Part shown: piece by piece, positions 1 to 43,828 of the stretch
Numbering within the stretch: position 1 is the stretch's first letter
How the letters are laid out: every line of letters starts with the position of its first letter
DNA from: an uncultured Bacteroidota bacterium
GTDB lineage: Bacteria; Bacteroidota; Bacteroidia; Bacteroidales; GCA-2748055
DNA: 43,828 nucleotides
Reading direction: 5' to 3'
NCBI GenBank assembly: GCA_937129385.1
Contig: CAKZNC010000215.1
Span: 1 to 43,828 of the forward strand
Made by a program: the position numbers and the translations under genes
Notes under the pieces: model-generated
The model's input: the letters and a program-made list of their open reading frames with translations, nothing else
Databases searched by the model: none
What the model was told of the DNA's origin: nothing

Positions 1-53
1 GCAGCCGGCAGTCAGTCAGCAGCCGGCAGTTCGCAGCCGGCAGTTCGCAGCCT
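1..53. repeat. degenerate heptanucleotide tandem repeat (GCAGNNN)
   Basis: Reads as GCAGCCG, GCAGTCA, a 4-base interruption, then GCAGCCG, GCAGTTC, GCAGCCG, GCAGTTC, GCAGCCT. The tract continues into an 8-bp period (TCATCAAC twice, then TCATAAAC) up to about position 75. The same GCAGTTC/GCAGTCA units return at 37886-37941. It lies upstream of the first gene. I see no TAnnTTTG promoter box in the 107 bp before that gene. Confidence 0.8.
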
Positions 54-107
54 CATCAACTCATCAACTCATAAACAACCATACTCAGAAACATCTACAC
101 GCTCAAA

Positions 108-3100
108 ATGATGAAATCCTGTAAAACCCTCTCTCGTCTCATGTTGGTGGTTCTGCTCACCACTATTCCGTACATTGCTCATAGTGCCAAGATCATTCGC
201 CCATGGCGTTCCACCACTGCCATCGTCAAGGCCGGTGAAAACTTCGAGGTATGGTTCGATGCCGATGCCGACCAGGTGATCAGTGACATAGAACTTGTGG
301 GGCCTTACAACACGGTCGTTCCCACATTCAGCATTGAGTCAGGTGACTGGGAATATGACCAGCTTTCGGGCAATCGTTATGACACGAAGATCACTGTGAC
401 TGTGCCTGCAGAGGCGCCGGCCGACCGGTATGACCTGGTGCTGAAAACTTCTTCAGGAGATGTGAGATCACCGGGAGGCGTCAAGGTTGTTACGGAATAC
501 AAAGAACAGTATTACATCATGCATATGTCGGACGGACACCTTTATCAGCATGGACATGACATAAATGTGCTGTTGGGAAAGAAATCCGCGATGATCGATA
601 TCGCAAACATCATGGATGTCCAGGTGATCGTGGAAACCGGGGACAACATGTACAATGTCAGGAATCACCCCGAAAGAGAGATCATCTATTTCGAAGGGGA
701 TGAAAGCAGTGGGATCAATGGCATGGCAGATGCTTCAGCGGCAACCTTCATGGTTCCAGGTGACCACGACGCCTATACAGCGAATGACTGGCCGCAGGCC
801 TCCGCCCAGGTGAACTCCGATTTCTTCAATGACTATTATGGTTTGCAGAGCTCCAGCTTCAGCTACGGCAACGGTCGTTTCATGATGCTCAACAATGCAT
901 GGGACGTATCCACGAGCAGTGCCAAAGAACATGCCTGGCAGGTGGATGAAGCTGTCGCATGGCTCGAAGGTGCCGGATCTGGCGGTAATTTCTTTGTGAC
1001 CGCAGGTCATTGTTACGACAAGATGCACGAGTTCATTGACGACCATACAAAGCTGAACCTTGTCCTGGCCGGGGACAAACACCATGTCAGGACCGACAAC
1101 CCCTGGCCCTTCGATACCGGCAGTGATGAAGTTGCCTACATCGCGGGGTCCATCAGGGATCACTTCGAGTTCAACCTGTTCAGGGTGGACAATACGAACG
1201 GGACCTTCCAGCCGGTCCCAGGTACAAACGCCGTGGCCGAAGTGCTTCATTCCGGCGACGAGCTCTCTCCCTCAACATGGGTATCGAACCTGTCACTTTC
1301 CTATGCCAGCGAAAATGACGGAACCGTTTTTGAAAACACCGCGACGGTCATCAACCATTTTGATTTCCAGGTGGAAGATGCAAAAGTGCGGTTCGTCATG
1401 CCAAAAGGATATAACTATGAATGTACAGGTGCGGCGGTGGAACAGCAATTTGACGGTGACCTCTTCACCATAGTGGATGTCACTGCCAATCTCACGGCAG
1501 AGAGCACGTCGGAAATATACCTCAGGGCGGACGACCTGTGCCCCGATGATCCGGAGAAAACAGATCCCGGTCTGTGCGGATGTGGTATTCCGGAAGGAAC
1601 CTGTGCCGCAAGTGAGCTGATCGTGAACCAGGGAACTGGTGACGGGAGTTATCTTCCTCTCGAGGTTGCGACCATCACCGCTGATGCACCAGCTGAAGGG
1701 ATGGAGTTCAGGGCATGGGTGGTGACGTTGGGGAACCCATCCATCGCCGATACAACTGCACTTACAACGACACTCACCCTTAATGATGAACCTGCCACGA
1801 TTGCTGCAACCTACCGGGAAATCCCGAAGGTCAACGGCGCTGAATTCATCTCACAGTCGGTCCCCGACCTCACCCCGGGATCGACCATGCCGGTGACCAT
1901 CAGAATGAAGAATACAGGGAACACTGACTGGACCACCGAAGAGGGATACTTCCTGGGAAGCCAGGCACCGGAAAGCAACACAACCTGGGGGAGCAGCAGG
2001 GTGGACCTGGAGGAAGGTGAAATCATTATACCGGGAGAGGAGAAAATATTCTCATTCGATGTCCAGGTACCGGAAGAGAACGGTGTCTATGTATTGCAGT
2101 GGCAGATGATGCAGGAGCCCCTGGAATGGTTCGGAAGCAGGTCTGACGCCACCAGCCTGAGGATCGGGGAAGAGGGAGTGTACCTTGATGATTGTGATCA
2201 TCTTACAGGCTGGAAATCTGCTGACAACCTCTCGTTGGGGACCGACAACTTGCAGCAGGGTGCCGGGTATATTGAATTTTCAGGAAGCGGGACGGATGAG
2301 TATAAAAAAATATTTTCTCCCGCCTATATCTCGGGCAGTTCGGCAGAGACACTGGTGCTGCAGTTCTGGTATTATACAGCCGACACCTCGCTGCTTGGTG
2401 CCAACCAGGTTGAGCTGGGAAGCGGCGGTAAGCCCGATCAGAATGAATACAGCTGGAGCCTGGAGGGCCTCTCACCAGGCTGGAATTTCATCACACTGAA
2501 CATCAGTGATGCCGCAGTGATCGGTACCCCTGACCTGGATGCGATCAACTGGTTCCGCCTTTACAACCACAAATCGGGAAATACGATCTCCCGCCTGGAT
2601 GCCATTGAGCTCATCGACACTGAAAAAGGAAGCAAATATGGTCTGAAGGTCAACCAGGGAAGCGGAGATGGCAGCTATTACGCAGGCGACAAAGTCACCA
2701 TCGGATCAGTACCGGCCCCCTCCGGGAAGCTATTTGATCAGTGGGAGTTGAATACAGGATCGGTAACGATTGAAGATGTCTACCTGGAAGAAACAGTTCT
2801 TACAATGGCAACCGGTCATGCAGAGGTCACTGCGATCTTCATGACCGATCCGAATGCCTCCGCAGAGGAGTACGGGTCGGCTGACAGGAAGATCAGGTGC
2901 TATCCAAATCCGGCAGCTGACATGTACATCATTGATCTCACGGCGGCAGACTTCCGGGAAGAGGTGAAGGTGACGCTTTTCAGTATGAACGGTCAGGTGG
3001 CAATGCAACAATCATTTCACCAGGGAACAGGTGCAAGCAGGCAACTGATCAGGATCCCCGTGGATCACCTTCTTCCGGGGACCTATCTCTCCGAAGTAAG

Positions 3101-3143
3101 AACAGGGGATGCCGTAAGCTCAGAACTTCTTGTCATCGAATAG
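108..3143 (+). CDS. secreted calcineurin-like metallophosphoesterase with T9SS sorting domain
   Basis: A 1011-residue multidomain secreted protein, probably a metal-dependent phosphohydrolase; the substrate is unknown. A signal peptide covers about residues 1-27. The phosphoesterase domain (about 133-360) shows SDGH (141-144), GDN (178-180), GDHD (218-221, in place of the common GNHD), GH (300-301) and GDKHH (322-326), which would supply the metal ligands. A Cys-rich linker of the CPDDPxKTxPGxCGCG type follows (about 478-493), then an InlB-B-like repeat (504-569), an NBR1-type Ig-like domain (about 573-690, with KNTGNTDW), an unassigned beta-rich domain (695-838) and a second InlB-B-like repeat (844-912). 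Residues 927-1011 form a Por/T9SS sorting domain (CYPNPAAD, NGQV, LLPGTYL), so export across the outer membrane is expected. The start has two adjacent ATGs; I kept the first. Family assignment rests on motifs. Confidence 0.85.
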   Translation: MMKSCKTLSRLMLVVLLTTIPYIAHSAKIIRPWRSTTAIVKAGENFEVWFDADADQVISDIELVGPYNTVVPTFSIESGDWEYDQLSGNRYDTKITVTVPAEAPADRYDLVLKTSSGDVRSPGGVKVVTEYKEQYYIMHMSDGHLYQHGHDINVLLGKKSAMIDIANIMDVQVIVETGDNMYNVRNHPEREIIYFEGDESSGINGMADASAATFMVPGDHDAYTANDWPQASAQVNSDFFNDYYGLQSSSFSYGNGRFMMLNNAWDVSTSSAKEHAWQVDEAVAWLEGAGSGGNFFVTAGHCYDKMHEFIDDHTKLNLVLAGDKHHVRTDNPWPFDTGSDEVAYIAGSIRDHFEFNLFRVDNTNGTFQPVPGTNAVAEVLHSGDELSPSTWVSNLSLSYASENDGTVFENTATVINHFDFQVEDAKVRFVMPKGYNYECTGAAVEQQFDGDLFTIVDVTANLTAESTSEIYLRADDLCPDDPEKTDPGLCGCGIPEGTCAASELIVNQGTGDGSYLPLEVATITADAPAEGMEFRAWVVTLGNPSIADTTALTTTLTLNDEPATIAATYREIPKVNGAEFISQSVPDLTPGSTMPVTIRMKNTGNTDWTTEEGYFLGSQAPESNTTWGSSRVDLEEGEIIIPGEEKIFSFDVQVPEENGVYVLQWQMMQEPLEWFGSRSDATSLRIGEEGVYLDDCDHLTGWKSADNLSLGTDNLQQGAGYIEFSGSGTDEYKKIFSPAYISGSSAETLVLQFWYYTADTSLLGANQVELGSGGKPDQNEYSWSLEGLSPGWNFITLNISDAAVIGTPDLDAINWFRLYNHKSGNTISRLDAIELIDTEKGSKYGLKVNQGSGDGSYYAGDKVTIGSVPAPSGKLFDQWELNTGSVTIEDVYLEETVLTMATGHAEVTAIFMTDPNASAEEYGSADRKIRCYPNPAADMYIIDLTAADFREEVKVTLFSMNGQVAMQQSFHQGTGASRQLIRIPVDHLLPGTYLSEVRTGDAVSSELLVIE

Positions 3144-3256
3144 TGTACTATATATAATCATTCCAACGTTATTGTTAAAAGAATTGCCATGAAGGTCCGG
3201 AATGGTATGTTCAATTTTCGTATATTTCATGAGTTGTTCATTATTAAGACGTTGCG

Positions 3257-4651
3257 ATGATAAATACAGTTCACCACCGTTGGTTTTTCCTGCTGCTGAT
3301 CTTCCTGGCCCTGCCAAAGTTGCAATTTGCCCAGGATACCGAAAAAGGCTATCAACCGAATTCCAGGATCCTGTTTATCTTCGATGCTTCCTACAGCATG
3401 GCAGGCGTCTGGGAGGGCGGTACCAAGATCAATATTGCCCGTAACATCCTCGTGGAGATGGTGGACAGCCTGCAACAGCTCGAGAATGTGGAGATGGCGC
3501 TCAGGGTTTACGGACACCAGAGCCCGGTTCCGCCGCAGGATTGCAGCGATACAAAGCTTGAAGTACCATTTGCACCTGACAACGCCTCCAGGATCCGTCA
3601 GAAATTGCGGTTCCTCTCCCCGAAAGGAACAACTCCCATCGCACATTCACTTGAACTGGCCGCCGATGATTTCCCTCCGTGTCCGCAATGCCGAAACATT
3701 ATCATCATGATCACCGACGGGGTGGAGGCATGTGACGGAGATCCGTGTGCCGTTTCACTCGCACTGCAGAAAAAGGGGATCACGCTCCGCCCCTTCGTAA
3801 TCGGCATCGGCAATGATCCGAATTTCAGGGAGACATTCGGATGTATGGGTCAATACTACGATGCCCCCAGCGAGGAGCAATTCAGGAACGTGATGAAGAT
3901 CGTGATCACCGAAGCACTCAACACCACCAGTGCACAGGTCAACCTGATCGATACGGATGGCAACCCTTCAGAAACAAACGTGGCCGTGCTATTCTATGAC
4001 CAGTTTTCAGGGAAGGTGAGGTACAACATGATGCACACCCTCAACAGCAAGGGCAATCCCGACACACTGTCTGTGGACCAGCTCAGCACATACAGGGTGA
4101 TCGCACAGTCCATCCCGCCGGCTTCAACAGATTCAGTGAAGCTGATCGCAGGAAAACACAACCACATTGGTATCGATGCCCCGCAGGGGTACCTGCTGGT
4201 GAGGAGCAAAGGGGGAAATACCTATGCAGATGAAAAAATACTCGTGAAAAAAGCCAGCGATCCGAAAACGATCAATGTACAGTTCATGGGATCCAGCGAA
4301 CGCTACCTCGTGGGCAAGTACGACCTGGAGATTCCGGTCTTCCCATTGATCTACCTCGAGGATGTGGAGATCCGGCAGAGTTACACAACTACTGTTGAGA
4401 TCCCCGAGCCGGGGATGGTGCATATCTCCTCCAGGAAGGCCGGTTACGGAGCGATGTACAGACTAACAGAGGATGGTGACCAGGAGTGGGTGCTGAATAT
4501 CAGGCCGGGCATGACACAACAGGACTACTACCTGCAGCCCGGAACCTATCGCATCGTTTACAGACAGGGCGATCTGAGTGCCACCATGCATACCCAGATC
4601 CGCGACTTCGTGATCCGATCCGGCCTGACTGAACTGGTGGAATTCAAATGA
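3257..4651 (+). CDS. secreted von Willebrand factor A domain protein
   Basis: A 464-residue exported protein. The hydrophobic N-terminus ends in LQFA|QD, giving a signal-peptidase I site near residue 25. The VWA domain (about 36-215) has a complete-looking MIDAS: DASYS (43-47), the GTTP threonines (125-126) and ITDG (D154), so it should bind a divalent metal and a protein ligand. Six cysteines in the VWA part (96, 142, 145, 159, 164, 196) suggest disulfides. The second half (220-464) is beta-rich and unassigned. No sorting domain or lipobox is seen, so it is probably periplasmic. It is 113 bp downstream of the phosphoesterase and 50 bp before the sigma factor gene. A near-match to the promoter box, TATATTTC at 3221-3228, lies upstream. 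Its role is unknown. Confidence 0.85.
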   Translation: MINTVHHRWFFLLLIFLALPKLQFAQDTEKGYQPNSRILFIFDASYSMAGVWEGGTKINIARNILVEMVDSLQQLENVEMALRVYGHQSPVPPQDCSDTKLEVPFAPDNASRIRQKLRFLSPKGTTPIAHSLELAADDFPPCPQCRNIIIMITDGVEACDGDPCAVSLALQKKGITLRPFVIGIGNDPNFRETFGCMGQYYDAPSEEQFRNVMKIVITEALNTTSAQVNLIDTDGNPSETNVAVLFYDQFSGKVRYNMMHTLNSKGNPDTLSVDQLSTYRVIAQSIPPASTDSVKLIAGKHNHIGIDAPQGYLLVRSKGGNTYADEKILVKKASDPKTINVQFMGSSERYLVGKYDLEIPVFPLIYLEDVEIRQSYTTTVEIPEPGMVHISSRKAGYGAMYRLTEDGDQEWVLNIRPGMTQQDYYLQPGTYRIVYRQGDLSATMHTQIRDFVIRSGLTELVEFK

Positions 4652-4701
4652 CAATTAAACCTTCCCCGTGATAAATACTCTAATGTTCAACCAGGAGAGA
4701 G

Positions 4702-5253
4702 ATGTCTGCATATTCTGACAGGGAGATCATAGAAAAATTCAAAACGCCGGGGCAGCAGGAAACTGCCTTCCGCATGCTCATGGACACTTACCAGGAGCGC
4801 CTCTACTGGCATTGTCGGAGGATGCTGGTCAGCCACGAGGATGCCGACGATGCCCTTCAGAATACACTTATCAAGGTATGGAAGAACCTGGAGAACTTCC
4901 GGCAGGAGTCGGAACTGTTTACATGGCTCTTCAGGATCGCCACCAATGAATCGCTGAGTCAGATCAAGCGCCGGAAACGGCACCAGGCAAATACCGATGA
5001 CACATTTTATGACGGTAAGCTGACCGATACATTGGAGACCGATCCGTGGTTCGACGGGGACGAAATCCAGCTAAAACTCCAGAAAGCCATCCATACGCTT
5101 CCGGAGAAACAGCGGCTGGTATTCAACCTCAGGTACTACGAGGAGATGAAATACGAGGAGATGTCGGAAGTGCTGGAAACCTCGGTGGGGGCACTCAAAG
5201 CCTCATACCACCATGCAGCGAAGAAGATTGAAAAGTATCTCACAGGTGAATAA
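4702..5253 (+). CDS. ECF-family RNA polymerase sigma factor
   Basis: A 183-residue sigma-70-family factor of the extracytoplasmic-function type that would direct RNA polymerase to a small regulon. Region 2 (about 22-92) contains the typical DADDALQNTLIKVWKNL stretch and the FTWLFRIATN segment. Region 4 (about 125-180) carries LPEKQRLVFNLRYYEEMKY and a helix-turn-helix ending SVGALKASYHHA. Regions 1.1 and 3 are absent, as usual for ECF factors. A purine-rich AGGAGA lies a few bases before the ATG, unusual here because most genes in the window lack a Shine-Dalgarno. The next two genes encode a one-TM protein and a periplasmic Spy-like protein, a standard sigma/anti-sigma/sensor arrangement. Confidence 0.92.
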   Translation: MSAYSDREIIEKFKTPGQQETAFRMLMDTYQERLYWHCRRMLVSHEDADDALQNTLIKVWKNLENFRQESELFTWLFRIATNESLSQIKRRKRHQANTDDTFYDGKLTDTLETDPWFDGDEIQLKLQKAIHTLPEKQRLVFNLRYYEEMKYEEMSEVLETSVGALKASYHHAAKKIEKYLTGE

Positions 5254-5294
5254 ACCTTTTACAGGATAATGAGTCTAATGAACAGGCAACGAAT

Positions 5295-5792
5295 ATGATG
5301 GATCGCAAAAAACATAATACCGGGAAGATCCCCGCAAAGCCGGAGAATCCATTCCGGGTGCCGGAAGGTTACTTCGGGGATCTGCAGGTGCAGGTGATGG
5401 ACCGCATCAGGAAGGAACAGGAAACGACTGTGCCCGGAACGAACGCGGAACCAACACCAGGGGCGCATGATCAATCGCGGCACGGGAAAGGCAGGATGAT
5501 CTCCATGCGGCCTTACATAACCCTGGCAGCATCGATCTCCGGCATCGCCCTGGTAGTGTATATCCTCCTTCAGACCGTGATCGGCAGCCGACTGAACGAA
5601 CAGGCGATCTATGACCTTGAGATGCTTGAAAAAACCGGCATCATACAAGACGATTATATCATCGGGACAACATACGAGGAAGATCCTGGAGACGGATACG
5701 ACCAATGGGAGGAGGATGCGATGCGCTACCTCTCCAGCAATGAAGTCGACCTGATCTACCTAATTGATTCAAACGAAAATCAAAACGAATGA
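5295..5792 (+). CDS. single-TM protein, probable anti-sigma factor
   Basis: A 165-residue protein with one clear transmembrane segment (about 72-96), a basic cytosolic N-terminus and an acidic periplasmic C-terminus (about 97-165). The motif FRVPEGYF at residues 20-27 recurs at the N-terminus of small Bacteroidetes membrane proteins encoded next to ECF sigma genes. There is no zinc-binding HxxxCxxC motif, so it is not a ZAS-type anti-sigma factor. It follows the sigma gene by about 40 bp and overlaps the next gene by 4 bp (ATGA), implying translational coupling. The anti-sigma role is inferred from context and topology. The start uses the first of two ATGs. Confidence 0.72.
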   Translation: MMDRKKHNTGKIPAKPENPFRVPEGYFGDLQVQVMDRIRKEQETTVPGTNAEPTPGAHDQSRHGKGRMISMRPYITLAASISGIALVVYILLQTVIGSRLNEQAIYDLEMLEKTGIIQDDYIIGTTYEEDPGDGYDQWEEDAMRYLSSNEVDLIYLIDSNENQNE

Positions 5793-6289
5793 GAAAAATA
5801 ACTGCAATGTACACCGCCCTGCTGGCAGCGATATTACTGACCCTGCCTGCAGCATCACTGTTTGCACAGCCGAATGAAAAGATGGGTAAATTCCACGAGG
5901 AAAAGGTCGCCTATTTCACCGAAAAGCTCGATCTGTCAGACAAAGAGTCTGAAAAGTTCTGGCCCGTGCACGAAGATTTTCACAACCGCAATATGAAGAT
6001 CAACGAGGAGGAGCGTATCCTGCTGGATTATTACAACAGCAATTACGAGGCGATGTCGGACGAAGAGGTCCACGAACACCTCGATAAATACATTGCCCTG
6101 CAGAAGAAACGTGTTGAATTGGGCGCGAAATACCACATGAAATTCGTCGAGATTCTCGGTGAGCGGAAAACCATGCGCATGTACGCCATGGACCGCGAAT
6201 TCAGGAAATACATCCTGCGCAAATTCCGTGCGGGTCATGGCGGGGGTGGTGGCAGAAACCGTTGCCCCGTGCCGGAGATCCCTGAATAA
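5789..6289 (+). CDS. Spy/CpxP-like periplasmic protein
   Basis: A 166-residue exported protein. The signal peptide ends at about LFA|QPN (residue 26). The mature part is almost entirely helical and highly charged. EKLDLSDKESEKFWPVHEDF (45-64) resembles the repeated LT/LS-xxQ-type motif of the Spy/CpxP and periplasmic heavy-metal-sensor families. The C-terminus is Gly-rich with a lone Cys (159). It overlaps the preceding probable anti-sigma gene, so it probably reports on envelope or metal stress to the ECF system or chaperones periplasmic proteins. Its stop codon is only 3 bp from that of convergent hutH. Function is inferred from family resemblance and neighbours. Confidence 0.7.
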   Translation: MRKITAMYTALLAAILLTLPAASLFAQPNEKMGKFHEEKVAYFTEKLDLSDKESEKFWPVHEDFHNRNMKINEEERILLDYYNSNYEAMSDEEVHEHLDKYIALQKKRVELGAKYHMKFVEILGERKTMRMYAMDREFRKYILRKFRAGHGGGGGRNRCPVPEIPE

Positions 6290-6292
6290 CCG

Positions 6293-7810
6293 CTACAGCA
6301 GATCTTTATCCAGCTCGGGATGGATCTCCACCTCCCGAAGGAAATCCACTGTACGGTTGATATCCTCGTACATCACCTTGTCATCATCAATGAACGAAAC
6401 CCGTTCTCGGTAGGCCGCCACGAAGTTCTCAATGTATGCTGAAGATTTCGCCGGTCTGCGGAAATCCAGTGCCTGCGCTGCATTGTACAGTTCAATGGCC
6501 AGGATGCGCTCCAGGTTTTCCATTACCTTGTAGGCCTTTACCGCTCCGTTGGCCCCCATGCTCACATGGTCCTCCTGTCCCTGCGACGATTCGATCGAGT
6601 CGACCGATGAGGGGGTACACAGCTGCTTGTTGTGACTCACCATTGAGGCAGCCGTATACTGGGGGATCATGAATCCAGAATTCAGACCCGGATTGGCCAC
6701 GAGGAACGGGGGCAGCTGTCGTGCACCTGACAGGAGCTGGTAGGTGCGTCGCTCAGAGATATTCCCCAACTCGGAAAGGGCGATTGCCAGGTTGTCGAAT
6801 GCGAGTGCCAGGGGCTGACCATGGAAATTTCCGGCTGAGATGATCAGGTCCTCTTCGGGAAAGATCGTGGGGTTGTCGGTCACCGAGTTGATCTCATTCT
6901 GAAAGACGTAGGCGACATAATCAATGGAATCCTTGGAGGCCCCATGCACCTGGGGAATACACCTGAATGAATAAGGGTCCTGCACATGGCCCTTCTTCCT
7001 GTTCATCAGCTCACTGTCTGACAGCAGCCAGCGGACACGTGCCGCCGTGCTGATCTGTCCCTGGTGGGGCCTGATCTGCTGAATCAGGTCGTGAAACGGT
7101 TCGATCCGACCGTCAAATGCATCCAGGGAGATCGCGCCGATGATGTCGGCAAGCTTCGACAGCTTGAATACCCTCAGGCAGAGGTGCACACCGTAGGCAC
7201 TCATGAATTGCGTGCCGTTGAGCAGTGCCAGTCCTTCCTTGGATTGCAGCTCCACCGGCTCCCAGCCCATGCGTGAAAGCATTTGTGAAGATGGGAGGAT
7301 CTCACCGTTCATGCGGACCTCCCCCATGCCGATCAGCGGCAGACTGAGATGCGCAAGTGGTGCCAGGTCACCCGATGCCCCTAGGGAGCCGTACTGGTAA
7401 ACCACGGGAACAATATCGTTGTTGTAAAAATCGATCAGCCTTTGCACAGTTTCAAGCTGAACACCCGAATTTCCGTACGACAATGATTGTAATTTCAGGA
7501 ACAGCATCAACTTCGTGATCTCGTCAGGGATCTGCTCCCCCACCCCGCATGCATGAGACATCACCAGGTTCTTCTGCAACAACCCGAGATCGGCATCGGA
7601 AATGACCTTGTTGTAGAGGGAACCGAATCCCGTGTTGATCCCGTACAGGGAATCTGTTTTATGTGTCAGCCGACTGTCGAGGTACTTCCTGCAGCGGATG
7701 ATGCGCTCTTTACTATTATCTGAAAGTTCCAGGACCTTCTCCTGGTCCAGTAAATCTCCGATGACCTTCCAGTCGATCACCTCGTTACTGATGCAATGTT
7801 TTTGTGCCAT
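6293..7810 (-). CDS. hutH: histidine ammonia-lyase
   Basis: A 505-residue cytosolic lyase that deaminates L-histidine to trans-urocanate, the first step of histidine degradation. The autocatalytic MIO cofactor triad Ala145-Ser146-Gly147 lies in GSLGASGDLAPLAHL. The catalytic tyrosine is Tyr56 in YGINTGFG. Length and motifs through the whole protein fit the HAL/PAL family, and the MIO context favours histidine over phenylalanine or tyrosine lyases. No hutU, hutI or ftcD is present in the window. It lies 66 bp downstream of hisS on the same strand. A strong hairpin occupies the leader right up to the ATG (listed separately), which could control translation. Confidence 0.93.
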   Translation of the reverse strand: MAQKHCISNEVIDWKVIGDLLDQEKVLELSDNSKERIIRCRKYLDSRLTHKTDSLYGINTGFGSLYNKVISDADLGLLQKNLVMSHACGVGEQIPDEITKLMLFLKLQSLSYGNSGVQLETVQRLIDFYNNDIVPVVYQYGSLGASGDLAPLAHLSLPLIGMGEVRMNGEILPSSQMLSRMGWEPVELQSKEGLALLNGTQFMSAYGVHLCLRVFKLSKLADIIGAISLDAFDGRIEPFHDLIQQIRPHQGQISTAARVRWLLSDSELMNRKKGHVQDPYSFRCIPQVHGASKDSIDYVAYVFQNEINSVTDNPTIFPEEDLIISAGNFHGQPLALAFDNLAIALSELGNISERRTYQLLSGARQLPPFLVANPGLNSGFMIPQYTAASMVSHNKQLCTPSSVDSIESSQGQEDHVSMGANGAVKAYKVMENLERILAIELYNAAQALDFRRPAKSSAYIENFVAAYRERVSFIDDDKVMYEDINRTVDFLREVEIHPELDKDLL

Positions 7811-7838
7811 AATTCACCTGTTTTCCAGGTTGTGAATT
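7810..7838 (-). promoter_or_regulatory. hairpin in the hutH leader ending at the start codon
   Basis: On the mRNA strand the order is UAAUUCAC, AA, CCUG, loop GAAAA, CAGG, UGAAUUA, and the last A is the A of the hutH AUG. Eight outer and four inner base pairs form apart from a small bulge. Folding would place the start codon at the base of the stem. It may be a translational control element or a dyad operator. I cannot tell which from sequence. Confidence 0.5.
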
Positions 7839-7876
7839 ACGGAAAAAAGGATGAAAAGTAAGATGTTATTTGACAG

Positions 7877-9244
7877 CTATGATTTCAGTTTTTGAAGAAG
7901 CTCTTTGTAATCATGCTGCTCCTGGTTTCCGGTGGACATCTCCTTGACCGTGATCTTATCGCTTTGGATCTCATTTTCGCCCACAAGTGCCACATATGGG
8001 ATGGCAGACTGGTCGGCATAGGTCATCTGCTTTTTCATCTTTGCAGACTCCGGGTAGAGTTCGGCAATCACCCCCTCATTTCTCAATCGGCCCAGCATGG
8101 GCAGGATGTACTTCACCTCGTTCTCACCAAAATTAACAAACAAGAGCTTTGTCTGCTCCTCCGCGGTGGAGGGGAATTTGTCCAGCTGTTGCAGCACATC
8201 ATAGATCCGGTCGGCTCCGAAACTGATCCCTACGCCGGAGACACCGGGCATTCCGAATATGCCTGTGAGATCGTCATATCGACCACCACCACAGATACTG
8301 CCAATGGATACTTCATCAGATTTTACCTCGATGATCGCCCCGGTGTAATAATCCAGTCCGCGTGCCAGGGTAATGTCCAGCTCAATGGCTGATTGCACGG
8401 GATCTGTGGAAAGGTAACCCAGCAATGTATGGATTTCCCCGATCCCTGCCAGTCCGGTTTCCGAATCTGCCAGGAATGTCTGTAAAAACTCCAGCTTTTC
8501 AACGTTATTCCCCATCATTCCGAAGACTGGATCCAGCCGTTTCAGCGCTGTTCCGGAAAGGCCTTTGCTCTTCAGTTCTTCGCGCACTTTTTCCTCCCCG
8601 ATCTTCTCCAGCTTATCGATAGCGACCGTGATGTCAATGATCCGTTCGGGTTCGCCGATCACCTCTGCGATGCCGGCCAGGATCTTTCTGTTATTGATCT
8701 TGATGGTTACTTTAAGATTCAGCAGGGCAAATACTTCATCGATGATCCTTATCAACTCAAATTCATTGACCAGTGATTCACTTCCGATCATATCGGCATC
8801 ACACTGGTAGAATTCCCGGTATCTTCCTTTCTGCGGGTTATCAGCCCTCCACACTGGCTGTATCTGGAAACGCCTGAAAGGGAAACTGATTTCATTCCTG
8901 TGCTGAACCACGTAACGTGCGAAAGGGACGGTCAGGTCATAACGCAACCCGCGCTTTGAAATACGGCTAATGATCCCGGGGGCATCTCTATTCTCCAGGT
9001 TTTGCTGGTCCACCCCTTTGAGAAAATTTCCGGAATTCAGGATCCTGAACAGCAGCTTGTCCCCTTCCTCGCCGTATTTACCCAGCAGCGTGGAGAGGTT
9101 CTCCATGGCAGGCGTCTCGATCTGTTTGAACCCGTACTTCCTGAAAACATCCCGGATGGTATCAAAAATAAAATTCCGGCGCGACATCTCAGCAGGTGTG
9201 AAATCGCGGGTTCCTTTGGGTACAGATGGTTTTTGTGCTGCCAT
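7877..9244 (-). CDS. hisS: histidyl-tRNA synthetase
   Basis: A 455-residue class II aminoacyl-tRNA synthetase that charges tRNA-His. Motif 1 elements are at the N-terminus (PKGTRDFTP, 9-17). Motif 2 is around [18 protein letters not shown] (124-141). The histidine-specific signature [10 protein letters not shown] is at about 293-302, and the motif 3 region is [11 protein letters not shown]-terminal anticodon-binding domain follows (about 365-455). Length is normal for Bacteroidetes. It is transcribed toward hutH, with a -7 box TAAATTTG at 9279-9286 giving a leader of about 30 nt. The pairing with a histidine-degrading enzyme is notable, but no shared regulator is visible. Confidence 0.96.
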
Positions 9245-9278
9245 TCGGTTAACTTTTGGTCCATAGATTACTGTTGCG

Positions 9279-9286
9279 CAAATTTA
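9279..9286 (-). promoter_or_regulatory. predicted Bacteroidetes -7 promoter box for hisS
   Basis: TAAATTTG on the minus strand matches the TAnnTTTG consensus and lies 34 bp before the hisS ATG. No clear TTG -33 element is seen at the usual distance, so the call rests on the -7 box alone. Confidence 0.5.
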
Positions 9287-9340
9287 ACCATTTGCACGTA
9301 GATCGGGGAATGAATCCTGAAAATTCGGGTAGAATGAAAA

Positions 9341-10195
9341 TCAGTTGGCCCTGGACAGTTTCTTCAGGTCATTTTCCAGGAACGCATCCGGCTTTTTCCC
9401 TTTCACCTTGTGGTAGTCGAAATAATAGAAATTTGAATCGCCGGCACCAACCAGGATCTTGTATACACGGGCGTTGAGTTTTTTGCCTTCAGGGCCGACC
9501 TTATGCAGAAATACCACATTCTCATCCTGGTTCATGATCGCCTCCTTGATCTCCTCGCGCGTCACAAGCTTGAATTCGTAAGGATAGATCGCCCTGATCC
9601 TGGCCTCTGTACTGATCTCCTTTTCAAGCTCATCCTCGAGTAGGTAGAGTGTTTTATCGTGGATGGCCGTCATATTATCGTTGTATTCCCTGAATACATT
9701 CTGGGAGATCATTTCCGGATTTTTGGTGATCATCTCCACATGCTTCTGCATAAAATGAACGAGTGTGCCCAGCTTATAGGTATAGTTGTCCTGCTCCACG
9801 CCAAAATAGCAAAGCGGAATATTCACGATATCCTTCATCTCGTCCATGGAGGGATAATCACCACCCAGGGACAGACACAGGAAGGTGTAGCGGGTATTGG
9901 ATTTGTCCTTTTCAAATGAGACCGTTGCAGGATAAAGAAATGAAGCTTTGGAATCCGTGGTCCTTGCTTCAAATTCATCGAATTCTAGGAACTCATATTC
10001 AGTAATCTTCCAGTATTTCTTCACCGCATCGGTAATCTCGAAATTGTAGTCCGACATCGGGTTGTCTTCCAGCACGATGTATGTTTTTGTAGTTTTAAAT
10101 ACATCCAGATCCTCTTCCGTTGGAAGGTATTCTCTCTGTGCAGTAAGGTTTGCGAGGGGTATGATGACCAGCAACAGTGCAATAATTTTTTTCAT
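9341..10195 (-). CDS. hypothetical exported protein
   Basis: A 284-residue protein I do not recognise. I chose the start at MKKIIALLL because it opens a signal peptide cleaved near LTAQ|REYL (residue 20). The longer frame to 10318 would overlap the upstream gene and add a non-signal leader. The mature part is mixed alpha/beta with an acidic beginning (LPTEEDLDVF) and a charged helical stretch in the second half (LLEDELEKEISTEARI). There is no lipobox, TM segment, catalytic signature or sorting domain. It lies 22 bp behind another unrecognised exported protein, so the two are probably co-transcribed and act together in the periplasm. Confidence 0.72.
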   Translation of the reverse strand: MKKIIALLLVIIPLANLTAQREYLPTEEDLDVFKTTKTYIVLEDNPMSDYNFEITDAVKKYWKITEYEFLEFDEFEARTTDSKASFLYPATVSFEKDKSNTRYTFLCLSLGGDYPSMDEMKDIVNIPLCYFGVEQDNYTYKLGTLVHFMQKHVEMITKNPEMISQNVFREYNDNMTAIHDKTLYLLEDELEKEISTEARIRAIYPYEFKLVTREEIKEAIMNQDENVVFLHKVGPEGKKLNARVYKILVGAGDSNFYYFDYHKVKGKKPDAFLENDLKKLSRAN

Positions 10196-10217
10196 GGGAT
10201 TGGTTTTAATGTGTATG

Positions 10218-10937
10218 CTATTCCGGGAAATAGAGTGGATTGCGTTCATTGAATTTCCGAATATAGACAAATTTATACTGTTTTTTCTTTTTCCGCCGGA
10301 GCTCAATGTATTCATCATATAGTTTCGGGTCCTTCATGAGCATGATCTCCACTGAGTTTACATCGAACTCCATCAGCTTCCCTGTCTCAAAATCGATCAG
10401 GTACTGCCGCACCTCCGTAGAGGAGTAGGATGAGGGCGACCTGTAATAACGACTTGAGTAGTAGTCATAGTAGGGATCGTAGTAGCCCGAGTTGTAGGTG
10501 GTGAGGGTGGCAACAAAATGACTGATCGAACCTACAAAGCTGATCCGGTGGAATTTTGATCCCAGGTTGATATAGAGTACCCCGTTCCGACCGTACCCCC
10601 AGATATTTGCAGTCCGCAATTCCTGCATCACGCCATTGTCATCATAATAGACGATCCGCTTCTGCTCAGTGACCTCTTCATAGAAATCCCGTGAGAAGAG
10701 GTCAGCCTCCGTTACAAGCCTTGTCTTTGGAATGGGCTCATTCCTCTTCACTGTCATGAAATTGGGATAGATCCCGTCCCTGAACTCAAATTCAGGTGTG
10801 TATTCCACAAATCCTTCCGGTGCTTTCCTTCTGCCGTTATCATCTCCGTCTCCGGGAGTGTCCTGGGCTGTCACATTTAGTGAAATAAGCAAAAGTACCA
10901 GCGGAAGCAGGCATATGCACAGTTTCTTCCTATTCAT
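10218..10937 (-). CDS. hypothetical exported protein with Tyr/Ser-rich segment
   Basis: A 239-residue protein of unknown function. The N-terminus MNRKKLCIC followed by a Leu-rich core ends at NVTAQ|DTPG, a signal peptide of about 25 residues; the Cys residues are not placed as a lipobox. The middle contains a Tyr/Ser-rich low-complexity run (about 151-172: YYDPYYDYYSSRYYR). The C-terminus is strongly basic (ELRRKKKKQYKF). It is the first gene of a two-gene unit with the hypothetical exported gene downstream. The near-box ATACTTTG about 40 bp upstream is one base short of TAnnTTTG. I could not assign a domain. Confidence 0.7.
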   Translation of the reverse strand: MNRKKLCICLLPLVLLLISLNVTAQDTPGDGDDNGRRKAPEGFVEYTPEFEFRDGIYPNFMTVKRNEPIPKTRLVTEADLFSRDFYEEVTEQKRIVYYDDNGVMQELRTANIWGYGRNGVLYINLGSKFHRISFVGSISHFVATLTTYNSGYYDPYYDYYSSRYYRSPSSYSSTEVRQYLIDFETGKLMEFDVNSVEIMLMKDPKLYDEYIELRRKKKKQYKFVYIRKFNERNPLYFPE

Positions 10938-11058
10938 AATTCAGTAAATGTATCAAACTCCTTCCTTTTATAAAACACAAAGTATTTAAAATTGGTCTGT
11001 CAGACCCGTATTTTTTATTCAGGAATGCTCATTTTTCATGATTATTCCATTTATGTCT

Positions 11059-11066
11059 TATCTTTG
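11059..11066 (+). promoter_or_regulatory. predicted -7 promoter box for hybrid kinase gene
   Basis: TATCTTTG matches TAnnTTTG and lies 27 bp before the ATG at 11094. It falls inside the longer possible reading frame (from 10992), which supports the downstream start. No convincing -33 TTG is visible. Confidence 0.5.
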
Positions 11067-11093
11067 AATCGAGCAATCGTCCATGGAACCAAC

Positions 11094-12779
11094 ATGAATT
11101 TACTGAAATTAATATTCAATTACGGAATCGGGGAAGACACAGGGATCAGGAAAGCGGAGAAGATTAAAAGCACCAACATGTACAACCTGGTGGCTTCGGT
11201 CCTGTTCTTTATCGCCGGGGTGGTCGGACTGGCATTTTCCATACCGGAAGTTGCCCTGATAAATTTCTCAGCACTTCTGCTATTTTCTGTCACCTACCTG
11301 ATCTTCCCACCACATAAAATGACCGAGACGGTGGGGTTTGTGGGTCTGCTGATCCTGAGCCTGGCAGTTTTACTGTGCTATTTTATGGCTGAAGAGGTAT
11401 CCAGGTCGGTTTTGATCTTCGCTATGCTTTTTCCTATTGCCTCCATCTCGGTAATGCCCGGCAAAGGCATCTGGATCGCGGTAGGGTTACTGATCTTGAT
11501 GATCCTCGGCAATATTTTTCCTTTGACCCCTGAATTCCAACCCATGGACCTGCTTAGCCTTACCCTCTTTGCAGTCGCCTATCTCCTGATGATTGCCACA
11601 TCAGCGATCATTCAGAATTACCAGGAACAGAATATTCTTGCGCAGCAGCAGAAGGTGGAGTATTATGAACAGGAGATCAATCAGCGTGATGAGTTCATCG
11701 CCAGGCTGTCACACAAGCTGCGTACCTCCCTGAGCAATATCACCCTGATCAACAACCTGGTTCATGATGCAAGAATGAGCAGTGCCCAGATCGAACTGCT
11801 TGAGACGCTTAAAAACTCTACCCATGATCTGATCAATGACGTCAATGATCTCGTAGAGATTGCGACTCCGTCCATCATTGATCACAAGCAAAGTATCCTG
11901 AGTTTCAACCTGGAGGAAGCCATCAGGGGGATCACAGAGATCCTCTCTTCCGATGCACTTCTCGAAGTGCAGTTCAGTACAGTGATCGATCCGGTGCCCG
12001 AGTACAACATCATCGGGGATCCCAGCCTGTTACGATCTGTAATGATCAATCTCGTGAAGGGGATCGCTGAATTCGGACTGAAGGATGATCAGATAGCTGT
12101 ATCTGTCTCCAGTGATTACGAAACGCAACATATGTACGGACTTAAATTCATGTTGCATTTTGAAGTTGAGCGTACCAGGGAATTTGAGCAGGCCGTTACT
12201 GCTTCAGCAAAAGGTACAGAACAACAGCCGGGGATGTTTACCATCACCAACCGACTGCTTCAACTGACAGGGGCGAAGGTGGAATTGCAGAGCGGTAAGT
12301 CAAAACAGATGATCTTCTTTTACCAGGACTTCCCCAAGGACCTCACCAGGAAGGCCGTGAAAGAACCGGGCGAACAGAAACCGGTGGTCAGGGAAACCAG
12401 GAAGCAGCTCAAGGACATGAATATTCTGCTTGTGGAAGACAATGCCATCAACCAGAAGATCGTCCTGCTGAGTCTGAATAAAACCGTAAAGAACATCGAC
12501 GTGGCGAACAACGGGAAAGAGGCCCTGGACATGTTCGGAACAAAGAAATATGATCTGATCCTCATGGATATCCAGATGCCGGTCATGGATGGCATCACTG
12601 CAACAAAGAAGGTACGGGAGATCGAGACCACATCCGAGGACAGGGTGCCGATCATAGCGATCACCGCCAATGCACTTGCGGGAGACCGGGACCATTGCCT
12701 GGCAGCGGGAGCAGATGATTACCTCAGCAAACCTTTCCAGGTCGAGGAGCTCGTTGAGCGGATCGAATCGTTGATCTGA
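11094..12779 (+). CDS. membrane hybrid histidine kinase/response regulator with degenerate ATPase domain
   Basis: A 561-residue protein from the chosen start (MNLLKLIFNYG); the frame extends to 10992 but the extra 34 residues look non-coding. Five to six TM helices fill residues 30-175, followed by a coiled-coil linker (175-200). A HisKA-type H-box LSHKLRTSL has the phosphoacceptor His207. The ATPase region (about 270-410) is poor: the N-box reads NLVKGIAEFG (319-328) without the second Asn, and no DxGxG or GxGLGL motif is found. The C-terminal receiver (442-561) is intact: E448/D449, phospho-acceptor D492 in LMDIQMPVMDG, and K546 in LSKPF. No DNA-binding output is present. It converges with the propeller/SpoIIE gene 17 bp away. 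It may act as a phosphate acceptor, phosphatase or scaffold rather than an active kinase. Confidence 0.82.
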   Translation: MNLLKLIFNYGIGEDTGIRKAEKIKSTNMYNLVASVLFFIAGVVGLAFSIPEVALINFSALLLFSVTYLIFPPHKMTETVGFVGLLILSLAVLLCYFMAEEVSRSVLIFAMLFPIASISVMPGKGIWIAVGLLILMILGNIFPLTPEFQPMDLLSLTLFAVAYLLMIATSAIIQNYQEQNILAQQQKVEYYEQEINQRDEFIARLSHKLRTSLSNITLINNLVHDARMSSAQIELLETLKNSTHDLINDVNDLVEIATPSIIDHKQSILSFNLEEAIRGITEILSSDALLEVQFSTVIDPVPEYNIIGDPSLLRSVMINLVKGIAEFGLKDDQIAVSVSSDYETQHMYGLKFMLHFEVERTREFEQAVTASAKGTEQQPGMFTITNRLLQLTGAKVELQSGKSKQMIFFYQDFPKDLTRKAVKEPGEQKPVVRETRKQLKDMNILLVEDNAINQKIVLLSLNKTVKNIDVANNGKEALDMFGTKKYDLILMDIQMPVMDGITATKKVREIETTSEDRVPIIAITANALAGDRDHCLAAGADDYLSKPFQVEELVERIESLI

Positions 12780-12796
12780 AAAAGTTTTACAGACTC

Positions 12797-15700
12797 CTAA
12801 ATGAATGGTTTTACGCCCATGACCAGGATGTCATCCACCTGCTCAAAATCCCCTTTCCAGTCATTGATACTGTTCTCGAGGATATTTTTTTGCAGATCTA
12901 CTGGGTGCCTGTAGATCGAGAGCAGCAAGTGTCGGAAACGGCGGTATTTGAACTTCCTGCCTTCCGGCCCACCAAACTGATCGGCATAACCATCTGAAAA
13001 CATATAGAGGATATCCTCCTTTTCCAACTGGAACTCATGGTTTGTAAATGTCGATCGTCCGTAACCGAGATCAGGCCCCAGCAGGTGTTTGTCCCCTTTG
13101 ATCTCAATGATCTCACCATTCCTGATGATATAGATCGGATTAAAGGCCCCGGCAAATTGCAGTTTATTGGTATGCGTGTCTATCGTACAGAATGCGAGAT
13201 CCATGCCATCTCGCATATTCAGGTCATCCAGGTTGTCAAAGATAAGGTCAAAATTCCTGTTGATCTCGTTCAACACCTGGGAAGGCTTGGTGACTCCCTG
13301 CGTGTCGATGATCTGTCTGAAAAACTCGAGGCCGATCAGAGACATGAAAGCCCCGGGAACACCATGGCCGGTGCAGTCGACAGCAGCAAGGAACACCTTG
13401 TTGCTTTTCTTTCGTGCCCAGTAGAAATCTCCGCTGACGATATCTTTCGGTTTCTGAAAAATGAAAGATTCGGGAAACATTTTCTTGATCTCCAGTTCGC
13501 TGGTGAACATGGCATACTGGATACGCTGTGCGTATTTAAGGCTGTCCTCTATGTTTTTGTTCCTGCTGCTGAGCAGGTTCTTCTGTCTGAGCACCTCTTT
13601 GGCGGCAATCTCTTTTTCCCTGAGAGCGCGGTTGCTTTTCTTGAGGGTCTTGGTACGGTATTCAAAGAGAAAATAGACCAGGAGGAGCAGCGGCAGGAAC
13701 ATCATAAATACAAAAATATTGCGACGGTATATGGGTGCGATCACCTGCAGTTCAATGGTACCCGGTTGGATACTCAACTGCCTGTCGTTATCGGATCCCA
13801 CAACTTCGAAAGTATAATTGCCATGGTTCAGTCCGGACAGGATCAGGCTGTTGTCACTCCCGATGTCGTGCCAACGACCAGGTCCGTTTGCATCTGATAG
13901 TCTGTAACTGAACCTTTTATAGTCCGGCGCATTGAAATCGAGCAATGAGAAGAAGAGCTGGATCGACTCGTCATCCCGGATGGTAAGTTTATCGGGGACA
14001 AAAGGATTGTAATAAGCCCCTTCGTTACTGAAATACCGCATTCCCGTGATCCGTGTGGGTGGAATACTGACTGTTCGTGTTACAGAGTCAGGGACAAAAT
14101 AATTCACTCCCGAGATCCCTCCGAAATACATGGTCCCTTTTTCGGAAAAAAAGGATGCATTGATGTTAAACTCCATGCATGAGAGTCCGTGTTGGATTCC
14201 ATAGTTCATCACCTCCATGGAGACGGGATCAAGGCTGATGATTCCCTGGTTCGTCCCGAGCCAGAGTCTGCCTTCATCATCCTCTTCGATGGAATAGATA
14301 TAATCGTTTGCAAATCCAAGGTGTACCGAATAGCCGCTGAAGGTCCCGGATTGTCCGTTCAGACGATACAACCCCGACGGGGAGCCGAGCCACAGCCAGC
14401 CCCTTGAATCCAGCTTCATGGTCAGCACTTTATCTTTCATGCCTTTGTCAATCCCGACCTGATAAAATTTACTTTCTCCCGTTGACAGATCATGCCAGAT
14501 CAGTCCGGATGAAGTACCAAGCCACAGGATCCCATCATTGTATTCCACAGCGGTCACTTCATCGAGCGGGATCTGTCCCGTATCTGACAGGAGATGACGC
14601 ACGTCACGGAACCTGTGGCTACTTTCGTTGATGTAATAATACCCGTTCCTGTGGGTAATGATGACAGCATTGGAATCAATGACAGCCATGTCGTATATGC
14701 GTGACCCACTCAATGTGGAAATACCCGGAATATCCAGTTGCTCCTCCACCTTTGAAAAGGTTTCGCTGGCGGGATCAAAGAGATAGGCATTTTGTGACAT
14801 GACCCAGATCCTGCCCTTCAGGTCCTTTTTTATGACGTTGACGCCACTTTCGCCAAACTTTGTTCCGGGATCATTCCTGGTAAAGAATTTTTTTGTACCC
14901 GTGGCCTGGTCGATCACCTGCAGTCCGCCCCCCCATGATCCCAGGTAAACCTTGTCCTCATCGGCATAGACACTGGAGATCATCTCCATGTCGAGGCTCA
15001 CCGGTTCCGATCCTGCATTGAAATAGGAGAACCGGTAGGGATGAAGATCGATCTTGCAGACCCCTCCGTAGGTACCGATCCAGAGGTTCATGGATCCGTC
15101 GAGTACAATATCCCGGACCGAAGGGATCTCCGGCGTACCATTCAGCATAACATATGGCGATGCAACGACTTCGCCTGATCTTTTATCGAACAGCATTGTA
15201 CTGTTCCGTGTTGCAACGACGATCTGCTGGCCGGGAAGCTGTGCGATTGCCCGGACCGGTCTTCCGCTGATGACCTGCTCGCAATCTGCCGGCACCCCAT
15301 TGCCTGGTTCCCAGGTACACTTTGACAGGCCAATTGTGGATCCAAGCCAGAGTTCGCCCTCCCGGTCGAGAAAAATATCATAGATGAAAGAGGTTTTCAG
15401 GGGCGTGGCCTGTACCCGTCCGGTTTGCTCATCGAGGTAGCGCAAGCCTGTCGATGTACCGATCAAAAGCACATCGTGCCGTCTGTCGTAGAAGAGCTTG
15501 CTCCGCTCGCTGATGCCCGCCTCCTCGCCATTGCCGGAAAGATGGTATTCACGGACCCGGCCCGTATAGATATTGTATCCAAGTATGGTCTCATTCATGA
15601 GGCACCAGAGGATGCCATCACGTCCAAAAGTGATGTCGTAAGTCTCGTTGACATTGATGCTCAGGGAAACCGGGTAGAATGAAAGGTTGTAAAAAAGGTT

Positions 15701-16045
15701 GGCTGTAAGGTCGAACTTGCTTACCCCTTTGTCAGTTGCGATCCACATGTTTCCTTCCGCATCTTCTGTAATGGCATGAATGAGTCCGGATGCAATGCTA
15801 AGGGAATCATAGATGCCGTGCCTGAAAACGACATATTCATAGCCATCAAACCTGTTCAGGCCATCATCCGTACCAAACCAGATAAATCCGCGTGAATCCT
15901 GGAAAATTGTATTGACCTTGTTATTGGAAAGTCCGCTTATAGAGTTGATCAGCATGGCATCCACGCGTTTCCCGGCAGAAAGTTCTGCCTGCAAACTGGT
16001 GATGATGAATAGCAAAACCAGCGTATACCACCTTGCAGATCCCAA
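12797..16045 (-). CDS. two-component-regulator propeller / Y_Y_Y / SpoIIE-type PP2C phosphatase
   Basis: A 1082-residue sensor-effector protein. After a signal anchor (about 1-25), residues 30-650 hold repeated Reg_prop blades of the form D..G.lWlGT..GL.r, forming probably two seven-bladed propellers. A Y_Y_Y domain follows (about 690-770, FSYRL, YTFEVVG), then one TM helix (776-795) and a coiled coil (797-845). The cytosolic C-terminus (about 860-1080) is a SpoIIE-like PP2C phosphatase with SGDFYWA, DCTGHGVPGAFMS (D890), DGMDLAFCTID, FSDGYADQ (D1018) and VDDILVMG (D1071/D1072), so metal-binding aspartates are kept. The family dephosphorylates Ser/Thr on anti-sigma-factor antagonists. The periplasmic propellers presumably sense a ligand, often a polysaccharide. 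No HisKA or HTCS DNA-binding domain is present, and no partner-switch genes are adjacent. Confidence 0.9.
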   Translation of the reverse strand: MGSARWYTLVLLFIITSLQAELSAGKRVDAMLINSISGLSNNKVNTIFQDSRGFIWFGTDDGLNRFDGYEYVVFRHGIYDSLSIASGLIHAITEDAEGNMWIATDKGVSKFDLTANLFYNLSFYPVSLSINVNETYDITFGRDGILWCLMNETILGYNIYTGRVREYHLSGNGEEAGISERSKLFYDRRHDVLLIGTSTGLRYLDEQTGRVQATPLKTSFIYDIFLDREGELWLGSTIGLSKCTWEPGNGVPADCEQVISGRPVRAIAQLPGQQIVVATRNSTMLFDKRSGEVVASPYVMLNGTPEIPSVRDIVLDGSMNLWIGTYGGVCKIDLHPYRFSYFNAGSEPVSLDMEMISSVYADEDKVYLGSWGGGLQVIDQATGTKKFFTRNDPGTKFGESGVNVIKKDLKGRIWVMSQNAYLFDPASETFSKVEEQLDIPGISTLSGSRIYDMAVIDSNAVIITHRNGYYYINESSHRFRDVRHLLSDTGQIPLDEVTAVEYNDGILWLGTSSGLIWHDLSTGESKFYQVGIDKGMKDKVLTMKLDSRGWLWLGSPSGLYRLNGQSGTFSGYSVHLGFANDYIYSIEEDDEGRLWLGTNQGIISLDPVSMEVMNYGIQHGLSCMEFNINASFFSEKGTMYFGGISGVNYFVPDSVTRTVSIPPTRITGMRYFSNEGAYYNPFVPDKLTIRDDESIQLFFSLLDFNAPDYKRFSYRLSDANGPGRWHDIGSDNSLILSGLNHGNYTFEVVGSDNDRQLSIQPGTIELQVIAPIYRRNIFVFMMFLPLLLLVYFLFEYRTKTLKKSNRALREKEIAAKEVLRQKNLLSSRNKNIEDSLKYAQRIQYAMFTSELEIKKMFPESFIFQKPKDIVSGDFYWARKKSNKVFLAAVDCTGHGVPGAFMSLIGLEFFRQIIDTQGVTKPSQVLNEINRNFDLIFDNLDDLNMRDGMDLAFCTIDTHTNKLQFAGAFNPIYIIRNGEIIEIKGDKHLLGPDLGYGRSTFTNHEFQLEKEDILYMFSDGYADQFGGPEGRKFKYRRFRHLLLSIYRHPVDLQKNILENSINDWKGDFEQVDDILVMGVKPFI

Positions 16046-16083
16046 GCAATTATCGATTTAAATAAAAAGTCAGTTTAATATGA

Positions 16084-16091
16084 CAAATATA
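16084..16091 (-). promoter_or_regulatory. predicted -7 promoter box for propeller/SpoIIE gene
   Basis: TATATTTG on the minus strand matches TAnnTTTG and lies 38 bp before the ATG at 16045, in AT-rich sequence. No TTG -33 element is seen at the expected spacing. The rest of the 260-bp gap to gltA holds one imperfect stem (ACCAGGCCA with TGACCTGGT, 16180-16213) and no gene that I can support. Confidence 0.45.
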
Positions 16092-16305
16092 ACTTTTATG
16101 GTGCTTAATTGCTTCTTTTAGGTGATTAAAAAAGAATATTAACACTTTGGGAGCTGGAGAAGGTGGGGGGATCAGACGACCAGGCCAGCGGAATGGGTCC
16201 ACTGACCTGGTGTTTAAAATGGTTCTTTGGTCTTTGCAGGACTTGTCCCTGCTGACGCGGTGCTGTTTCCAGGCAACCGGCATCTGTCGGGATGTATTCC
16301 GGTAC

Positions 16306-17619
16306 CTATTTCATTTTGGCCTTCATGGCCAGTTTTTCCAGCATCTCGGTACTCACCGATTTTGGTCTTTCAAGGGGATAGCCAAGGGCGCGGTCCCAGA
16401 TGATATTGGCAGCGATACCGATGGATCGTCCGATGCCGAAGAGGACGGTATAGAAGTCATATTCGGTGACACCGTAATGCCATTGGATTACTCCTGACTG
16501 AGCGTCGACGTTTGGCCACGGGTTTTTCGCCTTTCCATGTTCCTTGAGGATATCGGGCACAACTTTATAGAGCATGTCGGTGTACTTAAAGAGGATATCA
16601 TCCTGGAGGTGTTTCTTGCTGAAGTCGCGTTGCAGCTTGTACCTCGGGTCGGTTTTCCTGAGTACGGCATGACCATATCCCGGGATCACCTGTCCGGAAT
16701 TCAGTGTATCCCAGACGAACTGTTTGATCTCCGCTTCGGTGGGCACCTTTCCGTCCATCCTGTGGACCAGGTCCTGCAGCCACCTGAGCACCTCCTGGTT
16801 TGCCAGTCCGTGCAGTGGTCCGGCCAGCCCGTTGATCATTGCAGAGATAGAAAGATAGATATCTGAAAGTGAGCTTGCCACGAGATGACCGGTATGTGCG
16901 CTTACATTTCCGCTTTCATGGTCGGCATGGATGATAAAGTGCATCCTGGCCACATCGTCATAAGGCTTGGGGATTCCCATCATGTGGGCAAAATTCCCTC
17001 CCATATCCATGTTTGGATTGGATTGTATCCTGTTCCCGTCGCGGTATAACTTGGCATAGATATAGGATGCGATCTCCGGCAGCTTGGCCAGCAGGTTCAG
17101 GCTGTCTTCATACATGGGGTCCCAGTAGTCGTTTTTACTGATCCCGGCGTGGTATTTTTTCGCAAAGAAGGACTCCCTGTGCATGGTCAGGATCGCCGTT
17201 GAGAATATGGCCATGGGGTGTGAAGCTGAAGGGAATGCATCGATGACTTCGTACACATATCTTGGAAGGATCCTTCGCTTGTTAAATTCATCGGCAACAT
17301 CTGCCACCTCTTTATCTGAGGGTACCTCACCCGTGAGCAACAGGTATAGTGCACCCTCAACGTAGGGCATTTCAGCGCCTTCGGGCTTGGGAAGTTTTTC
17401 AAAGACTTCGGGAAGTGTGTACCCGCGATAGCGAATACCTTCCTGCGGGTCGAGGTAGGAAATATCCGTTACAAGACTTTTCAAACCCCGCATTCCACCG
17501 ATTGCTTGTCCGATGGTCACTTCGTCGATGACCACATCACTGTGTTCCTTGATGAGCTTGGCTGTTCGGGGTCTCCAGAGATCAATTTTGTCTTTTAATT
17601 TTTGTTTAAGGTTTGACAT
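16306..17619 (-). CDS. gltA: citrate synthase, mitochondrial-like type
   Basis: A 437-residue citrate synthase that condenses acetyl-CoA and oxaloacetate into citrate, the entry to the TCA cycle. The start is MSNLKQKLKD; the open frame extends 53 codons further but that part is AT-rich leader and repeat sequence. Catalytic residues are His270 (GPLHGLANQEVL), His317 (PGYGHAVLRKTDPRY) and Asp372 (NPWPNVDAQSG). These blocks and HADHESGNVSAHTGHL and LERPKSVSTE closely follow animal and Geobacter citrate synthases rather than the hexameric GltA of E. coli or the short Gram-positive type. It lies 464 bp downstream of eno on the same strand. A short palindrome sits just upstream. Confidence 0.94.
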   Translation of the reverse strand: MSNLKQKLKDKIDLWRPRTAKLIKEHSDVVIDEVTIGQAIGGMRGLKSLVTDISYLDPQEGIRYRGYTLPEVFEKLPKPEGAEMPYVEGALYLLLTGEVPSDKEVADVADEFNKRRILPRYVYEVIDAFPSASHPMAIFSTAILTMHRESFFAKKYHAGISKNDYWDPMYEDSLNLLAKLPEIASYIYAKLYRDGNRIQSNPNMDMGGNFAHMMGIPKPYDDVARMHFIIHADHESGNVSAHTGHLVASSLSDIYLSISAMINGLAGPLHGLANQEVLRWLQDLVHRMDGKVPTEAEIKQFVWDTLNSGQVIPGYGHAVLRKTDPRYKLQRDFSKKHLQDDILFKYTDMLYKVVPDILKEHGKAKNPWPNVDAQSGVIQWHYGVTEYDFYTVLFGIGRSIGIAANIIWDRALGYPLERPKSVSTEMLEKLAMKAKMK

Positions 17620-17644
17620 ATTGTTACAGATTTGAATTTTAAAT

Positions 17645-17658
17645 GTAAAGTGCTTTAC
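17645..17658. promoter_or_regulatory. palindrome GTAAAG-TG-CTTTAC upstream of gltA
   Basis: A perfect 6-bp inverted repeat with a 2-bp spacer, centred about 32 bp before the gltA ATG and placed where a regulator could overlap the promoter. No canonical TAnnTTTG box is present in the gltA leader. It may be an operator or a chance palindrome. Confidence 0.3.
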
Positions 17659-17709
17659 AATATAACATATATATGGATATCTATCAATATTTAGATGTAT
17701 AAAATAGGG

Positions 17710-18018
17710 GAGAGAGGAGAGAGGAGAGTTAAGAGGGGGGGTGCACTTCGGCAGGCTCAGTGCACCATGGCTTCGCATATGCTTAAAGCCTCAATGCTCT
17801 CCGGACTTTTTTGCGCTCGATTGGCTTTTGACTTCTGAGCGATCTGCGGAATGAATTCCGCAGCTATATATTTGCGATCCCCGGCAAGTCTCCTGACTCT
17901 CGACCACCTCTTGATCCCGATACAACTCCTGTCGTCGGCTATCGGACCAGTCTCCCTTCGGTCGCCTGGCTCTCCTCTCGATCCTCGGCTCCCTCTTAAC
18001 TCTCCTCTCTCCTCTCTC
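17710..18018. mobile_element. element with perfect 28-bp terminal inverted repeats made of heptamers
   Basis: The left arm (17710-17737) contains AGAGAGG, AGAGAGG, AGAGTTA, AGAGGGG. The right arm (17991-18018) is its exact reverse complement, built from CTCTTAA then CTCTCCT units. They enclose 253 bp with two further perfect palindromes and no open frame of note. The right-hand tract continues with another CTCTCCT and CTCTTAA to 18027. This resembles a non-autonomous MITE-like element, but no transposase or target-site duplication is evident, so it may be an inverted repeat array only. Confidence 0.45.
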
Positions 18019-18023
18019 CTCTC

Positions 18024-18060
18024 TTAAATAAAAAGCCCCCCTGCACGAATACAGGAGGGC
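18024..18060 (-). terminator. intrinsic terminator after eno
   Basis: On the minus strand GCCCTCCTG and CAGGGGGGC form a 9-bp stem with one mismatch around an 8-base loop (TATTCGTG), followed by TTTTTATTT. It begins 23 bp after the eno stop codon. Confidence 0.85.
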
Positions 18061-18083
18061 ATTTATAATATTGGTGATCGCTT

Positions 18084-19376
<1,293 letters not shown>

Positions 19377-19387
19377 TTATAAAATGT

Positions 19388-19492
19388 GTATTTCGTATTT
19401 CGTATTGCGTATTGCGTGGTGCATAGTGCTCATTGCCCATTGCTCTTTGCCCATTGCTCTTTGCCCATTGCCCTTTGCCCTTCGCCTTTCCA
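19388..19492. repeat. 15-unit degenerate heptanucleotide array between eno and rplQ
   Basis: Fifteen consecutive 7-mers in perfect phase: GTATTTC, GTATTTC, GTATTGC, GTATTGC, GTGGTGC, ATAGTGC, TCATTGC, CCATTGC, TCTTTGC, CCATTGC, TCTTTGC, CCATTGC, CCTTTGC, CCTTCGC, CTTTCCA. Units drift gradually along the array while nearly all end in GC or TC. No insertion or deletion breaks the period. It begins 33 bp before the eno ATG (minus strand). Confidence 0.9.
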
Positions 19493-19532
19493 AAAAAAAG
19501 GGATAAAGCACCGCAAAGACACTCCATCCCCT
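19492..19532 (-). terminator. plausible intrinsic terminator of the ribosomal supercluster
   Basis: On the minus strand AGGGGAT and ATCCCTT pair around a 21-base loop and are followed directly by a run of eight T. It lies 25 bp past the rplQ stop. The long loop makes it weaker than the eno terminator. Confidence 0.5.
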
Positions 19533-19556
19533 CTATATTTCAAAAGCTGAGTGAAA

Positions 19557-20375
19557 TTATTCTTTATTCTTCTCGTCAGCTTTGTCTTCCTTTTTATCTT
19601 CCTCAGCATCAGACTTATCATCCTTCGCTTCAGCGGAAGCAGATTTGTCCTCTTTGGCTTCAGCAGCAGGAGTTTCCTCAACCTCTTCTGTCTTCTCTTC
19701 CTTCTTCTTCTCCACAGGTTTTTCTTCTTCTGCCTTGGCTGATGGTTGCTCATCTTTCTCAGCAGTCTTTTCCTCTGCAGCTTCCGCGCTGGCCTCCTCT
19801 TTCACCTCTTCAGCTGTCTCAGCAGCTTCAGCTTTGGGTTCGGCAGCCACCTCTTCAGTTGAAGTTTCAGTTGTTGCTTCCGCCGTAGCTTGTTCGGCAG
19901 CTTCCTCTTTAGGAGCAGATGCGTCAGTCTGTGCAGTTGTTTCCGACTTTTTCTTACCACCTCTTCTTCTCCTTGAGGAAGATTTCCTGGCTGCTGCTTT
20001 TTCAGCAAGCATATTCTCGTTGTAGTCAACCAGCTCGATGATACACATATCGGCATTGTCACCCAACCTGTTTCCAAGCTTGATGATCCTGGTGTATCCA
20101 CCCGGGCGGTCTGCTACCTTCTCTGCAATTTCGCGGAACAGTTCTGCGGTGGCCTCTTTATCCTGCAGGTATTTGAATACCTGGCGGCGTGAATGGGTAG
20201 TATCGTCCTTTGCTCGTGTAATGAGTGGTTCGATATATATCTTCAGTGCTTTCGCCTTGGCTGTTGTGGTCGTGATCCGCTTGTGCAAGATCAGCGAAGT
20301 AGCCATATTCGAAAGCATCGCATGTCTGTGTCCGCGCTTCCTGCTCAGGTGATTGATTTTCTTTCTATGTCTCAT
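19557..20375 (-). CDS. rplQ: 50S ribosomal protein L17 with long acidic C-terminal tail
   Basis: A 272-residue form of L17, about twice the E. coli length. Residues 1-121 are the conserved domain ([52 protein letters not shown]). Residues 125-144 form a basic linker with [12 protein letters not shown]. Residues 145-272 are a low-complexity Glu/Ala/Lys tail. The tail is in frame and ends with a normal stop before a terminator, so it is real coding sequence rather than a misread. Extensions are known in other Bacteroidetes L17 proteins; this one is long. L17 sits near the peptide exit tunnel, so the tail probably projects from the solvent side. It is the last gene of the supercluster, 5 bp after rpoA. 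Confidence 0.95.
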
Positions 20376-20380
20376 CTCAA

Positions 20381-21373
20381 TTAATCCTTGTCAAGTTTGT
20401 ATTTGCTGGTATCCAGACCAAAACTCAGGTTCATGGATTCCAGGAGTTCTTCCAGTTCTGTAAGTGATTTCTTACCGAAATTCCTGAATTTCAACAGGTC
20501 GTTCTTATTGAATTTCACCAGATCTCCAAGTGTTTCAACCTCTGCAGCTTTCAGGCAATTCAGTGCCCTGACAGAGAGGTCCAGGTCGACCAGTTTAGCT
20601 TTCAGCAGCTGGCGCATATGGAGCACTTCCTCGTCAAATTCTTCATTTGCAAAACCTTCATCTGCATCCAGTGTGATCTTCTCATCAGAGAACAGCATGA
20701 AGTGATAGATCAAAATCTTGGCTGCCTCTTTCAGTGCATCCTTCGGGTGGATCGATCCATCAGTTTCGATATCGATCACCAACTTTTCATAGTCGGTTTT
20801 CTGTTCCACCCTGTAGTTCTCGATATCATACTTCACATTCTTGATGGGCGTATAAATTGAATCGATTGCTACCAGGCCGAATTCAGATTCTGCCGGCTTG
20901 TTTTCATCGGAGGGGACATATCCGCGTCCTTTGCTGATATTCAACTCCATCTGGAGTTTCACATCTGACTCCATGTTGCAGATTACCTGGTCGGGATTCA
21001 ACACTTTGAATCCATTCAGGAACCTGCCCAGGTCGCCTGCTTTAAAGGTATCCTGACCAGAGATGGTCACCACGACCTTCTCCTCATTGACATCTTCGAT
21101 CTGTTGCTTGAAACGTATTTGTTTCAGGTTCAGTATGATATCGGTGACATCCTCAATCACTCCCGTGATTGTAGAAAACTCGTGTTCAACACCTTCGATC
21201 TTTACCGTCGTGATGGCAAAGCCTTCGAGTGAGGCGAGCAGTATTCTTCTCAGGGCGTTCCCGATCGTAATACCGTAACCTTGCTCCAGGGGTCTGAACT
21301 CGAATTTGCCGCGCTTATCGTCGGCTTCAAGCATAATAACCTTATCTGGTTTCTGGAATGCTAGTATGGCCAT
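20381..21373 (-). CDS. rpoA: RNA polymerase alpha subunit
   Basis: A 330-residue core subunit that nucleates RNA polymerase assembly and contacts activators. The N-terminal domain (to about 235) includes [20 protein letters not shown], the dimerisation signature. The C-terminal domain (about 255-325) has [20 protein letters not shown] and [14 protein letters not shown], the two helix-hairpin-helix-like segments that bind UP elements. Length is typical. It sits between rpsD and rplQ in the alpha operon. Confidence 0.98.
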
Positions 21374-21392
21374 AATAAAAGTTCTATATTAT

Positions 21393-22001
21393 TTATTTTG
21401 AATATAATTCAACGATGAGTTGTTCCTTGATATTCTCAGGAATTTCCTCTCTTTCGGGGCGGTTCAGGAATTTACCTTTCATCTCATTACCGTCCCATTC
21501 CAGCCAGCTTGAAGAACCTGCACGGTTGCTTTCGAGTGCCTCCTGGATAACGACCAGTGATTTTGATTTTTCCCTTACAGCCACAATATCCCCCGGTTTG
21601 AGGATATAGGACGGAATGCTTACAACTTCGTCATTCACGGTAATATGCCGGTGGCCGACGAGCTGACGTGCTCCGTCTCTTGATGCCGCGATGCCGAGTC
21701 GGTATACGACGTTGTCAAGACGTGACTCGAGCAACTGCAGCAGGATCTCACCTGTAACGCCCTTGCTACCTGACGCTTTTTCAAACAGGTTGCGGAATTG
21801 CTTCTCAAGGATTCCGTAGGTATACTTTGCCTTCTGCTTTTCCTTCAGCTGAATGCCATATTCAGAAGCCTTGCGTCTTCTTTTATTCATTCCATGCGAT
21901 CCCGGGGGATAATTCTTTTTTTCAAAGGATTTATCGGTACCGTAGATTGCTTCTCCGAATTTCCTGGCAATTTTTGTTTTTGGTCCTCTGTATCTAGCCA
22001 T
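21393..22001 (-). CDS. rpsD: 30S ribosomal protein S4
   Basis: A 202-residue primary 16S rRNA-binding protein needed for early 30S assembly and decoding accuracy. The S4 RNA-binding motif covers about residues 92-155 ([24 protein letters not shown]). The N-terminus [17 protein letters not shown] lacks the CxxC pairs of zinc-binding S4 proteins, so it is the zinc-free form. In E. coli S4 represses its own operon; no matching leader pseudoknot is recognisable here. Confidence 0.97.
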
Positions 22002-22024
22002 CTGTATCTTATTCTAAAATATGA

Positions 22025-22414
22025 TTATACTCTTCTTCTTTTGGCCGGACGGCATCCATTGTGTGGCAATGGAGTGACGTCGACGATCTCGGTGACCTCG
22101 ATCCCGGCTCCGTGGATGGTACGGATTGCAGATTCCCTGCCTGATCCCGGGCCCTTCACATATACCTTCACTTTCCTGAGTCCCAGGTCGTAGGCAGTCT
22201 TTGCACATTCCTGTGCTGCCATCTGTGCAGCATACGGTGTATTCTTCTTGGAACCCCTGAATCCCATTTTACCTGCTGAACCCCATGAGATCACCTGGCC
22301 CTGACTGTTGGTCAGGGATATGATAATGTTATTGAAAGAAGCGTGAATATGCGCCTCTCCAACTGGTTCAACCTTAACGGAACGCTTCTTTGATGATCCT
22401 GTCTTCTTAGCCAT
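22025..22414 (-). CDS. rpsK: 30S ribosomal protein S11
   Basis: A 129-residue protein of the 30S platform near the mRNA exit. Signature segments are [35 protein letters not shown] and the C-terminal [20 protein letters not shown], with the basic RRRV end. It lies 12 bp after rpsM and 23 bp before rpsD. Confidence 0.98.
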
Positions 22415-22426
22415 TGTATGATCTTC

Positions 22427-22804
22427 TTATTTAACTGCTTTCTTTTTATTTGCAACTGTCTTCTTGCGACCTTTCCTGGTACGGGCATTGTTTTTCGTAC
22501 TCTGTCCCCTTACCGGGAGGCCGATACGATGACGAATTCCACGGTAGGATCCGATGTCCATCAGGCGCTTGATATTCATCTGCACCGAAGACCTGAGTTC
22601 ACCTTCGACCTTGTAGGTCTCGTTGATGATCTTACGGATCTTGTTCACCTGTTCGTCATTCCAGTCCTGTACCTTGACACTCCTGTCAACGCCAGCTTCA
22701 TCAAGGATCTTTTGAGCGGAACTCCTTCCAATCCCGAAGATATAGGTCAGTCCGACCTCTCCCCTTTTGTTTTTCGGCAAATCTACGCCAACGATTCTAG
22801 CCAT
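22427..22804 (-). CDS. rpsM: 30S ribosomal protein S13
   Basis: A 125-residue 30S head protein contacting the P-site tRNA and forming intersubunit bridges to L5. The helix-two-turn-helix part shows [20 protein letters not shown], and the basic tail [20 protein letters not shown] reaches toward the tRNAs. Length is normal. It follows rpmJ by 29 bp. Confidence 0.98.
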
Positions 22805-22833
22805 ATTCTTTATTTAATTTTTTCAGTTTTAGA

Positions 22834-22950
22834 TTATCCCTGACGTTGCTTGAACTTGGGATTCTTCTTGTTAATAACGTATAAGCGACCTTTCCGGCGA
22901 ACGATTTTACATTCCGCGCTGCGCTTTTTCACTGATGCTCTGACTTTCAT
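22834..22950 (-). CDS. rpmJ: 50S ribosomal protein L36
   Basis: A 38-residue frame between infA and rpsM, its usual place. It begins [10 protein letters not shown] and ends NPKFKQRQG. Family members with a zinc ribbon carry CxxC, C and H ligands; here only Cys14 remains (RSAECKIV) and the later ligands are replaced (VINKKNPKF), so it is the zinc-free form. It stabilises 23S rRNA near the peptidyl-transferase region in known structures. Confidence 0.95.
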
Positions 22951-22961
22951 ATCCTGTTTCT

Positions 22962-23180
22962 TTATTTATACCTGTATGATATCCTGCCTTTTGTCAGGTC
23001 GTAGGGAGACATCTCCACTTTGACCTTGTCGCCGGGCAGTAATTTGATATAATGCATTCTCATCTTACCCGATATATGTGCCGTGATTACGTGGCCGTTT
23101 TCCAGCTCAACGCGAAACATTGCATTTGACAATGCTTCCGTGATCACACCATCTTGTTCAATTGATGCCTGTTTTGCCAT
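22962..23180 (-). CDS. infA: translation initiation factor IF-1
   Basis: A 72-residue S1/OB-fold protein that occupies the ribosomal A site during initiation with IF-2 and IF-3. It shows [23 protein letters not shown] near the start and [18 protein letters not shown] with the RISYRYK end, all typical. It is 7 bp downstream of map and 11 bp before rpmJ. Confidence 0.98.
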
Positions 23181-23187
23181 AATCTGA

Positions 23188-23967
23188 CTAATTTTTTATT
23201 ATTTCATCGATATAGTCGAAGGTTGAAAGCACATCAGCCTCTCCTTTATCGATTGCTATTGCCAACTCATAGTGGGCAGAGGGTTTTTGATCTGCCGTGC
23301 TGATGGTCCATCCATCGGCTCCCTGGTTGATCTGCCTTTTGCCCATGTTGATCATCGGTTCAATACAGATGACCATTCCTTTCTTCAGCTTCACCCCGGT
23401 TCCCCTTCTGCCGTAATTGGGCACTTCCGGTTCTTCGTGCATGCGTTTGCCCAGTCCGTGTCCGACCAACTCCCTGACCACTGTATAGCCATGGTCCTCA
23501 GCATATTGCTGAACGGCATGCCCGATGTCCCCGACCCGTTGTCCGTCTACCGCCTTTTCGATTCCTTTCCATAAGGCTTCCCTTGTGGTACGCATCAGCG
23601 CTTTCACTTCGGGGGCGATCTCTCCAACTGCAAATGTAAAGGCAGTATCGCCATAATACCCGTTCTTCACCACCCCGCAATCCACCGAAACGATATCTCC
23701 CTCTTTGAGAATGATCTCATTTGAGGGGATCCCGTGCACCACCTGTGAATTCACCGATGTGCAGAGTGTTGCGGGATATCCCTGGTAACCCTTGAACCCG
23801 GGGACAGCATCGTGATCGAGAATGAAGGCCTCTGCAATCTTATCCAGCTCACCGGTTGAAATGCCTGGCCGGATATGCTTTCCAATCTCTGCAAGTGTTT
23901 TTGACACCAGCAGGTTGCTTTCCCTCATGTACTCAATCTCTTCCGTTGTCTTCAAATATATCATCAA
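23188..23967 (-). CDS. map: methionine aminopeptidase, type I
   Basis: A 259-residue metalloprotease removing the initiator methionine from nascent proteins. The pita-bread fold's five metal ligands are all visible: Asp96 (SVDCG), Asp107 (GYYGDTAF), His170 (ELVGHGLG), Glu203 (CIEPMINMG) and Glu234 (HYELAIAI), plus catalytic His78 (VVHGIPS). There is no insert or N-terminal extension, so it is class Ia. It lies directly behind secY without an intervening adk gene, the Bacteroidetes order. Two adjacent ATGs could serve as start. Confidence 0.97.
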
Positions 23968-23982
23968 AGAACTTTCTCCAGT

Positions 23983-25320
23983 TTAGATCGCGGAGGCTGT
24001 ACCACCGGCACGCCCTTTGATCTTACCTGACTTCATCAATCCATCGTAATGCCGCATCAGCAGGTGACTTTCTACCTGTTGCAGCGTATCAAGGATCACA
24101 CCCACCATAATCAGCAGGGATGTTCCTCCAAAGAACATAGCAAAACTCTGATCAATTCCAAACATCATCGCGAAGGCTGGCATAATTGCCACGAATGCGA
24201 GGAAGAAGGATCCGGGAAGCGTGATCTTCGACATCACTGAGTCGAGGAACTCCGCGGTCTTCCTTCCGGGTTTAACCCCCGGAATGAACCCACCGTTCTT
24301 CTTCATATCTTCAGCCATCTGGTTTGGATTGACCGTGACGGCTGTATAGAAATATGTAAACAGAATGATCAGAACTGCATTCACAAAATTGTACCAGAAT
24401 CCTACGGGGTTGGAAAATGTAGCCGCGATCCCTGTTGCTGAATCAGAAGATGCAAATCCCGCGATGGTGATGGGGATGAACATCAGTGCCTGCGCAAAGA
24501 TGATCGGCATAACACCTGCTGCATTCACTTTCAGCGGGATGTACTGGCGCACTCCACCGTACTGTTTGTTACCCACGATCCTTTTTGCATACTGAACAGG
24601 AATCCGACGGGTCCCCTGCACAAGCAGGATTGAGAGCATGAATACCACGAATAGTATCAGGATCTCTACCAGGAATGCGACGAGCCCGCCTCCCTGCTGC
24701 TCGAGCCTCGAGGAGAATTCTATACCGAGTGACTGTGGCAATCTTGCGATGATCCCGATCATAATGATCAGGGAGATCCCGTTCCCGATTCCTTTGTCTG
24801 TAATTCTTTCACCGAGCCACATAATGAACATTGTACCTGCGGTAAGGATGATCACTGCGCCGAACTTTGAGAAGCTTGGCGAAAATGCATCCGGTGGCAG
24901 CTGGTATGTAAGGCTCGCAATGTATGTCGGGGCCTGGAGCAGGAGAATACCTACTGTAAGGTACCTGGAGATCTGGTTGATCTTCCGCCTGCCGCTTTCA
25001 CCTTCACGCTGCAGTCGCTGGAAGTAGGGAACTGCGATCCCCAGCAACTGGATCACGATCGTTGCCGAGATATACGGCATGATCCCCAGTCCGAAGATCG
25101 AAGCCCTGGCAAATGCACCCCCTGTAAACAGGTTGATGATGTCCAGGATATTACCCGATTGCTGCTGGAGGTTTGAAAGTCTTGTGGGATCGATTCCCGG
25201 CAGGACCACATGTGTTCCCAGTCGGTATACCAGCAATATTCCAAGCGTATAAAGGATCCTCGCCCTGAGTTCCTCGATTTTCCAGATATTCCTTAATGTT
25301 TCAAAAAATTTCTTCATCAA
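23983..25320 (-). CDS. secY: protein translocase subunit SecY
   Basis: A 445-residue inner-membrane channel subunit of the Sec translocon with ten predicted TM helices. Recognisable parts are the plug region following HVVLPGIDP, INLFTGGAFARASIFGLGIM (TM2b), the GERITDKGIGNGISLIIM segment, the cytosolic loop with RRIPVQYAKR, and the C-terminal MRHYDGLMKSG. Exported proteins in the window depend on this channel. It is separated from rplO by 2 bp, so coupled translation is likely. Confidence 0.98.
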   Translation of the reverse strand: MMKKFFETLRNIWKIEELRARILYTLGILLVYRLGTHVVLPGIDPTRLSNLQQQSGNILDIINLFTGGAFARASIFGLGIMPYISATIVIQLLGIAVPYFQRLQREGESGRRKINQISRYLTVGILLLQAPTYIASLTYQLPPDAFSPSFSKFGAVIILTAGTMFIMWLGERITDKGIGNGISLIIMIGIIARLPQSLGIEFSSRLEQQGGGLVAFLVEILILFVVFMLSILLVQGTRRIPVQYAKRIVGNKQYGGVRQYIPLKVNAAGVMPIIFAQALMFIPITIAGFASSDSATGIAATFSNPVGFWYNFVNAVLIILFTYFYTAVTVNPNQMAEDMKKNGGFIPGVKPGRKTAEFLDSVMSKITLPGSFFLAFVAIMPAFAMMFGIDQSFAMFFGGTSLLIMVGVILDTLQQVESHLLMRHYDGLMKSGKIKGRAGGTASAI

Positions 25321-25322
25321 GT

Positions 25323-25769
25323 TCAGATTTTTTCGGCAGTGCCTCCTTGTGCTTCAATGGCTTCAATGGCTGATTTCGAGAAAGCGTGTGCTTTCACATT
25401 GAGTTTGGTCTTCAGTTCACCCTCACCGAGTATTTTCACAAGGGTACTTTTCTGCACCAAACCAGCTTCAAACAGCGTCTCCACTGAAATCTCTGTATAT
25501 TTTTTCTTCTCAGCCAGCTCCTGGAGTGTCCCCACGTTGATGGCTTTGAACTCCTTTCGGTTGATATTGGTAAACCCAAACTTCGGTACGCGACGCTGCA
25601 ATGGCATCTGTCCGCCTTCAAATCCAACCTTCCTGGAGTAACCAGACCTGGATTTCTGACCCTTGTGACCGCGTGTAGATGTACCGCCGTATCCGGATCC
25701 CTGACCACGTCCGATTCTCTTTTTGCTTTTTGTCGAACCTTTTGCGGGTTTTAATTTACTCAAATCCAT
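25323..25769 (-). CDS. rplO: 50S ribosomal protein L15
   Basis: A 148-residue protein of the large subunit. The Gly/Arg/Lys-rich N-terminus (GRGQGSGYGGTSTRGHKGQK) penetrates 23S rRNA, and the globular C-terminus ends KSAIEAIEAQGGTAEKI. Length is normal. Its neighbours are rpmD upstream (24 bp) and secY downstream. Confidence 0.98.
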   Translation of the reverse strand: MDLSKLKPAKGSTKSKKRIGRGQGSGYGGTSTRGHKGQKSRSGYSRKVGFEGGQMPLQRRVPKFGFTNINRKEFKAINVGTLQELAEKKKYTEISVETLFEAGLVQKSTLVKILGEGELKTKLNVKAHAFSKSAIEAIEAQGGTAEKI

Positions 25770-25793
25770 TTTTCCTGATCTATAATGTGATTA

Positions 25794-25976
25794 TTACTTT
25801 ACCTCTTCTACGCTCAGCAGGTGAGAGATCTTCTCCACCATACCCTTGATCTGGGGAGTTGCCTCCAACTCTACAGTCTGGTGCATTTTTTTGATCCCCA
25901 ATGCTTCCAGGGTTCTCTTCTGCTTTACTGTCTGCCCAATCTTACTTTTCGTCTGGGTGATCTTTATTTTTCCCAT
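25794..25976 (-). CDS. rpmD: 50S ribosomal protein L30
   Basis: A 60-residue small protein with the alpha/beta fold of L30, beginning MGKIKITQTKSKIGQ and containing QKRTLEALGIKKMHQTVELE. It binds 23S rRNA at the back of the large subunit. It is placed between rpsE and rplO as in most bacteria. Confidence 0.97.
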   Translation of the reverse strand: MGKIKITQTKSKIGQTVKQKRTLEALGIKKMHQTVELEATPQIKGMVEKISHLLSVEEVK

Positions 25977-25987
25977 TTTCTGTCAGA

Positions 25988-26509
25988 TTAACCGTTAAAT
26001 ACTTTTTCCATGGTCACCCCGCGATGTTGTGCTACAGTATTGGCATCCCTGAGTTCGAGGAGTGCCTGGAAGGTAGCTTTCACGAGGTTGTGCGGGTTTG
26101 AAGAACCTTTTGACTTGGCCAGCACGTCGGTAATTCCCACGCTTTCCAGGACTGCACGCATTGCACCACCGGCCTTCACACCGGCACCACTTGCAGCAGG
26201 CTTCAGGAAGATCGTTGCACCTCCGTACTTGGAGACCTGCTCATGGGGAATGGTACCATGGATCACCGGAACCTTGATCAGATTCTTCTTCGCATCCTCA
26301 ACACCTTTGGCAATAGCGGTGGTCACTTCGTTGGCTTTTCCAAGTCCGTGTCCCACGATGCCGTCCTCGTTTCCAACCACAACGATGGCCGAAAAACTGA
26401 AGGTACGTCCACCTTTGGTAACTTTGGTTACACGCTGGATGCTGACCAGGCGATCCTTCAGATCGAGGTCGCTTGTCTTAACTTTTCTTATACTACTATT
26501 TGTTGACAT
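25988..26509 (-). CDS. rpsE: 30S ribosomal protein S5
   Basis: A 173-residue protein of the 30S body at the mRNA entry, important for accuracy and helicase action. The N-terminal double-stranded-RNA-binding-like domain has [20 protein letters not shown] and [14 protein letters not shown], the loop where spectinomycin-resistance changes map in other bacteria. The C-terminal domain has [20 protein letters not shown]. Length is normal. Confidence 0.98.
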
Positions 26510-26517
26510 AGCAATTC

Positions 26518-26874
26518 TTAAAATTTAAGTCCGTTTTCCCTGGCAGCATCTGCTAAACTCTTAACCCTGCCATGATACAAATAACCGTTCCTGTCGAATT
26601 TCACGGTTTCAATACCTTTCTCTTTCGCCTTCCCGGCAAGTGCCTGTCCGACAAGCTTGGCCTGTTCGATCTTATTGACCTTTTTCCCGGCGATCTCTTT
26701 TTCCTTTGAAGAAGCAGAAAGGACGGTCTCTCCTGTCAGGTCATTGATCAGCTGCGCATAGATCTGCTTGTTGCTTCTGTAGACAGACATCCTGGGTACA
26801 TCTCCTGTACCGGTCAGGTTTTTCCTGATCCTCCTTTTGATCCTGGTTCTTCTTTGATGCTTTGTTAAAGCCAT
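26518..26874 (-). CDS. rplR: 50S ribosomal protein L18
   Basis: A 118-residue 5S rRNA-binding protein that with L5 forms the central protuberance. The basic start [20 protein letters not shown] and the motifs [18 protein letters not shown] and [19 protein letters not shown] are typical. It lies 41 bp after rplF. Confidence 0.98.
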
Positions 26875-26915
26875 TTCTATATGATTTTCTTATTTTCTGG
26901 ATAAACGATTGATTA

Positions 26916-27470
26916 TTATACCGCGGCAGATTTACCTGCTTTTCTTCTGAGCTGTTCACCCACAAACTTGATCCCTTTCCCTTTATAGGGCTCCGGCGGA
27001 CGGAATGACCTGATCTTTGCTGCCACCTGGCCGATCAGCTGCTTATCCGCACTGGTCAGGGTAATGACCGGGTTTGATCTTCTTTCGGTTTTGGCTTCCA
27101 CCTTCACCTCTTCCGGGATCCTGAAATGAATGTCGTGTGAATACCCGAGGCTGAGTTCCAGTATCTGTCCTTTGGTTTCCGCACGGTAACCGACACCCAC
27201 CAGTTCGAGCTGGATGGTATAACCTTCCGAAACACCGGTGACCATATTGTTCAGCAATGAACGATAGAGTCCGTGCATCGCTTTGGTCCTGATCTCATCG
27301 TTGGGGCGCTCAATAATAAGCTGCTGCTCCTCGACCTTAACTTTCAACGATTTGTCAACCTGCTGATGCAGCTCTCCCTTGGGGCCCTTCACGGTTACCA
27401 GGTTCTTGTCATCCACGTTAATCGTGGCGCCTTCCGGTAAGCTGATGGGTAAAATTCCAATCCTTGACAT
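26916..27470 (-). CDS. rplF: 50S ribosomal protein L6
   Basis: A 184-residue protein made of two similar alpha/beta halves, near the factor-binding site of the 50S. It begins MSRIGILPISLPEGATI; the second half has SLGYSHDIHFRIPEEV and the conserved RPPEPYKGKGIKFVGEQLRR near the C-terminus. Length is normal. It lies between rpsH and rplR. Confidence 0.98.
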   Translation of the reverse strand: MSRIGILPISLPEGATINVDDKNLVTVKGPKGELHQQVDKSLKVKVEEQQLIIERPNDEIRTKAMHGLYRSLLNNMVTGVSEGYTIQLELVGVGYRAETKGQILELSLGYSHDIHFRIPEEVKVEAKTERRSNPVITLTSADKQLIGQVAAKIRSFRPPEPYKGKGIKFVGEQLRRKAGKSAAV

Positions 27471-27488
27471 GGTAAATATCTTTCTTTA

Positions 27489-27884
27489 TTAATATACGTA
27501 ACACAATACTTCGCCGCCGACTCCCATGGACCTGGCCTCCTTATCTGTCATCACACCCTGTGATGTGGAGATAATGGACACGCCGAGTCCGTTCAGAACA
27601 CGCGGGATCGAATCCTTATCGGAATACTTCCTCAGACCTGGACGGCTGACTCTTCCCAGTTCCTTAATCGCGGGGACCTTGGTCTCCGGGTGGTACTTCA
27701 GTGCGATCTTGATATTCCCCTGCGGACCTTTGTCCTCGAATTTAAAGTTCAGGATATACCCTTTCTCGAAGAGAATACGGGTAATATCTTTCTTGATATT
27801 GGAAGCAGGAATATCAACGATCTTGTGATGAGCCATCACGGCGTTCCTGATTCTTGTCAGATAATCTGAAATCGGATCTGTCAT
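27489..27884 (-). CDS. rpsH: 30S ribosomal protein S8
   Basis: A 131-residue primary 16S rRNA-binding protein. It starts MTDPISDYLTRIRNA and ends with the rRNA-binding SIISTSQGVMTDKEARSMGV and GGEVLCYVY. In E. coli S8 represses the spc operon at the rplE start; no equivalent stem is recognisable at the L24-L5 junction here. Confidence 0.98.
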   Translation of the reverse strand: MTDPISDYLTRIRNAVMAHHKIVDIPASNIKKDITRILFEKGYILNFKFEDKGPQGNIKIALKYHPETKVPAIKELGRVSRPGLRKYSDKDSIPRVLNGLGVSIISTSQGVMTDKEARSMGVGGEVLCYVY

Positions 27885-27912
27885 TTTTATCTTAATTTCT
27901 TCTGTTAAACAA

Positions 27913-28182
27913 TTACCAGCTGGCCTTTTTAACGCCCGGGATCAAACCTGAAGAGGCCATTTCCCTGAAAGTGATCCGGCTGATTCCGAACTGGCGCATA
28001 TACCCTTTGGGTCTGCCGGTGAGTTTGCATCGATTGTGCAGCCTGATGGGGTTTGAATTCCTTGGCAGGCGGCTCAGAGCAACGTAATCACCTTCGGCTT
28101 TCAGCCGTGCCCTTTTCTCGGCATACTTTTCGACTAATTTCTGGCGCTTAACTTCCCTAGCCTTCATTGATTCTTTGGCCAT
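27913..28182 (-). CDS. rpsN: 30S ribosomal protein S14, zinc-free long form
   Basis: An 89-residue 30S head protein. It is the long C-minus type: the C-terminal half ([34 protein letters not shown]) has a single cysteine instead of the CxxC pairs of short zinc-binding S14. The N-terminus is a highly charged helix ([20 protein letters not shown]). It lies 4 bp after rplE. Confidence 0.98.
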
Positions 28183-28186
28183 ATTC

Positions 28187-28741
28187 TTATTTTTTTACGT
28201 TTTTAAACGGTAAACCAAATTCTTTCAGCAGTGCAAATGCTTCTTCGTCGGTGCTTGCAGATGTAACGAAAGTGATATCCATTCCATGGATCCTGTTGAC
28301 TTTGTCGATATCGATCTCCGGAAAGATGATCTGTTCCTGGATACCGAGGGTATAGTTGCCTCGTCCGTCCAGCTTGGAAGCGATACCATTGAAGTCACGG
28401 ATTCTTGGAAGAGCCACGTTGATGAGGCGTTCCAGGAATTCATACATCCTTTCGCGGCGGAGAGTCACTTTCACACCAATGGGCATTCCCCTCCTGAGTT
28501 TAAAGTTGGAGATGTCCTTGTTGGATATGGTCTGGACACACTTCTGTCCGGCGATCTGTGTAAGTTCCTCTTCAGCAACATCAATAAGCTTCTTATCGGC
28601 AATTGCCTGTCCGACACCGCGGTTGATCACGATCTTGCGAAGTTTCGGAACCTCCATGCCGGATTTATAACCAAACTTTTCGGTCAGCGCCGGAACAATC
28701 GCTTCTTGATACTTTGTCTTTAAGGTAGGTATGTATTCCAT
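28187..28741 (-). CDS. rplE: 50S ribosomal protein L5
   Basis: A 184-residue 5S rRNA-binding protein of the central protuberance that bridges to S13. It has [19 protein letters not shown], the loop [20 protein letters not shown] and the C-terminal [18 protein letters not shown]. Its start codon overlaps the rplX stop by one base (TAATG), indicating coupled translation. Confidence 0.98.
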
Positions 28742-29064
28742 TACTTGATCTCCTCCCCTGATTTTTTAGAATATCTTACTAATTTGTTGTTATCATTGAG
28801 CCTGCGTCCAACTCGTGAAGCTTCACCGGTAGAAGGATCAACCAAATTCAGATTTGAAATATGGATGGGGCCCTCTTTTTTGATGATCCCACCCTGTGGA
28901 TTATCTGCATTTGGCTTGGTGTGCTTTGAAAGCATGTTTACACCTTCCACGATGGCACGCATCTTCTTATTGTCAATTTCCAGTACTCTTCCCTGCTGTC
29001 CCTTGTACTCACCGGAATTAACGATAGCGATGTCGCCTTTCCTGATATGGATTTTCTTTTGCAT
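28741..29064 (-). CDS. rplX: 50S ribosomal protein L24
   Basis: A 107-residue assembly-initiator protein near the peptide exit site. A KOW motif at the start ([20 protein letters not shown]) is followed by [20 protein letters not shown] and a basic C-terminus. It overlaps rplE by one base. Confidence 0.98.
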
Positions 29065-29083
29065 TTGCTTGAACTTTTTAATA

Positions 29084-29449
29084 TTACAGTACCTCCGGTG
29101 CCAGTGATACGATCTTCATATGCTTGTCACGCAGCTCCCTCGCAACCGGTCCGAATATCCGTGTACCGCGCATTTCGTCAGTTGCGTTCAGCAATACCAC
29201 AGCATTGTCATCAAAGCGAATGTATGAACCATCGTTGCGTCTCACCTCTTTGCGGGTCCTAACCACAACAGCCTTGGTAACGGTACCTTTTTTAATTTCA
29301 CCCGAGGGAATTGCACTTTTCACGGAAACGATGACCTGGTCGCCGATGGAGGCATACCTTTTTTTGGTGCCACCGAGAACCCTGATGCAAAGAACCTCTT
29401 TCGCACCACTGTTATCTGCTACCGATAATTTACTTTCTTGTTGTATCAT
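29084..29449 (-). CDS. rplN: 50S ribosomal protein L14
   Basis: A 121-residue beta-barrel protein at the subunit interface, near the site where the silencing factor RsfS binds in other bacteria. It begins [19 protein letters not shown], and has [20 protein letters not shown] followed by [11 protein letters not shown]. It lies 3 bp after rpsQ. Confidence 0.98.
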
Positions 29450-29452
29450 GGC

Positions 29453-29716
29453 TTATTTAGCTCTTTCAATGATTTCTATTAATCTCCATCTCTTGTTCTT
29501 GCTCAACGGCCTTGTCTCGCTGATCTTCACAGTATCCCCCGCGTTTGCTGAATTTTCTTCGTCATGGGCCATGAACTTTGAGCTCTTGTTCACGAATTTT
29601 CCGTAGATCGGGTGTTTCACCTTCCTTTTCACTACGACGACGATGGACTTGTCCATGCTGTTGCTTGTCACAACACCGACACGTTCTCTTCTTGTATTCC
29701 TGGCTGTTTCTTCCAT
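29453..29716 (-). CDS. rpsQ: 30S ribosomal protein S17
   Basis: An 87-residue OB-fold primary rRNA-binding protein. It carries [20 protein letters not shown], the loop [20 protein letters not shown] and the tail [16 protein letters not shown], all conserved. It is 2 bp downstream of rpmC. Confidence 0.98.
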
Positions 29717-29718
29717 TT

Positions 29719-29931
29719 TTATTCTTTGCTTTCAGTCTGCTCGGCAGATTGTCTGGATCTCAATTCGGTTTTTAATCTCGCGATGATCCTGCGTGTTTCA
29801 GGGATCTTATTTGGATTATCCAGCGGAGATACGGCATGATTCATCTTCATACGCGACAGCATGTTCTGCTCGGTATCGATCCTTTCTTCGATCTCCTGTG
29901 TAGATAATTCTCTGATTTCAGAACTTTTCAT
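29719..29931 (-). CDS. rpmC: 50S ribosomal protein L29
   Basis: A 70-residue antiparallel helical hairpin at the peptide exit tunnel; in E. coli it contacts trigger factor and SRP together with L23. It contains [20 protein letters not shown] and [19 protein letters not shown]. It lies between rplP and rpsQ. Confidence 0.97.
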
Positions 29932-29942
29932 CCTATTTCTTC

Positions 29943-30368
29943 TTATTTATTCATGTCATAATCACGACGGACAACAAACTTGGTCTTCACCGGGAACTTC
30001 TGTGCACCGATCCTGATCGCCTCTTTTGCAACATCAAAAGGTACGCCTTCAATCTCGAAGATGATCCGCCCGGGGGTAATGGGGTATACAAATCCTTCAG
30101 GGGCACCTTTCCCTTTACCCATTCTCACCTCTGCAGGCTTCTTGGTAATGGGCTTGTCGGGAAATATCCTGATCCACAGCTGACCTTCCCTTTTCATGTG
30201 ACGGGTAACCGCCTGACGGGCAGCTTCCAGCTGACGGCTGGTGATCCATGAAGATTCCAGGGATTTCATCCCAAAGGAACCGAATGCAAGTGAATTTCCC
30301 TTCTGCGCATTTCCTTTCATGCGCCCTTTCTGCATTCTCCTGTATTTTGTCTTCTTCGGTTGTAACAT
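29943..30368 (-). CDS. rplP: 50S ribosomal protein L16
   Basis: A 141-residue protein at the A-site cleft of the 50S. It begins [20 protein letters not shown]. The loop [15 protein letters not shown] includes the arginine-loop region hydroxylated in E. coli, and the C-terminus runs [20 protein letters not shown]. The 90 bp between it and rpsC is the longest gap inside this part of the operon and contains nothing recognisable. Confidence 0.98.
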
Positions 30369-30458
30369 TACCTTAAAGTATTACGATGTTTTTCTTTCTT
30401 TTCTTCTTTGGTCTTCCCGGATTGTCTCACGGTCTGACTTCATCAGCGGATCCTGACC

Positions 30459-31163
30459 TTACTTTCTTTTATTCCTGAATCCTCCGCCGCCTTTCGGCTT
30501 CACGTTCTTTGCGCCGATGTTGGGTGACAGGTCTCTTTTACCGAACACCTCGCCGTTACAGATCCAGACCTTGATCCCGACCACGCCTACTTTTGTATGG
30601 GCTTCGGCAAGTGCATAATCGATATCGGCACGAAGTGTATGCAACGGGATCCTCCCGTCTTTGTAAGTCTCGGTACGGGCCATTTCTGCACCACCCAGGC
30701 GACCGCTGATCAGCACCTTGATCCCTTCGGCACCCATCCGCATGGTGGACGCAATGGCCATTTTTATGGCGCGACGATAAGAGACCTTGCCTTCCAGCTG
30801 CCTTGCAACATTATTGGCAACGATGGTGGCATCAAGTTCGGGTCGCTTCACCTCGAAAATGTTGATCTGGACCTCCTTGTTGGTGATCTTCTTCAACTCC
30901 TCCTTCAGCTTATCAACCTCCTGTCCGCCTTTACCGATGATGATCCCCGGCCTGGCTGTGTTTACAGTAACGGTGATCAGCTTCAGCGTACGCTCGATAA
31001 TGATCTTCGAGATACTGGCTTTGGCCAGACGTGCATTCAGGTATTCCCTGATCTTGTTGTCTTCAACAAGCTTGGTTGAATAGTCTTTTCCACCGAACCA
31101 GTTGGAGTCCCAACCTTTGATGATACCTAAACGGTTACCTATCGGATTTACTTTTTGTCCCAT
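30459..31163 (-). CDS. rpsC: 30S ribosomal protein S3
   Basis: A 234-residue 30S head protein at the mRNA entry channel with helicase contribution. The N-terminal KH domain has the GxxG loop in [20 protein letters not shown]. The C-terminal domain shows [20 protein letters not shown] and [20 protein letters not shown]. It ends in a basic Gly-rich tail. It lies 4 bp after rplV. Confidence 0.98.
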
Positions 31164-31167
31164 TATT

Positions 31168-31599
31168 TTATTTTTCCTGAGTTTCAGTTTCTACTTCTTC
31201 TGCCACGTGCTGACTGTCCAGTACGATCGTAACATGATTTGAACGCTTCCTGATCCTGTGGGCACGTCCCTGCGGAGCAGGCTGAATTCTTTTCAGTGTT
31301 CTTGACTGGTCCACATACGCCTCTTTCACTACAAGGTGACTCTCCTCGATGCGGGCTCCTTCATTCTTTGCCTGCCAGTTGGCAATCGCTGAAAGCAAAA
31401 GCTTCTCAACTACCGTGGAGGCATCTTTCTGGCTGAACTTCAGCATGTCGAGTGCTTTGTTCACCTCAACACCTTTTATCATATCGGTCACGAGCCTCAT
31501 TTTCCGCGGCGATGTCGGGCAATTCCTCAACACAGCGTAATACTGGCTCTTTTTCGCCTCTTTGATCTGCTCGGCTCTGTTTCTTTTTCTGGCACCCAT
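31168..31599 (-). CDS. rplV: 50S ribosomal protein L22
   Basis: A 143-residue protein whose extended beta-hairpin lines the exit tunnel. The core has [20 protein letters not shown] and the tunnel loop [20 protein letters not shown]. The first 20 residues ([20 protein letters not shown]) and an acidic tail (about 130-143) extend the 110-residue E. coli length. Confidence 0.97.
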
Positions 31600-31620
31600 T
31601 TTAGATGGTATTTAAATATT

Positions 31621-31887
31621 TTACTTCTGTTTTCCACCGTGTCCCCTGAAAATACGGGTCGGGGCAAATTCACCAAGTTTATGACCCACCATATTCTCGG
31701 TAATATACACGGGGATGAATTTATTTCCGTTATGAACTGCAATGGTATGTCCAACAAAATCTGGAGAGATCACGGATCTCCTGGACCAGGTTTTCAGTAC
31801 AGACTTCTTCCCTGAATCATTCATGTCCACGATTCGCTTCTCCAGCTTGAAATCGATAAATGGACCTTTTTTTAACGAACGGCTCAT
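31621..31887 (-). CDS. rpsS: 30S ribosomal protein S19
   Basis: An 88-residue 30S head protein that pairs with S13. It starts [19 protein letters not shown] and holds [20 protein letters not shown] and [20 protein letters not shown]. Length is normal. It lies between rplB (6 bp) and rplV (21 bp). Confidence 0.98.
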
Positions 31888-31893
31888 GTATAA

Positions 31894-32724
31894 TTATTTT
31901 TTAGTTTTTCTTCTCTCAACGATGTACTTATTGGACTTGTTTTTCTTGGCCCTGGTCTTGAATCCTTTGGCGATCACCCCGTTTCTTGATCTCGGGTGTC
32001 CACCTGATGCACGGCCTTCTCCACCACCCATTGGGTGATCCACCGGGTTCATAGCTACACCACGTACACGCGGACGGCGTCCCAACCAACGGCTTCTTCC
32101 TGCTTTTCCTGACATCACCAGTCCGTGGTCCTTGTTGGAAACCTCTCCCACAGTTGCGCGACAGGTCACGAGGATCATCCTGGTCTCCCCGCTGGGAAGC
32201 TTCACGATGGCATATTTGCCATCCCTCGAAGTCAGCGTCGCAGATGCACCGGCACTCCTGACGATCTTGCCACCCTGACCGGGCTTCAGTTCGATGTTGT
32301 GGATAGCGGTACCCAACGGAATCTTTCCAAGGGGAAGACAATGCCCGATCTCCGGTGCAATGCCATCTCCCGATATAACAGTGTCTCCTACCTTCAACTT
32401 TGCCGGAGCAAGGATATAGCGCTTCTCACCATCTTCGTATACCAGCAGGGCGATGTAGGCCGATCTGTTGGGATCGTATTCGATGGTCTTCACCTTTGCG
32501 ATCATGTCATCCTTGGTCCTCTTAAAGTCTATCAGCCTGTACCTCTTCTTGTGACCTCCACCCAGGTAGCGTGTGGTCATTCTTCCCTGGCTGTTTCGTC
32601 CGCCCGACCTCTTCATCGGCCTGATCAACGATTTTTCAGGTTTTGAAGCGGTCACCTCCTCGAAAGTAGGCATCAGCTTTGTCCTCTGTCCTGGTGTTAC
32701 AGGTTTATACTTCTTTACTGGCAT
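31894..32724 (-). CDS. rplB: 50S ribosomal protein L2
   Basis: A 276-residue protein essential for subunit association and peptidyl transfer. It contains [15 protein letters not shown] and the diagnostic C-terminal [20 protein letters not shown], including the conserved histidine. The first 60 residues are extended and basic. Length is normal. It follows rplW by 6 bp. Confidence 0.98.
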
Positions 32725-32730
32725 AATTTC

Positions 32731-33021
32731 CTATATATTGCTGTAAAAATCAATTGCTTCACCTTCCGCAACAGTCACAACGGCCTTCTTGAAGGAATTG
32801 GTCCTTCCCGAAAGAACACCCGAGCGTGTGTAGCGTGTCTTCAGTTTTCCCGCATAGCGCATCGTGTTGATGTCCACAACGGTCACATCGTACAGCTCCT
32901 CAACTGCCTTCTTGATCTCCAGCTTGTTGGCTGTCTTCTCAACAACAAACCCGTAGCGGTTGAACTTCTCCCCCTGGGCAGTCATTTTTTCTGTTACTAT
33001 CGGTTTTATTAATATGTCCAT
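32731..33021 (-). CDS. rplW: 50S ribosomal protein L23
   Basis: A 96-residue protein at the tunnel exit where trigger factor and SRP dock. It starts MDILIKPIVTEKMTAQGEKF and has VEKTANKLEIKKAVEELYDV and VDINTMRYAGKLK. It lies between rplD and rplB. Confidence 0.97.
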   Translation of the reverse strand: MDILIKPIVTEKMTAQGEKFNRYGFVVEKTANKLEIKKAVEELYDVTVVDINTMRYAGKLKTRYTRSGVLSGRTNSFKKAVVTVAEGEAIDFYSNI

Positions 33022-33044
33022 GACCTTATTCTAATCAGATTTTC

Positions 33045-33668
33045 TTAATCTTTTTTCTGCAAAACGTCAAGCGAACTCTCGGCAAACAGCAGTGCTGAAG
33101 CGTTCATGATGTCATAAGTGTTTAATTCTGAAACCGTTACGACCTTTGAGTTCTGTAAATTTCGCGACGACAAATATACATTTTTATTTCGTTCATTTAA
33201 AACGAATACCGATTTTTTATCGTTCACTTTCAGGTTTTTCTGAATGTCAGCAAAGTCCTTTGTTTTCGGCTGTTCGAGGTTAAAATCCTGCACGATCATC
33301 ACCTGCTTGTTCTTCACCTTGTATGAGAGGGCAGATTTCTTTGCAAGTTCCTTCACTTTCCTGTTCAGTTTCATCCCGTAACTTTTCGGACGCGGTCCGA
33401 AGGTCCTTCCACCGCCCCTGAAGATCGGGTTCTTGATATCACCAAATCGTGCTGTACCTGTCCCTTTCTGACGCTTGATCTTCTTTGTACTTCCCTTGAT
33501 CTCGGCGCGCTCCTTGGCTTTATGGGTACCCTGGCGCTGGTGCATGAGGTATTGCTTGACCTCAAGATAGATGGCGTGATCGTTGGGTTCAATGCCAAAG
33601 ACCTTGTCATCCAGCTTCACCTTTTTGCCGGTACCTTTTCCTTTGATATCTAAAACTTCTAATTCCAT
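33045..33668 (-). CDS. rplD: 50S ribosomal protein L4
   Basis: A 207-residue protein with a long tunnel-lining loop. The loop region reads KKIKRQKGTGTARFGDIKNP and FRGGGRTFGPRPKSYGMKLN. In E. coli L4 also represses the S10 operon through its leader; no such leader is visible here. Its ATG overlaps the rplC stop by one base (TAATG). Confidence 0.98.
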   Translation of the reverse strand: MELEVLDIKGKGTGKKVKLDDKVFGIEPNDHAIYLEVKQYLMHQRQGTHKAKERAEIKGSTKKIKRQKGTGTARFGDIKNPIFRGGGRTFGPRPKSYGMKLNRKVKELAKKSALSYKVKNKQVMIVQDFNLEQPKTKDFADIQKNLKVNDKKSVFVLNERNKNVYLSSRNLQNSKVVTVSELNTYDIMNASALLFAESSLDVLQKKD

Positions 33669-34285
33669 TACTTCTCAATTATTAAATATGAACCATTGGA
33701 TCCCGGTACTGACCCTTTCAGGATCAGGAGGTTGTTTTCGGGAATGATCTTCATCACGCGGAGGTTCAGGATCTTCACCCTTTTTCCTCCTGTACGGCCT
33801 GCCATGCGCATTCCCTTGAATACACGTGAAGGGTAGGATGATGCACCAAGTGATCCCGGAGCTCTTTCCCTGTTGTGCTGACCGTGTGTGGCGTCATTGA
33901 CACCGCTGAAATTGTGACGTTTCACTACGCCCTGGAAGCCTTTACCTTTTGACAAACCGGAGACATCAAGCCAGGTGTCGTCGTTGAAGTAATCAACAGT
34001 GATTACGTCACCTCTTTTCCAATCCTTAACAAAACCTTTCAGTTCGATCACCTTCCTTTTGGGGGTGGTATTTGCCTTTTCAAAATGCCCATTCATTGCA
34101 GCAGGTGTATTCTTCTCTTTCTTGTCATCGAAAGCCAGCTGCACAGCTGCATACCCGTCACTATCCTCAGATTTCACCTGTGTCACGACACAGGGTCCGG
34201 CCTGAATTACGGTACAGGGAATATTCTTTCCTTCTGCATCATAAATGGAGGTCATTCCGACTTTTTTACCAATTAATCCTGGCAT
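33668..34285 (-). CDS. rplC: 50S ribosomal protein L3
   Basis: A 205-residue early assembly protein reaching the peptidyl-transferase centre. It begins [20 protein letters not shown] and has [20 protein letters not shown]. The loop after RAPGSLG reads [11 protein letters not shown], where E. coli has QNQTPGKVFKG, so the glutamine methylated by PrmB in E. coli is not obvious. It lies 20 bp after rpsJ. Confidence 0.97.
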
Positions 34286-34305
34286 CTTATTATAATTTTC
34301 CTTGG

Positions 34306-34611
34306 TTAAACTTTTATTTCTACTTCAACACCGCTGGGCAGTTCCAGTTTCATCAGTGCATCGATGGTCTTTGGAGTTGAACTGTAAATGTCAAGCAGTC
34401 TTTTAAATGAACTGAGCTGAAACTGCTCCCTGGCCTTCTTGTTCACAAATGGCGAACGCAGAACGGTATACACCCTCTTGTGTGTCGGGAGGGGTACCGG
34501 GCCACTCACGACAGCACCTGTCGACTTGACCGTCTTTACGATCTTTTCAGCAGACTTATCCACCAGATTATGGTCGTAAGACTTTAACTTGATTCTGATC
34601 TTTTGGCTCAT
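34306..34611 (-). CDS. rpsJ: 30S ribosomal protein S10
   Basis: A 101-residue 30S head protein, also the NusE antitermination factor in E. coli. It has [40 protein letters not shown] and the terminal [16 protein letters not shown]. It lies 22 bp after fusA, so the str and S10 operons are joined here. Confidence 0.98.
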
Positions 34612-34633
34612 TCTTACTTGTTATTGATTTACC

Positions 34634-36721
34634 TTAAGCTTTATTTAACAATTCTTTCTCAATATTCGGCGGCACCTGCTCGAAGTGACTGAATTCCATT
34701 GTGGAGCTTGCCCTTCCGGATGAAAGCGTCCGCAATACGGTGACATAACCAAACTGTTCAGCAAGCGGAACTTTGGCCTTAATGACCCGTGCTCCGGCTT
34801 TTGAATCCATCCCTTCAACCTGACCGCGACGTTTGTTCAGGTCAGAGATCACATCTCCCATATACTCTTCGGGGGTGACCACCTCAACGGCCATGATCGG
34901 CTCCATCAAAACCGGATTTGCTTTCTTCCCTGCTGTCCGCAGCGCATTCCTTGCAGCGATCTCAAATGAAAGCTGATCTGAATCCACCGCGTGGAATGAT
35001 CCGTCTACCAGTCTGACCTTCAATGAGTCAATGGCGTAACCGGCAAGCGGTCCGTTCAACATTGCATTGGTAAAGCCTTTTTCAACGGACGGTATGAATT
35101 CCCTGGGGATGTTACCTCCCTTGATCTCGTTGACAAACTGGAGTCCTTTTACATCACCCTCAGCAGGTGAAATATGTACTTCGATATCGGCGAATTTTCC
35201 TCGTCCGCCTGTCTGTTTCTTGAAAATTTCACGGTGTTTCACCTCCTTGGTGATGGCCTCTTTGTAGTTGACCTGCGGAGATCCCACGTTGCATTCCACC
35301 TTGAATTCACGCTTCAGCCGGTCCATCAGTATCTCCAAATGAAGTTCACCCATCCCCGAGATAATGGTCTGACCCGAATCCTCGTCGGTCCTGATCTGGA
35401 AGGTAGGATCCTCCTCTGCCAGTTTGTTCAGTGCCATACCCAGCTTGTCTACATCGGTCTGCGTTTTTGGCTCGATGGCGATACCGATCACCGGCTCCGG
35501 GAATTCGATCGCTTCCAGGATCAGCGGCTTGTTTACTGCTGTAATGGTATCTCCTGTCCGCAACTCCTTCAGTCCGACCACCGCACAGATATCTCCGGCC
35601 TCGATCTCCTTCTTCGGATTCTGCTTGTTGGCATGCATCTGGTAGATCCTGGTGATCCGCTCCTTCTTACCGGTACGGTTGTTCAGCACCATCACGCCCT
35701 CTTTCAGCAATCCTGAATAGACCCGCATATATGCCAGTCGGCCCACGAACGGATCCGTAGCGATCTTGAAGACAAGTCCGGCCAGCGGATCGTCAATCAC
35801 CGGATTACGGTCTTCCTCTTTTTCATTGTCAGGATTGATCCCTGTTACCGAACCTACGTCGAGCGGACTCGGCAATAGCGCGGTGATGCCGTCAAGCAGA
35901 CGCTGTACGCCCTTGTTCTTGAATGCAGATCCGCAGAATACCGGCGTAATGTCCATATTGATGGTGGCGCGCCTGGCATATTCCATGAATTCCTCCACGC
36001 TGATGGAGTTCCTGTCCTCCAGGAATTTCTCCAAAAGGGCATCGTCGGATACACAGACAGCCTCCACGAGCTTTTCTCTCCACTCTTCCACTTCGTCGAT
36101 CATCTCTTCGGGGATCGGGCAGTATTCGTATTTCATACCGAGGGTTTCATCCTCTTTCCATACGATGGCCCTTCGCTCGATCAGGTCAACGATTCCTGAA
36201 AAATTTTCTTCCGATCCGATCGGAAGCTGCAGCGGCACAGGGTTGGCCTTCAGCTTGTCCCTGATCTCTCCCACTACACCATAAAAATCCGCGCCCGTAC
36301 GGTCCATCTTGTTGATGAACGCCAGACGCGGTACCTTATATTTGTCTGCCTGTCTCCAGACTGTCTCTGATTGCGGCTCCACTCCTCCTACTGCACAAAA
36401 AACTGCAATTGCACCATCAAGCACCCTGAGAGAACGTTCAACCTCAACGGTGAAGTCGACGTGTCCCGGTGTATCAATAATGTTGATCTTGTGTTCCTGG
36501 TCGTTGTATCTCCAGAAGGTGGTAGTGGCAGCTGAAGTGATTGTAATCCCTCGCTCCTGCTCCTGGACCATCCAGTCCATTGTAGCTGCTCCGTCATGGA
36601 CTTCACCGATGCGATGGGTAATACCAGTATAGAACAGAATGCGCTCTGTTGTGGTCGTTTTCCCGGCATCGATGTGCGCCATGATCCCAATGTTTCTTGT
36701 ATTTTTTAATCCTGGGTTCAT
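34634..36721 (-). CDS. fusA: elongation factor G
   Basis: A 695-residue translational GTPase that drives tRNA-mRNA translocation and, with RRF, ribosome recycling. The G motifs are canonical: G1 AHIDAGKT (15-22), switch I QERGITI, G3 DTPGHVDF with the catalytic His87, and G4 NKMD (137-140). Domains II-V follow in full, ending [21 protein letters not shown] prefer the start at [10 protein letters not shown]; an in-frame ATG four codons upstream (36733) is also possible. The 91 bp between it and rpsG has no clear promoter. It contrasts with the second EF-G in this window, which has lost the catalytic His. Confidence 0.97.
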
Positions 36722-36812
36722 TAATGTGCACACTTACCTTTTAAATACTCTTTCTTTAACGTTCTCTTTTTTTAGTTAGTAACTGATGGTATTTGAATTG
36801 CGTAGTTTTCTC

Positions 36813-37289
36813 TTAAAATCTGAAATGAGCAAATGCCTTGTTTGATTCGGCCATCCTGTGCGTCTCTTCTTTACGCTTGAATGCTCCGCCTTCATGGTTG
36901 TAGGCTGCGATCACCTCTGCGGCCAGCTTTTCACTCATTGATCTTCCCGGGCGTTTCCTGGAAAAAGCGATCATGTTCTTCATGGAGATGGATACTTTGC
37001 GTTCGTTCCGTACCTCCATCGGCACCTGGAAGGTGGCTCCACCCACACGGCGGCTCTTTACCTCCACCTGCGGCGTCACATTGTCAAGCGCTTCCTTGAA
37101 GATCTCAAGTGTTGACTTCTCCTCGTTCTTCATCTTTTCGTCTATGATGTCCATTGCACCATAGAAGATATCATAGGCAACACTCTTCTTTCCGTCAAGC
37201 ATCATGTTGTTCACAAACTGCGTTACAAAGGTATCCTTGTACTTGGGATCCGGCAGTGTTATATGCTTCTTGGGTTTCGACTTTCTCAT
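36813..37289 (-). CDS. rpsG: 30S ribosomal protein S7
   Basis: A 158-residue primary rRNA-binding protein that organises the 30S head and touches E-site tRNA. It begins [19 protein letters not shown] and has [20 protein letters not shown] and [20 protein letters not shown]. Length is normal. It follows rpsL by 20 bp. Confidence 0.98.
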
Positions 37290-37309
37290 TATCTGTTACA
37301 ATAAATCAA

Positions 37310-37684
37310 TTATTTCTTTGGTCTTTTCGTTCCGTACTTCGATCTGCGCTGTGTGCGACCCTCAACACCTGAAGTGTCAAGCGCACCGCGGATCAGGTGA
37401 TAACGTACACCCGGCAGGTCCTTCACCCTACCACCCCTGATCAGGACGATGGAGTGTTCCTGCAGATTGTGTCCCTCTCCGGGAATATATGCGTTCACTT
37501 CCTTCTGGTTGGTGAGCCTTACCCTGGCCACCTTACGCATCGCCGAATTCGGCTTCTTCGGGGTAGTTGTATACACCCTTACGCAAACGCCACGTCGCTG
37601 CGGACATGAATCCAGGGCCGGAGATTTACTCTTCTCTACCATCTCCTTTCTACCCTTACGTACTAGCTGTTGAATTGTAGGCAT
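37310..37684 (-). CDS. rpsL: 30S ribosomal protein S12
   Basis: A 124-residue protein of the decoding centre and the first gene of the 33-gene supercluster. It begins [12 protein letters not shown]. The conserved loops [16 protein letters not shown] (Lys43/44) and [18 protein letters not shown] (Lys88, Asp89) are intact, so the sequence looks wild type at positions where streptomycin-resistance mutations arise elsewhere. The promoter is about 54 bp upstream. Confidence 0.98.
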
Positions 37685-37737
37685 TTATGCTTAATTCTTT
37701 TGTTAAAACAATTCTTCTATTCACTAAAATCGGGTTG

Positions 37738-37766
37738 CAAAGGTATTCTTTTTTTTGATAAAACAA
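37738..37766 (-). promoter_or_regulatory. predicted promoter of the ribosomal supercluster
   Basis: On the minus strand a TTG (37764-37766) is followed by 18 bp and TACCTTTG (37738-37745), fitting the Bacteroidetes -33/-7 pattern. The surroundings are very AT-rich. Transcription would begin about 45 bp before the rpsL ATG. Confidence 0.75.
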
Positions 37767-37885
37767 GAAATTTTTAATTAAATATTTCGTTTTCAGCGCA
37801 CTTCAAATATGCCCTTCGGCAGGTGTACTGCAGGAGACAACTTTTACCAGCGATTTCATACTCATATTGTATGCTGAATGGTACG

Positions 37886-37941
37886 CCAGTCTGCAGTTCG
37901 CAGTCTGTAGTTCGCAGTTCGCAGTCAGCAGTCAGCAGGAG
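37886..37941. repeat. degenerate heptanucleotide array (GCAGTTC/GCAGTCA)
   Basis: Eight phased 7-mers: CCAGTCT, GCAGTTC, GCAGTCT, GTAGTTC, GCAGTTC, GCAGTCA, GCAGTCA, GCAGGAG. The units match those at positions 1-53 of the window. Confidence 0.9.
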
Positions 37942-37954
37942 GCAAAAGACCTCC

Positions 37955-38014
37955 GATCCCGGAGGGATCACATTATGTAGCCCCATATCGCAGATGCGGG
38001 GGAACCCACGTTCC
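37955..38014. repeat. triple-hairpin, REP-like intergenic sequence
   Basis: Three adjacent dyads: GATCCC-GGA-GGGATC (37955-37969), a CCCC/GGGG stem with AT-containing flanks (37981-38001), and GGAAC-CCAC-GTTCC (38001-38014). The arrangement resembles dispersed REP-type repeats. Only one copy is in the window, so membership in a family is unproven. Confidence 0.5.
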
Positions 38015-38092
38015 AACGATCCAAAAAAAAGCTGTCTGCCATTCATTAAGCTCAACACCCCAAGCCTTTGATTAAAGTCTGCACAATACGAA

Positions 38093-38127
38093 CTGATCGC
38101 TGAGGACTGAGAGCTGAAGGCTGCCAA
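38093..38127. repeat. degenerate heptanucleotide array (CTGANNN)
   Basis: Five phased 7-mers: CTGATCG, CTGAGGA, CTGAGAG, CTGAAGG, CTGCCAA. It is a different unit from the array 150 bp to the left. Confidence 0.75.
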
Positions 38128-38204
38128 CAGCCCTTCCAATCCCCTATTGAATCCCACTTAATGAAGAGCTACATATATATGGTACGATTGCCCTCCTCAG
38201 CTCC

Positions 38205-38233
38205 TTGCTATTTTCAAAATTTTATTACTTTTG
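38205..38233 (+). promoter_or_regulatory. predicted promoter of the EF-G2-like gene
   Basis: TTG (38205-38207), 18 bp, then TACTTTTG (38226-38233), with the same spacing as the rpsL promoter. It leaves a leader of roughly 60 nt before the ATG. Confidence 0.72.
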
Positions 38234-38302
38234 CAATCCCGGTCAGAACCGACAGATTCAGAATAACTTAATTATTATCATAACACACCATTTTTAACTC
38301 AT

Positions 38303-40459
38303 ATGAAAAACTACACAACCGATCAGATCAAAAATGTTGCCCTTGTGGGTAACGCAGGCTCTGGGAAAACCATCCTGGCAGAATCCATGCTTTTTGAAGG
38401 AGGCGTTATCGAACGCAGGGGTGATATCGACGGGAAGAATACTGTTTCTGACTACAACCCGATTGAGCACGAGAACGAATCTTCCATGTATTCAACGGTG
38501 ATGTACACCGAATATAAAGACAAAAAGATCAACATTCTCGACACTCCTGGTGCCGATGATTTCGTTGGGGGTGCAGTATCAAGTCTGCACGTTGCCGATG
38601 CAGCACTGATGCTCATCAATGCCCAGCATGGTGTGGAGGTCGGCACAGAGATCCAAAACCGCTGGCTCGATCGCTTCAACAAACCGGTGGTCCTGGTTAT
38701 GAACCAGTGTGACCATGACAAGGCCAATTTTGAAAAAGCAATTGAATCTGTAAAAGACAGTTTCGGAAGCCCTGTGGTCCTGGCCCAGTTCCCCGTGAAT
38801 GCCGGACCGGGTTTCAATTCGATCGTCGACCTGATCCAGATGAAGCAGTATACGTATGGCGCTGACGGTGGGAAACCTGAAATCGGCGAGATCGATGATG
38901 CGCACAAAGACCAGGCTGAAGAGCTGCGTAATGAACTGATCGAGAAGGCTGCTGAGAATGATGAAAAACTGATGGAGACCTTCTTTGAAAATGACGGTCT
39001 GACCGAAGACGAGATGCGTTCGGGTATCACCACCGGTCTGCTTGAAAGAGGACTCTTCCCTGTTTTCTGCACCTCGGGTGAAAAGAACATGGGCGTGGGC
39101 CGACTCCTGGAGTTTATCGCCAATGCTGTGCCGACGGCAGATAAATTTCCGGCCGCCAAAACAAAAGACGATACCGAGGTACCCTGTGACGCATCAGGAA
39201 AGCCATCGCTGTTCGTATTCAAAACATCATTTGAATCCCACATCGGAGAGGTGAACTACTTCAAAGTAATGTCTGGAGAGGTGACCGAAGGAATGGACGT
39301 CACTGTTCAGCGTACACAAAATAAGGAGCGCATTTCCCAGCTATTCTCCCCATACGGAAAACACCGCACCAAGGTGACGAAAATGGTGGCCGGCGATATT
39401 GGCTGTACGGTGAAACTGAAGAATGCCACAACGAATGATACGATGTGCGGACCGGGTGCCAGTTTTGAATTCCAGCCCATTCCATTCCCGAATCCCAAGT
39501 ACCGCGCAGCGATTAAACCGCTCAGCGAAGGGGACGAGGAGAAACTTGGTGAAGCACTGAACAGGCTGCACGATATTGATCCCACGGTGATCATTGAATA
39601 CAGCAAGGAGCTCAAGCAGATCATTATTCACGGTCAGGGTGAACACCACCTGAACATCGTGAAGTGGCATCTTGACAACGAATTTCATGTGGAAGCCGAA
39701 TTCCTGCCGCCCAGGATCCCGTACCGCGAGACCATCACCAAGGCGGCACAGTCGGACTACCGCCACAAGAAGCAATCGGGTGGTGCCGGTCAGTTCGGTG
39801 AAGTGCATATGATCATCGAACCTTTCGTTGAGGGAACCCCGGAAAAGAGCAATTTCAAGATCAACGGGAGAGAGTTCAAAATTTCTGTCCGCGGAAAAGA
39901 GGAGCACCCGCTTTCATGGGGTGGTACCCTGCAGTTCATCAACTGCATCGTGGGTGGATCCATTGATGCACGATTCTTGCCTGCCATCCTGAAAGGGATC
40001 ATGGGGAAGATGGAAGAGGGTCCGCTTACCGGCTCCTACGCACGCGACATCAGGGTATATGTTTACGATGGCAAGATGCACCCGGTTGACTCCAACGAGA
40101 TCTCCTTCATGCTTGCAGGAAGGAACGCGTTCAGCCAGGCATTCAAAAATGCCGGTCCGAAGATCATGGAGCCTGTTTATACTGTCGAGGTACTTGTACC
40201 GTCCGACCGCATGGGTGACGTGATGAGTGACCTGCAGGGCCGTCGTGCCATCGTACTCGGTATGTCCAGTGAAAAAGGATTTGAAAAGATCTCGGCCAAG
40301 GTGCCGCTCGCTGAAATGTCCAAGTACTCCACCGCTCTCAGTTCGCTGACTGCCGGAAGGGCCATGTACACCATGACCTTTGACGAATATGCACCTGTAC
40401 CGGGTGACCTGCAGGATGACCTGCTGAAAGCTTACGAAGCTGAACAGGATGAGGATTGA
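38303..40459 (+). CDS. EF-G paralogue (EF-G2-like) lacking the catalytic histidine
   Basis: A 718-residue translational-GTPase homologue with all five EF-G domains. The G domain deviates: G1 is GNAGSGKT (16-23) instead of AHIDAGKT, G3 is DTPGADDF with Ala84 where EF-G has the catalytic His, and G4 is NQCD (134-137) instead of NKMD. The RGITI switch I sequence is also missing. GTP may bind, but fast hydrolysis is unlikely. Domain IV/V blocks such as KKQSGGAGQFGEVHM and LTAGRAMYTMTFDEY are well kept. This matches the EF-G2 of Bacteroides thetaiotaomicron, reported to support translocation without GTP hydrolysis and to matter under starvation and in gut colonisation. It has its own promoter and terminator and is divergent from the ribosomal cluster that contains canonical fusA. 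Confidence 0.9.
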   Translation: MKNYTTDQIKNVALVGNAGSGKTILAESMLFEGGVIERRGDIDGKNTVSDYNPIEHENESSMYSTVMYTEYKDKKINILDTPGADDFVGGAVSSLHVADAALMLINAQHGVEVGTEIQNRWLDRFNKPVVLVMNQCDHDKANFEKAIESVKDSFGSPVVLAQFPVNAGPGFNSIVDLIQMKQYTYGADGGKPEIGEIDDAHKDQAEELRNELIEKAAENDEKLMETFFENDGLTEDEMRSGITTGLLERGLFPVFCTSGEKNMGVGRLLEFIANAVPTADKFPAAKTKDDTEVPCDASGKPSLFVFKTSFESHIGEVNYFKVMSGEVTEGMDVTVQRTQNKERISQLFSPYGKHRTKVTKMVAGDIGCTVKLKNATTNDTMCGPGASFEFQPIPFPNPKYRAAIKPLSEGDEEKLGEALNRLHDIDPTVIIEYSKELKQIIIHGQGEHHLNIVKWHLDNEFHVEAEFLPPRIPYRETITKAAQSDYRHKKQSGGAGQFGEVHMIIEPFVEGTPEKSNFKINGREFKISVRGKEEHPLSWGGTLQFINCIVGGSIDARFLPAILKGIMGKMEEGPLTGSYARDIRVYVYDGKMHPVDSNEISFMLAGRNAFSQAFKNAGPKIMEPVYTVEVLVPSDRMGDVMSDLQGRRAIVLGMSSEKGFEKISAKVPLAEMSKYSTALSSLTAGRAMYTMTFDEYAPVPGDLQDDLLKAYEAEQDED

Positions 40460-40484
40460 TTTAATTTTTGCTGTATAATATCAA

Positions 40485-40516
40485 AAAGGCTGTCCGTTTG
40501 GATGGCCTTTTTTTTT
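40485..40516. terminator. bidirectional intrinsic terminator
   Basis: AAAGGCTGTCC and GGATGGCCTTT form an 11-bp stem (two wobble pairs) with a GTTT loop, followed by T residues on the plus strand and by TTTTTGATA on the minus strand. It ends fusA2 transcription and probably also that of the convergent lipoprotein gene. Confidence 0.88.
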
Positions 40517-40560
40517 AGTTAAGAGTTAAGAGTTAAGAGTTAAGAGTTAAGAGTTAAGAG
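40517..40560. repeat. perfect heptanucleotide array (AGTTAAG)x6
   Basis: Six identical AGTTAAG units from 40517 to 40558, starting directly after the terminator T-run. It is the only undiverged array in the window, suggesting recent expansion. AGAGTTA also occurs in the arms near gltA. Confidence 0.95.
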
Positions 40561-40571
40561 CAGAGAGATTT

Positions 40572-40688
40572 AACCGCAGGGGATCGCAGAGTTGGCGCAG
40601 AGTTTTGTTGTAGAGCGTGCTAATGCATGGCGTGTTATAGTATGCGTGTTATAAAAACCTCTGTAAAACCTTGTGCTACTCTGCGGTT
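40572..40688. repeat. imperfect inverted repeat between fusA2 and lipoprotein gene
   Basis: The outer arms AACCGCAG (40572-40579) and CTGCGGTT (40681-40688) are perfect complements, and inner GCAGAG/CTCTG blocks partly pair. The middle has a direct repeat of GCGTGTTATA. AACCGCAG/CGCAGAG-type sequences recur in intergenic DNA of many Bacteroidetes in my recollection, and GCACCGCAAAG at 19508 is similar. No gene is inside. Confidence 0.5.
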
Positions 40689-40723
40689 CAACACTAACGA
40701 GTGCCAGCGAGTCTCCTGCTCGG

Positions 40724-41302
40724 TCAGCCTTCGGACTTCAGACTTTCCAGTTTTTCCTCCAACGCGTCGCCGCGCAGATTGGTGGCGATGATCACGCCGT
40801 TCTGGTCCAGCAGGAAGTTGGCCGGTATCATCTGGATCCCATATTCCTGCACCGGTTCGGAGCGGGCAGCCTTCATATCACCCAGCATGTAGGGCCAGTC
40901 GAGTCCGTCTTCTTCAATGGCTGCCTTCCATGCCTCCTCATTGCGGTCGAGGGTGACGGAAAAGATCTCAAAACCTTCACCTTTGGTAAAAGAGACATCG
41001 TTGTACTTGTCATATACCTTCACCAGGTGGGGGTTCTCCATCCTGCACGGATTGCACCATGCCGCCCAGAAATCCACCAGCACCAGCTTCCCGTGCAGCG
41101 AAGAGAGTTGCTTCATCTCCCCTTCTGTATCGGGCAGTTCGATCTCCGGGGCACGCAGTCCGACTGTAGTTCCCCCGGGGATCTCCATGATCTCCTCCGG
41201 TACCTTGTAGGGTTCGTCACCGGAACTTTTCGCCGTTTCATTCTTACAACCCGCGAGGATCATCAATAGTGCAAGTGTAATTATCGTGCCTGTAGTTTTC
41301 AT
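40724..41302 (-). CDS. TlpA-like thioredoxin-fold lipoprotein
   Basis: A 192-residue thiol-disulfide oxidoreductase facing the periplasm. The signal peptide ends in a lipobox ILAGC with Cys19 as lipidated residue. The AhpC/TSA-Redoxin domain (about 47-190) contains the active site WCNPC (Cys83, Cys86), preceded by VLVDFWAAW, and the cis-proline loop at MIPANFLLD. Such proteins reduce cysteines of periplasmic or cytochrome-c proteins; the actual partner is unknown. It follows murA by 96 bp, with an inverted repeat in the gap, so co-transcription is uncertain. Confidence 0.9.
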   Translation of the reverse strand: MKTTGTIITLALLMILAGCKNETAKSSGDEPYKVPEEIMEIPGGTTVGLRAPEIELPDTEGEMKQLSSLHGKLVLVDFWAAWCNPCRMENPHLVKVYDKYNDVSFTKGEGFEIFSVTLDRNEEAWKAAIEEDGLDWPYMLGDMKAARSEPVQEYGIQMIPANFLLDQNGVIIATNLRGDALEEKLESLKSEG

Positions 41303-41340
41303 AATTCAAAGTCTTTATCAGTTATACATCTTTAGAATTC

Positions 41341-41399
41341 AATGGTTGTAGTCGGGGTGCAGCGGACCGGCGTACTATTCCGCCTGTAAGGCAACCATT
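41341..41399. repeat. inverted repeat right after the murA stop codon
   Basis: AATGGTTG (41341-41348) and CAACCATT (41392-41399) are perfect complements, with an inner GGCG/CGCC stem. On the minus strand it begins at the murA stop and is followed by GAATTC rather than a T-run, so it is a hairpin but not a classical terminator. It may stabilise or attenuate the transcript toward the lipoprotein gene. Confidence 0.5.
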
Positions 41400-42706
41400 T
41401 AATCTACCCGCTCAATGGAAGCGCCCAGTTTGTTCAGCCGCTGATCGATCTGCTCATACCCCCGGTCGATCTGTTCAATATTGTGTATGGTGCTTGTCCC
41501 CTCGGCACTCATGGCCGCAATCAACAGTGCTACGCCTGCGCGGATATCGGGCGAGCTCATGGTGGTGGCCCGCAGCTTTATCGCATTGTCGAGTCCGATC
41601 ACCGTTGCCCGGTGCGGATCGCAGAGGATGATCTGCGCCCCCATGTCAATGAGCTTGTCCACGAAAAAGAGCCTGCTCTCGAACATCTTCTGGTGGATCA
41701 GTACGCTTCCGCGTGACTGTGTGGCGGTGACCAGGATCACGCTGAGCAGGTCGGGTGTGAGCCCCGGCCAGGGAGCATCGGCGATGGTCATGATCGCCCC
41801 GTCGATGAAGGTCTCCACCTGGTAATGGTCCATGGAGGGGATGTAAAGATCGTCCCCCCTGCGCTCCAGTTTGATTCCCAGCCGCTGGAAAGCTCCGGGG
41901 ATGATGCCCAGTTCGTCATACGCCACATTTCTGATGAGGAGGTCTGACTGTGTCATGGCTGCCATGCCGATGAAACTGCCGATCTCGATCATATCGGGCA
42001 ATACCGTGTGTGTTGTTCCGTGGAGCTCCGACACCCCCTCGATGGTGAGCAGGTTGGAGCCTATGCCTTTGATTTTCGCGCCCATGCGGACCAGCATTTT
42101 GCAGAGTTGCTGGATGTAGGGCTCACAGGCCGCATTATAGATGGTGGTGGTGCCTTCTGCCATCACGGCTGCCATGATGATATTCGCTGTTCCGGTTACC
42201 GATGCCTCGTCGAGGAGCATGTGTGTTCCCTTCAGTTGCGGGGCCTCCACATCGAAGCAGGAGCGCGCGGCGTTGAACTCGAATCGTGCGCCAAGTTTAG
42301 TGAAACCGATGAAATGTGTGTCGAGTCTCCGGCGTCCGATCTTGTCACCGCCTGGCTTGGGTATAAATGCCTTGCCAAACCTTGCCAGCATGGGGCCGAC
42401 GAGCATCACGGAGCCGCGAAGCTCGGTGGATTTGGCATAATAGTCCGGGGTTTGCAGGTGATCCAGGTCGATCTCCGCTGCGCGGAATGACCAGGTATTT
42501 GCATCTTTCCGGGTCACCTTCACGCCCAGGTCTTTCAGCAAATCGATCAGCTTGAGTACATCCCTGATGCCCGGGATGTTGGAGATGGTCACCTCTTCTG
42601 AAGTCAGGAGCACGGCACAAAGCACCTGGAGTGCCTCGTTCTTGGCCCCCTGCGGAACGATCTCCCCCGAGAGCTGTTTTCCGCCTTCAATAATAAATTT
42701 GCTCAT
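41399..42706 (-). CDS. murA: UDP-N-acetylglucosamine 1-carboxyvinyltransferase with Asp in the active-site loop
   Basis: A 435-residue cytosolic enzyme making UDP-GlcNAc-enolpyruvate from UDP-GlcNAc and phosphoenolpyruvate, the first committed step of peptidoglycan synthesis. The start MSKFIIEGGKQLSG matches the family and avoids overlapping the upstream gene; the frame extends to 42802. Conserved QGAKNEALQ with catalytic Lys22 is present. The loop reads GGDKIGRRRLDTH: Asp121 replaces the Cys115 of E. coli MurA that fosfomycin alkylates. Cys-to-Asp enzymes remain active and are fosfomycin-insensitive in other bacteria. It lies 7 bp after the DUF4290 gene. Confidence 0.95.
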   Translation of the reverse strand: MSKFIIEGGKQLSGEIVPQGAKNEALQVLCAVLLTSEEVTISNIPGIRDVLKLIDLLKDLGVKVTRKDANTWSFRAAEIDLDHLQTPDYYAKSTELRGSVMLVGPMLARFGKAFIPKPGGDKIGRRRLDTHFIGFTKLGARFEFNAARSCFDVEAPQLKGTHMLLDEASVTGTANIIMAAVMAEGTTTIYNAACEPYIQQLCKMLVRMGAKIKGIGSNLLTIEGVSELHGTTHTVLPDMIEIGSFIGMAAMTQSDLLIRNVAYDELGIIPGAFQRLGIKLERRGDDLYIPSMDHYQVETFIDGAIMTIADAPWPGLTPDLLSVILVTATQSRGSVLIHQKMFESRLFFVDKLIDMGAQIILCDPHRATVIGLDNAIKLRATTMSSPDIRAGVALLIAAMSAEGTSTIHNIEQIDRGYEQIDQRLNKLGASIERVD

Positions 42707-42713
42707 AACAGGA

Positions 42714-43316
42714 TTACTGTCTCTTTTTGCCCCCGCTTTTTTTCTTCCTCGTATTCTTGGCAAGAATTGCACGGGTCTCCGGCAGTTCCAGGTTTGGATC
42801 AAGTTGCAGTTTTCCGCCCGACAATGTCACGAGGTCCTCCAGGATCTCCCTGTCATCCACTGCCTCCCTGTTCCAGGTCAGGTAAGATTTCTTCATGTGG
42901 TAGGCGATCATCTGAACGAGGTCCTGCTTCTCTTCTCCCTCCTCCATCTCCACGGCCTTCTCGATCATCAGCACGATGGAATGGCCGTAGTGCTTGAACC
43001 TGATGCTCTTCTGGTTGTATGGGATCCGTTTGGGTTTCTCCTGCAAAAGTTCCCGGGTGGGTGTTTCGTATGGCGAATCAATATCCAGTTTGAAGTCGCT
43101 GATGATTGCCAGGTGGTCCCACAGTTTATGCTTGAAGTCAGCCACGTCTCTCAGGTGCGGATTCAGGTTTCCCATCACGCCGATGACCGTCTTTGCTGCC
43201 TTGTTGCGTTCATCCCTGTCCTCGATCGTCATCAGGTGCTCGATCATTTTCTGAATATTCCGGCCGTATTCCGGCAATTCCAGTTTTGGCCTTCTTGTAT
43301 TATAATCGTATTCCAT
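42714..43316 (-). CDS. DUF4290 family protein
   Basis: A 200-residue soluble protein with no signal peptide, found in Bacteroidetes next to murA. It begins MEYDYNTRRPKLELPEYGRN and has GVMGNLNPHLRDVADFKHKL and the central IRFKHYGHSIVLMIEKAVEM. The C-terminus is very basic (ILAKNTRKKKSGGKKRQ), suggesting contact with nucleic acid. Its function is unknown; conserved linkage to murA suggests a link with cell-wall growth, but that is inference. A -7 box is just upstream. Confidence 0.88.
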   Translation of the reverse strand: MEYDYNTRRPKLELPEYGRNIQKMIEHLMTIEDRDERNKAAKTVIGVMGNLNPHLRDVADFKHKLWDHLAIISDFKLDIDSPYETPTRELLQEKPKRIPYNQKSIRFKHYGHSIVLMIEKAVEMEEGEEKQDLVQMIAYHMKKSYLTWNREAVDDREILEDLVTLSGGKLQLDPNLELPETRAILAKNTRKKKSGGKKRQ

Positions 43317-43333
43317 TAAATTGATTTATAGGG

Positions 43334-43341
43334 CAAAAGTA
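43334..43341 (-). promoter_or_regulatory. predicted -7 promoter box for DUF4290-murA
   Basis: TACTTTTG on the minus strand fits TAnnTTTG and lies 17 bp before the DUF4290 ATG, implying a very short leader. No clear TTG -33 element is at the expected distance. Confidence 0.5.
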
Positions 43342-43539
43342 ATTCTTTTTATCCTGATTGTAAAATTTATCGCAGATGCCGGGCATATTTACATCATGAC
43401 CACTGGCATGTATACTGAATGGTGCTGAACTGGTTCACTGAAATGATCGCATACCAGTTAAATGGACCCTGAGCGGATTAGTGAAACATCCTGAAACGGT
43501 CTGCAGAATAATCCCGGATGATCTGCCTCATGATGTCGG

Positions 43540-43643
43540 CCCTTTCTATTGAATGATCCTGGATCGGCAATTTAGCTCCCCGGACCTGTCTGTCGGATTA
43601 TCCCTTCCCTTTCTATTGTATGATCCTGAGCTTGGCAAATTTC
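43540..43643. repeat. partial duplication of the helicase gene's 3' end
   Basis: CCCTTTCTATTG followed after one differing base by ATGATCCTG occurs near 43541 and again near 43607, about 67 bp apart, with further similarity (GGCAATTTA versus GGCAAATTT). The right copy contains the stop codon and last codons of the helicase gene; the left copy lies beyond the stop. Confidence 0.7.
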
Positions 43644-43828
43644 AGCAGCAGCTGTTTTTTCCCGATAGGAAAATGCACCGTGGCCTTGGTATTGGGTGCC
43701 CCTCCTTCGAGCTGGATCACCTCCCCGATGCCAAACCGCGGGTGTTCCACCTTCATGCCCACCTCCACATTTTCCAGTGTGGCGGGCGTTCCTGCAGAAG
43801 TCTCCGCCTTTTCCATCCGCAGCAGCTG
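43613..43828 (-). CDS. uvrD: UvrD/PcrA-type DNA helicase, C-terminal end (partial)
   Basis: Only the last 71 codons are in the window; the frame stays open to the right edge (QLLRMEK), so the 5' part is missing. The segment VGMKVEHPRFGIGEVIQLEG followed by ATVHFPIGKKQLLLKFAKL matches the small Tudor-like domain ending PcrA/UvrD helicases, which contacts RNA polymerase in known members. The helicase would unwind DNA in repair and at stalled polymerases. The identification rests on this tail only; a related family-1A helicase is possible. Confidence 0.75.
   Translation of the reverse strand, partial: QLLRMEKAETSAGTPATLENVEVGMKVEHPRFGIGEVIQLEGGAPNTKATVHFPIGKKQLLLKFAKLRIIQ

Follow-up and report, generated by a model that had tools for sequence, protein, structure and literature searches.

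Heptanucleotide arrays in the spacers of a Bacteroidales genome, an apparent species-level burst absent from the closest sampled relatives

Dispersed heptanucleotide tandem repeats are reportedly found in one lineage, the cyanobacteria, as the STRR heptamers that Mazel is said to have described in 1990. REP elements are short intergenic palindromes in many copies. Why seven-base units dominate the long tandem repeats of many bacteria is a long-standing question. Mrazek 2007, as cited in PMC4679880, ranks heptanucleotides first in abundance among the long-unit classes of most genomes and proposes polymerase slippage as their origin; both PMC4679880 and PMC4692102 quote from that work the idea that polymerase contacts set the step of seven nucleotides. 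A later long-SSR survey came from the same group (PMC4060949). Three heptanucleotides of Calothrix are quoted in PMC4692102, and at the hmw1A promoter of Haemophilus influenzae heptanucleotide copy number changes in vivo in a phase-variable manner (PMC8262952). An earlier note on the DNA discussed here knew of no mechanism described for Bacteroidetes, but MacGregor 2015 (PMC4679880) reports TAACTGA arrays in five Bacteroidetes and quotes the slippage proposal of Mrazek 2007.

Period seven in the window and across the genome

The window, the whole stretch of 43,828 nucleotides that was analysed, is contig C215 of a 4.28 Mb host genome in 236 contigs (G000), whose best rplQ matches among named genomes are metagenome-assembled Bacteroidales, so that its order is probably the same. 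The 7-bp period that the earlier note had listed for seven stretches is borne out in all of them by matches at lag 7: 26 of 46 in array 1-53 (29 of 39 at lag 14), 15 of 21 in 17711-17738, 22 of 28 in 17993-18027, 76 of 98 in 19388-19492, 35 of 49 in 37886-37941, 17 of 28 in 38093-38127 and 35 of 35 in 40517-40558. Tandem Repeats Finder (minimum score 30) calls six of the seven and misses 38093-38127, which is weak yet beyond chance (mononucleotide shuffle, p about 5e-5, one of 20,000); five pass the stricter counting score of at least 14.

Gene calls throughout took the longest ORF, which may put individual distances in error, and the names eno, rplQ, rpsL, EF-G and citrate synthase were recognised from translations. 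The window itself begins inside an array, a class B heptamer array of AGCCGGC/AGTTCGC units at the contig start (G000:C215:1; 1-53, plus strand). Upstream of the citrate synthase gene lies the first half of an inverted pair, a class A/D array of AGAGGAG (17706-17735, plus strand), with a P1-type palindrome, GGTGCACTTCGGCAGGCTCAGTGCACC (17740-17766, plus strand), directly 3' of it and a P2-type palindrome, CTGCGGAATGAATTCCGCAG (17844-17863, unstranded), in the same gap. The longest ORF of citrate synthase (16306-17778) extends upstream through this array, its true start being probably near 17619 (MSNLKQK); that ORF callers extend genes into such arrays is a caution for annotation. The second half of the pair, a class A/D array with AGAGGAG on the minus strand (17993-18024), follows immediately 3' of the predicted intrinsic terminator of eno (18035-18060, minus strand; consensus match and fold).

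The main array (19388-19490, minus strand) lies between the rplQ terminator and the eno start and has about 15 units, of class C (AATGGGC/AAAGGGC) drifting to AATACGC/ACGAAAT; it begins where the T tract of the rplQ terminator hairpin (19496-19534, minus strand) ends. RplQ itself (19557-20375) has 272 aa with a long charged, low-complexity C-terminal extension that is present in relatives too. Another class B array occupies the rpsL/EF-G gap (37887-37938, plus strand), with a P3-type palindrome, GATCCCGGAGGGATC (37955-37969, unstranded), 16 nt 3' of it, and is followed by the weak, degenerate array (38093-38127, minus strand). The last is a class A array (40517-40567, plus strand) with six AGTTAAG units, perfect at 40517-40558, which begins where the T tract of the terminator hairpin of the EF-G-like gene (40483-40512, plus strand) ends. 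Arrays 19388, 40517 and 17993 each begin where a terminator T tract ends, that of rplQ, the EF-G-like gene and eno, respectively. Rfam gave no match anywhere in the window.

The preponderance of period seven extends well beyond this contig. An unbiased sample of 62 loci, which together span 766,466 bases or about 18% of the genome, was composed of contig stretches picked regardless of repeats, at most the first 20 kb per contig and without contigs C7, C9 and C197, which had been taken for their matches. It holds 36 period-7 segments with a score of at least 14, versus 9 for period 12, 8 for period 15 and 0-4 for each remaining period from 4 to 24 other than multiples of 7; the possibility raised earlier that other periods equal 7 bp in frequency thus fails across about 18% of the genome (36 versus 0-9). 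A first set of 42 loci (471,972 bases) had given 26 period-7 arrays at the same score versus 0-5 for the other periods between 4 and 24, multiples of 7 excluded, and a dinucleotide shuffle of that set, one per locus, gave none of period 7. Autocorrelation at 7, 14 and 21 is raised in intergenic DNA, while coding DNA displays the codon period alone. The arrays share with heptanucleotide long SSRs a tandem 7-nt unit beyond chance, a dominant period of seven and a mainly intergenic location.

Placement was assessed on 76 arrays, 35 of them from 18 loci of the same genome on contigs with class C matches, loci that are excluded from the density figures; strand-based counts use 75, one array of unclear strand having been dropped. 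The earlier note had placed the arrays at operon edges only, but in the wider sample they occur in every type of gap: 27 lie in co-directional, 17 in convergent and 10 in divergent gaps, and the remaining 21 of the 75 border a contig end. Arrays take up the space that separates a stop codon or terminator from the gene that follows. A stop is reached by 35 of 75 arrays, and an edge falls between 5 nt inside and 20 nt outside a start in only 3 of 75. Several arrays that precede start codons end, judged by eye, short of a TAnnTTTG sequence, which we take to be a promoter-like motif.

Unit words, drift and comparison with relatives

Read on the purine-rich strand, the commonest words are AGTTAAG, AGTCGGC, AAGGGGC, AATGGGC, AAAGGGC and AGTGGGC, with AGTTAAG the top word in 20 of 76 arrays; 161 of the 1172 possible strand- and rotation-free words occur in arrays. 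The units had been described as unrelated, a view that is mostly not borne out, for most arrays belong to a few oriented classes (AGTTAAG, AGTCGGC, AATGGGC) that grade into each other. AGAGAGG and CTCTCCT are reverse complements, and AGTGGGC changes in register to AATGGGC within the arrays of L022 at 8285 and L015 at 16245. Six of the seven window arrays fit a shared unit profile that was built without them (3.25-4.84 bits per unit, rotation and strand free); the exception is 38093-38127, at 1.66 bits. In simulations, random heptamer arrays have a mean of 0.9-1.2 bits and 1.5-9% of 600 reach the window scores, which makes each single profile test modest; of nine foreign arrays, two (L117, L088) come to 3.2-4.3 bits as well. 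Because the fit is this loose, the idea that all arrays belong to one strict unit family was rejected, and the claim is limited to linked word classes. A long AGTAATC/AGCCTTC array with a 14-nt super-period (L063:2498-2720) forms a separate class.

Within arrays the sequence drifts unit by unit, as had been noticed for the eno-rplQ array, where mean unit identity at lags 1 to 7 is 0.78, 0.77, 0.65, 0.66, 0.60, 0.57 and 0.50. Across the 47 arrays of at least eight units, identity drops from 0.80 between adjacent units to 0.55 between units seven apart (lags 1 and 7), versus 0.64 to 0.62 when the order of units is shuffled (observed lag 1, z +19.6). This decay with distance is the signature of local stepwise duplication accompanied by point mutation; a selected fixed spacing predicts no decay.

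G003 belongs to the same genus, and its alignment with the window shows a conserved gene order, with an identity of 83% for the longest block and 69-83% for the full set of blocks. Its sample, which leaves out ten contigs of less than 1 kb and includes both C26, syntenic with the window, and C46, the site of its one class C match, contains one period-7 segment in 756,000 bases; the congener G002 has one in 228,014 bases. Four window junctions aligned to congeners have orthologous gaps without arrays, and six further junctions compared with G003, one of them on the stop side only, have no array either. At rplQ-eno, G003 and G002 keep the rplQ terminator, followed by eno with no array between them, and the junction is likewise array-free in G014 and G024 (with G002, the three of 20 rplQ loci that were compared). 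The host array adds length to this spacer, while at L192 (8894) the host spacer is about as long as that of G003 and different in sequence, as if replaced.

Searches by word give the same picture. AGTTAAG-type 21-mers (one mismatch allowed) occur in one of 28 family genomes, many of them incomplete, and that one is the host; an exact match to three successive AGTTAAG units is found in 5 of 395 genomes of the phylum, with 131 overlapping matches in the host and 2-3 in each of the other four. The class C pattern has 229 matches in the host and 0-1 in each of three congeners. On the sequences sampled, then, the period-7 arrays are a species-level burst, absent from the closest sampled relatives. 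Gain of arrays is likelier than their loss in G003, though such a loss is possible, because two congeners are array-poor and 27 of the 28 family genomes have no AGTTAAG arrays. A recent burst beside syntenic, array-poor congeners of up to about 83% DNA identity offers junctions in a before-and-after state.

Other genomes carry heptamer arrays of their own. The rplQ loci of 80 relatives (864,271 bases) contain 18 period-7 segments in 13 loci. Multiples of 3 reach 13-21 segments, as coding DNA gives, and each of the remaining periods, multiples of 7 aside, has 0-5. Another Bacteroidales genome (G426) has an independent 165-bp ACGATTA/ACGAATT array at the very same rplQ-eno junction (L147:6721-6885) and 283 overlapping matches to ACGAWTN repeated three times, versus 0-2 in the other genomes searched. 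At L134, GGTAGAA units come straight after the TAG stop of eno, and that genome (G423) has 47 matches to three GTAGAAR units (one mismatch allowed), versus 0-2 in the others searched. The notion that each genome has a private vocabulary is contradicted by ACGAWTN, of which four successive units occur in 14 of 149 genomes of the host's order, from 14 families (reversed control: 3 genomes with 1-8 matches); some words recur widely and others do not. The recurrence of ACGAWTN in these genomes suggests a sequence preference or horizontal movement beyond the slippage of chance founders. That period seven returns with other words in other Bacteroidales points to machinery, away from sequence.

The reading that we consider somewhat more probable than not is that a genome-wide heptanucleotide set spread after the congener split, grown by slippage, copied ectopically and confined to dispensable spacers. 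Arrays would lengthen and shorten by strand slippage in whole 7-nt units, which is the simplest cause of their period, drift and variety of length. New sites may have been seeded by ectopic copying from existing arrays, through template switching or a gene-conversion-like repair, which would explain why few words and certain linkers are shared. The step of seven might come from the replication machinery, after the proposal of Mrazek 2007, given that period seven returns in other lineages with different words. Purifying selection would restrict arrays to dispensable DNA, and a positive function need not be invoked. A copying process with a 7-nt step was one of two suggestions in the earlier note, and it gains support from the dominance of period seven, the similarity of neighbouring units and the absence of arrays at aligned orthologous junctions. 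Two candidate contributors were discarded: reverse transcriptase (of a DGR, retron or group II intron) as the copying agent, as PF00078 (RVT_1) is found in none of three genomes (host, G002, G003) while the controls matched, and loss of mismatch repair, as MutS_V genes are present (three in the host, two in G002, three in G003).

Stop codons, palindromes and rival readings

Slippage alone does not account for two properties of the arrays, their strand polarity and their one-sided palindromes. A gene end was counted as having an array when the array fell between 9 nt before and 12 nt after the end of the stop, and at such ends the purine-rich strand is sense in 29 cases and antisense in 2 (p about 5e-7). 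The 29 sense cases have 23 TAG, 5 TAA and 1 TGA stops, versus 154 TAG in 716 genes without an adjacent array (Fisher p about 2e-10); the stop is TAG in 14 of the 16 cases in which it lies wholly outside the array. The unbiased loci and the window alone yield 13 sense and no antisense arrays at gene ends, with TAG in 10 of 13. At many stop codons the array runs up to the codon or into it. In convergent gaps 15 arrays share this polarity with respect to the nearer stop and 2 oppose it, and in co-directional gaps the bias is weaker (17 sense versus 10). Replication-strand orientation seems a doubtful cause of the polarity, some gaps carrying arrays in both orientations.

Orthologues indicate how such stops could have arisen. 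The TGA of G003 after ENL is TAG in the host at L016, the TAA after HFK is TAG at L192 (8895), and a TGA has become TAG relative to G003 at L014 (DNA alignment alone). At L192 (12429) the host gene is 7 codons shorter than its G003 orthologue and the array supplies the TAA. Among 119 array-free orthologue pairs, TAA corresponds to a host TAG in 16 of 67 and TGA in 4 of 30. The orthologue cases are few. We infer that arrays extend through the spacer as far as the stop codon's first base, and that the AG at their head then makes up the rest of a TAG; the TAG effect is a readable mark of how far an array has run into the neighbouring gene.

Matches to three kinds of palindrome pattern were counted up to 140 nt from each array: 20 of 75 arrays have one on the 3' side of the purine strand and 1 of 75 on the 5' side. 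P1 (CTTCGNCANGCTCAG core) reaches 9.1 sites per Mb in the unbiased host loci, with no site in the samples of G003 and G002; 14 of 76 arrays have it within 250 nt, and it is missing from all 352 array-free gaps. Its family (GCCCTGAGCYTGTCGAAGGGC and GTGCAC variants) is represented at 17740-17766 and at L011, L015, L022, L033, L034, L038, L064, L066 and L204; the P2 and P3 patterns are also found outside this species. At both L015:63-76 and L016:4042-4055 the identical 14-base linker, AAGATCGTTTTAGA, stands between an AGTTAAG array and an AGTCGGC-like one, and a 12-base linker beside AGTCGGC-like units recurs at two other loci, neither linker being present in the G003 sample. Linkers shared between loci argue for copying between sites.

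Since polarity and palindromes fall outside slippage, array and palindrome might together form a non-autonomous mobile cassette. It would go in, or take the place of existing DNA, after a T (of a terminator T tract or the first base of a stop), leading with its AG end, and a transposase or a repair pathway would move it. The T-AG boundaries at stops and terminators, the 3' placement of several palindrome families, the restriction of P1 to the neighbourhood of arrays in this species and the two linkers all speak for it, as does the one Y1_Tnp gene of the genome, but on balance it is an unlikely account. No palindrome match lies within 140 nt of 54 of 75 arrays (for 6 of the 75, the 3' sequence available was shorter than 60 nt), the P3 pattern is permissive and frequent (67.8 per Mb in the host, 39.7 in G003), the sequences linking array and palindrome mostly differ, and no target-site duplication is seen by eye in the aligned junctions. 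Y1_Tnp (PF01797) is single-copy, with one match in the host (G000:C164:9008-9343), one in G002 and none in G003 or G001; with a copy in the nearly array-free G002, this single Y1 transposase seems not to track the arrays and is a doubtful agent for them. The host copy is a possible agent for moving the palindromes. A broader formulation, to which we give similarly little credence, is that AG-led arrays with a 3' palindrome could be mobile spacer DNA that copies itself after a T, overwrites the spacer to the first base of the stop and donates the AG of TAG, different words recurrently colonising the same junctions, such as rplQ-eno, across Bacteroidales.

Still less probable is that the arrays are functional gene-end elements of RNA or DNA, be it purine-rich 3' UTRs with stops in all frames, formers of G-quadruplexes or R-loops, or sites for RNA-binding proteins. 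Their sense polarity after stops would suit such a role, their placement is the same as that of the G-rich heptamers of Xanthomonas and Nostoc, AGTTAAG repeats give TAA in all three frames within 21 nt, and a G3N1-7 x4 motif is contained in 21 of 76 arrays. However, congeners have no arrays at the same genes, so those genes do not require them; AGTCGGC and AATGGGC repeats contain no stop codon, and G4 motifs are barely commoner than in G003 (15 in 766 kb versus 12 in 756 kb). RNA folding is not notable for the AGTTAAG array (z +0.65) and weak for the 19388 array (z -1.97).

The other suggestion of the earlier note, selection on a 7-bp spacing by helical phasing or a protein filament that holds the period while the sequence drifts freely, is very improbable: phase is indeed held over about 15 units in 19388-19492, but unit similarity decays with distance instead of staying flat, few words dominate, length and class vary, arrays settle wherever a gap offers room and the sampled congeners have no arrays. 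An artefact of short-read or metagenome assembly is scarcely credible, for although 5 of 62 contig starts and 2 of 45 natural contig ends have an array within 150 nt (about 1% expected), an enrichment indicating that they tend to break assembly, they also lie inside contigs between genes ordered as in G003 and G002, and unit words and some linkers agree across loci.

Comparison with known systems

The arrays resemble the long heptanucleotide SSRs of Mrazek 2007, as these are quoted, in an over-represented 7-nt unit, a very uneven distribution among species and slippage as the proposed origin; they differ in that the units are degenerate, the congeners lack the burst, stop codons are overrun and palindromes are associated. 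In Rehm 2015 (PMC4692102), the GGGNATC repeats of Xanthomonas and Nostoc are likewise intergenic heptamers with the G-rich strand sense after the stop (29 of 31 here), inverted pairs and varied copy number. However, 83% of them are reported at the same place in two Xanthomonas genomes, whereas here the congeners have no arrays, and relative to GGGNATC only part of the present set is G4-capable (21 of 76 arrays, as a sequence motif). The TAACTGA repeats of Beggiatoaceae, cyanobacteria and five Bacteroidetes, as reported in MacGregor 2015 (PMC4679880), are also intergenic heptamers and form long mixed arrays in some Bacteroidetes and Microcystis. They consist of one word, which in the main species stands mostly just upstream of starts, in contrast to the many words here, where a stop adjoins 35 of the 75 arrays and a start is within 20 nt of 3. 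Neither GGGNATC/GGGGAYT nor TAACTGA is among the 25 commonest array words. The hmw1A repeat is described as a single locus with a regulatory effect (PMC8262952), compared with hundreds of matches genome-wide in the present case.

A literature text search for the array words and the P1 palindrome found no paper, and a search whose coverage left most subscription papers outside returned no report of a congener-absent burst, stop-codon overrun, palindrome polarity or repeated colonisation of a junction. The resemblance to REP elements lies in the palindromes beside a minority of arrays, the arrays themselves being, unlike REP, not palindromic; the cyanobacterial STRR are said to be similarly dispersed heptanucleotide repeats, with different words and in a different phylum. 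Overall, heptanucleotide arrays are a known kind of bacterial repeat, which in this genome is unusually invasive.
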